Positions 1 through 39,023 of a stretch of DNA of 39,023 bases are shown here, piece by piece. Made by a program: the position numbers and the translations under genes. How positions within the stretch are numbered: the first letter of the stretch is position 1; each line of letters begins with the position of its first letter. Location of the stretch: IMG/VR virus record IMGVR_UViG_3300025138_005971, positions 1 to 39,023 of that record; one strand, 5' to 3'. The notes under the pieces were generated by a model. The model saw only the letters and a program-made list of their open reading frames with translations, was not told the DNA's origin and ran no database searches. The DNA comes from a virus.

Positions 1-180
1 AAGCAGACTAAAGAAATAATGGACAAGGTTCACGATTTATTGCATGATATAGACTTAACTGTTACAGGTTTCAATCTGATAAACCTCAGATTTGAATTTA
101 GTGATATAATGAGAGACCCAGATGGTGTTACTAGACATGGAGTCATGCGATTCCGAGCAATAATTTTAGGCACAAACTAA
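1..180 (+). CDS. Tail terminator-like protein (DUF3168-like), 5' truncated by window edge
   Basis: The first reading frame is open from base 1 to the TAA at 178-180, so this is the C-terminal 59 residues of a longer protein. The fragment reads like the end of DUF3168-type tail terminator proteins: a helical stretch, then a strand ending in DGVTRHGVMRFRA, where the 'D(G)-trHgv-rFra' pattern is typical. Those proteins cap the tail tube and join it to the head. The major tail protein follows after 15 bases with a GGAG ribosome site, which is the usual order in siphophages. The start and full length lie outside the window. The family call is from memory of the motif. Confidence 0.6.
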   Translation, partial: KQTKEIMDKVHDLLHDIDLTVTGFNLINLRFEFSDIMRDPDGVTRHGVMRFRAIILGTN

Positions 181-195
181 TTTTAGGAGAAAAAA

Positions 196-639
196 ATGGC
201 AGCACAGAAAGGTAAAGATATATTAATGAAAATTAATACCACTGGTAGCACTTTTGTTACTGTTGGTGGTCTTAGGTCTACATCAATAACATTGAATGAT
301 GAATCAGTAGATATAACTAATAAAGATAGTCTCGGTACTAGAACCTTATTAGCAGGAGCAGGAGTAAATAGTGTATCTATTAGTGGTTCAGGAGTCTTTA
401 CAGATTCTACATCTGAAGTACTTGTTAGAACATCATTTGCAGCTCAACAAAATTCATCTGATGGTGCTTCAGCACAAACACCAGCATTTAAAAACTTTCA
501 ATTTTTAGTAACTGGTTTAGGTACTTATACAGGCTCTTTTCAGATAACAAGTATTGAATATGCAGGTGAGTTCAATGGTGAAGCAACATATTCAATGTCT
601 TTTGAATCAGCAGGATATATAACATTCGCAGCAGCGTAA
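196..639 (+). CDS. Major tail tube protein (TP901-1 type)
   Basis: A 147-residue protein that should polymerise into the tail tube of a non-contractile tail. It begins MAAQKGKDILMKIN and continues through beta-rich segments with 'GLRSTSITLNDESVDITNKDS', the signature region of the TP901-1 major tail protein family: a substrate-like 'K-G-xD-hLhKhN' start, then 'VDhTNkdS'. Length fits the family. It sits between the terminator-like gene and two chaperone genes, and is preceded by an AGGAG-like site (TTAGGAGAAAAAA) before the ATG. I am fairly sure of the class. Confidence 0.85.
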   Translation: MAAQKGKDILMKINTTGSTFVTVGGLRSTSITLNDESVDITNKDSLGTRTLLAGAGVNSVSISGSGVFTDSTSEVLVRTSFAAQQNSSDGASAQTPAFKNFQFLVTGLGTYTGSFQITSIEYAGEFNGEATYSMSFESAGYITFAAA

Positions 640-640
640 T

Positions 641-874
641 ATGAAAGAAGTAAAGATTAAGTACAATAAAAGTCTTATTGATGGGTTATTGTATAAAAAT
701 TCTTTGACAATACCTGCCGATGTTAAGATTGGCGAAACTCTAAATATTGATGGTGTTGATACAAAAGTATTATCATCACAAGTAAATTTAAGAGATAATA
801 TACAAATAATAAATCTTGCAAACGCAAGTAAACCAAAGGAGATCAAGTCAGATGGCGAATCCACTAAAGGGTGA
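641..874 (+). CDS. Small unknown protein in tail operon
   Basis: A 77-residue protein of unknown function. It starts one base after the stop of the major tail gene and overlaps the next gene (start 852) by 23 bases, which supports real, coupled translation. The sequence is basic at the N terminus, with a middle that looks like short beta strands (IGETLNIDGVDTKVLSS). No motif was recognised. From its position it may be a tail assembly or minor structural protein, but nothing in the sequence proves this. Confidence 0.6.
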   Translation: MKEVKIKYNKSLIDGLLYKNSLTIPADVKIGETLNIDGVDTKVLSSQVNLRDNIQIINLANASKPKEIKSDGESTKG

Positions 875-1199
875 AGTATTAATAACCCTTAACAAAGAAA
901 CTTACAAATGCAGATTAACAATAGATGCATTAGTAAAGATTGAAGATGAATTAGATAAAGGCATTTTAGAATTAGCTACTGCAATAGCCGAAGCCAAAGT
1001 GCGTATTCGTACACTCTTAGTCGTTTTGCGATATGCCCTTAGAGGTGGTGGAAATGATTTTGATGATAAAAAAGTAGGCGAAATTATTTCCAGTGTAGGA
1101 ATAGTAGTAGCATCAACCGAAGTAGCTAAACTCTTAGTTGCAACATTAACCGATAATGACTCAGATGAGGAAGAAGATAAAAAAAAAGCAATAGCATGA
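852..1199 (+). CDS. Tail assembly chaperone, GTA-type (Phage_TAC_11-like)
   Basis: A 115-residue protein. The ATG at 852 was chosen over upstream codons because it has AAGGAG nine bases before it, and the protein then begins MANPLKGEV, typical of this family. Features are 'NPLKGEVLITLNKETYKCRL', then 'DALVKIEDEL' and a helical region rich in Ala and Val, ending in an acidic tail (DNDSDEEEDKKK). Similar proteins in gene transfer agents and siphophages lie directly between the major tail protein and the tape measure and keep the tape measure soluble. Its stop overlaps the next start by an ATGA junction. Confidence 0.7.
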   Translation: MANPLKGEVLITLNKETYKCRLTIDALVKIEDELDKGILELATAIAEAKVRIRTLLVVLRYALRGGGNDFDDKKVGEIISSVGIVVASTEVAKLLVATLTDNDSDEEEDKKKAIA

Positions 1200-1408
1200 C
1201 TGCAACCACAATTAACTGGACAGATTATGTAAAAATCTGTATTGGTATGATGAATATGCGACCTAATGACTTTTGGAATCTATCTCCTCGTGAAATGTAT
1301 TTAGCTATACAAGGTTTTAAAAGTTTTCATGCAAGTGGTGGGCAGAAAGAAGAACCTATGGATTCAGGTAGATTAGAAGAAATGATGGAGTTATATCCTG
1401 ATGGCTGA
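1196..1408 (+). CDS. Second tail assembly chaperone (Phage_TAC_6 / TIGR02216-like)
   Basis: A 70-residue protein whose ATG overlaps the preceding stop (ATGA) and whose last 8 bases overlap the tape measure start. The centre, MRPNDFWNLSPREMYLAIQGF, matches the short 'FW-lTprE-h-a--Gf' pattern of small GTA-like tail proteins that occur just before the tape measure. Such pairs of chaperones coat the tape measure during assembly. In many phages they are made by frameshift; here they are two separate ORFs and I see no slippery site at the junction. Confidence 0.7.
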   Translation: MTATTINWTDYVKICIGMMNMRPNDFWNLSPREMYLAIQGFKSFHASGGQKEEPMDSGRLEEMMELYPDG

Positions 1409-3371
1409 CACTATTGACAACCTAGTAGTTCGCATAAAAGCTGATACTAAACAATTACAAAAAGAATTAAAACAAGTACAAGGTAAAATTAAGGTTACTG
1501 GTGCAGCTGGTGGTGCAGCATTTGGTGGAATGGCAGGAGCAATGTCAAAAGCTAAAGGCGGTGCATTAGTATTAACAGCAGCTTTAGTAGGTGTTGGTGT
1601 TGGAATATCAAAAATTGCAAAGGTTGGTTCACAATTTGAAGATTTAAAAGATTCATTAGACCAAGTTTTTGGAAGTATTGATGCAGGTGATGCAGCCATG
1701 AGCAAAGTATTTACCTTTGCACAAACCACACCATTCCAAATAGAAGATGCAACAAAGGCATTTATAGCACTTAAATCAGCTGGTATTGAACCTAGTATGC
1801 AAATGCTACAAACATTTGCTGATACTGCATCTGTTTCAGTTGACCAATTAGGAACATTTGAAGCACTGATAAGAATGGTACAAAGGTCAGCTTCAGGTGG
1901 AATGGGTCTTGAAGAACTAAATATGATCTCTGATAGAGGTATTGATGTTCTTGGAATTCTTGGTCAAAAACTAAATCTTACAAAAGATGATATAGCTAAA
2001 TATGGTAAAACTGCTGAAGGTGCAGCAGCAATGGTAAAAGCATTGACAGAAGGTTTAAATGAGAAGTTTGGTGGTGCTATGGAAGCAAAAATGGATAACT
2101 TATCCACAAAAACTTCTAATATGACTATTGCTTTTAAGCAGTTAGCAGATGAAATTTTTACTAGTGGATTAGACACAATTTTGAAAAATTTAGCTGATAG
2201 ATTTACAAACATAGCAAGTGAGATGGCAGAAGCAATAAGACTATCTAAAGGTGAAGCATCATTAGAAGATATGGGGATAATTGAAAGTGATGACCCTGAA
2301 GATGCTCTTTTTGGATTAGATGCATTAATTGCAAATACACAAGATAAATTAGATGAAATTGATAGAATAAAAAAATCTCCTGAATTTAAAAAAGCTATGC
2401 AAAGTCCTGCAATGGATAGTATAGCTGGTCAATCTTTATTAGCTTCAATGCTAGGTCCAGTTAGTGAAAAAGAACTTAATAACATAATTAAAAGTGCTGA
2501 AAAACAAATAAGAATAATAAATAGAAAAATAGAAGATGCTACTACTAAAAGAAAAAATAAAGATGCGTTAGGTGGGGGTGGTGGTGATTTTGTAGCAGGA
2601 AATATAGAGGGTTTAATAGAATTCCAAACTATTTTTAAAAAATTATTAGAAGATACAGTTCCAGAAGCTACAAAATTGAAAGACCAAATTGCGTTTATCC
2701 AAAAATTAATGGACACAGGTGATGAAAAAGAATTGCAAGGAATTATGGCTTTTCTTGGTGTTAAAGATGTAAAAGAAATGCAAAAAGTTATAGACCACCT
2801 AGATGATTTAAAAGGTGGTTTAGAAGAAGTAGTTACTTTTAGTAGTGAAATGCAACAAGCTATAATCAATGCATCTAATGCATTTACTACTGACTTTGTA
2901 AATTCACTAATGGATGGTGAAAATGCTATGGATAGTTTTAAAAACTTTGCAAAAAACATTGTCAGTCAAATAATATCCACATTTTTACAAATGGCAGTAG
3001 TCAACGAAATACTTAACAGCGTATTTAATTTGAATGGTACGAGCAGTGCATTGCCAACATTTAGTAATACAAAAGCAGGTGGTGGAACAGTACAAGGTGG
3101 TTCACCTGTGTTAGTTGGAGAAAGGGGTGCAGAAATATTTGTTCCTAACACTGGTGGTACTATTATGAACAACATGAATAGCAAAAATGCTATGGGTGGT
3201 GGTGGCACTACAGTAATTAATCAGTCTATAAACTTTGCTACTGGTGTTGTGCCTACAGTTAGAGCAGAAGTAATGAAAATGATGCCACAAATAGCAGATG
3301 TAACAAAAGGTGCTGTTGCAGAAGCTGCTGTAAGAGGTGGTTCATATAGGAGAATGTTACAAGGTGGCTAA
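1401..3371 (+). CDS. Tail tape measure protein
   Basis: A 656-residue protein setting tail length. The N terminus (MADTIDNLVVRIKADTKQLQ) and following helical, Gly/Ala-rich segment are typical of tape measures. A hydrophobic stretch near residues 42-75 (GGALVLTAALVGVGVGISKI) is the usual membrane-interacting segment. Then comes the 'FAQTTPF-IEDATKAFIALKSAGIEP' region, characteristic of lambda-type tape measures. A Gly-rich linker near 390 and a C-terminal block with 'GERGAEIFVPNTGGTI' complete it. The latter motif is common at tape-measure C termini. The length implies a tail of roughly 100 nm by the usual 1.5 angstrom per residue rule. Confidence 0.9.
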   Translation: MADTIDNLVVRIKADTKQLQKELKQVQGKIKVTGAAGGAAFGGMAGAMSKAKGGALVLTAALVGVGVGISKIAKVGSQFEDLKDSLDQVFGSIDAGDAAMSKVFTFAQTTPFQIEDATKAFIALKSAGIEPSMQMLQTFADTASVSVDQLGTFEALIRMVQRSASGGMGLEELNMISDRGIDVLGILGQKLNLTKDDIAKYGKTAEGAAAMVKALTEGLNEKFGGAMEAKMDNLSTKTSNMTIAFKQLADEIFTSGLDTILKNLADRFTNIASEMAEAIRLSKGEASLEDMGIIESDDPEDALFGLDALIANTQDKLDEIDRIKKSPEFKKAMQSPAMDSIAGQSLLASMLGPVSEKELNNIIKSAEKQIRIINRKIEDATTKRKNKDALGGGGGDFVAGNIEGLIEFQTIFKKLLEDTVPEATKLKDQIAFIQKLMDTGDEKELQGIMAFLGVKDVKEMQKVIDHLDDLKGGLEEVVTFSSEMQQAIINASNAFTTDFVNSLMDGENAMDSFKNFAKNIVSQIISTFLQMAVVNEILNSVFNLNGTSSALPTFSNTKAGGGTVQGGSPVLVGERGAEIFVPNTGGTIMNNMNSKNAMGGGGTTVINQSINFATGVVPTVRAEVMKMMPQIADVTKGAVAEAAVRGGSYRRMLQGG

Positions 3372-3381
3372 ATTAATAACA

Positions 3382-4236
3382 ATGCCTAATACGCCAAATT
3401 TCGTTAGAAGTAATTTTTCTTTAATAAGAACAGTAGGAATTACATCTTCACCTTTTACTGGAAAAATTAAAACACAAGAATATGATGGTGTGTATTGGAC
3501 TGCTGAAGTATCACTACCACCTATGCGTAGAGATGTAGCTTTAAATTGGCAATCCTTTTTACTTGATCTCAATGGACCTGTTAATACTTTTAAATTTACT
3601 GACCCTGATGCTTTAAGTAATTTGGGTACATATACTACAGCACATTTAACAAGTGAATTGCGAACAAATAATACAAGTGTAACCCTATCTTTTAACAGCA
3701 ATGGAACACTAACAGCAGGAAGCTCTACATTTAGTAGTACAAAAGTTGGAGACTTTATAGTAGTAACAGGTGCTACAAATGAAGAAAACAATGGAACACA
3801 CAAAGTTACAACAGTAACAAGTAATACAGTAGTTGTTACAGATGGTGATTTTACAACTGAAAACAATACAGCAAGTTGTAAGGTACGAACCAATGTCAAA
3901 GGTGCAACAGGTTTGTGTCTTAGGGCTTCCTCTAGTGGTGCTAGTGGCACTATAAAGAAAGGTGATTACCTAAGTGTACAATCAGCAGCAAATACTACAG
4001 GAACACCTGCACAATTAGTAATGGTTGTAGAAGATGCAACAGCTACAAGTGATAGTGGTAACGATTTTTACAGTGTAAAAACACAACCAAAATTAAGGTC
4101 TGATTTAGCAACTGGACATTTTGTAGTTTTTACAAACCCAAAAGGTAATTTTAGATTGACAACTAGTGAAATAAGTTGGTCAGCAGATGCAATTTCTAAT
4201 TATGGAATAAGTTTTTCCTGTACTGAGGTTTGTTAA
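3382..4236 (+). CDS. Distal tail / minor tail protein
   Basis: A 284-residue beta-rich protein immediately after the tape measure, where distal tail proteins sit. The first 90 residues (FVRSNFSLIRTVGITSSPFTG, then 'EVSLPPMRRDVALNWQSFLLDLNG' and 'FKFTDPDAL') look like the core domain that joins the tail tube. The middle is a Thr/Ser/Asn-rich insertion resembling an Ig-like or carbohydrate-binding decoration, and the C terminus returns to the core fold (NFRLTTSEISWSAD). The ATG at 3382 was used. A GTG at 3364, eleven bases after an AGGAG, would add six residues and is a genuine alternative. Confidence 0.65.
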   Translation: MPNTPNFVRSNFSLIRTVGITSSPFTGKIKTQEYDGVYWTAEVSLPPMRRDVALNWQSFLLDLNGPVNTFKFTDPDALSNLGTYTTAHLTSELRTNNTSVTLSFNSNGTLTAGSSTFSSTKVGDFIVVTGATNEENNGTHKVTTVTSNTVVVTDGDFTTENNTASCKVRTNVKGATGLCLRASSSGASGTIKKGDYLSVQSAANTTGTPAQLVMVVEDATATSDSGNDFYSVKTQPKLRSDLATGHFVVFTNPKGNFRLTTSEISWSADAISNYGISFSCTEVC

Positions 4237-4237
4237 T

Positions 4238-4873
4238 ATGGCTACAAGACAAGGACTTGATGCATCTATAGTAAATAGATTAGGTGCAGATGAACAAGCA
4301 ATATTTATAGCAGTCAAAGCACAATTTGACACGAGTGTTATAAGGTTGTGGTCAGGTATAGATGACCTAACAATTAGTTCTGAAACTTACACTGGTGCAG
4401 GTCAATTGCTATCTTTAAGTAATGTACAAGAATCAACTGAGCTAAAATCTAATGGCGTAACTGTAACATTAAGTGGTATGGACACTACAGTTTTAGATTA
4501 TGCATTATCAGAAAATTATCAAAATAGATTTATAACAATTTTTCTTGGTTATTTAATGGGTGGTACTAATGAAGTTGCTGGAACATTAACTCTTTTTAAA
4601 GGAAGAATGACTACATTGACAGTAAATGATACACCTGATGGTGCAACTATTACTATAGATGCAGAAAATAGATTGGTAGATTTAGATAGACCATCTAACT
4701 TTAGATACACGAAAGAATCACAAAATTTTTTACATAGTGGTGATACAGGTTTTAACAGAGTTGCATCATTACAAGATAAAGAAATAGCATGGGGTCAAAG
4801 TGGCTATGGTACTGGTGGTGGTGGTAGTGGTACAAGGCGTGGTAATAGTAGAGTATCAGAACAAGAAGCATAA
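4238..4873 (+). CDS. Tail protein (DUF2163/GTA-like hub component)
   Basis: A 211-residue protein starting one base after the previous stop. It has a beta-strand pattern with 'FDTSVIRLWSGIDDLTI', 'TYTGAGQLLSLSNVQESTELKSNGV', 'LFKGRMTTL' and 'ITIDAENRLVDLDRPS'. This resembles the tail-hub domain found in DUF2163-type phage and GTA proteins, which sit between the distal tail protein and the NlpC/P60-like protein. The C terminus has a Gly-rich linker (YGTGGGGSGTRRG) and is probably flexible. Its stop overlaps the next start (TAATG). Confidence 0.6.
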   Translation: MATRQGLDASIVNRLGADEQAIFIAVKAQFDTSVIRLWSGIDDLTISSETYTGAGQLLSLSNVQESTELKSNGVTVTLSGMDTTVLDYALSENYQNRFITIFLGYLMGGTNEVAGTLTLFKGRMTTLTVNDTPDGATITIDAENRLVDLDRPSNFRYTKESQNFLHSGDTGFNRVASLQDKEIAWGQSGYGTGGGGSGTRRGNSRVSEQEA

Positions 4874-5289
4874 TGAAAAAACTAATAAATTGGGAAATTT
4901 ATTTTGATGATTTTATTAAAGTAAATAAAAATAAATCTTTTGCTTGGGGTTCATGGGATTGTTGTATTTTTAGTAATGCACTTATAAAAAATATTACAGG
5001 TGAAGATTTAATACCTAAATCACTGAAATGGAAAGATGAAAAAAGTGCTATGCAATCAATAAAAAAATATGGTGGTACTTTATTACAAAGTATTGAAAAA
5101 GCCTGTGCAAAAAAAAATTTAAAAGTAATAGATATTGCATATATAACAAAGGGCGATCTCGTAGTATATAAAGAAGAATCAGAATTAGTAGGTATATGTG
5201 ATGGTATGAATGTACTTACTCCAACAGATGATTGTATTGGTGTTAAAAATAATCTAAATATTTTAAAAGCGTGGCGTATAGATGGCTAA
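4873..5289 (+). CDS. NlpC/P60-like (DUF6950-like) tail protein
   Basis: A 138-residue protein between the hub protein and the J-like fibre, the usual place for a tail-tip peptidase. The motif 'FAWGSWDCCIF' near residues 23-33 matches the catalytic-cysteine region of NlpC/P60-like phage proteins, followed by a helix ending in 'ITGEDLIP'. The later 'GDLVVYKEESELVGICDG' segment lies where the catalytic histidine is normally found, but I see no histidine there, so the protein may be structural or degenerate. The ORF overlaps the fibre gene by 8 bases. Confidence 0.6.
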   Translation: MKKLINWEIYFDDFIKVNKNKSFAWGSWDCCIFSNALIKNITGEDLIPKSLKWKDEKSAMQSIKKYGGTLLQSIEKACAKKNLKVIDIAYITKGDLVVYKEESELVGICDGMNVLTPTDDCIGVKNNLNILKAWRIDG

Positions 5290-8200
5290 GCAAATAAAAT
5301 CAGCGATTGTAGCAGCATTAATGGTTGCAGCTATTTATTATGGTTTAGGTATAGAAAGTACTTTATCTATATTTAGTTATGGTGCTACAGCTTCAGCAGC
5401 TATATTAACATTCACTACAACCCTATTAGGCGGTGTCATTGGAAAAATGACATCAAAAGGTATAGCAGCAACATCAGATAATTTTGGTTCTAAATTTTCT
5501 ACTAGGGAAGCAATAGCACCAAGACAGCTCATATATGGTGAATGTCGTGTTGGTGGCACTTTTGCACACATGCAAACAACAGGTACAGATAACTTTCTAT
5601 TTCATGCAGTAGTAGTTTTAGCAGGACATGAAATTGAAGAATTAGTAAGTGTTAGATTTGGAGAAACAGATTTAACAACAACCACTAGTACAATAAATGG
5701 TTCTACTGTGCATACAGTTACAAATTCTGATTACACAAACACAGAGAATGATAATAACTTTGGTAGTGGAAGATTAATTAGATTTACAGTACAAGATGGA
5801 AGTCAAACTGCTGTAGATGGTTTTATGAATGCACAATTATCTACTATGGGAACTAGTGATAAATTTCTTGGTTGTGCATATGTTTATGTACAAATGGTAT
5901 TTGATGCAGAAAAATTTGGTAGTGGTATGCCAGCGATGTCATTCAAAGTAAAAGGTAAAAAATGTTTTGACCCTAGAAGTAACTCTACTGCATGGACTAA
6001 TAATCCAGCTTTACACATAAGAGATTATTTAACAAATACACAATATGGAATTAAAGCACAAACAGTAGAGATCAATGATACAACTAATGCAGGTGGTTTT
6101 GCAGCAGCAGCAAATATATGTGAACAGAATGTAACACTTGCTGATAATTCAACTACAGAAAAAAGATATACAGCAAATGGATTTTCTAACTTTAGTGCAA
6201 GTGGTAATGGAATTATAGAAGGTTTGTTAAGTTCAATGGCAGGTAAAATGTCTTATGTTAATGGACAGTTTTGTGTTTTTGCAGGTGCTTCACAAACACC
6301 ATCTTTAACAATCACTGATGATGAATTGTTATCATCAATTAGTGTATCAACAAACCCAAATGCTGGTAATTTATTTAATAGTGTAAAACCAATTTTTGTA
6401 GACTCTACACAAAACTATGTAGCAGCAGATGCAGAAGTTTACAAAGATACAACATTTTTAAATGCAGACACACCATCAGGAGAATCTACAGCTAATTATG
6501 TAAAGCAGATGGAGACACAATTGCCATTTACAGTTACAGATACTATGGCACAAAGACTGGCAAGAATTGCATTAAGAAGCCAAAGACAAACAACAGCATT
6601 ATCGTGCATGACTTCTTTAAAATTTATGCAGTTACAACCTAATGACTGGGTATATATGACAAATGAAAGATTAGGATATAGTCAAAAAGTATTTGAAGTA
6701 ATTTCAACAAATATGGAAATTATGGATAGTGGCGATGTACCAGTTATGGGTACTAGATTAGAGCTAAAAGAAGTTGCTGCTTCAGTATTTAATTTTGCTA
6801 CAAGTGATTATACAACTGGTCAATCAGAAGGCTCTGATGTAACTATAGGTAGTTATGCAGTTACAGCACCTAGTAATTTGTCTCTATCACAACAAACCAA
6901 CAAAGATGGTGTTACAACTAAAGTAGATATAAAAGCATCATGGACTAATAACTCTAGCGATAAGGTAACACTTACAGAGGTGGCTTATAAGCTAAGTACA
7001 GATGGTGCATTTACCTCAGACTTTACTGTAGGAAAGGGCGTAGCTGTAGCGCTTTTACCTAATGTTGTAGTAGGTAAAACTTATAATGTAAAAGCAAGGC
7101 ATATAGATGTTAATGGTGTTGCTAGTGCTTATACTAGTGTTGTCAATATTGCTATATCAGCACCAACAGATGCACCTGCTGTTCCAACAAATCTTAGTGC
7201 ATCAACAGGTCAGGCTTTTAACATACTAGTCTCTTGGACAAATTCAACAAGTGCAGATTTAAAAGCCACAAAGATATATAGAAGAACATCTAATACAACA
7301 CCAACAGATGACACATATCTAGTAGAAACCATCTATGGATTAAATGGCAAAGTAACCAGTACATTATTTGGAACTCAGGATGGATTAACAGCAGGAACTA
7401 CTTATTACTTTTGGGTGAGATCGGTAAATCAATCAGATGTACATTCAGCTTTTGTAGGTAGTGCTTCAGGTAACTTCACTAATGTAAGTGCAGGTGAGAT
7501 AGTAGATGGTGCTATTACTACAGTAAAACTAGCAGCAGATGCTGTTACTAATGCAAAAATAGCAGTAGATGCAATACAAGGTGATGTAATAGCAGCAGGT
7601 GCAATCGTAGAAGCTAAGTTAGGTGTAGATGCTGTTACTAATGCCAAGATAGCAGATAATGCAGTTAACACAGCACAAATAGTTGCTGATGCTATCAGTA
7701 CAGCTAAGATTGCCACAGGTGCTATCACAGCTACAGAACTAGGAACAGATGCAGTAACAAATGCAAAACTTGCTGATAATGCAGTACAAACTGCTCAATT
7801 AGCAGATAACGCAATAACATCAACAAAGATTACTGATAATGCAATTACATCAGGGAAGATAGTAGCTAATGCAATAACCACTGCAAAGATTAACGCAGGA
7901 GCAGTTGTAGCCAACAGCATTTCTTCTAATGCAATTACAGCAGTTAAAATTGCTGCTGATGCTATAACAGCCGATAAAGTTGCAGCTAATGCCATTGTAG
8001 CTGACAACATAACTGCCAATGCGATTACTTCATCTAAAATAATAGCTGATGCTATAACTTCAGCAAAAATTAATGCTGGTGCAGTCATAGCAGAAAGTAT
8101 CGCTTCTAATGCAATTACTGCAGTCAAGATTAATGCTGATGCTATTACTACTGATAAAATAGCTGCTAATGCTATAACAAGTGCAAAAATAACAGCAAAC

Positions 8201-8965
8201 GCAGTTACAGCTAGTGAAATAGCAGCAGGTACTATAGTTGCAGATAACATTGCTTCTAATGCTATTACTGCTGTAAAAATTAACGCAGACGCAGTTACTG
8301 CTGACAAAGTTGCAGCAAATGCAATAGTTGCAGCTAACATTGTTGGTGGAACTATCACTGCAACGCAAATGGCAGCAGATTCTATTGGTGCAGACCAAAT
8401 CATAGCAAATGCAGTAACAGCAGATGCGATAGCTTCAAATACTATTACAGCATCAGAAATAGCATCAGGAACAATAACAGGTACACAAATTAATGTTGAT
8501 ACTTTAAATGTAAAACACTTTGCAGATGTAAGTGCAGATATTATTTCACATACAGGTTCAGCAGTACCTTTATCAAGTTTTGCTAGTGCTTTCCAAAGAG
8601 GGTCAACAAATTTTACAACTCAAACACAAAGTACAGGAACATATCTTAGTATGAATGTTGATAATGTAAGAGATGGTGCTTCTTATGAAGCAATATGGAC
8701 TGGTGTATATGGTGATTGTACAAATGGTGTTCTTGAATATAGTGTTAATGGTGGCTCATCTTATGTTCAAGCTGCTGGTGGTATACAGAATCTTACCTTT
8801 TCAGCAGGTACATTTAGAACATATATTTTTGCTTATAATGGTACTATTTCAGGACTAGCAACATCAGGTACAAATGCAAATAAAGTTTTTTGGCGAGTTA
8901 GGTGGATTACGAAACTTAGAAGTACATATCAATCACTATATATATTTATAGATAACACACAATAA
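5282..8965 (+). CDS. J-like tail tip / receptor-binding fibre with 10-residue repeats
   Basis: A 1227-residue protein and the largest gene here. The N terminus has two hydrophobic segments (about 8-30 and 33-52). Next comes the tail-component module of J-like proteins ('APRQLIYGECRVGGTFAHM' near 80, then the phage-tail-3-like region to about 520). Two fibronectin-III-like domains follow (about 525-630 and 635-735). Residues 745-1074 are 33 tandem decapeptide repeats of type ITxxKIxANA. A beta-rich C-terminal head of about 150 residues ends the protein. It likely forms the central tip fibre that touches the host receptor. It is coupled to the next gene (TAATG), which is a fibre-chaperone type. 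Confidence 0.85.
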   Translation: MAKQIKSAIVAALMVAAIYYGLGIESTLSIFSYGATASAAILTFTTTLLGGVIGKMTSKGIAATSDNFGSKFSTREAIAPRQLIYGECRVGGTFAHMQTTGTDNFLFHAVVVLAGHEIEELVSVRFGETDLTTTTSTINGSTVHTVTNSDYTNTENDNNFGSGRLIRFTVQDGSQTAVDGFMNAQLSTMGTSDKFLGCAYVYVQMVFDAEKFGSGMPAMSFKVKGKKCFDPRSNSTAWTNNPALHIRDYLTNTQYGIKAQTVEINDTTNAGGFAAAANICEQNVTLADNSTTEKRYTANGFSNFSASGNGIIEGLLSSMAGKMSYVNGQFCVFAGASQTPSLTITDDELLSSISVSTNPNAGNLFNSVKPIFVDSTQNYVAADAEVYKDTTFLNADTPSGESTANYVKQMETQLPFTVTDTMAQRLARIALRSQRQTTALSCMTSLKFMQLQPNDWVYMTNERLGYSQKVFEVISTNMEIMDSGDVPVMGTRLELKEVAASVFNFATSDYTTGQSEGSDVTIGSYAVTAPSNLSLSQQTNKDGVTTKVDIKASWTNNSSDKVTLTEVAYKLSTDGAFTSDFTVGKGVAVALLPNVVVGKTYNVKARHIDVNGVASAYTSVVNIAISAPTDAPAVPTNLSASTGQAFNILVSWTNSTSADLKATKIYRRTSNTTPTDDTYLVETIYGLNGKVTSTLFGTQDGLTAGTTYYFWVRSVNQSDVHSAFVGSASGNFTNVSAGEIVDGAITTVKLAADAVTNAKIAVDAIQGDVIAAGAIVEAKLGVDAVTNAKIADNAVNTAQIVADAISTAKIATGAITATELGTDAVTNAKLADNAVQTAQLADNAITSTKITDNAITSGKIVANAITTAKINAGAVVANSISSNAITAVKIAADAITADKVAANAIVADNITANAITSSKIIADAITSAKINAGAVIAESIASNAITAVKINADAITTDKIAANAITSAKITANAVTASEIAAGTIVADNIASNAITAVKINADAVTADKVAANAIVAANIVGGTITATQMAADSIGADQIIANAVTADAIASNTITASEIASGTITGTQINVDTLNVKHFADVSADIISHTGSAVPLSSFASAFQRGSTNFTTQTQSTGTYLSMNVDNVRDGASYEAIWTGVYGDCTNGVLEYSVNGGSSYVQAAGGIQNLTFSAGTFRTYIFAYNGTISGLATSGTNANKVFWRVRWITKLRSTYQSLYIFIDNTQ
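7514..8503 (+). repeat. 33 tandem 30-bp coding repeats in the fibre gene
   Basis: Reading codons from 7514, the protein divides into exactly 33 blocks of ten residues with no insertions. The consensus is close to I/V-T-x-x-K/E-I-x-A-N/D/G-A, with hydrophobic residues at positions 1 and 6 and Ala or Thr at 10. There is higher-order copying: the six-block stretch beginning ITTAKINAGA is echoed by the next six beginning ITSAKINAGA, and partly again after that. DNA copies are much more diverged than the protein. Similar repeats occur in many tail fibres and are thought to form a trimeric elongated shaft; here that is inference. Confidence 0.85.
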
Positions 8966-9342
8966 TGAACACAATAATTGAATACACGAAATATAAAACT
9001 TCTACTGGTGAAATATTAGAATGTGGTGCAACAAATGTGCAACTTTCAGAAGTTCCTTTAGAGTCAGGTCAGTCTGTTATAGAAGGTATATATGATGTTG
9101 GAGATTATAAAATAATCAGTGGTGAAGCAGTAGCACAAACAATAGATTTTTGGATAGGACTCAGGATTGAAAGAAATACCTTGCTCACTGAATCAGACTG
9201 GACACAAACAACAGATACGCCTTTATCAGATTCCAAAAAAGCAGAATGGGTTACTTATAGACAATCTTTAAGAGACTTACCTGCTGATAACTCAAGTGCA
9301 TCTTCAGCAGATGATGTAACTTTTCCAAGTGAGCCAAGCTAA
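8965..9342 (+). CDS. Tail fibre assembly chaperone-like protein
   Basis: A 125-residue protein whose ATG overlaps the stop of the fibre gene. The C-terminal half contains 'RIERNTLLTESDWTQTTDTPLSDSKKAEWVTYRQSLRDLP', cited here in parts: RNxLLxxxDWTQ, the PLS linker, and WxxYRQxLRDLP. This is the classic motif of phage tail assembly chaperone proteins (Phage_tail_APC type) encoded next to fibres. The N-terminal half is an unknown beta-rich domain. It probably helps fold or trimerise the upstream fibre, or is an accessory fibre-tip protein. Confidence 0.7.
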   Translation: MNTIIEYTKYKTSTGEILECGATNVQLSEVPLESGQSVIEGIYDVGDYKIISGEAVAQTIDFWIGLRIERNTLLTESDWTQTTDTPLSDSKKAEWVTYRQSLRDLPADNSSASSADDVTFPSEPS

Positions 9343-9692
9343 TGGACGCAGCAGTACAACTAATAAATGAAGTTGGTTTTCCAATAGCAGCAGCTATCGG
9401 TCTTGGTTTATTTATTTGGAAACTTATCAACAAAATTATTGATGGAATGGAAACTAAAGTAGATGTTCTTGATGAAAAAGTATCAGCACAAATATCAGAA
9501 ATTGAATCAAGACTGGGTGCAAAACTAGATTCACAACATGGTATTTTAGTAGCATTAATTGATAGAGTTAGGTCTGTAGACAATGAGATAATTAGACAAG
9601 ATACCCTTCTGAAGACTATACTTGGTGTACCACAACTAATGCACACCGATAGATTAGCAAAGGCGGATAGAGATGACCAAAGGAAAGACTGA
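9342..9692 (+). CDS. Membrane-anchored coiled-coil protein, holin-like candidate
   Basis: A 116-residue protein with one membrane segment (about 12-31, GFPIAAAIGLGLFIWKLINKI). A long amphipathic helix follows, with heptad-like spacing (VDVLDEKVSAQISEIESRLG, then LVALIDRVRSVDNEIIRQD). This topology recalls small BhlA-like or XhlA-like holin-associated proteins, and it lies at the junction of tail genes and the curli/lysis section. It starts at the stop of the previous gene (TAATG) and overlaps the CsgF-like gene by 20 bases. The lysis role is inferred only from topology and position. Confidence 0.45.
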   Translation: MDAAVQLINEVGFPIAAAIGLGLFIWKLINKIIDGMETKVDVLDEKVSAQISEIESRLGAKLDSQHGILVALIDRVRSVDNEIIRQDTLLKTILGVPQLMHTDRLAKADRDDQRKD

Positions 9693-10212
9693 AAAAAGAG
9701 GAAGACCTAGTAACGCAGAATTAAAGCGTAGAAAAGATGAACTAGAAAAAACTAGAATTTTATGGTTTCTCATGTTGTTTGGTATATTTCTCATTGTAGG
9801 TGTTTTTGTACAAAACCTAACAGCAGACCAAATAGTACACAAGTTTAAATCCCCTTCATTTAATGGGGTCAATACTTCCAGTCATTATTTGACAATAGAA
9901 AATCAAGAGTTTAATCGTAGAAAAGTTATTAAAGATGAAATTAAAGCTGCTATAGAAGAAGCAGAAAGAGACAAAGAGAACTCTACAGTTCAGAGGTTCA
10001 TAAGAAATTTTGAAAGTAGGGTATATGCAGAATTAAGCAGACAGCTTATCGCTAATTTATTTGGTGAAACACCACAGACCAGTGGAACTATATCATTAGA
10101 AGGAAATACGATAGAGTATTCTTCTGATGGTACATATTTAACACTTAAAATAACCGAAGCTGATGGAACAATTACAGAGATCAAAATACCTATTGGTTCT
10201 TTTACTTTCTAG
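9673..10212 (+). CDS. csgF: CsgF-like curli assembly factor with N-terminal signal anchor
   Basis: A 179-residue protein. Residues 1-29 are very basic (KRGRPSNAELKRRKDELEK). Residues 29-50 are a membrane segment ending QNLTADQ, after which cleavage could occur. The rest matches CsgF. 'VHKFKSPSFNGVN' corresponds to the CsgF N-terminal peptide (FxF-RNPNFGGNP in E. coli) that plugs the CsgG pore. A charged helix follows (about 80-115), then 'LSRQLIANLFGE', then a C-terminal beta pair (GNTIEYSSDGTYLTLKITEADGT) like '[23 protein letters not shown]'. In curli systems CsgF couples the secretion pore to fibre nucleation. It overlaps the CsgG-like gene by 50 bases. The long cationic region is unlike the short CsgF signal peptide. 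Confidence 0.85.
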   Translation: MTKGKTEKRGRPSNAELKRRKDELEKTRILWFLMLFGIFLIVGVFVQNLTADQIVHKFKSPSFNGVNTSSHYLTIENQEFNRRKVIKDEIKAAIEEAERDKENSTVQRFIRNFESRVYAELSRQLIANLFGETPQTSGTISLEGNTIEYSSDGTYLTLKITEADGTITEIKIPIGSFTF

Positions 10213-11032
10213 TTGCTCAATATTTGACCAGTACGAAGATACATACGAACAAAGATTTAAAGAAAATGATGTTGTCAGAATTGATGAACTACATAACAAA
10301 GAATTAACAAATGTAATCAAGCCTATAGTTCAACCTATAGTTGCTGTATATCCTTCAGCTTTTACAGACCAAACTGGACAAAGAAAAAGCAATAGTGAGT
10401 TTGCTTTATTTTCTACTGCAGTTACACAAGCACCATACACTTTATTAATAAGAGCTTTAAAACATGCTAGTAATGGTGAGTTTTTTAGAGTTGTAGAAAG
10501 AGTAGGTTTAGACAACCTAACGAAAGAAAGACAATTGATAAGGTCAGCTAGAGAACAATTTGCAAAAGAAGGTGAAAATGGAAATGTACCACCACTACTA
10601 TTTGCAGGTGTCTTGCTAGAGGGTGCTGTCATAAGTTATGATAGTAACTTGTCAACTGGTGGAATTGGTGCTAGGTATCTTGGAATAGGAACAAGCATAC
10701 AATATAGAGAAGACAATATAACAGTTAGTCTTCGTATGGTATCGGTTGCAACAGGCGAGATACTTATAGAAGTGTTAAGTCAAAAAACCATATTTAGTTA
10801 TGGAAAGTCAGAAGATGTTTTTAGATTCATAGAGATGGGTACTGAACTGGTTGAAGTGGAATTAGGTAATTCACGCAACGAGTCAACAACGATTGCTTTG
10901 ATGAAAGCTATTGAAGGAGCAGTCTTAGAACTAATAAATATCGGATACGATAGGAGTTTTTGGAAACATGAAGAACTTAAAATTGATAAGCCTGATTGTG
11001 ATGATGATTGCATCGCCACTTTACGCGGCTGA
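10163..11032 (+). CDS. csgG: CsgG-like curli secretion channel lipoprotein
   Basis: A 289-residue lipoprotein. The signal peptide ends in the lipobox LLSSC with Cys18. Similarity to E. coli CsgG runs nearly the whole length. 'TDQTGQ' and 'FSTAV' near 68-87 lie by the constriction loop, and 'RVVERVGLDNLTKERQLIR' at about 109-127 matches E. coli 'LERQGLQNLLNERKIIR'. 'YDSNLSTGGIGARYLGIG' is at about 159-176, and 'VSVATGEIL' and 'IFSYGKSEDVFRFI' follow. CsgG forms a nonameric outer-membrane pore exporting curli subunits. Aligning on FSTAV, the positions of E. coli Tyr51 and Asn55 appear to be Ser78 and Leu82, while Phe56 is kept (Phe83), so the gate may differ. It is encoded between the csgF-like and curlin-like genes, overlapping both. 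Confidence 0.93.
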   Translation: MEQLQRSKYLLVLLLSSCSIFDQYEDTYEQRFKENDVVRIDELHNKELTNVIKPIVQPIVAVYPSAFTDQTGQRKSNSEFALFSTAVTQAPYTLLIRALKHASNGEFFRVVERVGLDNLTKERQLIRSAREQFAKEGENGNVPPLLFAGVLLEGAVISYDSNLSTGGIGARYLGIGTSIQYREDNITVSLRMVSVATGEILIEVLSQKTIFSYGKSEDVFRFIEMGTELVEVELGNSRNESTTIALMKAIEGAVLELINIGYDRSFWKHEELKIDKPDCDDDCIATLRG

Positions 11033-11699
11033 TAACGAAATATATTTAGACCAAAGTGGTACTACGCTTAATTTAGACATTGAACAATTAGGTATCTCTA
11101 ACATTATTGGTGGGCTTAATTCATCAGCAGGAAGCCTCACAGCTTTTGATATTGATGGTACTACAATGACTATTGATATTAATATGATTGGTAATACTAA
11201 TAAATTCTTAGGTGATATATGGGCAGATAGCTTCACTGCTTTATACAACTTCACTGGTAATAGTAATGTCTTTACTATTCAAGTTGACCCTACTAATACT
11301 TTTGGTGCTGATTCTTCAAATCAAAATATTGCTGTAACAGGTTCAAGTAATACATTTACACTTAATCAAGGTACAACTGCATTAGCAGCTACTTTAGATT
11401 TAGATTGGATTATACAAGGCTCTAATAATACTGTAGTCTCAAATATCAATATTGATGGTGCAACCAACTACATGGATATAGATGGTTCAGACAATACAGT
11501 AAACTATACTGGTGCAGGTGTTACTGCTAGTGCAGGTGGTTATTTTTGGTTAGACCATACAGGTGGACAAAGAACATTCAATATTCAACAACTGAGTACA
11601 CAAGATAATGACTGGCTTAAAGTTATATCAATTGGGGGTAATGCTGCTTCTACTGTTTGTATTATTCAAAACGACCAAGGTACAAGCACAAGCTGCTGA
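10968..11699 (+). CDS. Secreted curlin-like repeat protein, candidate fibre subunit
   Basis: A 243-residue protein with a clear signal peptide (MKNLKLISLIVMMIASPLYA, cleavage after residue 20). The mature part is rich in Asn, Thr, Gly, Asp and Ile and poor in Lys. It carries repeated GxxN turns at Gly42, 75, 97, 125, 151 and 173, two of them in Q-x-G form (QLGISN, with the full curlin Q-x-G-x-x-N, and IQGSNN). Each is followed by alternating hydrophobic/polar residues as in beta-strand stacks. CsgA and CsgB have five regular repeats; these are more irregular (22-33 residues). Two cysteines (231 and 243) close the C terminus. With CsgG and CsgF upstream, the simplest role is the secreted substrate, but amyloid formation is inference. 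Confidence 0.7.
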   Translation: MKNLKLISLIVMMIASPLYAADNEIYLDQSGTTLNLDIEQLGISNIIGGLNSSAGSLTAFDIDGTTMTIDINMIGNTNKFLGDIWADSFTALYNFTGNSNVFTIQVDPTNTFGADSSNQNIAVTGSSNTFTLNQGTTALAATLDLDWIIQGSNNTVVSNINIDGATNYMDIDGSDNTVNYTGAGVTASAGGYFWLDHTGGQRTFNIQQLSTQDNDWLKVISIGGNAASTVCIIQNDQGTSTSC

Positions 11700-12726
11700 T
11701 ATAGGTGATATATCTGAACTTAATGGTTCAGCACAAATAGTCAGAGACAAGCCTTATGATGCTAATCTAAAATTTGCTATACAAAGCAATGATGAAGCTA
11801 TTACTACAAATGGCAGAATGGCTATTACCTTTTTAGATGAATCAACAGTAAGACTCACCGAACACTCACAACTTTTAATAGATGAATACATCTATGACCC
11901 TGACCCTAGTAAATCTAAAATGGCTCTTACCTTTGGTTTAGGTACAGCAAGATTTATAACAGGTAATCTTAATAGAATAGATAAACAAAATATAAAGTTG
12001 AAAACACCCACAGCTAATATCGCTATAAGGGGAACTGATTTTACTGCTACAGTTGATGAGTTGGGGAGATCGTTAATTATTCTTTTACCTGATGCTTTTG
12101 GTTTATCAAGTGGTGAGATAGAGGTAGTTACAGCTATGGGAAGTGTCATACTTAATAAACCTTTTGAAGCAACTACTGTAAATGTCTTTGAGTCAAAGCC
12201 AAGTAATCCAGTTATCTTAGATTTAACTTTAGATATTATTGATAATATGTTGATTGTCACACCACCAAAAAAAGAACTTAGTATTACAGAAGAAGTATCG
12301 CAAAACTCAAAAGAAAATATTTTAGATTTTAATGATTTAGATATAGACTATCTTGATGAAGATTTTTTATCTTCTGATGATTTAGAGTTTACAGAACTTG
12401 ATATTAACTATCTTGATACAAACTTTCTTGAAGATTTGTTAAATGTATTAGATTCATTAGCAATTAGTGATGATGAAGATGTTTTAGCTGATAGTGGTGG
12501 AATAGATTTAAAAGGTACAAGATTAGGTCAAGATACTGATACACAAATAACTACATTAATTGCAGGAGATGTAATTAGTGTTAGAAGAAGTGTTAATGAT
12601 TCTGTAAGGTTAGATTTAAATAGCAATGATGCTTATACTTTAATAATAATACAAGATGGTGTCTCTAATGTTGTTAAGATAAATGGTGGTGGAGATTCGG
12701 TTATAACTATAACGCAGAGTGAATAA
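11608..12726 (+). CDS. FecR-domain secreted protein with acidic repeats and C-terminal curlin motif
   Basis: A 372-residue protein. A signal peptide (about 1-29, ending KVQAQA) is followed by a FecR domain (about 31-195). That domain shows 'GSAQIVRDKP', 'AITTNGRMAITFLDESTVRLTEHSQL' in parts and the hallmark 'TPTANIAIRGTDFTATVD' (133-150). Residues 239-290 are acidic with a copied element (LDIDYLDEDFL and LDINYLDTNFL). The tail at about 343-372 reads YTLIIIQDGVSNVVKINGGG, a true Q-x-G-x-x-N curlin unit. FecR domains bind or sense in the periplasm. The fused curlin motif suggests contact with the fibre encoded next door. The gene overlaps the curlin-like gene by 92 bases. Confidence 0.8.
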   Translation: MTGLKLYQLGVMLLLLFVLFKTTKVQAQAADIGDISELNGSAQIVRDKPYDANLKFAIQSNDEAITTNGRMAITFLDESTVRLTEHSQLLIDEYIYDPDPSKSKMALTFGLGTARFITGNLNRIDKQNIKLKTPTANIAIRGTDFTATVDELGRSLIILLPDAFGLSSGEIEVVTAMGSVILNKPFEATTVNVFESKPSNPVILDLTLDIIDNMLIVTPPKKELSITEEVSQNSKENILDFNDLDIDYLDEDFLSSDDLEFTELDINYLDTNFLEDLLNVLDSLAISDDEDVLADSGGIDLKGTRLGQDTDTQITTLIAGDVISVRRSVNDSVRLDLNSNDAYTLIIIQDGVSNVVKINGGGDSVITITQSE

Positions 12727-13115
12727 TGAAATATTTATTATTAATATTGTCATCATTAGGTTTAAAAGGTGAACTAGACTTAACAATACCTATACAACCT
12801 GCTGTGTATGTGCCTTCTAAAGAATTTATTTTAAATTTAGGAGACTACAACGAGCCTCCAACAAGAAACCAAATAATATTTTTTTGGACTATAAATACTT
12901 TAGATGTTTATACAACTTATGAAGGTTTAAGAAAATGTATTAGATGTAAAGAAACTAATTTTCTTTTACCTGATAAACCACAGTTAGAAGAATTAATATT
13001 ACAAAAAGCTATAGTTGGTACTTACATAGCAAGAAATAGTAGTGAAGGTTTTATAAATGTTATAAATGTAAGTTTAGGATTAGTAGTTATAAGTAATTAC
13101 AAATATATAAAATGA
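12726..13115 (+). CDS. Small membrane-associated protein of unknown function (DUF5658-like pattern)
   Basis: A 129-residue protein linking the FecR and cyclase genes, with overlaps on both sides (TAATG at the start, ATGA at the end). The first 14 residues are hydrophobic and could be a short signal. The segment 'FFWTINTLDVYTTYEGLRK' followed by 'CIRCKETNFLLPDKP' and a second hydrophobic stretch (GFINVINVSLGLVVISNYK) recalls small membrane proteins with a 'D-x-x-(T)T-x-x-L ... E-xNPLhP' pattern, as in DUF5658-like proteins. The two Cys near 77-80 (CIRC) might bind metal or form a disulfide. Function is unknown; position suggests it belongs to the curli or signalling module. Confidence 0.6.
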   Translation: MKYLLLILSSLGLKGELDLTIPIQPAVYVPSKEFILNLGDYNEPPTRNQIIFFWTINTLDVYTTYEGLRKCIRCKETNFLLPDKPQLEELILQKAIVGTYIARNSSEGFINVINVSLGLVVISNYKYIK

Positions 13116-14890
13116 AGAAAATTTTATTACCTATAATTTTAGTATTATCACTACCGCTTATATTTCAAAGCACACCAACTGAGATAATTAAGCTAAGAAC
13201 TTTTGACTATTTAGTCAAAAAATATGAGCCTTCAGGTAACTTTGTAATCTTAAATATTACAGAAGAAGATGTTGAAAGAGAGGGTGGTTATCCACTACCT
13301 AGAAGAAGACTAGCACAAATACAAGTTGATTTAATAAATGAAGGTGCAATAGGTGTTGGTTGGGTTATATCTTTTCCACAAGCGGATAGAATGGGTGGAG
13401 ATCAAGTTTTTGCACAAACCCTTAGTTATGCACCATCTGTAATAGCTATGTTTGAAGATGGTAAAAACAAATACCCAAAGTCAACTGGTACTGTAATTAA
13501 AGGCAATCATATAGATGGTATAGTATCAAAGGGAGTCAAGGAAAACCTGAACACTCTAGCTAATAATACATTACAGGGATTAGCCATTGCTCCCACTGAA
13601 ATAGACCAACTTGTTCGTAGAATTCCATTGCTTGTAAGCACTCCTGATAAAGAATGGATTCCTGCATTTGGCACACAAATATATAAGGCATTGTTTGGTG
13701 TAAAGACATATATTATAAAAACTAATAATAATGGTATACAGGAAATATCAATTAGAGGAATACCACCTGTAAAAACTGATAGCTTAGGTCGTAAATGGAT
13801 AAGTTGGGTAGATACACCACAAACTGATTTACAAAAAATGAATGTTGCAGGTAAGTTTGTTTTTGTAGGAATAACTGCAAATGGAGTGATGCCGCAAATT
13901 GCAACACCTGTAGGATTGTTAGAGCCACATAAAATACAAGCTGCATTAGCAGAATCAATTTTAATACAAGACTCACCAACTATTCCAGATTGGAGTTTGG
14001 CAGCAGAATTAGCAATTTTTTTGATTTTTGTGAGCCTGTCGTGGCTTGTACTGCATTATTTAGGTATAACCTATGGTGTAAGTATGGGCATTTTTTTAAT
14101 GTGTTGCGTGGGTTTAGGCGGTTACACTTTAATACAAAATGGTTATCTTATTGATGTAACATGGACATTGATCTCACAATTTATTACAAGTGCAATAGGA
14201 TTTTATTTAAGATTTAGAGAACAATTTAAACTTAGATTACAAATAAAAAAACAATTTGAGCATTACTTAGACCCTAGACAAGTCAAGCAACTTCAAAAAA
14301 ACCCTGAACTATTAAAACTTGGTGGTGAAAAAAGATTCGCTACATTTTTATTCACTGATGTTCGTGGTTTTACAGCACTATCCGAAACATTAGAGCCTGA
14401 GCAAGTAACTTACATAATGAACAAAGCATTGACTGCACAACAAACTGCAGTTCAGGCACATGGTGGCATGGTAGATAAATATATAGGTGATGCAATGATG
14501 GCAATATTTAATGCACCTTTGGATTTAGAAAATCATGAAGAAAAAGCTATTGCATGTGCTATGGATATACAAAAAAATATGATAGAACTAAATTATGTAC
14601 TTGTTAATAGAGGTATTGCTCCTGTACAAATTGGTATTGGCATAAACACAGGTTATGCAGTTATTGGAAATATGGGAAGTGAAACAAGGTTTGATTACAC
14701 TGCTATTGGTGATGCTGTAAATATTGCTGCAAGACTTGAATCAGGAACAAAAAATGCTGGTGTTAATTTGTTAATTGGTCAAACAACAGAAAATGCGATA
14801 GAATTTGACTTAATACCTTTAGACCCAATAGAAGCTAAAGGCAAAAGTGAAAAGTTACAGGTGTATACATGGGATTCAAGTTATCAATAA
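13112..14890 (+). CDS. CHASE2-domain class III adenylyl cyclase
   Basis: A 592-residue membrane sensor enzyme. Residues 1-20 are a signal or first membrane segment. About 25-290 is a CHASE2 extracytoplasmic sensor (FDYLVKKYEPSGNFVILNI, then 'GGYPLPRRRLAQI' and 'KFVFVGITANGVMPQIATP'). Three membrane segments span about 295-366. The catalytic domain runs from about 408 to 586. Metal ligands are Asp416 (FLFTDVRGFT) and Asp460 (DKYIGDAMMAIF). The purine-selecting Lys456 and Thr530 (FDYTAIGDAVN) indicate ATP rather than GTP, and Asn537 and Arg541 complete the active site. All key residues are present, so it should make cAMP in the host cytoplasm in response to a periplasmic signal. CHASE2 cyclases are often neighbours of FecR proteins in bacteria. 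Confidence 0.92.
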   Translation: MKKILLPIILVLSLPLIFQSTPTEIIKLRTFDYLVKKYEPSGNFVILNITEEDVEREGGYPLPRRRLAQIQVDLINEGAIGVGWVISFPQADRMGGDQVFAQTLSYAPSVIAMFEDGKNKYPKSTGTVIKGNHIDGIVSKGVKENLNTLANNTLQGLAIAPTEIDQLVRRIPLLVSTPDKEWIPAFGTQIYKALFGVKTYIIKTNNNGIQEISIRGIPPVKTDSLGRKWISWVDTPQTDLQKMNVAGKFVFVGITANGVMPQIATPVGLLEPHKIQAALAESILIQDSPTIPDWSLAAELAIFLIFVSLSWLVLHYLGITYGVSMGIFLMCCVGLGGYTLIQNGYLIDVTWTLISQFITSAIGFYLRFREQFKLRLQIKKQFEHYLDPRQVKQLQKNPELLKLGGEKRFATFLFTDVRGFTALSETLEPEQVTYIMNKALTAQQTAVQAHGGMVDKYIGDAMMAIFNAPLDLENHEEKAIACAMDIQKNMIELNYVLVNRGIAPVQIGIGINTGYAVIGNMGSETRFDYTAIGDAVNIAARLESGTKNAGVNLLIGQTTENAIEFDLIPLDPIEAKGKSEKLQVYTWDSSYQ

Positions 14891-15258
14891 TACTAGGTGG
14901 TTTATTGCTAGTCTCAATAGCAGGTAGTGCTTGGTATATTGATAGACTTCAAGACAACATATCAACACTAAAAGGCAATCAAATAGCTTTAGAAAATTCT
15001 ATATCTATACAAAATGAATCTATAAAAACCTATCTTGCGAATCAGGAACAGGCACAAATGCAGATGCAATCATTAGAAAAAGACAAACAGGAAGCACTAA
15101 GAGAAGTAAACAAATTGCGAACAACCTTTGCAAAACATGATTTAGATAATTTAGCATTGAAGAAACCTAAGTTAATAGAAAACATTGTGAATAAAGGAAC
15201 TAAGAAAGTCAAAGAAGAATTAATAGTAATCACAAACCCAAGACAGTTTGATGAATAA
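14869..15258 (+). CDS. Inner-membrane spanin-like protein (i-spanin, Rz-like)
   Basis: A 129-residue protein with one N-terminal membrane segment (about 3-24, LSIILGGLLLVSIAGSAWYI). A long coiled coil follows (about 27-90, many Gln/Glu/Lys with heptads), then a basic C-terminal segment (PKLIENIVNKGTKKVKEELI). This is the i-spanin layout, in which the coiled coil crosses the periplasm and fuses the two membranes in the last step of lysis. The start lies 22 bases inside the cyclase gene. The following lipoprotein gene is its natural partner. Confidence 0.75.
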   Translation: MGFKLSIILGGLLLVSIAGSAWYIDRLQDNISTLKGNQIALENSISIQNESIKTYLANQEQAQMQMQSLEKDKQEALREVNKLRTTFAKHDLDNLALKKPKLIENIVNKGTKKVKEELIVITNPRQFDE

Positions 15259-15361
15259 TCTTAGACTAGAATATGCTTGGATGTTAAAACCAATAAGCAA
15301 TAGAGCTAAAAAAATTAGAGAACAAGCTAAAATTAAAGAAGCAAAAATAGTTGGAATAAAG

Positions 15362-15739
15362 ATGAAAGGAATATTAATATCTTTGTGTATTTTGTTACTT
15401 ACAAATTGTTCATTAATACCCACAGCACAACCAGTCAAAGTTGTAACAGTCGCAGAACCAGTTCCTATGTACCATCCACCTTTACCCCTAGAAGTGCAGT
15501 TGGTAGATATAGAATGGGAAATATTAACCCCTAAATTAATGAATGAGTACCTTTCTGAAGTAGAAAGTGGTTCTGCACCAGCAAGAGCTTATTACACTTT
15601 AACATCCAAAGATTATGAAAATCTAAGTATTAATATGGCAGAGATCAAAAGATATTTAAAAGATACATTGCATGTCATAGAGTTCTATAGAGAATACGAT
15701 AAAAAAGATAATGAAGAAAAGGTGTCAGATAACAAATAA
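15362..15739 (+). CDS. Lipoprotein, o-spanin-like partner
   Basis: The reading frame is open from an ATG at 15248, but I chose 15362, where a lipoprotein signal begins: MKGILISLCILLLTNC, with lipobox LLTNC and Cys at residue 16. The 125-residue product then has a Pro-rich, exposed stretch (PVPMYHPPLPLEVQL) and a helical C-terminal half ('YYTLTSKDYENLSINMAEIKRYLKDTLHVIEFYR'). Outer-membrane spanins are short Pro-rich lipoproteins encoded beside or inside i-spanin genes. The C-terminal domain is larger than usual and is shared with many marine phage proteins of unknown role. If 15248 is the start, a 38-residue basic leader would precede the signal, which is unlikely. Confidence 0.6.
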   Translation: MKGILISLCILLLTNCSLIPTAQPVKVVTVAEPVPMYHPPLPLEVQLVDIEWEILTPKLMNEYLSEVESGSAPARAYYTLTSKDYENLSINMAEIKRYLKDTLHVIEFYREYDKKDNEEKVSDNK

Positions 15740-15780
15740 TTTGATAGACTTTAGTTTCATTCATTATAGGAGAAAATATT

Positions 15781-15945
15781 ATGATGGGAATGATAGGAGA
15801 ATGGCTAGGTATAGTAACTGGAGTTGTTTGTGCAGCTTCTATAGTTTGCTCACTGACACCTACACCAAAAGATGATGCAATGATTTCAAAATTTTACAAA
15901 ATTTTAGAAGTTCTAGCATTAAATATTGGCAAAGCTAAGCAATAA
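15781..15945 (+). CDS. Small membrane protein, holin candidate (54 aa)
   Basis: An ATG with AGGAG eight bases upstream (15768-15772) opens a 54-codon frame beginning MMGMIGEWLGIVTGV. One membrane segment spans about 5-24, followed by 'SLTPTPKDDAMISKFYKILEVLALN' and a basic end. Small proteins with 'NLTPTPKDD' after one membrane helix are common in marine phages beside endolysins and are often annotated as holin-like. It sits between the spanin pair and the nuclease/endolysin. The good ribosome site argues that it is real. The holin role is inferred from size and context. Confidence 0.6.
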   Translation: MMGMIGEWLGIVTGVVCAASIVCSLTPTPKDDAMISKFYKILEVLALNIGKAKQ

Positions 15946-15948
15946 GCT

Positions 15949-16344
15949 ATGTCTAATAGCATTACACCATTCGTATACAATGCTTCATTGGATAGGGTAG
16001 TAGATGGAGACACCATAGATGTAGTGCTAGATTTAGGCTTTTCTGTAAAGCTTCACAAACAAAGAGTGAGATTAGCAGGAATTGATACGCCTGAATCACG
16101 AACAAGAAATTTAGAAGAGAAAGCATTAGGACTTAAAGCAAAAGATAGATTAATAGAATTATGCATTGGTTCTTTTAAAATACAATCATTAGGTAAAGGT
16201 AAATATGGCAGAATACTTGGTATCCCTTATACAGAAGATGGTGAAAGTATTTGCCAAATTCTCATCAATGAAAAACACGCAGTTGAATACTGGGGTGGAA
16301 AAAAAACAGGTAAAATCTTGGAAGATGGAACTTGGGGAGAATAA
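15949..16344 (+). CDS. Staphylococcal-nuclease-like (SNase) endonuclease
   Basis: A 131-residue thermonuclease-family protein. It shows the SNase pattern 'DRVVDGDTIDVVLDLGF' (15-31), 'RLAGIDTPESRT' (41-52), with Arg41, Asp46 and Glu49 in the positions of the catalytic Arg35, Asp40 and Glu43, and 'GKYGRILG' (84-91) with Arg88 like Arg87. 'HAVEYWGGKK' is the usual C-terminal element. These enzymes cut DNA and RNA with Ca2+. No signal peptide is visible, so it should act in the cytoplasm, perhaps on host DNA late in infection. Its stop is one base from the endolysin start. Confidence 0.85.
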   Translation: MSNSITPFVYNASLDRVVDGDTIDVVLDLGFSVKLHKQRVRLAGIDTPESRTRNLEEKALGLKAKDRLIELCIGSFKIQSLGKGKYGRILGIPYTEDGESICQILINEKHAVEYWGGKKTGKILEDGTWGE

Positions 16345-16345
16345 T

Positions 16346-16789
16346 ATGAAAATATCACAAGAAGGCATATCTTTAATAAAAAAATTTGAGGGTTGCGAGT
16401 TAGAAGCGTACAAGTGTGCAGCAGGAGTTTGGACTATAGGATATGGACATACAGAAGGTGTTAATTCTAATGATGAAATGGATAAAGAAGCTGCAGAAGA
16501 ATTACTTGCTTTAGATTTAGTAGTTTATGAAAAATCAGTAAATTGGATTATTACAGCACCTATTAATCAACAACAATTTGATGCACTTGTTTCTTTTACT
16601 TTCAATTTAGGTGAAACTAATTTATGTAACTCTACTTTGAGAAAGGTTCTTAATCAAGAAAAGTATAATGAAGTGCCAAATCAAATACGCAGATGGAATA
16701 AAGCTGGTGGAAAAGTTAATGAGGGATTAGTAAGACGCAGAGAAGCAGAAGCATTATTGTTTGAAGGTAATGATTGGGAGCATGTTTAG
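16346..16789 (+). CDS. GH24 lysozyme endolysin (T4-type fold)
   Basis: A 147-residue glycoside hydrolase cutting peptidoglycan. The ATG at 16346 was chosen because the family start (MKISQEGISLIKKFEG) follows it directly. The catalytic Glu is residue 15 (KFEG). The usual Asp nine residues later is Cys24 (AYKCAAG), and Thr30 lies in 'GVWTIGYGHT', so the triad is E-C-T instead of E-D-T. The C-terminal half has 'NQQQFDALVSFTFNLG', 'LNQEKYNEVPNQIRRWNKAGG' and 'GLVRRREAEALLF', all standard. No signal peptide or SAR anchor is present, so export needs a holin. Confidence 0.92.
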   Translation: MKISQEGISLIKKFEGCELEAYKCAAGVWTIGYGHTEGVNSNDEMDKEAAEELLALDLVVYEKSVNWIITAPINQQQFDALVSFTFNLGETNLCNSTLRKVLNQEKYNEVPNQIRRWNKAGGKVNEGLVRRREAEALLFEGNDWEHV

Positions 16790-16862
16790 GTCAAGGTATG
16801 AGCCTATGCTCTATTATGCACTAGCAATATTAATTTTATACATGGTAAATATATGGCTTTGA
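16782..16862 (+). CDS. 26-aa single-span membrane miniprotein (possible)
   Basis: An ATG at 16782, inside the last codons of the endolysin gene, opens a 26-codon frame ending in TGA at 16860. The product is basic at the start (MFRSRYEP) and then one membrane helix (MLYYALAILILYMVNIWL). Its end overlaps the next gene by 10 bases. GGAG lies one base before the ATG, too close for an ideal ribosome site, so expression may rely on coupling to the endolysin stop. A lone short membrane helix between endolysin and other lysis-region genes could be a holin or antiholin helper. This is a weak call. Confidence 0.35.
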   Translation: MFRSRYEPMLYYALAILILYMVNIWL

Positions 16863-17083
16863 GTAAAACACAAACTAAAAGACTTGGCGGTATATTGACA
16901 GTCATGTTTGATGATGAAATACCAAGTGATTTATTAACAAATCTAATTACAGAAGGTTATATTAAAGTTAATGGTCAAAAGTATGATCTCACTGATAAAG
17001 GGAAAGATGAAAAAAATCGTCTTTGTACTTTAGCAGGTCTTAATATTATGTATTCTTCTGAGAAGAAAGAAACTTCAGAATAA
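16853..17083 (+). CDS. Small winged-helix-like protein of unknown function
   Basis: A 76-residue protein, last gene of the rightward left-hand block. The pattern 'SDLLTNLITEGYIKVNGQKYDLTDKGKDEKNRL' looks like the recognition helix and wing of a winged-helix domain, where 'LTdKGk' is common at the turn into the last helix. There is no dimerisation domain. It could be a small DNA-binding protein or simply unknown. Its 3' end converges on the leftward early genes, and I see no clear terminator hairpin between them. Confidence 0.5.
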   Translation: MALSKTQTKRLGGILTVMFDDEIPSDLLTNLITEGYIKVNGQKYDLTDKGKDEKNRLCTLAGLNIMYSSEKKETSE

Positions 17084-17168
17084 ATAATATATCTTGTTTT
17101 TCTTTTAAAATCTTTTCTATAACTTTCAGTTCTTGTTCTGCTTGTTGTACTTTAGTATCTATATTCAA
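17046..17168 (-). CDS. Possible 40-aa coiled-coil protein with TTG start
   Basis: On the reverse strand a TTG at 17168 overlaps the stop of the upstream gene (TTGA) and opens a 40-codon frame to TAA at 17046-17048. The translation (NIDTKVQQAEQELKVIEKIL, then KEKQDILFIL) has a good heptad pattern for a short coiled coil, which random frames rarely show. It overlaps the 3' end of the rightward gene ending at 17083. There is no ATG, so the call rests on stop-start coupling and composition only. Confidence 0.3.
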   Translation of the reverse strand: MNIDTKVQQAEQELKVIEKILKEKQDILFILKFLSSQKNT

Positions 17169-17347
17169 TTAACAAATACTCTTTCATTTAATTGTTTAAA
17201 ACCCCACATTTTTTTAAAAACATTTTTTGCAGAATCTTCATCTAGTGTAGGTTCATTATACATTTCTCTTTCAACACGATTTGCATAACACCATCTATTG
17301 AAATTAACATTATATGGTGCTGTATCATCATAAATAAATTCATTCAT
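17165..17347 (-). CDS. Small unknown early protein (60 aa)
   Basis: Start taken at the ATG ending at 17347, preceded on the reverse strand by AGGGAG at good distance; upstream codons in the same frame overlap the previous gene too far. The product (MNEFIYDDTAPYNVNFNRWC, then ANRVEREMYNEPTLDEDSAK) is acidic and aromatic with no recognised motif. It belongs to a run of tightly packed short leftward genes that probably serve host takeover early in infection. Confidence 0.55.
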   Translation of the reverse strand: MNEFIYDDTAPYNVNFNRWCYANRVEREMYNEPTLDEDSAKNVFKKMWGFKQLNERVFVN

Positions 17348-17486
17348 TTTTATCTCCCTGTTGATATTCTTCAATATCTTCTGCTTCAATAGTATCAATT
17401 ATTAAATGTTTTTGCATCCATTCATTATTTACACCATTTTCTGTAAGTTTTTGTTTTAGTAGCTTTTCCAGTTCTTTTTTATTCAT
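17340..17486 (-). CDS. Small unknown early protein (48 aa)
   Basis: The ATG ending at 17486 begins MNKKELEKLLKQKLTENGVN, an amphipathic helix rich in Lys and Glu, and the protein ends in an acidic stretch (EAEDIEEYQQGDKNE). Start and stop overlap the neighbours by 8 bases each, as in the rest of this operon. No family was recognised. The C-terminal 'DKNE' also ends the next upstream protein (KEDKNE), which reflects the two overlapping start regions rather than clear homology. Confidence 0.5.
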   Translation of the reverse strand: MNKKELEKLLKQKLTENGVNNEWMQKHLIIDTIEAEDIEEYQQGDKNE

Positions 17487-17673
17487 TTTTATCCTCTTTA
17501 GTTTTTGTATACTCAATCCATTTTGCAAAAATATGGAATGATTCTTTCTTTGATATGCCGCAATTTTCTCTTAACCATCTTGGAGTTTCAAACATATTAA
17601 TAGTTCCCATTTCTTGAATTTCATCTATTAATAAAAATAATTCATTAATAAATTTGGGTGCTTCGTGGCTCAT
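17479..17673 (-). CDS. Small unknown early protein (64 aa)
   Basis: Its ATG ends at 17673 and overlaps the upstream stop (TAATG). The product is helical: MSHEAPKFINELFLLIDEIQ, then 'GTINMFETPRWLRENCGISKKESFHIFAKWIEYTK'. The pattern around 'RWLRENCGISKKESFHIF' could be a helix-turn-helix, but it is too short to name. No function is assigned. Confidence 0.55.
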   Translation of the reverse strand: MSHEAPKFINELFLLIDEIQEMGTINMFETPRWLRENCGISKKESFHIFAKWIEYTKTKEDKNE

Positions 17674-18068
17674 TAATGTTTAACAATATCATCAAGTGGA
17701 ATAAATTCCATCATAGGCTCTTCAAAAAAACCTTCATCTTTCCACTCAACTATTTCTCTTAGTTCGCCAATATCTCTATCAAAAGATAATGTATCACCAT
17801 GATGGTCGCTTGTAGCTATGATAGCTATTCCTGCATAACCTCTGCTTTCACCTGCTTTACTTATAAAAGAAAAATATCTGTTATGGTCAATTAATAACCC
17901 TTCATCATCAACATACATAATCACATTGTCTCCTAGCCTTACAACATCAAACCTATCGCATTTCATTATTTCAGTAAATAAATTTGGATTTGTATTGTTA
18001 TCAATTGTTTCATATCGCAATTCTTGTTTGAAAGGGTCTATCACAGCAACCTCAATTGATTTATACAT
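17673..18068 (-). CDS. DUF3846-like protein
   Basis: A 131-residue protein. The ATG ending at 18068 was chosen because AAGGAG lies eight bases upstream; a longer frame would run into the repressor-like gene. Sequence 'VRLGDNVIMYVDDEGLLID', then 'GIAIIATSDHHGDTLSFDRDIGEL' resembles DUF3846-type phage/mobile-element proteins, which have a conserved 'v-hDeeGl' and a 'G-a-i--' strand. Function of that family is not established. It overlaps both neighbours by a few bases. Confidence 0.5.
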   Translation of the reverse strand: MYKSIEVAVIDPFKQELRYETIDNNTNPNLFTEIMKCDRFDVVRLGDNVIMYVDDEGLLIDHNRYFSFISKAGESRGYAGIAIIATSDHHGDTLSFDRDIGELREIVEWKDEGFFEEPMMEFIPLDDIVKH

Positions 18069-18267
18069 TTTGTAACTCCTTACTTTCTTTTGCATATTGA
18101 TTAATTAACATTGCTATTCTTGGATTTATACTGGCATGTCCATTTTCAAATCTAGCAATCATGCTTCTATTTGGTATACCATTGCTAAAATAGCCAAGAT
18201 GTTCGGCTAAATCACCTTGTGTGATACCTAATTCCTTTCTTAATTCATATAATTCTAGTCCACTCAT
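18061..18267 (-). CDS. Small Cro/CI-like helix-turn-helix regulator
   Basis: A 68-residue protein starting at an ATG with AAGGAG seven bases upstream. It contains a complete HTH_3 (lambda repressor-like) domain: 'ELRKELGITQGDLAEHLGY' as helices 1-2, 'SRSMIARFENGHASI'-type recognition helix region (written MIARFENGHASINPRIAML in this protein), then helix 5. There is no extra domain, so it is Cro-sized. It lies within the leftward early operon and may act on the palindromic operators at 20447 and 29905, although nothing here proves the pairing. The ribosome site overlaps one of the GAGATC sites. Confidence 0.8.
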   Translation of the reverse strand: MSGLELYELRKELGITQGDLAEHLGYFSNGIPNRSMIARFENGHASINPRIAMLINQYAKESKELQNV

Positions 18268-18464
18268 TTGATCTCCTTATAATCAATATTTAATCTATCT
18301 AATACAGTATGATGCCATTTCATTAAAAATTCATGACACATGCCCTCTGTCCACTCTGTAGGGTTTAATTTGCTATCATTCCATTTGTTATACCAAATTA
18401 AAAATGAATGCCAAAATTTTGGGTTGGTTTCAAAGCATGTCTTTGTTTTATATTTTTCAAACAT
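18264..18464 (-). CDS. Small unknown early protein (66 aa)
   Basis: ATG ending at 18464 with AAAGGAG upstream; the stop overlaps the regulator start (ATGA). The protein is unusually rich in Trp and aromatic residues (FWHSFLIWYNKWNDSK, EWTEGMCHEFLMKWHHTVLD), suggesting a compact helical fold. No family was recognised. Confidence 0.6.
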   Translation of the reverse strand: MFEKYKTKTCFETNPKFWHSFLIWYNKWNDSKLNPTEWTEGMCHEFLMKWHHTVLDRLNIDYKEIK

Positions 18465-18843
18465 TTAAACTCCTTTTTTTTAAAAAATCTTTTGCATATG
18501 TAATTCTACTTCCAAGAATACCTTCATCATTGTATTGATTGCCTATATCAATTCGCACTTGTCTCAAATTTGAAAAGGGGTATTCCTGTACTACAAAAGT
18601 TTTAAATATTAAATGTGCTATCTCCCATGCTCTTAAATCACCAGCAGCACCAACATAAAAAGAATCATGGCTCGTTTCTATTTGTACATATTTATTTACC
18701 CAATATGTATCAATTTTTCCACGAACTGGTCTCAAAGGAACATGGTTATCTTTTAACCATTTTGTTAATTTTGTGTAAGACATTTGATTGTGAGACCGCA
18801 ACTCTATTTTCCAAACATTTTTCATTCGCATTTCTTCAATCAT
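18457..18843 (-). CDS. Unknown early protein (128 aa)
   Basis: Two adjacent ATG codons (ending at 18846 and 18843) follow AGGAG by four and seven bases; I chose the second for spacing. The protein has 'YTKLTKWLKDNHVPLRPVRG' (helical, basic) and then a beta-rich part 'TYWVNKYVQIETSHDSFYVG' with 'FSNLRQVRIDIGNQYNDEG'. The stop overlaps the next start. No function is assigned. Confidence 0.6.
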   Translation of the reverse strand: MIEEMRMKNVWKIELRSHNQMSYTKLTKWLKDNHVPLRPVRGKIDTYWVNKYVQIETSHDSFYVGAAGDLRAWEIAHLIFKTFVVQEYPFSNLRQVRIDIGNQYNDEGILGSRITYAKDFLKKRSLNV

Positions 18844-19399
18844 CATTTTCTCCTGTGCTGACAAAATTCCAACCTTTTTTATGTCCAAGTTCTTCTGCTA
18901 GAATTCTTTTAATTTCTTCAACATCATCTACTAGCATTCTGTTTTCTTCTCTACATTCAGCAATTGATAAAACAGCATTATCTATTTTTGCCCTGTAATC
19001 ATTATGATTGATGGTGCTAACATTTAAAGCTTCTGTTTTTGACTTTGGCAACATGCCATTTTTAAGTAATTTTTTGGATTCATATTTTTCTTGAATTGAA
19101 TTTAACATTTCTGCATGCTGTTGATTAGATATTATTTTTGTACACCAAACTCTAAATATAAAACCATCATTTTTAGTTTTACCAGTGTAATGTTTTCTAG
19201 CCTGTATTTCTTTTTTAAGTTTATGCCTACAAAATCTTCTTACTTTTTCAACATCGCCATATGTTTTAACAATAAATGAATCACCAACTTGCATTTTATC
19301 TAAAGCATCTGTGGTATCTTTATCAAATTCTTGATAATCATTGCCATATTTATTAGGCATAAATATATTTTGTTCAAGTTTAATATTTAACTGTTTCAT
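18836..19399 (-). CDS. Unknown early protein with 'GDSF ... RVW' domain (187 aa)
   Basis: The first half carries 'MQVGDSFIVKTYGDVEKVRR' (residues 36-55) and 'GFIFRVWCTK' (about 79-88). This frame of 'hG-SF-V ... R ... hRVW-TK' is shared with the 92-residue protein at 19929-20207, so the two look like paralogues. Small phage proteins of this type are common but have no known function; the charge pattern would fit nucleic-acid binding. The second half is a helical, partly coiled extension (AKIDNAVLSIAECREENRML). The start overlaps the stop of the 52-residue gene upstream (TAATG). Confidence 0.6.
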   Translation of the reverse strand: MKQLNIKLEQNIFMPNKYGNDYQEFDKDTTDALDKMQVGDSFIVKTYGDVEKVRRFCRHKLKKEIQARKHYTGKTKNDGFIFRVWCTKIISNQQHAEMLNSIQEKYESKKLLKNGMLPKSKTEALNVSTINHNDYRAKIDNAVLSIAECREENRMLVDDVEEIKRILAEELGHKKGWNFVSTGENDD

Positions 19400-19557
19400 T
19401 AATGTATCTCCTTACCATACTTAACTGCATGAGTTAGTCTTTCCCAATCACAACTGCTTATCTTTTTTTTAATTAAATCAAGATTCATATTTCGTAAATC
19501 TAAATTATATTTTTCTGACAGTTGTTCTATAACTGTAAATAAATTTTTTCTCCTCAT
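19399..19557 (-). CDS. Small unknown early protein (52 aa)
   Basis: On the reverse strand an ATG ending at 19557 opens a 52-codon frame (MRRKNLFTVIEQLSEKYNLD, then LIKKKISSCDWERLTHAVKY) that closes with TAA sharing a base with the next ATG. GGAG lies about five bases before the start. It also overlaps the upstream stop by 4 bases. The tight coupling on both sides and sensible helical composition make it a convincing gene that fills an otherwise empty 150-base gap. Function is unknown. Confidence 0.65.
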   Translation of the reverse strand: MRRKNLFTVIEQLSEKYNLDLRNMNLDLIKKKISSCDWERLTHAVKYGKEIH

Positions 19558-19742
19558 AGCATTTCTCCAGTTTTTTTATCTATAGCTGCTACAAAACCAT
19601 AATGATCTCTAAGTATCCAAAAATTTCTATATTCAGAACTTTCAGATTCTATAGGGTGGCTGTATGAAAAACCTTTATCTGAAAGATTGGTTTTGTATTG
19701 ATAGTCAGCCATTGCAAATGTTGCTGCTTTATTATTTGACAT
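19554..19742 (-). CDS. Small unknown early protein (62 aa)
   Basis: Start taken at the ATG ending at 19742 (MSNNKAATFAMADYQYKTNL), which has GGAGAG upstream; a longer frame would overlap the previous gene unreasonably. The C-terminal half, 'FWILRDHYGFVAAIDKKTGEML', looks like a beta hairpin. No family was recognised. Confidence 0.5.
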   Translation of the reverse strand: MSNNKAATFAMADYQYKTNLSDKGFSYSHPIESESSEYRNFWILRDHYGFVAAIDKKTGEML

Positions 19743-19932
19743 TATTACACTCTCCGCTAATTTCAAAGTCATACCATTGATATAACTCTTCTTTTATATC
19801 TGTATAACTTGCACCAAAAAGATTAGTTAGTTTTTTATCGGCTTTTTCATATCCATATTCTTTAACAAAATCAATCATATTTAGTCGCATACATGAAAGT
19901 GAAACAGTTTTTTCTACTTGTTTATTGTTCAT
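19732..19932 (-). CDS. Small unknown early protein (66 aa)
   Basis: Start taken at the second ATG (ending 19932, MNNKQVEKTVSLSCMRLN) because GGAG lies six bases before it; the first in-frame codon would sit inside the upstream gene. The rest, 'MIDFVKEYGYEKADKKLTNLFG', is helical and acidic. No function is assigned. Confidence 0.5.
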   Translation of the reverse strand: MNNKQVEKTVSLSCMRLNMIDFVKEYGYEKADKKLTNLFGASYTDIKEELYQWYDFEISGECNNVK

Positions 19933-20207
19933 TTGGTTCTCCAAACTCTAATTGTATTTACTGTGCAAGGGTCGCTTCTAGTAGCAAACACAATTGGTTC
20001 ACCACTATGAACATCGCACATATTTTTATTTTTATGAAACATAATGCAATTTCGTACATTAATAATTTCTTGCTCACCACATACTTGAAAGCTCTCACCT
20101 ATTTGTAAATTGGTAATAACATCATCATATTTAGCAACTTTTGGATTTCTTTTTTTTGCCCAACCGCTAGAAGGTAATGGTATATCCTTGTCTATTTTAA
20201 TATCCAT
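19929..20207 (-). CDS. Small protein with 'GESF ... RVWRTK' domain, paralogue of 18836-19399
   Basis: A 92-residue protein with a Pro/Lys-rich start (IPLPSSGWAKKRNPK), then 'LQIGESFQV' and 'VFATRSDPCTVNTIRVWRTK' at the very end. The spacing between the 'GESF' strand and the terminal 'RVWRTK' matches the first half of the 187-residue protein nearby. Many phages carry one or more such small proteins in early operons, without known function. The ATG ends at 20207 and overlaps the upstream stop by one base. Confidence 0.6.
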   Translation of the reverse strand: MDIKIDKDIPLPSSGWAKKRNPKVAKYDDVITNLQIGESFQVCGEQEIINVRNCIMFHKNKNMCDVHSGEPIVFATRSDPCTVNTIRVWRTK

Positions 20208-20392
20208 TAAGATACTCCTAGTATTAATCTTTCAGTAAGTCTACCAAAAGGACTTTCTGCTAATTTATTTATATAACATCTATTGTCAAATTTCTTTCTT
20301 TGTTTTTGTGTTATTTTATTAGCGATTTCTTTTGCTTGTTCATCATCTTCCGCCCAAACAAACATTTCTACTTTTAATGTATATCTTTGCAT
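20207..20392 (-). CDS. First gene of leftward early operon, unknown (61 aa)
   Basis: The ATG ending at 20392 (MQRYTLKVEMFVWAEDDEQA) has AAAGGAG at ideal spacing; upstream in-frame codons would lie in the promoter leader. The protein looks like a ferredoxin-like small domain: strand (YTLKVEMFVWAEDD), helix (EQAKEIANKITQ), strand, helix. It is the first gene after the promoter with operator at 20438-20465, so it should be expressed strongly when repression is lifted. Confidence 0.65.
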   Translation of the reverse strand: MQRYTLKVEMFVWAEDDEQAKEIANKITQKQRKKFDNRCYINKLAESPFGRLTERLILGVS

Positions 20393-20437
20393 ATTTTCTC
20401 CTTTCAAATTATTAACATTATTTACATTCATACATAG

Positions 20438-20465
20438 AGTATACATTGTTTACATAAATAAACAA
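20438..20465 (-). promoter_or_regulatory. Leftward early promoter overlapped by palindromic operator
   Basis: On the reverse strand TTGTTT (20465-20460) and TATACT (20443-20438) are separated by 16 bases and form a sigma-70-like promoter, with transcription expected near 20431. Bases 20447-20464 form a perfect 6+6 inverted repeat, TGTTTA-CATAAA-TAAACA, covering most of the spacer and the -35 box. Binding there would block RNA polymerase. Nearly the same 18-base palindrome occurs at 29905-29922 over another leftward promoter, which is strong support for a shared operator. Confidence 0.7.
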
Positions 20466-20493
20466 CCCATAATGTACAAATATATTATTTTTT

Positions 20494-20844
20494 TTAGAAA
20501 GGTAATTCATCATTACTGTCTTCCAGTTCTGATGTTGTTCCTTCCCATAATTCTTGTGCGTATTTTTTTCCAAAATCAGATTTCATACCATAGTTTTCAA
20601 ACAATGCTTTTTCAGAACCAAATTTAGAATGTAATAAGTGGTGGTGGTGTAAACACAAAGGAATTGCATTTCGGTCGTCAGCTTTCATAGACATACCTCT
20701 TGTACCAGTCCAAGGTTTTAATAAATGATGTGCTTGTACTATTCTGTGATGTGATATAAAACCTGCCTTACAAATTGTGCAAGGCAAGGTTCTTACATAT
20801 GCGAGATGTTTTTGATCTCTAAAAGGGTGCTTTCGTTTCTTCAT
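20494..20844 (-). CDS. HNH endonuclease-like protein (Ref/DUF968-type)
   Basis: A 116-residue protein. 'LPCTICKAGF' supplies the first CxxC; 'QAHHLLKPWTGTRGMSMKADDRNAIPLC' carries HH and the D-D-N-A-x-P-L-C motif; 'LHHHHLLHSKFG' supplies the final zinc and catalytic His. This order is the HNH layout of P1 Ref and DUF968-like recombination nucleases ('aHH ... gmg-K-dD--hhPLC--HH---H'). It is encoded with an exonuclease and annealing-like protein, which fits a recombination or replication role. Overlaps the upstream gene by 26 bases. Confidence 0.75.
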   Translation of the reverse strand: MKKRKHPFRDQKHLAYVRTLPCTICKAGFISHHRIVQAHHLLKPWTGTRGMSMKADDRNAIPLCLHHHHLLHSKFGSEKALFENYGMKSDFGKKYAQELWEGTTSELEDSNDELPF

Positions 20845-21172
20845 CTAAAACTGGCATGAATGAACAACTTAAAAACTCATTGCCACTATCATGACCTATT
20901 TTGTTCCATGCACCAAACTTATAAGTCATTTCATCAAAATAAACACGACCACTAACATCGGGACTTTTTGGTGATTTTTTTTCACTTTCATTATGATGGT
21001 AAACAAGACCTGCACTTATCATAAGTTCATATTTTTCTTGTCCTTTATCATTTTCACTTTTTATAAGCACACCATATCTTTTAACTCCATTTATCATAAA
21101 GTTACCACGCTTAATTACATCTGACTTGCTTTCATTAAACAAAGCACCAGTTAAATTATTATCATATTCCAT
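20819..21172 (-). CDS. DUF736 / single-strand-binding-like protein
   Basis: A 117-residue protein beginning 'MEYDNNLTGALFNESKSDVI', then an OB-like region 'INGVKRYGVLIKSEND' and 'GRVYFDEMTYKFGAWNKIG' with 'NEFLSCSF'. The opening 'YDN--tGaLF-n--K' and the late 'aWnK-----feylS-sf' are typical of DUF736-like phage proteins often found next to recombination genes and suspected to bind single-stranded DNA. The insertion with 'EKKSPKSPDVSG' is unusual. Biochemical role is not shown. Confidence 0.55.
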   Translation of the reverse strand: MEYDNNLTGALFNESKSDVIKRGNFMINGVKRYGVLIKSENDKGQEKYELMISAGLVYHHNESEKKSPKSPDVSGRVYFDEMTYKFGAWNKIGHDSGNEFLSCSFMPVLDEETKAPF

Positions 21173-21176
21173 AGAT

Positions 21177-21437
21177 TTACTCCTTAATTATTAATCTATA
21201 TTTCCAACCATTACCATTCCAAAGTCTTTTCTTAATTACAATTTCATCTAGCGATGGCAAATCATATTTCACTCTAGCATAGTCTTTTCTTAAATTTCTA
21301 ATAGCTGCACTGATTGTTGGCTCGCCATAGAATTTACCTGTTTTTTCTTTTATGACACTTTGTAACTCCCAAAATGTCCACCATTTACCATTCCTCATGC
21401 AAACAAATACATAATCATCTAAACAACTAGGCTTCAT
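21177..21437 (-). CDS. Winged-helix-like small protein (86 aa)
   Basis: The protein reads 'DYVFVCMRNGKWWTFWELQSVIKEKTGKFYGEPTISAAIRNLRKDYARV' in parts: a first helix, 'KWWTFWELQSVI', then 'GEPTISAAIRNLRKDY', which looks like the recognition helix of a winged helix, and a wing ending 'GNGWKYRLI'. This pattern, with 'sis-aiR-LR' and a terminal 'yrl', is common in phage proteins that sense or bind DNA. Exact role unknown. It overlaps the upstream annealing-like gene by 11 bases. Confidence 0.55.
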   Translation of the reverse strand: MKPSCLDDYVFVCMRNGKWWTFWELQSVIKEKTGKFYGEPTISAAIRNLRKDYARVKYDLPSLDEIVIKKRLWNGNGWKYRLIIKE

Positions 21438-22107
21438 TATAAATTTCTAACAATTTATCATATGCTTCTTTTGTGCTGTTAGTTGATGCAATTTGTGCTT
21501 TGATAATAGTTTCTTTATTTAAAGTAAAAATTCTTTTGCATTCATCACTTTTTGGGTCAGCTAAAAATGTTCGCAAATGATGCAAGTATTTTTCTTCATC
21601 ATCAGTATTTATAACAACTGCTTTATTATCACTATGTATTTTATACTTACCCTTGCTCTTTACATCTTTAAATGCAGTAACTACTTTATCTGTTTCTTTT
21701 TTTGGTGCTTCGGCTTTATTATTAATTGCATTATCAACTTCAAAAGAACTAGCATATTCACCGCCACTTAAACCACAAGCTGCTAATGCTCTACCTATTG
21801 CACTAGTACAACAATTTTCTAAAGCTGATGTTTTGTTAACCATGCCCTCACCACGAAATTCTTCTGCATAGTCGCTGCCTAATACATGCCATTTAGCATC
21901 GTTAAACACGCTTACAGTTGCCTTAACAACAACTCTTTCAAGGTCATGGATAATTACTTTTGTTGTAATTCTAGCTGTATCTCCATATGCTTTTCTAAAA
22001 ATTTCTACTCTAGTTGCTACTTGGGTGTAATATTTACCTTTAATATTTACCTTATCTGATTTAGACAAATTTGCTATTTCATTAATTGCTTCATTCAATT
22101 TATTCAT
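21427..22107 (-). CDS. Single-strand annealing-like recombination protein (ERF/DUF1071-like)
   Basis: Start taken at the ATG ending at 22107 (MNKLNEAINEIANLSK), with GGAG six bases upstream and coupled to the exonuclease stop (TAATG); 226 residues. It has a beta core 'KGKYYTQVATRVEIFRKAYG', 'ITTKVIIHDLERVVVKATVSV' and then 'KTSALENCCTSAIGRALAACG' (residues about 113-133), the 'ETSAiGRALA' signature of phage annealing-type proteins. The C-terminal part is helical and charged. The pairing with a PD-(D/E)XK exonuclease directly upstream is the usual phage recombination pair, in which the annealing protein binds the single strands made by the nuclease. Confidence 0.7.
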   Translation of the reverse strand: MNKLNEAINEIANLSKSDKVNIKGKYYTQVATRVEIFRKAYGDTARITTKVIIHDLERVVVKATVSVFNDAKWHVLGSDYAEEFRGEGMVNKTSALENCCTSAIGRALAACGLSGGEYASSFEVDNAINNKAEAPKKETDKVVTAFKDVKSKGKYKIHSDNKAVVINTDDEEKYLHHLRTFLADPKSDECKRIFTLNKETIIKAQIASTNSTKEAYDKLLEIYNEA

Positions 22108-22880
22108 TATATTCTCCATAATTTTTTTGCTGCTTCTTTTTCTGCATATGACCATTTCCAATCATCAAAGTTTGGAAAAAATAAATCAGCAACAACATTA
22201 ATATCACTACTATAAGAAAGAACATTCATCATATTATTTGCCGCTCTTTCAACTTCTTTTAAATGCATATCTACATTAGAGACTGGTGTTGTAACAATTT
22301 GTTGTGTTGTGGTTGTTACATGAACATAATCAATTATCGGTACACATTTTTCGGCAGCTGCATATATGGCAAGTTGTCTACAAGTTGTATCAAGCATTTT
22401 TTTCTGCAACCTGTTTACAGTTTTTATATCACGAACCACCCCTTCATATTGGAGATCAAGGTAACCGATTATAGGAATGGGTAACCAGTCAAACTCCAAT
22501 TTGATTTTTTTTTGCGTAGCTATAGGCTCACCTAAACTTCTAAAGTGAGGAATTGCTATATCTACATAAGTATTTATTGTGTCTCTTTCTTTGCTTATTT
22601 TACTTGCATCAAAAGGTATTTTTTCTTGTTGTGCTTCTTCTAATTTATTATCAAAAACTTCTAGTGCAAATTTTTGCAGTTTTTTTATAGATTCATTATT
22701 GTATATGCCTTTGCATATAGCATCATCAACAGCTATTCCACGCCACATAGCGGGAGAACCAAAAGAATCACGAAAACCACTAGTGTGCAAAATCCACCTA
22801 GCAGGATTAGTTATAAATTCATTTATAGAACTGGCACTAAGATAAGTTATACCATGTTGTTCAAAGGGATTATTGTTCAT
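22107..22880 (-). CDS. PD-(D/E)XK recombination exonuclease (RecB/Cas4-like)
   Basis: A 257-residue nuclease. Start at the ATG ending at 22880 (MNNNPFEQHGITYLSASSIN); the longer frame has only rare codons before it. 'SASSINEFITNPARWIL' and 'RGIAVDDAI' (48-56) are the N-terminal elements. Catalytic residues are Asp142 (IIGYLDLQ), Asp151 and Lys153 (VRDIKT), and the QxxxY motif is Gln169 to Tyr173 (RQLAIYA). No iron-sulfur cysteines are seen. It should resect double-stranded ends for the annealing protein encoded next. A TATAAT box at 22907-22902 (reverse) gives a very short leader. Confidence 0.82.
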   Translation of the reverse strand: MNNNPFEQHGITYLSASSINEFITNPARWILHTSGFRDSFGSPAMWRGIAVDDAICKGIYNNESIKKLQKFALEVFDNKLEEAQQEKIPFDASKISKERDTINTYVDIAIPHFRSLGEPIATQKKIKLEFDWLPIPIIGYLDLQYEGVVRDIKTVNRLQKKMLDTTCRQLAIYAAAEKCVPIIDYVHVTTTTQQIVTTPVSNVDMHLKEVERAANNMMNVLSYSSDINVVADLFFPNFDDWKWSYAEKEAAKKLWRI

Positions 22881-22931
22881 ATTATTCCAAATTATTATCA
22901 AATTATATTAGTGATGATAAGACAAAATGGG

Positions 22932-22966
22932 TGGATATGCAAGAATTATTCTGATAGAATTTACTT
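22932..22966 (+). promoter_or_regulatory. Repressor promoter with internal palindrome; likely leaderless
   Basis: TGGATA (22932-22937, 4 of 6 to consensus) and TAGAAT (22955-22960, 5 of 6) are separated by exactly 17 bases. Transcription should begin about 6-7 bases after the -10 box, at or next to the A of the ATG at 22967, and no ribosome site precedes the ATG, so the mRNA is probably leaderless as for lambda cI. The spacer holds a perfect palindrome AGAAT-T-ATTCT (22942-22952), a candidate self-regulation site. The facing leftward exonuclease promoter (TATAAT at 22902-22907) shares this 86-base gap. Confidence 0.45.
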
Positions 22967-23176
22967 ATGAAATTAGGTACATGGTTAAAAGATAATGGAC
23001 ACACTCACGAGTCTTTTATTTTATTGGCAAATAAAAATGGCGGAACATTTACAATACATGCATTAGCAAAATGGTGCAGAGGTGTTCGCATACCTAGAAA
23101 AGATGAAATGGAACAAATATATAAGATCTCCAATGGTCATGTTACACCTAATGATTTTTATAACTTGCAAGCCTAA
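22967..23176 (+). CDS. Small HTH repressor-like protein
   Basis: A 69-residue protein. 'MKLGTWLKDNGHTHESFILLANK' forms helices 1-2, 'GTFTIHALAKWCRGVRIPRKDEM' the turn and recognition helix, and 'EQIYKISNGHVTPNDFYNL' the last helix. 'W--G-R-P----m--I---sgG-VtPnDF' is the standard ending of Cro/YdaS-like phage regulators. It is divergent from the exonuclease and placed before the replication genes, the classical position of an immunity or switch regulator. It is too short to hold a cleavage domain, so control by RecA-type cleavage is unlikely. Confidence 0.8.
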   Translation: MKLGTWLKDNGHTHESFILLANKNGGTFTIHALAKWCRGVRIPRKDEMEQIYKISNGHVTPNDFYNLQA

Positions 23177-23200
23177 TTAATAAAAGGTACATTATGGGTT

Positions 23201-23554
23201 ATGAGTATAGAAGCCCTAGGATGGTGTAAAAAACAAAGTTGCAATACGCCAAGCACAAAATTAGTATTATTTATTTTATCTAACTATGCAGATGAACAAC
23301 ATAGCTGCTACCCAAGCGAAAAACATTTAGGAAAAATATGCGGCATATCTGATAGACAGGTTCGCAGATGTTTAACTTGGCTACAAGAAAATAATAAATT
23401 AAGAATACAACACAGAAAAGGAACCAGTAACAGGTATTTTTTAAGTGTGGACACCAATGTCCTAACACTTAGGACGCCTGCTACCGCCTATACTAAAGAC
23501 ATACAAAAGAATAAGAACAAAAAAATAAGGAGTAAAAATGAACTTGCAGGTTAA
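23201..23554 (+). CDS. HTH_36-type replication initiation-like protein
   Basis: A 117-residue protein. The ATG at 23201 was chosen because it starts the family sequence 'MSIEALGWCKKQSCNTPSTK'. It continues 'LVLFILSNYADEQHSCYPSEKHLGKICGISDRQVRRCLTWLQE', a helix-turn-helix of the HTH_36 type used by phage O-like replication proteins to bind the origin. The C terminus is Lys/Asn-rich. Overlap of 17 bases with the primase-helicase gene fits a role in loading it. Origin repeats (iterons) were not found inside this gene. Confidence 0.75.
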   Translation: MSIEALGWCKKQSCNTPSTKLVLFILSNYADEQHSCYPSEKHLGKICGISDRQVRRCLTWLQENNKLRIQHRKGTSNRYFLSVDTNVLTLRTPATAYTKDIQKNKNKKIRSKNELAG

Positions 23555-25235
23555 ATTAAAAAACGAACATAATATTGATGCACACAGTCTTGATATTGGT
23601 TCACACAAAGTAAAATGTCCACAGTGTCAACCACCACATAATCCAAAAGATAGACCTTTATCATTAACTATAGAAAATGATACTGCTTTATGGTTGTGTC
23701 ATCATTGTAATTTTAGTGGCTCATTGCGGTTAAATGGTTACAAATCTAAACCAGTACAAAAAGTTGTACAAAAAGTTGTAAATTATGATGCAAGTGCAAA
23801 TGACTTTTTAGATAACTATTTTAGTAAGAGATCAATTAGTAGAGAAACATATCAGGCTTTTAACATTTTTTGCAAAGATGGTAAGTGGATTGGTTTTCCA
23901 TACAATGGTTTTAATAATAGATGCGATAATATTAAATTTAGAACTATTGATAAACAATTTAAACAAACACCAAAAGCTAAAAAAAGTTTGTACAACTATC
24001 ACCATGTTAAAGATGCACATGCTGTTATATTTGTGGAAGGTGAAATTGATGTACTTAGTTTATATGAAGTTGGTTTTAAAAATGTAACAACATTGCCCGA
24101 TGGTGCTCCACCAACAGTTGCATACAGAGAAAGCGATAAAAGATTTAGTTGTTTACAAACACACCCATTAAAAGCAAAAAAAATTATTCTGTTTGTAGAC
24201 TCCGATGGTGCAGGAGAAAATTTAAACAAAGAACTAGTTCATAGATATGGCAAAAAACTATGCTGGGTAGTACAAACACCTAAAGACTGTAAAGATGCAA
24301 ATGATGTTCTAGTTAAACATGGTGCAGCTACATTAAAAAATCTAGTAGATAGAGCTAGACCTTTGCCTGTAGATGGTTTGTATTCAGTAAATAGTTATAC
24401 CAAAGATGTTATTGATCTCTATAATGGTAATTATGATAAGCCATTAGAAATTGGTTATCCAAGTCTAGATAAATTATATAAAGTACAAAAAGGCACATTC
24501 CATGTTTGGACTGGCATACCTAATCATGGAAAAAGCACCTTTCTTGACCAAGTTTTAGTTAGAATAGCTAAACAACATGATTGGAGATTTGCCATGTTTT
24601 CTCCCGAGCATTCTACAAAAATGCATATTAGAAGATTATTACAAATTGTTGCAGAGAAACCATTTGATAAAGGATTTTCTACAAGAATGGATACTAGTGA
24701 ACTACATGCTTCATTAGAATGGATACATGAGCATTTTTATTTTATAGAAACAAGAGAACACATACCTAACATAGAAAAGATTTTAGATATTGCATCACAG
24801 TCTTGTGCAAAGTTTGGAATTAATGGTGTTGTAATAGACCCATTTAATGAAGTATCAGCAATTAGGAGAGGCAATCAAAGAGAAGATGAGCATATAAGAG
24901 ATTTTATATCTAGTTGTAAAAAGTTTGCAAGAAACCACGATGCTACAGTTTGGGTTGTGGCACACCCAACTAAAATGCAAAAAGATAACAGCGGCGGTTA
25001 CTCACCGCCAACAGCATATGATATTGCAGGTGCAAGTCATTGGCACAATCAAAGCGATGCTGTAGTTACTGTTCATAGAGATTTTGATGATGATACTGTG
25101 TCAATTATCACTCGCAAAATAAGAGAACAGGGATTGTATGGAAGCATAGGAGAAGCAAAATTTGAGTACGACCAAGCTAAAAGAATTTTTAAAGAACCAA
25201 CATTTAATTCTGATGTAAACTGGAATGAATTATGA
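23538..25235 (+). CDS. Primase-helicase (T7 gp4-like Toprim plus RecA-like helicase)
   Basis: A 565-residue replication enzyme, started at an ATG with AAGGAG. Residues 20-66 are a zinc-binding primase domain (Cys27, Cys30, Cys54, Cys57; 'CPQC' and 'CHHC'). The Toprim domain follows with 'VIFVEGEID' (163-171, Glu168) and 'ILFVDSDGAGEN' (217-228, Asp220 and Asp222). The helicase domain has Walker A 'GIPNHGKST' (326-334), Walker B 'VVIDP' (431-435), and 'VWVVAHPTKM' with a DnaB-like C terminus (ITRKIREQ). All three parts look intact. It unwinds DNA and lays primers, as in T7. Confidence 0.92.
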   Translation: MNLQVKLKNEHNIDAHSLDIGSHKVKCPQCQPPHNPKDRPLSLTIENDTALWLCHHCNFSGSLRLNGYKSKPVQKVVQKVVNYDASANDFLDNYFSKRSISRETYQAFNIFCKDGKWIGFPYNGFNNRCDNIKFRTIDKQFKQTPKAKKSLYNYHHVKDAHAVIFVEGEIDVLSLYEVGFKNVTTLPDGAPPTVAYRESDKRFSCLQTHPLKAKKIILFVDSDGAGENLNKELVHRYGKKLCWVVQTPKDCKDANDVLVKHGAATLKNLVDRARPLPVDGLYSVNSYTKDVIDLYNGNYDKPLEIGYPSLDKLYKVQKGTFHVWTGIPNHGKSTFLDQVLVRIAKQHDWRFAMFSPEHSTKMHIRRLLQIVAEKPFDKGFSTRMDTSELHASLEWIHEHFYFIETREHIPNIEKILDIASQSCAKFGINGVVIDPFNEVSAIRRGNQREDEHIRDFISSCKKFARNHDATVWVVAHPTKMQKDNSGGYSPPTAYDIAGASHWHNQSDAVVTVHRDFDDDTVSIITRKIREQGLYGSIGEAKFEYDQAKRIFKEPTFNSDVNWNEL

Positions 25236-25891
25236 TAGATGTAGAAAAAATTTATGACATGATTGCTGATGATTATGAAAATGATTATTCAGATGAAAGA
25301 GTTGGTAATTTAGTAGAAGCTGAAAATGCATTTATAAAAGAACTAATGCCATATAAAGGCAAGGGTAATTTAATTGATTGTGGATGTGGCACTGGTTTAT
25401 TACTTGATCTCATACAAATACATAAAAAAAATTATGTTGGTTTAGATATATCAAAAGGCATGTTAGATATAGCTGAAAAGAAAAATAAAGATTATTCATT
25501 TATCCACGAAGATGTTTTCACACATAAAAATAAATATGATTTTTGCATTTCTATGTTTGCAATTACAGATGTTTTTGGTACAAAAATGTTATCTAAGTCT
25601 GTAGAACTATTAAATAAAAATGGAATGTTTGTAGGAACATTTATAAACACAGATGGTCCTTATAAAAAGTTGCATTGTTTTGAAAAAAATGGAATTGATT
25701 TTAATCCTTTAACTTATACATATAGTGAAATTTGTAATGAACTGGTTAAAAATGGATTTGACTGGTATTATATTCTAGGAATAGCAAATATTAAAGATAG
25801 TGCAGATGTACAAACAATGACAAAAGAACTTTTAGATAAACGACACCTTTTAGCAAATGCTAAATATTATTTTGTAATGGCTCAAAAATGA
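25232..25891 (+). CDS. Class I SAM-dependent methyltransferase
   Basis: A 219-residue protein with the Rossmann-fold signature: motif I 'LIDCGCGTGLLLDLI' (about 47-61), acidic 'GLDIS' (motif II), 'HEDVF' and 'YDFCISMFAITDVF'. It is of the small-molecule or protein type (UbiE-like), because I see no DPPY or PCQ-type motif of DNA methyltransferases. The substrate is unknown. It is coupled to the primase-helicase (ATGA) and to the PAPS-reductase-like gene, so it may work with the latter in an unknown modification. Confidence 0.8.
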   Translation: MIDVEKIYDMIADDYENDYSDERVGNLVEAENAFIKELMPYKGKGNLIDCGCGTGLLLDLIQIHKKNYVGLDISKGMLDIAEKKNKDYSFIHEDVFTHKNKYDFCISMFAITDVFGTKMLSKSVELLNKNGMFVGTFINTDGPYKKLHCFEKNGIDFNPLTYTYSEICNELVKNGFDWYYILGIANIKDSADVQTMTKELLDKRHLLANAKYYFVMAQK

Positions 25892-27021
25892 AACTACATT
25901 TAAATATGAATGTTTTTGATGCTGCTTTAAATCGGCTACAAGAATTGTATGAACAAGACCATACTATTGTAATTTCACAAAGCGGCGGCAAAGACTCCAC
26001 AGTTTGTATGGAGTTAGCAATAATGGCAGCTGATGCTGCAGGAAAACTACCTATAAATGTTATACATCGTGATGAAGAAATTCTAATACCAAATACATAT
26101 GAGTATTTAGATAGAGTTGCAGCAAGACCTGAAGTGAACATGCATCATGTTTGGGCAGGACAACCAGTAGTAAATGTTTTTAATAGAAACAGTCCGTACT
26201 GGTGGATTTTTGATGAAACAATACCAAAAGAAGAATGGGTCAGACAACCGCCTGATTACGCTTATCAAATAGAAGAAAAAAATATTAATGCATTAGTAAC
26301 TAAAGAACGATTTCCTACAAAAGAAGGAAAAGATTTATTTGCTTGTATAGGATTGCGAGTACAAGAAAGTCCAAATAGAAGGATGGGTTTGTTTTCTAGT
26401 AAAGGTCATATTACAAAACCTAATGATAGAGGAACTAAATATGTGCGACCAATTTATGATTGGACAGATGGAGATGTTTGGAAAGCAATACAAGATTTTA
26501 AATGGGATTATAATCACGCTTATGATGTAATGGTTAAGCATGGGAGATCAAAAAATAAGCTAAGAATTGCACCACTGACAATGACTACAGCTGGAATACC
26601 CGACTTACAATTAATACAAAAAGCTTTTCCACAATTTTTTGATAAAGTCTGTCATAGATTAGATGGCATAAGAACAGTTACACAATTTGGTAAAATATCA
26701 TGTCAACCAACTAGAAAAACTGGCGAAACATGGGAGCAATGTTTTAGAAGAGAATGTATTGATGATGCACCCGCATGGATTGCTGAAAGAGCAGAGTTTG
26801 TTTATAAAAAACAATTAGAAGCACACATAAGAGCAAATGGAAATATACCATTCCCGCAAATAAATTCATTAAGAGCAAACCCTATAGGCTCGTATAAAAA
26901 ACTAGCAATGGCTTTATGGAATGGCGACCCTTTTGCATTAAAATGTAATATTTTAAAATATATGGAACCTGAAGAATTTAGGAAAGGTGCAGGATTTTGG
27001 GGTGGTAAGCCTACATTCTAA
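25888..27021 (+). CDS. PAPS-reductase-like (IbrA-type) protein
   Basis: A 377-residue ATP-pyrophosphatase-fold enzyme. The PP-loop 'SQSGGKDS' lies at 30-37 (Ser32, Gly33, Gly34, Lys35, Asp36, Ser37), followed by 'VIHRDEEILIPNTYEYLDR' and 'CIGLRVQESPNRR'. 'PIYDWTDGDVWKAIQDF' is the region that in PAPS-reductase relatives closes the active site. The long C terminus has Cys at 'CQPTRKTGETWEQCFRREC'. Relatives include IbrA and DndC-like proteins. It is followed by a small partner and then a ParB-like protein, recalling the IbrA-IbrB gene pair. The true substrate (sulfate transfer or adenylation of some target) is not known. Confidence 0.75.
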   Translation: MKLHLNMNVFDAALNRLQELYEQDHTIVISQSGGKDSTVCMELAIMAADAAGKLPINVIHRDEEILIPNTYEYLDRVAARPEVNMHHVWAGQPVVNVFNRNSPYWWIFDETIPKEEWVRQPPDYAYQIEEKNINALVTKERFPTKEGKDLFACIGLRVQESPNRRMGLFSSKGHITKPNDRGTKYVRPIYDWTDGDVWKAIQDFKWDYNHAYDVMVKHGRSKNKLRIAPLTMTTAGIPDLQLIQKAFPQFFDKVCHRLDGIRTVTQFGKISCQPTRKTGETWEQCFRRECIDDAPAWIAERAEFVYKKQLEAHIRANGNIPFPQINSLRANPIGSYKKLAMALWNGDPFALKCNILKYMEPEEFRKGAGFWGGKPTF

Positions 27022-27293
27022 TGTCAGATACAGACTGGAAAAGTCTAGAAGAGCATTGTGATTCTGTAAAATGGATTTGGGCAAAAACTTATGCAAAGAC
27101 AGCACCACATTGGTACATAAGATATAAAGAGCAGCCATATCTTTACGAAATTTTAAAACGCATGATAGAATTACATGGCGTAGAAGAAGAGTACACTAAT
27201 CATAATGGTAGAACTTATCCATGTGTTTATTTGTATTTAGGTAAATATAAATATTGGTATATGAATCCAGTAATAAATAAAGCGGAGAAATAG
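27021..27293 (+). CDS. Small partner protein between IbrA-like and ParB-like genes
   Basis: A 90-residue protein starting at the upstream stop (TAATG) and ending five bases before the ParB-like gene. It is strikingly aromatic (WIWAKTYAKTAPHWYIRYKE, then 'GRTYPCVYLYLGKYKYWYM') and ends in a beta-rich 'YxYLGKYKYW' segment. Small proteins of this kind accompany PAPS-reductase-like genes in phages. I do not recognise a domain with known function. A role as a third subunit of the modification complex is an inference from gene order alone. Confidence 0.6.
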   Translation: MSDTDWKSLEEHCDSVKWIWAKTYAKTAPHWYIRYKEQPYLYEILKRMIELHGVEEEYTNHNGRTYPCVYLYLGKYKYWYMNPVINKAEK

Positions 27294-27297
27294 TCAG

Positions 27298-28110
27298 ATG
27301 GCAAAATTTAAAGGTAAAGCACAGGTAGAAAAGAAAAATGCAGTTTTAAAGGCATTAGATGTTCAGTACATCACACATGATAAAATTGTTCCTAATACTT
27401 ATAATCCTAATAGACAATCAGAAGATGAATTTGAATTATTGAAAAGGTCAATGACTGAAGATGGATTTACTCAACCAATTGTTTGCGTAGAACATGAAAC
27501 AAAAGGCATGTATAGAATTGTAGATGGAGAACATAGATGGCGTTGTTCTAAAGAATTAGGATATGCAGAAATACCTATTGTAGTAACTCCTATGTCTATG
27601 GAGCAGGCTCGTATTGCAACATTAAGACATAATAGGGCTAGAGGGTCAGAAGATATTGAGCTCACAGCTAATGTCCTTAGAGATTTAGAATCACTTGGTG
27701 CTTTAGACTGGGCTCAAGATTCATTAATGATGGACGACCTTGAACTTCAAAGAATGTTAGAAGATATTCCTGCACCCGAAGCTATGGCAGGTGAAGAATG
27801 GAGTGGTGCATGGATACCATCAGATAATGATAGTGCAGAAGATGGAGTTGCAGGTGTTGAACATAAAACCAATGATGGAATAATGGTGAAATCATTGACA
27901 GTTGAGGCATTGAACAGACAAAGAGAAGTTGAAGCTATTGTAGCAAACGCTAAAACAGAAGAAGAAAGAAAAATGGCAGTCAAAGAAGCTAATTTTTATA
28001 GATTAAATTTAGTATTTAGTGGTGAAGAAGCAGATACAGTCAAAGAAGCATTAGGTGCAAATCCTGCTGAACAATTATTATCAATGTGTAATCAATTACT
28101 AGGTAATTAA
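27298..28110 (+). CDS. ParB-like (IbrB-type) nuclease-fold protein
   Basis: A 270-residue protein with an N-terminal ParB domain. 'YITHDKIVPNTYNPNRQSE' and 'LLKRSMTEDGFTQPIVC' precede the motif 'RIVDGEHRWR' (73-82), the 'GEHRWR' of ParB/Srx-fold ATPases. 'IPIVVTPMSMEQA' and a helical stretch (NRARGSEDIELTANVLRDLES) follow. The C-terminal half is acidic. It lacks the partition HTH typical of plasmid ParB, so it is more like IbrB or the ParB of phage modification modules. The ATG has GGAG upstream. Confidence 0.82.
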   Translation: MAKFKGKAQVEKKNAVLKALDVQYITHDKIVPNTYNPNRQSEDEFELLKRSMTEDGFTQPIVCVEHETKGMYRIVDGEHRWRCSKELGYAEIPIVVTPMSMEQARIATLRHNRARGSEDIELTANVLRDLESLGALDWAQDSLMMDDLELQRMLEDIPAPEAMAGEEWSGAWIPSDNDSAEDGVAGVEHKTNDGIMVKSLTVEALNRQREVEAIVANAKTEEERKMAVKEANFYRLNLVFSGEEADTVKEALGANPAEQLLSMCNQLLGN

Positions 28111-28238
28111 TGTTTTTTTTAAGTTATGCATTTGCAGATAAATGGAGACCAATAGTCAATAAAACAACAAAAAAGACTAAAAAACATCAAAAACAACGCA
28201 CTGACAAGCCGCTGAAAGCAATATCTAAAGGTAAGTGA
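28110..28238 (+). CDS. Small, very basic protein (42 aa)
   Basis: An ATG shares one base with the stop of the ParB-like gene (TAATG at 28108-28112) and opens a 42-codon frame ending TGA at 28236-28238. The product begins MFFLSYAFADKWRPIV and continues almost entirely with Lys, Thr, Gln and Arg (KTTKKTKKHQKQRTDKPLK). It would be strongly positive, so it may bind nucleic acid. The tight stop-start coupling is the main evidence; no family is known. Confidence 0.5.
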   Translation: MFFLSYAFADKWRPIVNKTTKKTKKHQKQRTDKPLKAISKGK

Positions 28239-28279
28239 TACCCTAAGTATGGCTAAATATACAATTCAACACAACGCAA

Positions 28280-28314
28280 AAAGCCTTTCATAACTGGAGA
28301 TCATAAAAGGCTTT
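28280..28314. terminator. Two-way transcription terminator between convergent operons
   Basis: AAAGCCTTT (28280-28288) and AAAGGCTTT (28306-28314) form a 9-base-pair stem, which can extend two more pairs past a mismatch, leaving an 11-base loop. A-rich sequence lies on the left and TTT on the right, so either strand can give a hairpin followed by U residues. It lies in the only gap between the rightward 22.97-28.24 kb genes and the leftward amidoligase pair, exactly where a shared terminator is needed. One GAGATC site lies in the loop. Confidence 0.7.
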
Positions 28315-28318
28315 AGGT

Positions 28319-28801
28319 TTATATATTTGTCTGACTATATGAATCTTTTACTGCATACATTAATGTATCGGTATCAATACCAAAATCATCATAACCTTGT
28401 GCAATACCTTCCAAGTATCTGCTTGATGGTGGATACACATCTTTGCTATTCATTATGTAAACCATAACTTTATCAGTACCAAACTTTTCTTTTAGAGCGG
28501 GTATAGTCAAAACTTGTTTACGATATAAACTAGGATACCCTTCATATATATCTAACCTTTGCTCACAGGCATCTGTAATTTTCCATAATGCTAATGGCAC
28601 TGTCGCATCTTTAGCATGCTCTATGTCTGCAACACCTCTAAATTTAAGAGAGAAGCCATCAACAAAAACACTTCCAACTGGTTTTGCATATGGGCATCTT
28701 GAAGACATTTGCATTAAGTTCATATTGCTTCCATAAGCACCATACAAATATTGCACAGTCTTAGTAGGCTTGGTTTTAAATTTTAGAATATTTTTTTTCA
28801 T
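28319..28801 (-). CDS. Gamma-glutamylcyclotransferase (GGCT/AIG2-like)
   Basis: A 160-residue protein. 'YLYGAYGSNMNL' (18-29) is the GGCT substrate-binding 'Y-aYGSNm' motif. 'DGFSLKFRGVADIEHAKDATV' and 'ALWKITDACEQRLDIYEGYPSLYRK' (71-95) follow, with Glu87 in the position of the catalytic acid of the family. The terminal part carries the 'Y-----sR-Yl--i--G' pattern. Members release 5-oxoproline from gamma-glutamyl amines or peptides. It follows the amidoligase in one operon, so it probably trims or reverses amide bonds made by that enzyme. AGGAG precedes the ATG. Confidence 0.82.
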   Translation of the reverse strand: MKKNILKFKTKPTKTVQYLYGAYGSNMNLMQMSSRCPYAKPVGSVFVDGFSLKFRGVADIEHAKDATVPLALWKITDACEQRLDIYEGYPSLYRKQVLTIPALKEKFGTDKVMVYIMNSKDVYPPSSRYLEGIAQGYDDFGIDTDTLMYAVKDSYSQTNI

Positions 28802-28815
28802 AGTTTCTCCTTGTA

Positions 28816-29856
28816 TTAATTTAATTCTAATTCTCTTTCATGGTAAAAAGATTGCACTTTACTATCACAACCATCTAACCAACCACTGTCTGTTTCACCA
28901 GTATTTTCTGCAATAGGTCTGTTTAAGTTTGCATCGTCATAAAAAGATAAGATATCTCTATCTCTTAACAAATCAACTAACAAACATTTATCTATAGAAG
29001 ATTCTCTGCTTCCAGTATATAAACTATTTAATAAATGATTACTCATGTATGTATGATAAGAACCATCAGTTTTATTTATATTCCACTGGCTATCACCCCT
29101 GCTCCACTCCATAGTGAACCCTGCATTTTCAACTGCATTTCTAACTGTAGAGTAAACTCTGTTAGTTTTAGGTGACTTAGTAATTGCTGAAAGCTTTGTA
29201 CTTTTTTCTACAAAAGCCATTAAGAAGCTAACCCAATTAATAATCTTTGCAAAATTAAGAGTACCGCTATGTTGTCTGAACTCCATAGTTCCATATCTAG
29301 TTAAACTTTGTAAATTAACTTTATAGTATCTACCTGCTGCATTAGCTAAACCTCTTTTACTTTTACTTCTAACATTTTTAATTCTGCTAGCAGTATTAGT
29401 AACACTAGAACACCATCTAGAATTATTACCCCTTCTGCTTCTAGGCATAATCATATCTATTTGGCTTTCATAGTCAGCATACCTTTCATATACAGTTTGT
29501 ATTTGTGCAACTGTGAGATCATTAACATCAACATGAACATGCAATCCACACTGCACATTAACGCTAATACCTTCTAAGTTATCTAGGGCATCTAGTATAA
29601 TTTCTAATTGCTTAGCACCCTCAACACCTTTAAGAATTGGACTAACGATTTCACCACCAGTTCCATCTAAAGAAGCATCTGTAACAATCTTCCAGTATGG
29701 TCTAGTAGTATGATGATACCCTTCAAAGTAACATTCTATACCATCAAGGTTATTAATGGTCTCTGCAACAGTTCTAGGTGTAACTCCTACAAACTCTAAC
29801 TCAACACCATAGGTCCTGTTAGTTAATGTAGGGTAGTTGTTATTTAAGTTATTCAA
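28816..29856 (-). CDS. Amidoligase-type (COOH-NH2 ligase) enzyme, TTG start
   Basis: A 346-residue protein. The start codon is TTG at 29856-29854, preceded by AAGGAG six bases upstream, and no ATG is near. Motifs of the glutamine-synthetase-like amidoligase family are in order: 'YGVELEFVG' (16-24), 'WKIVTDASLDGTGGEIVSP' (55-73), 'CGLHVHVDV' (103-111) and 'YGTMEFRQHSGTLN' (188-201). These enzymes join carboxylates to amines with ATP, giving peptide-like products. Phages often carry amidoligase next to GGCT-like enzymes, as here. The target, perhaps wall peptide or a host protein, is unknown. Confidence 0.85.
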   Translation of the reverse strand: MNNLNNNYPTLTNRTYGVELEFVGVTPRTVAETINNLDGIECYFEGYHHTTRPYWKIVTDASLDGTGGEIVSPILKGVEGAKQLEIILDALDNLEGISVNVQCGLHVHVDVNDLTVAQIQTVYERYADYESQIDMIMPRSRRGNNSRWCSSVTNTASRIKNVRSKSKRGLANAAGRYYKVNLQSLTRYGTMEFRQHSGTLNFAKIINWVSFLMAFVEKSTKLSAITKSPKTNRVYSTVRNAVENAGFTMEWSRGDSQWNINKTDGSYHTYMSNHLLNSLYTGSRESSIDKCLLVDLLRDRDILSFYDDANLNRPIAENTGETDSGWLDGCDSKVQSFYHERELELN

Positions 29857-29891
29857 TTTTTTCTCCTTATAATTATTTACTTAACATATGT

Positions 29892-29922
29892 ATTATCGGT
29901 GATTTGTTTATAAATGTAAACA
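29892..29922 (-). promoter_or_regulatory. Leftward promoter for amidoligase operon with second copy of operator
   Basis: On the reverse strand TTTACA (29920-29915) and GATAAT (29897-29892) are exactly 17 bases apart. Bases 29905-29922 form the palindrome TGTTTA-TAAATG-TAAACA, overlapping the -35 box. It matches the 18-base palindrome at 20447-20464 at 16 of 18 positions when one is read on the opposite strand (differences are only at the two central positions). Two promoters with a common operator are best explained by one phage repressor controlling both leftward operons. Confidence 0.7.
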
Positions 29923-30009
29923 TTAATACTGAAAATAATGCCCTTTTTGTGCTTTTTTCTTTACTTTTAGGGTTTTTGACTACAGAATAACGATAATTAG
30001 AGATAAATT

Positions 30010-30567
30010 ATGGTTAAAAAAACAAAAGCCAAGAAGCTAACACCAACACTACTAGAAGAAATTAGAAACAAATTTGTGCAAGGAATAGAAGCTAATACAG
30101 GCGGTCGTAAGTTATTTACAATAGACCAACTTGCTGATGATTATGGAATACCAAAACCAACTCTTTATAAACATGCAAAAAAAGATGAGTGGGTAATCAA
30201 ACAAAAAAGATTTCAAGATAGCTATTTAATAGAATTAGATGCTATTAGGAAAAAAGAACTAATACAGGAAAGTGTTAGTTTTGATAGAACTTGTCTTGCT
30301 ATAGCCAAAGGTATAATGGGTCAAGTAGGTAAAGTAATAAGTAAAAATGCTGCACCTGATGCTGATGTAAAACCTCAAAACCTTGTAGCACTTTCACATG
30401 CTGCTACAAATGCACAAAGGGTTGCTAAACTGGCACTAGGTGAAGCTACTGATAACATGGATATAAATACTAATGTCAAAGACAGCGAAAGTTTCAGAAG
30501 AGCTTTGGAACGATTGGATAGACTCGCCGAAGATTTCGGAGAAGAAGACTCTACAGCTCTACACTGA
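30010..30567 (+). CDS. terS: Terminase small subunit
   Basis: A 185-residue DNA-recognition protein. After a basic start (MVKKTKAKKLTPTLLEEIRN) it has a helix-turn-helix, 'FTIDQLADDYGIPKPTLYKHAKKDEW', typical of small terminases that bind the packaging site. Helices that form the oligomer ring follow, and the end is acidic (DRLAEDFGEEDSTALH). It is the first gene of the late head block and overlaps the large terminase by 95 bases. The 153-base gap before it holds the leftward promoter; for the rightward direction I see only a weak candidate (TTTACT at 29960, CAGAAT at 29983). Confidence 0.82.
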   Translation: MVKKTKAKKLTPTLLEEIRNKFVQGIEANTGGRKLFTIDQLADDYGIPKPTLYKHAKKDEWVIKQKRFQDSYLIELDAIRKKELIQESVSFDRTCLAIAKGIMGQVGKVISKNAAPDADVKPQNLVALSHAATNAQRVAKLALGEATDNMDINTNVKDSESFRRALERLDRLAEDFGEEDSTALH

Positions 30568-31777
30568 GTGGTTAGGAACAGCTAGAAAAAAACAAAGAAC
30601 ACCTAAAGTTCCATTTCATATATGGTTAATACTTGCTGGTCGTGGTTGGGGAAAAACTAGAACTGGTGCTCAAGACATTGCACACTATGCTTTAACGAAC
30701 AGAAACACAATATCAGCTGTAATTGCTCCAACTTTTGGAGATCTTAGACGAGTTTGTTTCGGTGGTCCAAGTGGTTTAATTTCTATAATACCTGATGAGT
30801 GTTATCAAGTAAGTAGAGGAAGAAAACATTATAGTGAAAATACAGCAGAAATAAGATTAGCAAATGGTTCTAAAATTGTTGGTTATGCTGCTATAGAACC
30901 TGATAGATTGAGGGGTCCACAGTTTCATAGAGCATGGTGTGATGAATTAGCTGCATGGCGATATCCTGAAACTTTTGACCAGTTAATGTTTGGTCTTAGG
31001 CTAGGAGATAACCCGCAGTGCATTATTACAACAACACCCAAACCAACACCCATAATAAGACAGCTAATTGCTAGAGATGACTGTCATGTAACCACAGGTA
31101 GTACATTTGAAAATGAAGCTAATTTAGCTGAATCAGCATTATCTATGCTCAAAGAAAAATATGAAGGCACTACATTAGGTAGACAAGAACTTTATGCAGA
31201 AGTTATAGATATGCTTGAAGGTGCTTTGTGGACAAACAACTTAATAGAAGAAACAAGACTACCAACAAAAACTGAAAAAGACTTATCACAAATTATTGTA
31301 GCCATAGACCCTGCTGTAACTCACAATGATGATTCAGATGAAACTGGTATTGTTGTTGTTGGTAAAGATGCTAATAACGAGTATTATGTTCTTGAAGATA
31401 TATCAGGGAAGTATTCTGCTGATAAATGGGGTAAGATAGCAATTAAAGCATTTTATGAATGGAATGCTGATAGAATAATTGCTGAAACAAATAATGGTGG
31501 TGATTTGGTGGAAAGACTATTAAGGACTATTGATACAAATATACCTTATAAGTCAGTAACAGCTACTAGAGGTAAAATGGTAAGGGCAGAACCTATAGCA
31601 GCTTTGTATGAGCAAAGGCGAGTTCATCATATTGGTTATTTTGCAGAATTGGAGTCTCAAATGACAACATATACTGGGGAACGACTTAAACCAAGTCCTG
31701 ATAGATTAGATGCTTTAGTTTGGGGTTTAACTGAACTAAGTAAATCTAAAGGACAGATAAACTGGAGAATAAGCTAA
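30473..31777 (+). CDS. terL: Terminase large subunit (GTA/DNA_Packaging-type ATPase-nuclease)
   Basis: A 434-residue packaging motor. Walker A is 'LILAGRGWGKTRTG' (residues about 52-65). Walker B lies near 'RAWCDELAAWRYPETFDQL', with the catalytic Glu after Asp, and 'CIITTTPKP' is motif III. The nuclease domain starts with 'IVAIDPAVTHNDDSDETGIVV', has 'RIIAETNNGGDL' and ends with 'RLDALVWGLTEL', giving the acidic residues of the RNase-H-like fold. The start at 30473 lies far inside terS and has no clear ribosome site, but no later ATG fits before the conserved region. The type resembles terminases of alphaproteobacterial GTAs. Confidence 0.92.
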   Translation: MSKTAKVSEELWNDWIDSPKISEKKTLQLYTEWLGTARKKQRTPKVPFHIWLILAGRGWGKTRTGAQDIAHYALTNRNTISAVIAPTFGDLRRVCFGGPSGLISIIPDECYQVSRGRKHYSENTAEIRLANGSKIVGYAAIEPDRLRGPQFHRAWCDELAAWRYPETFDQLMFGLRLGDNPQCIITTTPKPTPIIRQLIARDDCHVTTGSTFENEANLAESALSMLKEKYEGTTLGRQELYAEVIDMLEGALWTNNLIEETRLPTKTEKDLSQIIVAIDPAVTHNDDSDETGIVVVGKDANNEYYVLEDISGKYSADKWGKIAIKAFYEWNADRIIAETNNGGDLVERLLRTIDTNIPYKSVTATRGKMVRAEPIAALYEQRRVHHIGYFAELESQMTTYTGERLKPSPDRLDALVWGLTELSKSKGQINWRIS

Positions 31778-33456
31778 TGGCGAATCAAACTTTTTTGCAA
31801 AGGTTATTTAATACAAAACCTACAGAACAAAAAAATTCAAACATGATGGGTTACTTTGGTGTTGGTACTGAAGAAGCCAAGACTTATAAGTATCAAGAAT
31901 TAGCAAAAGAAGGGTACTTAAAAAATGCTATCGTTTATAGATGCGTAAATGAAATCAGCAAAGGTGCTAGTGCTGTTCCTTTTATAATAAAATCAGGAGA
32001 TCAAATTGTTGAACAACATCCACTCATTGATTTACTCAACAGACCAAATCCACTACAGTCTTACAGCGAATTCTTTAACAGCTTGTTTGGGTATGTGCTT
32101 CTTAGTGGTAATGCTTACATACTTAAAGTAGGTAGTGAATTAGGTGCTCCAAAAGAATTACATCAATTAAGACCTGATAGAATCAATATTAAAGGTAGCG
32201 GTGGTGCTATTCCTGATAGATATGAATATATAATTAATGGCAGAGTTCAACAGACATATTTAGTAGACCAAGATAATGGTTTTAGTGAAGTAAAACATGT
32301 AAAACTATGGAATCCACTAGATGATTACTATGGTCTAAGTCCAATGAGTGCTGCTGCTGTTGAAGTAGACCAATTTAATATGTCTAGCAAACACAATGTT
32401 AACCTATTACAAAATGGAGCAAGACCAAGTGGAGCTGTAATATTTAAACCACAAGATGATGCAGGTTTTGCTGTCAACTTATCAGAATCACAAAGACAAC
32501 AATTACTTACAGATTTAAATAATAGGTTTAGTGGTGCAGGTAATGCTGGAAGACCAATGCTTCTAGAAGGAGATTTTGATTGGAAAGAAATGGGTTTAAG
32601 CCCAAAGGATATGGATTTTCTCAACCTTAAAAATATGGCTGCAACTGATATTGCTTTGTGTTTTGGTGTGCCCTCGCAGCTTGTAGGTGTACCTGATAGC
32701 CAAACCTACAGTAATGTAGCAGAAGCAAGATTAGCGTTGTATGAAGAAACAATAATCCCCCATTTAAGAAAATTATCTTCTGATTTAAATGAATGGCTAG
32801 TGCCTATGTTTGGAGACAATATAAGTCTTGAATTTGATATAGATGCAATACCTGCATTGTCTGAAAGAAGAAAAAAAATATATGAAAATGTAACTGGTGC
32901 AGTTCGTGAAGGAATTATGAGTAGAAATGAAGCAAGACAAATTATTGGCTTAGAGCCAGTGGATGGTGCAGATGAATTATATGTATCAGCTAATTTATTT
33001 CCAATAAGTGATGTTGCAGTTGATAAGCCTGACAATCCTATCAACAACGAAGATTTACAGGATTATGACGAAGATGAAATAGATAAAGAGCTTGAATTAA
33101 TCTTACAAGAAGAAAAAGCATTATCAGATATTGATACAAAACCTAATAACTCTATGGCGGAAGAAGCAGCTAGGGGTCTGCAATGGAGAAAAAAGTTTAA
33201 AAGGGGTGGCACTACTGTAGGTGTTGCTCGTGCAAATCAGTTAATAAATAAAGAAAACTTATCTATATCTACAGTAAAAAGAATGTATAGCTTTTTTAGT
33301 AGGCATGAAGTTGATAAACAAGCACAAGGTTTTAAACAAGGACAAGAAGGATATCCAAGTGCAGGTAGAATTGCTTGGGCTTTATGGGGTGGAGATGCTG
33401 GTTTTAGTTGGTCAACAAAAGTTAGAAATCAAATAGAAAGAGAAACTAATAAGTAA
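31777..33456 (+). CDS. Portal protein with extra C-terminal domain
   Basis: A 559-residue HK97-type portal. 'NAIVYRCVNEISKGASAVPF' and 'HPLIDLLNRPNPLQSYSEF' are the usual N-terminal elements. 'NLLQNGARPSGAVIF', 'CFGVPSQLVGVPDSQTYSNVAEARLALYEETI' and 'RNEARQIIGLEPVDGAD' complete the portal to about residue 430. After an acidic linker, residues about 460-559 form a separate domain with 'RGLQWRKKFKRGGTTVGVAR', then 'TVKRMYSFFSRHEVD' and 'YPSAGRIAWALWGGDAG'. That domain is usually found alone or on other phage head proteins. It starts at the TerL stop (TAATG). Confidence 0.9.
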   Translation: MANQTFLQRLFNTKPTEQKNSNMMGYFGVGTEEAKTYKYQELAKEGYLKNAIVYRCVNEISKGASAVPFIIKSGDQIVEQHPLIDLLNRPNPLQSYSEFFNSLFGYVLLSGNAYILKVGSELGAPKELHQLRPDRINIKGSGGAIPDRYEYIINGRVQQTYLVDQDNGFSEVKHVKLWNPLDDYYGLSPMSAAAVEVDQFNMSSKHNVNLLQNGARPSGAVIFKPQDDAGFAVNLSESQRQQLLTDLNNRFSGAGNAGRPMLLEGDFDWKEMGLSPKDMDFLNLKNMAATDIALCFGVPSQLVGVPDSQTYSNVAEARLALYEETIIPHLRKLSSDLNEWLVPMFGDNISLEFDIDAIPALSERRKKIYENVTGAVREGIMSRNEARQIIGLEPVDGADELYVSANLFPISDVAVDKPDNPINNEDLQDYDEDEIDKELELILQEEKALSDIDTKPNNSMAEEAARGLQWRKKFKRGGTTVGVARANQLINKENLSISTVKRMYSFFSRHEVDKQAQGFKQGQEGYPSAGRIAWALWGGDAGFSWSTKVRNQIERETNK

Positions 33457-33462
33457 AATTAG

Positions 33463-34287
33463 ATGCCCATAAACCAAAAGAGATTTAACACTTTTAGGCA
33501 AGGTCGTATAAATGCAAGAGCAGAAGCTCGTCAACAATTAATAATAAGAAACAATTTAGAAAAAAGATTTTATAAAAGATTAAATACATTATTTCGTAAG
33601 TTTCTTAATGTACAGCTGTATTTATATAAAGAATTCGGTATCTATGAACCACAGATTGCAGTACAAACTTTAAATGAAGATTTAATTCCTTTAATGATCT
33701 CACACTACAGAAGGGTCTTCCAAGTTACATATAAATATAATGAAGACAAATATTACAATGAAAAAAAAGCTGTTGAAGAAGTTTATGTATTTGGGAGATC
33801 ACATGACTTTGAAACATTAGTACAAGATTATTTTAAAACTAAACAATTAATTCTTTCTGGTATATCTATAAACATGGCTAACAGAATTAAAAAATTAATT
33901 GATGTTGGTAGGGCTGATGGTTTAACATTACCGCAAATAACAAAACTAGTATCTTCTAAGTTTTTACCTATCAGTAGAAGCAGGGCTGCACTCATAGCAC
34001 GAACAGAAACACATAATGCAGCAAGCTATGCAAATCATTCATACCACTCAACAGCAGCTAAAGAGTTGGGTACTAAAATGTTAAAAAAATGGGTAGCAAC
34101 AAATGATGCAAGAACAAGGTCTGCACATAGTGCAGCAAATGGTCAAGTTGTTGATATGGACGAATCGTTTATTGTAGGCGGTGCAGAGATGGAATATGCA
34201 GGTGATTCAAAAGGTGGTGCTAGAAATGTAATAAACTGCAGATGCATAATAATTTATTCAGATGAAGCAGATGTTGTATCTGATTAG
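33463..34287 (+). CDS. MuF-like head morphogenesis protein
   Basis: A 274-residue protein placed between portal and protease. The C-terminal part shows 'SRSRAALIARTETHNAASYAN' (about 169-189), 'KKWVATNDARTRSAHSAANGQ' (about 208-228) and 'GGARNVINCRCIIIY' at the end, the standard MuF signature (ARTE ... K-W-a--D-R-R--H ... N-pN-CRC). The N terminus is basic and helical. MuF proteins are injected or help portal assembly. No toxin domain is fused to it. Confidence 0.88.
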   Translation: MPINQKRFNTFRQGRINARAEARQQLIIRNNLEKRFYKRLNTLFRKFLNVQLYLYKEFGIYEPQIAVQTLNEDLIPLMISHYRRVFQVTYKYNEDKYYNEKKAVEEVYVFGRSHDFETLVQDYFKTKQLILSGISINMANRIKKLIDVGRADGLTLPQITKLVSSKFLPISRSRAALIARTETHNAASYANHSYHSTAAKELGTKMLKKWVATNDARTRSAHSAANGQVVDMDESFIVGGAEMEYAGDSKGGARNVINCRCIIIYSDEADVVSD

Positions 34288-34356
34288 CACTTGGGATAAC
34301 ATAGGTAACTATACAAGCTATATTTAGCTAAATTTTAATAGATGGGAGACGACACT

Positions 34357-35523
34357 ATGGCGAGCGAATATATAAATTCCAAGCAAAAATTAGATGTCTG
34401 TACTAGCGAGTACAATTCAACAGAAGATTCTATTGACAGCAAAGCCGAAGCTGGTTCACTAAAAACTGGTGATATGGTGAGTTGGAATTCAAGCGGCGGT
34501 AGGGCAAGAGGAAAAATAACAAGAATTGTAAGTAGCGGTTCTCTAAAAGTTCCTGATACAGATTTTACTTTAAATGCAACAGAAGATAATCCTGCTGTAT
34601 TGATTAGAGTATATCGTGCAGGTGAACCATCAGATGTTATTGTAGGTCATAGAATGTCAACCCTTACTAAAATTGGTAGTAAACAAGAAATACGCAAAGA
34701 TGTATTTGATAATCCAATAGAAGCAAATGCAAGAGCAAAAGAAATAGGGTGTACTGGTTCACATTCACATGATGAAGATGGCAATACAGTTTATATGCCA
34801 TGTAAGACACATGAAGAATTTATTGAGTTGACAGGCGAAGATGTAAAAGACAATGTTTCGGATATGAAGTCTTTTATTGAAATCAAATCAAATATCAAAG
34901 CCTACTATGATGAAGATGAAGATAAAAACTATGGCACATTTGAAGGTTATGGTTCTGTATTCGGAAACAAAGACTTAGGCAATGATGTAATAGAAGCTGG
35001 TGCATTTGCAAAATCTTTAAAAAGTAGAAAACCACAAAATGTAAAACTTTTATATCAACATAAATCAGATATGCCAATTGGTGTTTTTGATGAGATCAAA
35101 GAAGATGAGCATGGGTTGGTTGTAAAAGGTAGACTTGCTTTAAAAACACAAGCAGGTGCAGAAGCCTATGAATTATTAAAAATGGGTGCTTTAGATGGTC
35201 TATCAATAGGCTTTAGAGTAAACCCAAAAGAAGTAACTTATGATAAGCGTGGTAACAAGCGTATTATCAAAGAAGTAGATTTGATGGAAGTTAGTTTAGT
35301 AACTTTTCCAATGAACCCACAGGCAACTGTTCGTTCAGTGAAAGGTGAAGAAATTTCCATTAGAGAATGGGAGAATGGAATGCGAGATGCTTTCAGTCTT
35401 TCTCGTTCAGAAGCAAAGATGGCTGCAAAAGCAGTCACAGATGCATTTGGTCAACGAGATGTTGATACTAGTGCTGAATTGGTAGATGCCATAAAGAACT
35501 TAACTTTAACCTTAAAATCTTAA
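34357..35523 (+). CDS. Prohead protease fused to DUF2945/HVA1-like Tudor domain
   Basis: A 388-residue protein; the ATG at 34357 has GGGAGA seven bases upstream and was preferred over 34342. The N-terminal domain 'LKTGDMVSWNSSGGRARGKI' (about 33-52) and 'VRVY'-like 'LIRVYRAGEPSD' is a small Tudor-like DUF2945/HVA1 module. A middle region has paired Cys/His ('GCTGSHSHDEDG'). The rest is an HK97-type U35 protease: 'YYDEDEDKNYGTFEGYGSVF', catalytic His in 'VKLLYQHKSDMPIG' and Ser in 'LDGLSIGFR'. It matures the capsid. The fused front domain is unusual for a protease. Confidence 0.85.
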   Translation: MASEYINSKQKLDVCTSEYNSTEDSIDSKAEAGSLKTGDMVSWNSSGGRARGKITRIVSSGSLKVPDTDFTLNATEDNPAVLIRVYRAGEPSDVIVGHRMSTLTKIGSKQEIRKDVFDNPIEANARAKEIGCTGSHSHDEDGNTVYMPCKTHEEFIELTGEDVKDNVSDMKSFIEIKSNIKAYYDEDEDKNYGTFEGYGSVFGNKDLGNDVIEAGAFAKSLKSRKPQNVKLLYQHKSDMPIGVFDEIKEDEHGLVVKGRLALKTQAGAEAYELLKMGALDGLSIGFRVNPKEVTYDKRGNKRIIKEVDLMEVSLVTFPMNPQATVRSVKGEEISIREWENGMRDAFSLSRSEAKMAAKAVTDAFGQRDVDTSAELVDAIKNLTLTLKS

Positions 35524-35535
35524 TAGGAGATTATT

Positions 35536-36750
35536 ATGTCGGAAGATATAAAAAATGCTATTTCTGATTTAGGCTCAACCTTTGAAGAATTTAAAAAGGT
35601 CAATGACTCTAGATTAGAAATGATAGAGAAAGGCGAGAGTACAGCATATGTAGACGAGAAATTAGCTAAGATGGAAGCTAAAATGGATTCTTATGAAGAC
35701 ATTAATCAGAAACTTACAACTGCTGCACTTAACGCTGATAACATCAAAAGCCAAATTGAGAAACTTGAAACAATCGTTACACGACCAAATTCAGGTTTTG
35801 AATCCAAGCAAGTAGATGAATACATGGGTGCATTTGACTCATACTGCAGAAAAGGCATAGAAGGTCTTGATGTAGCTGAAAAGAAAGCACTAACTGTAAG
35901 CAATGATTCAACTGGTGGTTATTTAGCACCACCTGAATATGTAAAAGAGCTAATCAAAGATATTACTGAAATATCACCGATTAGAAGTATTGCAAGAATC
36001 AGAAGCACTGGTAGTAGAAGTATCCAAATCCCAAAAAGGACTGGAACTTTTGCAGCACAGTGGGTAGCTGAAAGTGGTACTAGAAGCGAAACTACTGGAT
36101 ATCAAGTAGGACTTGAAGAATTACCTGCACATGAGCAATATGCTTTAGTAGATATTTCTGAGCAAGACTTAGAAGATTCAGTGTTTAACTTAGAAGCAGA
36201 AATGCAATCAGAATTTAGTGAGCAATTCGCTAAAGCTGAAGGTGCTGCTTTTGTAAGTGGTAACGCAGTAGGAAAACCTGAAGGATTTATGACCAACAGT
36301 GATGTTGCATCAATAGATTCAGGTTCTAACACAGCTATTACTGGTGATAACTTAATATCATTAGTACACAACATTAAGTCTGACTATGGTAGAAATGGTT
36401 CTTTTGTATTTAACAGAAGCACTTTAGCTGCTATAAGAAAACTTAAAGATACTGCAGGTCAGTATGTATTCCAAGCAGGTATGTCATTACAAGGTGGTGT
36501 TACTAACACTATTCTTGGGCAACCTTATGTGGAAGCTACAGACATGCCATCTATTGCACAAAATGCTTTCCCAGTTGCTTTTGGTGACTTTAAAAGAGCA
36601 TACATGATTGTGGATAGAGTATCATTAGCGGTTTTAAGAGACCCTTTCACCCAAGCTACTACTGGTAATGTAAGATACATTGCAAGAAGAAGAGTTGGTG
36701 GACAGGTAATTCTTCCTGAAGCCATAAATAAACTTAAAGTAACAGCGTAA
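35536..36750 (+). CDS. Major capsid protein (HK97 fold)
   Basis: A 404-residue capsid subunit. The first 110 residues are a helical, charged scaffold-like delta domain (MSEDIKNAISDLGSTFEEFK, EKLAKMEAKMDSYED-like). The capsid fold begins at 'VSNDSTGGYLAPPEYVKELI' (about 119-138), followed by 'RIRSTGSRSIQIPKRTG', 'AAQWVAESGTRSET', 'ISEQDLEDSVFNLEAEM' and 'VAFGDFKRAYMIVDRVSLAVLRDPF'. The protease encoded just before should remove the delta domain. AGGAG precedes the ATG, and spacing to the protease gene is 12 bases. Confidence 0.93.
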   Translation: MSEDIKNAISDLGSTFEEFKKVNDSRLEMIEKGESTAYVDEKLAKMEAKMDSYEDINQKLTTAALNADNIKSQIEKLETIVTRPNSGFESKQVDEYMGAFDSYCRKGIEGLDVAEKKALTVSNDSTGGYLAPPEYVKELIKDITEISPIRSIARIRSTGSRSIQIPKRTGTFAAQWVAESGTRSETTGYQVGLEELPAHEQYALVDISEQDLEDSVFNLEAEMQSEFSEQFAKAEGAAFVSGNAVGKPEGFMTNSDVASIDSGSNTAITGDNLISLVHNIKSDYGRNGSFVFNRSTLAAIRKLKDTAGQYVFQAGMSLQGGVTNTILGQPYVEATDMPSIAQNAFPVAFGDFKRAYMIVDRVSLAVLRDPFTQATTGNVRYIARRRVGGQVILPEAINKLKVTA

Positions 36751-36764
36751 GCAAGGAATAAATT

Positions 36765-37223
36765 ATGAAAGATTTAGGAAATAATTTAACACCTGTCGTT
36801 ATGACTGCAGCAGTAGTCGCATCAGGAAACGCAACAACTACAACTGGCTCAGAGATAGACCTACAAGGTTTTGAAGGTGCTTTTGTAATGTGTAATTCAG
36901 GTGTAGAAGGTGATACTTTGGCTTCAAACCTAAAGTATGAGCTCAAACTGTATCATGGTGATACAAGTGGTTCTCTTACTGCAGTAAGTAGTCAATTAGA
37001 TGTTACTGATGCTTCTATCTCAAGCGATGGAACATGGCTAATACTAGATGATAATGCTGAAACACCACAGGTGTCAGGAATTGGATATGTAGGTGGCAAA
37101 CAGTATATTAGGGTTGATATTGTCAGAACAGGCAATCACAGCTCTGGTACACCGATGTCAATCTCATGTATCAAAGGATTCCCAAGACATGCTGGGGGTG
37201 CTTCAACTTATAGCTTAGCGTAA
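36765..37223 (+). CDS. Capsid decoration / virion protein candidate
   Basis: A 152-residue beta-rich protein encoded right after the capsid gene, with an AAGG site. It reads 'VVMTAAVVASGNATTTTGSEI', 'GFEGAFVMCNSGVEGDTLAS', 'YELKLYHGDTSGSLTAVSSQ' and 'YIRVDIVRTGNHSSGTPMSI', which recalls small virion proteins of marine phages with a jelly-roll or Ig-like strand order. Genes in this place often encode a decoration protein. No catalytic motif is present. The terminator-like hairpin downstream would separate its message from the next genes. Confidence 0.6.
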   Translation: MKDLGNNLTPVVMTAAVVASGNATTTTGSEIDLQGFEGAFVMCNSGVEGDTLASNLKYELKLYHGDTSGSLTAVSSQLDVTDASISSDGTWLILDDNAETPQVSGIGYVGGKQYIRVDIVRTGNHSSGTPMSISCIKGFPRHAGGASTYSLA

Positions 37224-37236
37224 GTGATTTGATTTT

Positions 37237-37255
37237 GAGGGGTGAAATTCCCCTC
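37237..37255 (+). terminator. Stem-loop with short T run after capsid genes
   Basis: GAGGGG (37237-37242), a 7-base loop TGAAATT, and CCCCTC (37250-37255) form a perfect GC-rich hairpin, striking in this AT-rich genome, followed by TCTTAATT. It sits between the capsid/decoration genes and a Lys-rich protein gene. It may act as a partial terminator or protect the capsid message from decay, giving the large amounts of capsid mRNA that are needed. The T run is weak, so readthrough is likely. Confidence 0.6.
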
Positions 37256-37277
37256 TCTTAATTAAAAGGTAAATATT

Positions 37278-37649
37278 ATGACAAAAAAATACAAAATATT
37301 AGTTCCAAAACCAGCAATAGCAGAAGAAAACTCTGCTGAAATGGTTCTACATAAAGCTGACGACATTGTTGAATCAGCAGGTACATGGCAAGAAGAAATC
37401 ATGGATACATTTGTAGAAAATGGTTGGGCTATGGAGATCAAAGTAGATTCTGTAGAAGAAACACTAGATGTTGAAGCAGAAGTTAAAGAAGTCAAAAGAG
37501 CAAGAAATGAAAAAGGTCAACTTATTGGAGATGACCCTGAAACTCCTGATGTTAATGAAGCATGGGAAGGTGGCGAAACACCTGTGAAGAAAACAACTGC
37601 AAAAAAGAAAACTACTAAAAAGAAAACGACAAAGAAAGCATCAAGTTAA
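37278..37649 (+). CDS. Structural-region protein with Lys/Thr-rich histone-like tail
   Basis: A 123-residue protein. The N terminus 'MTKKYKILVPKPAIAEENSAE' and 'VENGWAMEIKVDSVEETLDVE' forms a small acidic domain; the C-terminal 25 residues are Lys/Thr repeats (TPVKKTTAKKKTTKKKTTKK) like histone H1 tails. Such tails occur in small head-region proteins of marine phages and could neutralise packaged DNA. No defined family. It has a GGTAAA-type ribosome site after the hairpin. Confidence 0.55.
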   Translation: MTKKYKILVPKPAIAEENSAEMVLHKADDIVESAGTWQEEIMDTFVENGWAMEIKVDSVEETLDVEAEVKEVKRARNEKGQLIGDDPETPDVNEAWEGGETPVKKTTAKKKTTKKKTTKKASS

Positions 37650-37716
37650 ATTCTTTGTTATGATTAACGAAGCAGAAGCTAAATGGTAGATACCATGCAA
37701 TTTATAGGAAGTTTTA

Positions 37717-38067
37717 ATGAGTGCAGGATATCATCATTTTATTATAGAGCAGGGAGCTACATTTGGTCAGACTCTTACGCTTAAAGATTCATCTAACGCA
37801 GTAATAAACCTAACAGGTTTTACAGGTGCTATGTCACTTAAAGAAAAACCTGATGAAACTGCAACAATCCTATCCCTCACAACTTCAAATGGTCGTATGA
37901 CTATGGGTGGTAATGCAGGAACAGTCGTATTAACAATAAGTTCTTCAGATACAAACAGTCTATCGCCTGATGATGGTGTATTTGACCTAGAGATAACTAG
38001 TGGTGCAGGAGTTGTAACAAGATTAATAGAAGGTACTTATAGTATTAGAAGGAACATTACAACATGA
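37717..38067 (+). CDS. Small beta-rich virion protein (fibre-adaptor-like)
   Basis: A 116-residue protein of Ig-like type: 'IIEQGATFGQTLTLKDSSNAVINLTGFTGAMSLKEKPDE' and 'DGVFDLEITSGAGVVTRLIEGTYSI' give alternating strands. Similar short proteins stand before fibre genes in many marine phages and resemble N-terminal adaptor domains of the BppU type, which attach fibres to the particle. Its stop overlaps the following fibre-like gene (ATGA), which supports joint function. The 67 bases before it have no gene that I can support. Confidence 0.6.
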   Translation: MSAGYHHFIIEQGATFGQTLTLKDSSNAVINLTGFTGAMSLKEKPDETATILSLTTSNGRMTMGGNAGTVVLTISSSDTNSLSPDDGVFDLEITSGAGVVTRLIEGTYSIRRNITT

Positions 38068-39023
38068 GTACAGTAGATTCCATTACTGTAACAAGCGTAA
38101 GTACAGTTAATCAGATTGAGATAACAAGCACAAATGGAATAACAGTAACTACAGTTGGAACACAAGGTGTTGCTGGTCCAAGTGCTATTATGGCTAGAGG
38201 TATTGACCAAAATACTGCTGGTGCTAGTAATAATGGTGCATTACTAATTTATGACAATGCAAATGTTACATGGACAGCAAACGATACAACCGAAGGCAAA
38301 CAACTTACACAAAAACTTTTTAATCTACAAATAGGTGAAACAGGTGCAACTGTTGTCGCAATACTTGATGAAGATGGCATGGATTCTAATTCTGCTACTG
38401 CTTTATCTACACAACAAAGTATAAAAGCATATGTAGATGCACAAGTTACTTTACAAGATTTAGATATAACAGATGGTACAACAACCATTGCTATTGATTT
38501 AGATAGCGAAACACTAGGTTTACTAGGTGGTGTTGGTATCAGTTCTACAGCTAGTGGTAATAATGTTAGTTTTGCTATTGATGCAACAGTAGTTACTTTA
38601 ACTGGAACACAGACACTAACTAATAAAACATTAACAAGTCCTACATTAACAACACCAGTATTTAATACATCAATATCAGGAAGTGCATTTCTTGATGAAG
38701 ATGATTTTGCATCAAATAGTGCAAATAAAGTAGCTTCTCAACAATCTATTAAGGCTTATGTAGACACACAACTTACTGCTGAAGATTTAGATGTAACAGA
38801 TGGCTCTACTACAGGTGCAATAGATTTAGATTCAGAGGTTCTTGGTCTTTTAGGTGGTACAGGTTTAACTTCTTCTTTAAGTGGTAATAACTTTACTTTC
38901 GCTATTGATAATACAGTATCAACGCTTACAGGAACACAGACACTTACCAACAAGACACTTACACAACCTAAACTAAATGGCTCTGTTGCAATTACTACTA
39001 CAGGGACAGAGATCAATGTTTTA
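38064..39023 (+). CDS. Fibre-like structural protein, 3' truncated by window edge
   Basis: The frame opens at the ATG at 38064 (overlapping the previous stop) and is still open at the last base, giving 320 residues. It is Thr/Ser/Leu/Asp-rich without Cys. A 109-residue unit is repeated twice: 'LDEDGMDSNSATALSTQQSI' (from residue 101) and 'LDEDDFASNSANKVASQQSI' (from 210), each followed by 'KAYVD-Q', 'LD-DSE-LGLLGG' and 'TLTGTQTLTNKTLT'. These elements are widespread in marine phage fibre and tail proteins. It is probably a second fibre or head-fibre. The end and total length are unknown. Confidence 0.75.
   Translation, partial: MSTVDSITVTSVSTVNQIEITSTNGITVTTVGTQGVAGPSAIMARGIDQNTAGASNNGALLIYDNANVTWTANDTTEGKQLTQKLFNLQIGETGATVVAILDEDGMDSNSATALSTQQSIKAYVDAQVTLQDLDITDGTTTIAIDLDSETLGLLGGVGISSTASGNNVSFAIDATVVTLTGTQTLTNKTLTSPTLTTPVFNTSISGSAFLDEDDFASNSANKVASQQSIKAYVDTQLTAEDLDVTDGSTTGAIDLDSEVLGLLGGTGLTSSLSGNNFTFAIDNTVSTLTGTQTLTNKTLTQPKLNGSVAITTTGTEINVL
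38364..39017 (+). repeat. Two copies of a 327-bp coding repeat in fibre-like gene
   Basis: Unit one covers residues 101-209 (38364-38690) and unit two starts at residue 210 (38691). They keep the same order of short motifs: LDED, SNSA, QQSIKAYVD, a DL-I/V-TDG strand, AIDLDSE-LGLLGG, SGNN-xF-AID and LTGTQTLTNKTLT. Spacing is 109 residues. DNA is diverged between copies, so the duplication is old. More units may follow outside the window. Confidence 0.75.

Follow-up and report, generated by a model that had tools for sequence, protein, structure and literature searches.

A class II activator position is known from the lambda promoter PRM, from which cI is transcribed as a leaderless mRNA. The Aca repressors (Aca1 to Aca10) are small HTH proteins, 60 to 79 aa in most families, and they act at an inverted repeat in the core promoter of their own operon, with changeable small genes alongside (PMC9410906). 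The locus described here shares features with both systems. The analyzed window, a stretch of 39,023 bases that makes up a whole virus record of an uncultured marine phage (33% GC), contains two leftward promoters 9.5 kb apart, P1 and the amidoligase promoter P2. Each carries two palindromes, operators A and B, for which the small proteins HTH68 and HTH69, respectively, are the candidate binders.

Operator A occurs at two leftward promoters

The palindrome TGTTTA-N6-TAAACA was found exactly twice in the window, at 20447 to 20464 (TGTTTACATAAATAAACA) and at 29905 to 29922 (TGTTTATAAATGTAAACA), against 0.03 copies expected from shuffles. A weight-matrix scan of the window revealed no near-copy above background. 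The first-pass annotation had reported the same positions and no third copy, both correctly, and had given 16 of 18 bases as equal. That count applies after one copy is reverse-complemented, while the same-strand reading gives 14/18. It had also assigned a good −35/−10 pair to each site. This holds for P2 (29892 to 29920, minus strand; TTTACA-17-GATAAT, 10/12), where operator A overlaps the −35 box and the spacer. At P1 (20438 to 20465, minus strand; spacer, 16), operator A lies between the two boxes. The −10 box TATACT (20443 to 20438) is good and mostly reads TATAAT in relatives, but the −35 box TTGTTT (20465 to 20460) is weak (3/6) and fails the consensus of the promoter tool.

Judged by gene order, P1 precedes an operon of small, fast-changing genes (17479 to 20394, minus strand), which follow one another leftward from 20394, overlapping or separated by small gaps. 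The gene for the 68-residue protein HTH68 lies inside this run, as expected from its earlier placement in a controlled operon. The first gene probably starts with the ATG at 20394, behind AAAGGAG; a start at 20446 is disfavored because this position is upstream of the −10 box. In a Pfam search of the operon genes, only DUF3846 scored above the cut-off and no known anti-CRISPR was recognized. From locus L013 outward, relatives keep 1 to 3 of the 11 genes, HTH68 always among them. The stretch from 17479 to 20394 thus shows rapid gene turnover between relatives and is a possible anti-defence locus.

The P2 unit begins with an amidoligase gene (PF12224; 28816 to 29856, minus strand), followed by a gene for a GGACT/gamma-glutamyl cyclotransferase-like protein (28319 to 28801, minus strand), both recognized by profile search. 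A leftward block at 20494 to 22901, divergent from HTH69, ends just before P1. It encodes an SSB-like protein (weak match), an HNH-like protein, and two PHROG families without function, and it resembles a recombination block. Genes for a PAPS-reductase-like protein (25888 to 27021) and a ParB-like protein (27298 to 28110) are located between the primase gene and the amidoligase pair.

Operator A is conserved at both promoters in relatives

Megablast of window positions 17000 to 39000 against 50,697 deposited phages gave no close match. Relatives were gathered by a scan for the primase of the window, which yielded 79 loci. An exact-18-mer scan of viral contigs returned 43 stretches, approximately one-quarter of which carry several window genes, while the remainder look like chance. 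The first-pass annotation had suggested looking for the 18-base site upstream of the same genes in relatives. Operator A was present at the same two syntenic promoters in relatives with primases approximately 70 to 93% identical and loci reaching both places, except that the P1 copies are imperfect in L006/L026 and L009. Since the arms are constant and the six core bases drift among relatives (CATAAA, CAAAAA, ACATAG, CATTTG, and others), as expected for an operator, we regard A as an operator. Extra copies lie over further promoters in L007, L008, L010, L015, L018, L029, and L087; the additional exact sites at L010:481 and L087:4054 belong to promoters outside the two conserved places. We conclude that the paired palindromes are real and conserved and that they had been read correctly in outline.

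Most relatives with primases approximately 50 to 60% identical have other arms in place of TGTTT, and within a genome both promoters tend to share the new site. The arm variants are TAGTT-N8-AACTA, GGGTT-N8-AACCC, and AGGTT-N8-AACGT, some of the distant sites being imperfect or tandem. TAGTT-N8-AACTA occurs twice in L021, at P1 and the amidoligase promoter (0.065 expected), and GTTGCATWTATAAC occurs twice in L023, at the same two promoters (0 expected). In other clades, P1 carries either GGGTTGTATTTATAACCC or GTTG-N6-TAAC pairs in tandem, and the amidoligase promoter carries related sites. G010 contains five TAGTT-N8-AACTA sites, compared to 0 for the reversed pattern; its A-type sites include HTH68's own promoter, P1, and the amidoligase promoter. 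Two further A-type sites in G010 (L211:3954 and L211:4631) precede the genes for a 55-aa ribbon-helix-helix-looking protein and the terminase small subunit. As the terminase small subunit gene has one of these sites close upstream, the A regulon may reach packaging genes in G010.

HTH68 is the likely binder of operator A

HTH68 (18061 to 18267, minus strand) is a 68-aa XRE/HTH_3 protein, which profile, relatives, and structure model point to as the putative binder of A. It matches PF01381 (HTH_3) with 30.8 bits (cut-off, 23), and its AlphaFold model (pLDDT, 95) shows a confident XRE, lambda-repressor-like fold. Foldseek retrieved C proteins, P22 c2, and the lambda repressor at E values of 0.05 to 0.11 and a probability of about 1. 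In the model, helix 2 is followed by a beta-hairpin and then by the recognition helix. No HTH68 homologue was found among the 50,697 deposited phage records, and a pattern search of GTDB species genomes gave 28 matches, none of them a relative.

HTH68 was present in every relative with a tallied or readable P1 operon. An A-type site is located directly upstream of its gene in L023, L151/L152, L165/L166, and L169, and a looser one in L153, L162, L168, and L172. The records of L024, L028, L032, and L033 contain no HTH68 and their loci no A-type site; as L024 and L033 appear to belong to a single lineage, these are about three independent absences. Since HTH68 is retained while the operon turns over and has A-type sites upstream of its own gene in several relatives, and since records without HTH68 show no A-type site, it is likely the A binder and autorepressor of the P1 operon.

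The residue following LGY in HTH68, which varies and is borne by the recognition helix, was compared with the operator class. F, Y, and L occur with TGTTT, E with TAGTT, and K with AGGTT, while M and T each occur with more than one class. The HTH regions of L156 (LGYV, with a GGGTT site) and L169 (LGYE, with a TAGTT-type site) are identical except for this residue. On the primase tree, with A classes assigned by eye, the operator class changes only 3 times, and a test of independent pairs gave no significance. For these reasons the covariation was rejected as proof of the pairing and was kept as support.

Operator B is very probably bound by HTH69

Missed by the first-pass annotation, a second operator, the 13-bp palindrome GYMC-W5-GKRC (motif B), is located beside A at both promoters. 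At P1 it spans 20465 to 20477 (ACCCATAATGTAC), where it abuts operator A as well as the −35 box on its upstream side; at P2 it spans 29940 to 29952 (GCCCTTTTTGTGC), 17 bp from operator A. A strong copy separates the HTH69 stop codon from the O-like gene at 23201 (23187 to 23199; GTACATTATGGGT). The copy upstream of HTH69 (22920 to 22932; AGACAAAATGGGT) is weaker, and the corresponding copies in relatives are stronger. In the window, a weight-matrix scan placed three B sites above background. Syntenic relatives have B at the HTH69 positions.

HTH69 (22967 to 23176, plus strand) is a 69-aa helical protein without a match in Pfam, PHROG, NCBIfam, or PDB sequences. Its predicted fold may be lambda-repressor-like, with weak matches to TP901-1 CI and DdrO. 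The B half-site varies with helix 3 of this protein: IHAL occurs with GTAC, YHAL with GCCC, KGA mostly with ACCC, QGC with ATCC, and PQGT with TTCC, as read from the tables. Because B is found at the HTH69 gene and its half-site varies with helix 3, HTH69 very probably binds operator B. P1 and P2 would then be two-input promoters, each with one predicted site per HTH protein.

The putative HTH69 promoter is TGGATA-17-TAGAAT with a TG extension. Within 22932 to 22969, the extended −10 element (TG-A-TAGAAT) ends 6 bases before the HTH69 ATG and no Shine-Dalgarno sequence is present; most relatives are alike. The HTH69 transcript is probably leaderless, like that of lambda cI from PRM. The distance from the B center to the −10 box is 28 to 30 at P1, 29 at the putative HTH69 promoter, and 39 to 41 or 49 to 51, depending on the clade, at P2. 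B thus lies on one helix face at all three promoters, approximately 41 bp upstream of the predicted start at P1 and the HTH69 promoter and one or two helical turns further at P2. Since this spacing is similar to that of lambda CI at PRM and the helix face is the same, HTH69 may act as an activator. Repression by contact with the −35 region is equally allowed, and B at P2 could instead belong to the terminase genes, which run rightward.

Alternative explanations

A palindrome could recur by chance in AT-rich DNA, and the window is only 33% GC. However, the count of two far exceeds the expectation, and both positions are kept in relatives despite diverging flanks; this reading is already contradicted and almost certainly wrong. 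A host transcription factor site borrowed by the phage would be in line with the overlap of A with sigma-70-like promoters. Yet related phage clades have different arms, which change jointly at both promoters, and A sites track the presence of HTH68, which makes a host factor very unlikely.

The first-pass annotation had expected one repressor, either HTH68 or HTH69, at both A sites. Conservation, joint site change, position, and co-occurrence support HTH68 in this role, while HTH69 fits motif B; one repressor for all sites was rejected, as motif B follows HTH69. We considered the converse pairing, in which A is the target of HTH69 or another phage protein and HTH68 has a different target. It would be compatible with the NRS at the start of the HTH68 recognition helix, which is invariant across operator classes though A differs between clades, and with the presence of HTH69 in most of these genomes. 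Position and co-occurrence disfavor HTH69 as the A binder: B lies at HTH69's own gene in syntenic relatives and varies with helix 3, several lineages have an A-type site immediately before the HTH68 gene, and records that keep HTH69 without HTH68 show no A site. We hold the converse pairing to be improbable. HTH68, acting at A, could also serve a temperate phage as its immunity repressor, the amidoligase/GGACT unit being controlled in lysogeny. The lambda-like order of an HTH gene, an O-like gene, and primase/helicase with a divergent leftward block speaks for this, as does the XRE fold of HTH68. A lysogeny switch is nevertheless not favored, because 12 records, several of them 42 to 54 kb long, yielded neither a tyrosine nor a serine integrase, although all may be fragments. 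Furthermore, HTH68 and HTH69 are single HTH domains of 68 to 69 aa, without the C-terminal peptidase/oligomerisation domain of the lambda CI type, and the GTDB pattern search gave no HTH68 homologue. Such an immunity role has a low probability in our view.

A model of two-input regulation

The sites, their conservation, their joint variation, and their positions were observed, and from them we infer a model for protein-site pairing, repression, activation, and timing. An HTH68 dimer would bind operator A (TGTTTA-N6-TAAACA). From its position between the −35 and −10 boxes or on top of them, it would block RNA polymerase at P1 and turn off the hypervariable early operon; with its gene inside this operon, negative feedback would result. 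At P2, HTH68 would block the amidoligase/GGACT pair. HTH69 would bind B at its own gene, at the junction with the O-like gene, and at P1 and P2. Taken as a whole, the model with HTH68 on A, HTH69 on B, and two inputs at both promoters appears quite probable to us.

A more far-reaching reading, which we consider rather unlikely in its entirety, sees in the P1 operon a site from which a large group of uncultured marine phages deploys anti-defence genes. The operon would fire as soon as the phage enters, and HTH68 would close it down. Amidoligase and GGACT would together be a long-standing member of the same anti-defence or host-takeover regulon, and HTH69 would be a CI-like activator at both promoters.

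The analysis provides two clear operator motifs, with a candidate protein for each, in a phage group whose HTH68 has no homologue among the deposited records. HTH68 and operator A could be used to fish for genes of early host takeover or anti-defence, and protein-DNA specificity can be tested directly on the natural operator variants. The regulatory link to amidoligase/GGACT has survived large divergence and hints at when this enzyme pair is used. Among the papers found to name phage, amidoligase, and gamma-glutamyl cyclotransferase, none has a title or abstract on regulation.

Comparison with known systems

HTH68 resembles the C proteins of restriction-modification systems in its XRE fold, its Foldseek matches (including C.EcoT38IS and C.BclI), and its putative autoregulation via operators at its own promoter. 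In contrast to those systems, no restriction-modification pair was recognized in the P1 operon, and the operator differs.

HTH69 is reminiscent of lambda CI/Cro and of class II activation at PRM. Its gene adjoins an O-like replication gene, and B is centered approximately 41 bp upstream of a predicted start with a weak −35 box, as is CI at OR2/PRM. Unlike the shared operators of CI and Cro, two unrelated operator motifs are present here for two proteins; moreover, HTH68 and HTH69 are single-domain proteins, and the 12 records showed no integrase.

The Aca systems differ from this locus in three respects: no known anti-CRISPR was recognized in the P1 operon by the Pfam search, a beta-hairpin precedes the recognition helix of HTH68, and HTH68 would also act at the distant amidoligase promoter, with the operator of a second regulator adjoining A. 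We do not claim that HTH68 is an Aca, because no anti-CRISPR was recognized and we infer its repression. Yet it is a small HTH protein (68 aa) encoded in the operon that it would repress, P1 has a conserved inverted repeat within its core promoter, fast-changing small genes lie beside HTH68, and Foldseek lists Aca2 and Aca10 among its weak XRE matches. By analogy, it is reasonable to propose that HTH68 works like an Aca.

Follow-up and report, generated by a model that had tools for sequence, protein, structure and literature searches.

An IbrA–IbrB-like gene pair coupled to the primase-helicase gene in a clade of tailed phages

We analysed a viral DNA of 39,023 nt (this whole stretch is the window below), in which a tightly packed four-gene unit belongs to the string of replication genes and is well conserved within one clade of tailed phages. 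Judged by its sequences, the core of this module is a phage version of the widespread IbrA–IbrB pair, accompanied by a methyltransferase and a 90-aa protein. We tentatively read the unit as serving DNA or nucleotide modification rather than sulfate assimilation, phosphorothioation or partition. The module does not explain the GATC pattern of the genome.

The open reading frames lie exactly as an earlier note on this DNA had claimed, as four coupled genes directly behind the primase-helicase gene at 25232–28110 (Table 1). The primase-helicase stop and the methyltransferase start overlap by 4 nt, as do the methyltransferase and IbrA genes; a 1-nt overlap joins IbrA to the small protein, and a 4-nt gap precedes the ParB gene. 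Their coupling to the primase-helicase gene may reflect no more than gene packing.

Table 1. The primase-helicase gene and the four-gene unit in the window.
Feature	Coordinates	Strand	Details
Primase-helicase	23538..25235	+	DnaB_C, Toprim (Pfam); phrog_239, E 1.8e-77; upstream member of this gene string
Class I SAM methyltransferase	25232..25891	+	219 aa; PF13649/PF08241; fast-evolving third enzyme of the cassette
IbrA-like PP-loop protein	25888..27021	+	377 aa; PF01507, E 1.7e-13; phrog_2302, E 6.9e-58
Small protein, unknown family	27021..27293	+	90 aa; confident predicted fold
IbrB-type ParB/Srx-fold protein	27298..28110	+	270 aa; PF02195, E 1e-15; phrog_2159, E 3.7e-36

Identity of the IbrA–IbrB pair

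The likeness to IbrA–IbrB that the earlier note had pointed out is that of a real pair (phrog_2302 plus phrog_2159), on which motifs, identities to the Escherichia coli phage PhiR5_2 and pairing counts agree. Window IbrA is 25% identical to PhiR5_2 IbrA over 383 columns (E 3e-19), with its phrog_2302 match spanning residues 4–285, and window ParB is 36% identical to PhiR5_2 IbrB over 160 columns (E 4e-24). As in the E. coli prophages and PhiR5_2, a PP-loop protein with SGGKDS (present in 21 of 21 IbrA proteins) and GxRxxES adjoins a ParB-like protein with YNPN, DGxHR and NRAxG, and motifs are shared across the 11 ParB-like proteins aligned. Of 20 IbrA loci, 19 have a same-strand IbrB-type gene no more than 1.5 kb away; seven of the 20 had themselves supplied the ParB queries, and pairing held in 12 of the other 13. 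In the sole unpaired locus, Leaf, the record ends with IbrA, and its relative Rasputia likewise carries IbrA at the record end, with a ParB gene at the record start.

The window differs from the E. coli pair in its gene setting, in the added methyltransferase and 90-aa protein, in a C-terminal extension of IbrB (shared at length only by L057 among the 11 aligned proteins) and in an IbrA without DUF3440. Only PF01507 was found in window IbrA among Pfam matches up to E 0.1, whereas the IbrA of L078 carries DUF3440, and we therefore file the window protein under the wider IbrA–IbrB pair and not under the DUF3440 subgroup. The predicted structure of window IbrA is poor (mean pLDDT, 53). A chromosomal pair in E. 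coli K-12, YbdN–YbdM, is described in an excerpt of PMC9068703 as a PAPS reductase/DUF3440 protein (b0602) with a ParB-like protein (b0601), and is likened to the window pair by this description only. Among 50,697 phage records, 215 match window IbrA; many of these are named PAPS reductase, and such common genes are easily taken for sulfur-metabolism genes. The family also occurs in phages whose hosts are readily cultured in the laboratory, such as Mycobacterium smegmatis phage Rita1961 and Streptococcus thermophilus phage D4276.

Conservation of the unit and its variants in relatives

Gene order is kept in 18 relatives as far as their contigs reach. The methyltransferase is present in all 18 (partial in L013), ParB in all 17 whose contigs extend that far (L013 and L018 have only part of it) and the 90-aa protein in 15 of these 17, being not found in L014 and L015. 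Between the window and L002, dN/dS was 0.039 for IbrA, 0.057 for ParB, 0.046 for the primase, 0.081 for TerL and 0.207 for the methyltransferase, values that are rough because synonymous differences are high (pS 0.36–0.59). IbrA and IbrB are thus under strong purifying selection, with constraint about that of the primase and terminase. The methyltransferase, with dN/dS of 0.21 and 0.17, is less constrained and is replaced in relatives. Three of these (L078, L087 and L174) have the same core in the same slot behind the primase-helicase with other third genes, in the order ParB1, cupin-like protein, IbrA, ParB2, and L080 has ParB1, IbrA, ParB2 and a methyltransferase there. The L080 methyltransferase shares its family (phrog_11826) with the methyltransferase that adjoins IbrA in Bacillus phage 035JT001, where a ParB–IbrA–methyltransferase cassette shares the IbrA–IbrB core of the window but has another third gene. 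Terminase or portal genes lie near the module in 5 of 12 contexts (FCL-2, PJN03, Rita1961, Kovu and the window). No module is in view in 21 of 73 contigs of the same terminase type, which indicates that not all of these phages need it.

DNA methyltransferases carry a catalytic motif IV of the form [NDS]PP[YFWH] or PC. Neither form was found in the window methyltransferase, and among 12 clade members the first occurs in none and the PC dipeptide in one, which bears out the earlier impression of a non-DNA type. The 90-aa protein matched no family above its curated cut-off. Searches of phage records gave no copy of it, and neither did nine viral contigs that carry a distant IbrA, where an empty answer carries little weight. 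Its model is confident (mean pLDDT, 92.5), yet a Foldseek search gave no convincing match (best E 0.75 in PDB and 0.29 in a viral library). With VIA-align, the top score (Z 3.8; 74 residues at rmsd 3.6) went to an Fe(II)/2-oxoglutarate enzyme, and a weak Pfam match to Tet_JBP below cut-off (E 0.047) points in the same direction; we treated both as chance.

The GATC/GAGATC pattern

The GATC/GAGATC pattern noted earlier for this genome is real: the window holds 30 GATC sites against about 109 expected, and all 30 lie inside GAGATC/GATCTC, evenly spaced. Its proposed link to the module was followed through relatives, using 73 contigs from 131 loci that passed identity limits, with 58 near-duplicates dropped. 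Co-variation failed, with 14 of 20 close-module contigs lacking GAGATC exclusivity. A bias tied to the module should be missing from relatives without it, and this expectation broke down for depletion, seen in 4 of 21 relatives with no module in view (two of the four GATC-purging ones have GATC at 4% of expectation), but held for exclusivity, seen in no module-less relative. Exclusivity occurs only in module-bearing contigs and in one contig cut before the module. The module of a second GAGATC lineage is closest to modules of GAGATC-negative lineages; with the results from the contigs above, this led us to reject a link between the module and GAGATC.

Among ORFs of at least 45 aa from G015, the window and G001, no phage gene convincingly exclusive to the pattern was found. 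Three ORFs matched both GAGATC lineages and none of 17 pattern-negative contigs: two G015 ORFs without a Pfam family, whose matches in G001 are at 26% and 30%, and a 57-aa window ORF. Even, lineage-enriched hexamers at p < 0.005 were absent from G013, G009, G011, G010, G008, G007, L068 and G016. Without correction for the number of candidates, one even, enriched 7-mer appeared in G009, and module-less contigs gave the hexamer CTGTAC in L188 (23 vs 8.3; CV, 0.50), one hexamer in L089 (8 copies), and one hexamer (9 copies) and two 7-mers (10 copies) in L182. Among the titles listed for literature on GAGATC with phage and restriction, none looked related, and a paper matching evenly spaced GATC in phage genomes was unrelated, judged by its abstract. 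GAGATC is perhaps a host-driven trait separate from the module, and, now detached from it, needs an explanation of its own. The closest isolate matches point to no single host, being a Microcystis phage (49%) and a Roseobacter phage (47%) for TerL and a Rhizobium phage (50%) for the capsid, and bacterial genomes scanned with the IbrA alignment yielded no relative.

Possible roles of the unit

In the modification reading that we tentatively prefer, IbrA would convert ATP to AMP and PPi and adenylylate a target without cysteine-borne sulfur, IbrB, of ParB/Srx fold, would handle a nucleotide and hold the substrate, and an exchangeable third enzyme would complete the product. The coupling to the primase-helicase, together with terminase proximity in several phages, suggests phage DNA or nucleotide precursors as the most likely target. 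DpdA–DpdB may serve as an analogy: in 7-deazaguanine DNA modification, the enzyme that alters the base acts together with a ParB-like ATPase (excerpt of PMC12839542), although 20 window ORFs scanned with Pfam include no TGT-like DpdA, and the window has a PP-loop enzyme instead.

The earlier note had pointed to the PP-loop fold of DndC, and IbrA acting as DndC to give GAGATC phosphorothioation or another DNA sulfur modification would accord with that similarity, with the real GAGATC pattern and its confinement to module-bearing contigs plus the one cut before the module, and with four cysteines (C40, C153, C285 and C290) that are invariant in 13 close sequences aligned, window included. The C285-x4-C290 spacing recurs in L057 and L058, so a thiol role in the window lineage is possible. 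However, no cysteine is common to 21 IbrA proteins, two of which carry a single one, and a DndC-like relay is accordingly disfavoured. Window IbrA shares only a short PP-loop match with DndC, SspD and BrxP, without a full-length match or a cysteine dyad shared across the IbrA family: the PADLOC DndC match (E 1.5e-6) covers residues 7–48 only, and TIGR03183 scores 19.8 bits against a cut-off of 290.4. The Dnd partners, described before as missing, gave no PADLOC match in the 14 window ORFs scanned (DndA, DndD, DndE, SspB, SspC), and the pattern is uncoupled from the module. Phosphorothioation by the module is therefore unlikely, and sulfur modification with IbrA as DndC highly so, whereas DNA modification other than by sulfur relay is possible. 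Equally improbable is auxiliary sulfate assimilation, in which a cysH-like PAPS reductase would raise the sulfur metabolism of the host, as the name in many phage records and PHROGs would have it; the NCBIfam cysH model TIGR00434 scores 15.2 bits, with its cut-off at 165.1. The absence of a common cysteine, like the constancy of the IbrB partner, is an argument for a function of the IbrA family outside sulfur metabolism.

A regulatory pair activating phage genes, with DNA binding by the ParB-like protein and with IbrA either sensing a nucleotide or acting on a regulator by modifying it, needs no DNA modification and would fit the record note 'Co-activator of prophage gene expression' for the E. 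coli pair, a table note in PMC4490671 to the same effect, the antirepressor genes adjoining that pair, and an HTH_36 domain in one of two small genes just 5' of the window primase-helicase. The replication-gene coupling in the window clade and a ParB-like protein without an HTH match (Pfam) speak against it, and we consider it doubtful. A unit that alters a host alarm nucleotide or the nucleotide pool, for anti-defence or nucleotide metabolism, and leaves DNA alone would suit the non-DNA methyltransferase and the ability of ParB-superfamily proteins to consume NTPs enzymatically (excerpts of PMC10853773 and PMC12839542), but strong constraint and constant presence in the close clade better suit a standing role than variable anti-defence, which makes this quite unlikely. 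Plasmid-like partition with IbrA as a bystander has in its favour the ParB_N domain and the PHROG name 'ParB-like partition protein'; it is nonetheless extremely improbable for a protein that carries PF02195 only, without HTH, that has RHNR at the ENLQ box in alignment to Noc and IbrA as its steady partner, with no ParA among 20 window ORFs scanned (Pfam).

More doubtful than a modification role for this unit is the wider proposal that IbrA–IbrB may be a general two-part engine of DNA (or nucleotide) hypermodification, in which IbrA would adenylylate a base, IbrB would present it and a third enzyme would complete the group. If so, phage 'PAPS reductase' genes would be misnamed modification enzymes. 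The third enzymes in question are the methyltransferase, the cupin-like protein and an annotated acetyltransferase.

The IbrA–IbrB pair and its gene string

The four-gene module that the earlier note had placed behind the primase-helicase lies exactly where it was described and forms one coupled string. The whole window, a virus record, measures 39,023 bases.

Features of the window in and around the module (family assignments from Pfam and PHROGs)
Feature	Coordinates	Strand	Junction with next gene	Family
PD-(D/E)XK nuclease, gene with an ERF-type positional counterpart in G015, weakly SSB-like gene	20819-22901	-		
Primase-helicase	23538-25235	+	4-nt overlap	
Methyltransferase	25232-25891	+	4-nt overlap	class I SAM type
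IbrA	25888-27021	+	1-nt overlap	PAPS-reductase-type PP-loop protein: PF01507; phrog_2302, E 6.9e-58
90-aa protein	27021-27293	+	4-nt gap	no accepted family
ParB-like protein	27298-28110	+		ParB_N; phrog_2159, E 3.7e-36
Gamma-glutamyl cyclotransferase-like and amidoligase genes, between module and terminase	28319-29856	-		

Gene order was constant in 18 related viral loci as far as contigs extend, running from a PD-(D/E)XK nuclease through two small genes, the primase-helicase, the methyltransferase and IbrA to the small protein (not detected in L014 and L015), ParB, a gamma-glutamyl cyclotransferase-like gene, an amidoligase and the terminase genes. The cyclotransferase-like and amidoligase genes persist in close relatives, and comparable genes come after some of the distant IbrA cassettes. 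The three-gene set ahead of the primase-helicase looks like a recombination set, and the positional counterpart of one of its genes in G015, a contig of a relative, is an ERF-type recombinase.

The suggested likeness to IbrA-IbrB was confirmed by matches to both partners of Escherichia phage PhiR5_2 (IbrA, 25% identity over 383 alignment columns; ParB-like protein versus IbrB, 36% over 160), and by sequence the two window proteins are an IbrA-IbrB pair. Across 20 IbrA loci, from 11 isolated phages and nine viral contigs (five of these mutually close), an IbrB-type gene occurred within 1.5 kb of IbrA on the same strand in 19, or independently in 12 of 13, since seven loci supplied query proteins. 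In the exception, Microbacterium phage Leaf, the record finishes with IbrA; the record of the related phage Rasputia has IbrA at its end, with a ParB gene at its start. The motifs YNPN, DG-x-HR and T-x-x-NR were common to 11 IbrB proteins. DNA of the E. coli pair (at least 80% covered) was present in 1,848 of 5,426 E. coli genomes; among the matches listed, eight, as well as one region inspected, carry the annotation phosphoadenosine phosphosulfate reductase and IbrB-like protein. In Leaf (L024, 1-5160), the IbrA-like gene stands last in a string with annotations for two glycosyltransferases, one acetyltransferase and one methyltransferase, which resembles a modification cluster; no Pfam family was found for this methyltransferase.

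Constraint and changing third genes

Between the window and the related locus L002, dN/dS was 0.039 for IbrA and 0.057 for IbrB, compared with 0.046 for the primase-helicase, 0.081 for the terminase and 0.21 for the methyltransferase. While rough because synonymous differences are high, these values indicate a strongly selected pair with the methyltransferase as a looser part.

Related loci fill the position after the primase-helicase differently: L078, L087 and L174 have ParB1, a cupin-like protein, IbrA and IbrB, and L080 has ParB1, IbrA, IbrB and a different methyltransferase. The cassette of L181 resembles that of L078, with the portion for ParB1 and the primase beyond the contig start. 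Pfam matches in L078 fell slightly under cut-offs (ParB1, E 1.8e-5; cupin, 4e-6; IbrB, 3.8e-5) and PHROGs matches were good (ParB1, phrog_620, E 1.6e-38; IbrB, phrog_2159, E 9e-58); gene identities in L087, L174 and L181 were read from likeness to L078. The L080 methyltransferase shares its family, phrog_11826, with one adjoining IbrA in Bacillus phage 035JT001, and L057 and L058 carry other, mechanically called ORFs between IbrA and ParB. The picture is of a constant IbrA-IbrB core with varying third genes.

Possible functions of the pair

The speculated link to DndC of DNA phosphorothioation is unlikely. Only residues 7-48 of the window IbrA matched DndC models, and scores against the NCBIfam CysH and DndC models were far under cut-offs. 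PMC10853773 gives a cysteine dyad as a mark of DndC; no cysteine was common to all 21 compared IbrA proteins (best column, 12 of 21), in which SGGKDS was conserved throughout, as were several positions with acidic residues, arginine or tyrosine. With one cysteine apiece, the IbrA proteins of Leaf (471 aa) and of 035JT001 (374 aa) could not run a relay of two cysteines, whatever the alignment. Within 13 close IbrA sequences, C40, C153, C285 and C290 are invariant, so a cysteine role in the close lineage is possible. That the methyltransferase is not of a DNA type held up: none of 12 clade members has the motif [NDS]PP[YFWH], and one contains a PC dipeptide. Its best solved relatives are mixed class I enzymes, including many small-molecule and some RNA or protein methyltransferases.

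Pair identity, coupling, constraint, varying third genes and the lack of a common cysteine are observed. In the mechanism that we consider most likely, IbrA would adenylylate, and thereby activate, a target, most likely phage DNA or nucleotides; IbrB would hold the substrate and use or hold a nucleotide, and the third enzyme would complete the product. An analogy is DpdB, a ParB-like ATPase partnering a base-inserting enzyme in PMC12839542, which also covers ParB/Srx proteins nicking DNA under ATP control. The main rival is that IbrA-IbrB is a regulatory pair, as a sequence-record note and a table note in PMC4490671 have it for the one in E. coli. Elsewhere, PMC11437467 suggests that PAPS reductase homologues of phages and mobile elements may act outside sulfur metabolism, and PMC12783734 reports contigs in which a phage cytosine-modifying enzyme occurs together with proteins carrying a ParB domain. 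PMC12707154 and PMC9068703 set out Dnd and Ssp components and name YbdN and YbdM, respectively; in the portions of the literature covered, none tied IbrA-IbrB to DNA modification.

The GAGATC pattern and its relation to the module

All 30 GATC copies in the window (about 109 expected) lie inside GAGATC or GATCTC, which are enriched (30 versus 8.1 expected from other lineages) and span positions 839-39009, with 18 on one strand and 12 on the other. At a mean spacing of 1,316 (CV 0.40), they are spread more evenly than any other of the 546 hexamers with 20-45 copies, and none of 20,000 uniform draws was as even. The corresponding draws for contigs of relatives were 14 (G001), 70 (G003), 24 (G004), 0 (G015) and 3,006 (G017), so evenness is not significant for the 12 sites of G017. 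Phage motifs tied to nicks in PMC11780129 differ from this pattern, being unevenly spread and confined to a single strand.

The earlier note had raised, as speculation, a link between this pattern and a DNA modification made by the module. We assessed the association in 73 contigs, scoring GAGATC where it held more than three quarters of GATC, and depletion where GATC fell below 0.35 of expectation in contigs long enough to judge. Every GAGATC contig extending to the module carried it, which favours the proposal, but 14 of the 20 contigs with a close module lacked GAGATC (present in six), and depletion was found in nine of 18. Distant modules had neither (GAGATC, 0/9; depletion, 0/8). Among 21 module-less contigs with primase and terminase both in view, where loci span at most 10 kb either side of the query gene and the module may lie elsewhere, GAGATC was absent and GATC depleted in four, two of them at 0.04. 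Module status was undecidable in 23 contigs, with GAGATC in one (L061, ending before IbrA) and depletion in 5 of 20.

The second GAGATC lineage, G015 (L048, L049) and its near relative G017 (L053), has IbrA, ParB and methyltransferase proteins closest to pattern-free lineages (0.87, 0.91 and 0.52 of self score, versus 0.81, 0.83 and 0.31 for the window's lineage); outside the module, a few of its genes have their nearest match in the window's lineage, in some cases narrowly. The window and G015 also favour different bases directly after GAGATC, with A at 24 of 29 sites in the window and T at 26 of 44 in G015. Together, these results indicate that the pattern is not set by the module alone. No explanation was found for the spacing and exclusivity of GAGATC in the window, and a host factor is a guess.

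The window broadly avoids short palindromes, with zero copies of TCGA, ACGT and GGCC (about 37, 21 and 16 expected) and one of GCGC (27 expected). CCAG is depleted in the window, L003, L031-L034 and L054, yet the window's lineage is rich in CCAGC (138 versus 19 expected from other lineages), with uneven spacing in the window. The relative L188, with no module in view, has its own enriched and evenly spaced hexamer, CTGTAC (23 versus 8.3, CV 0.50).
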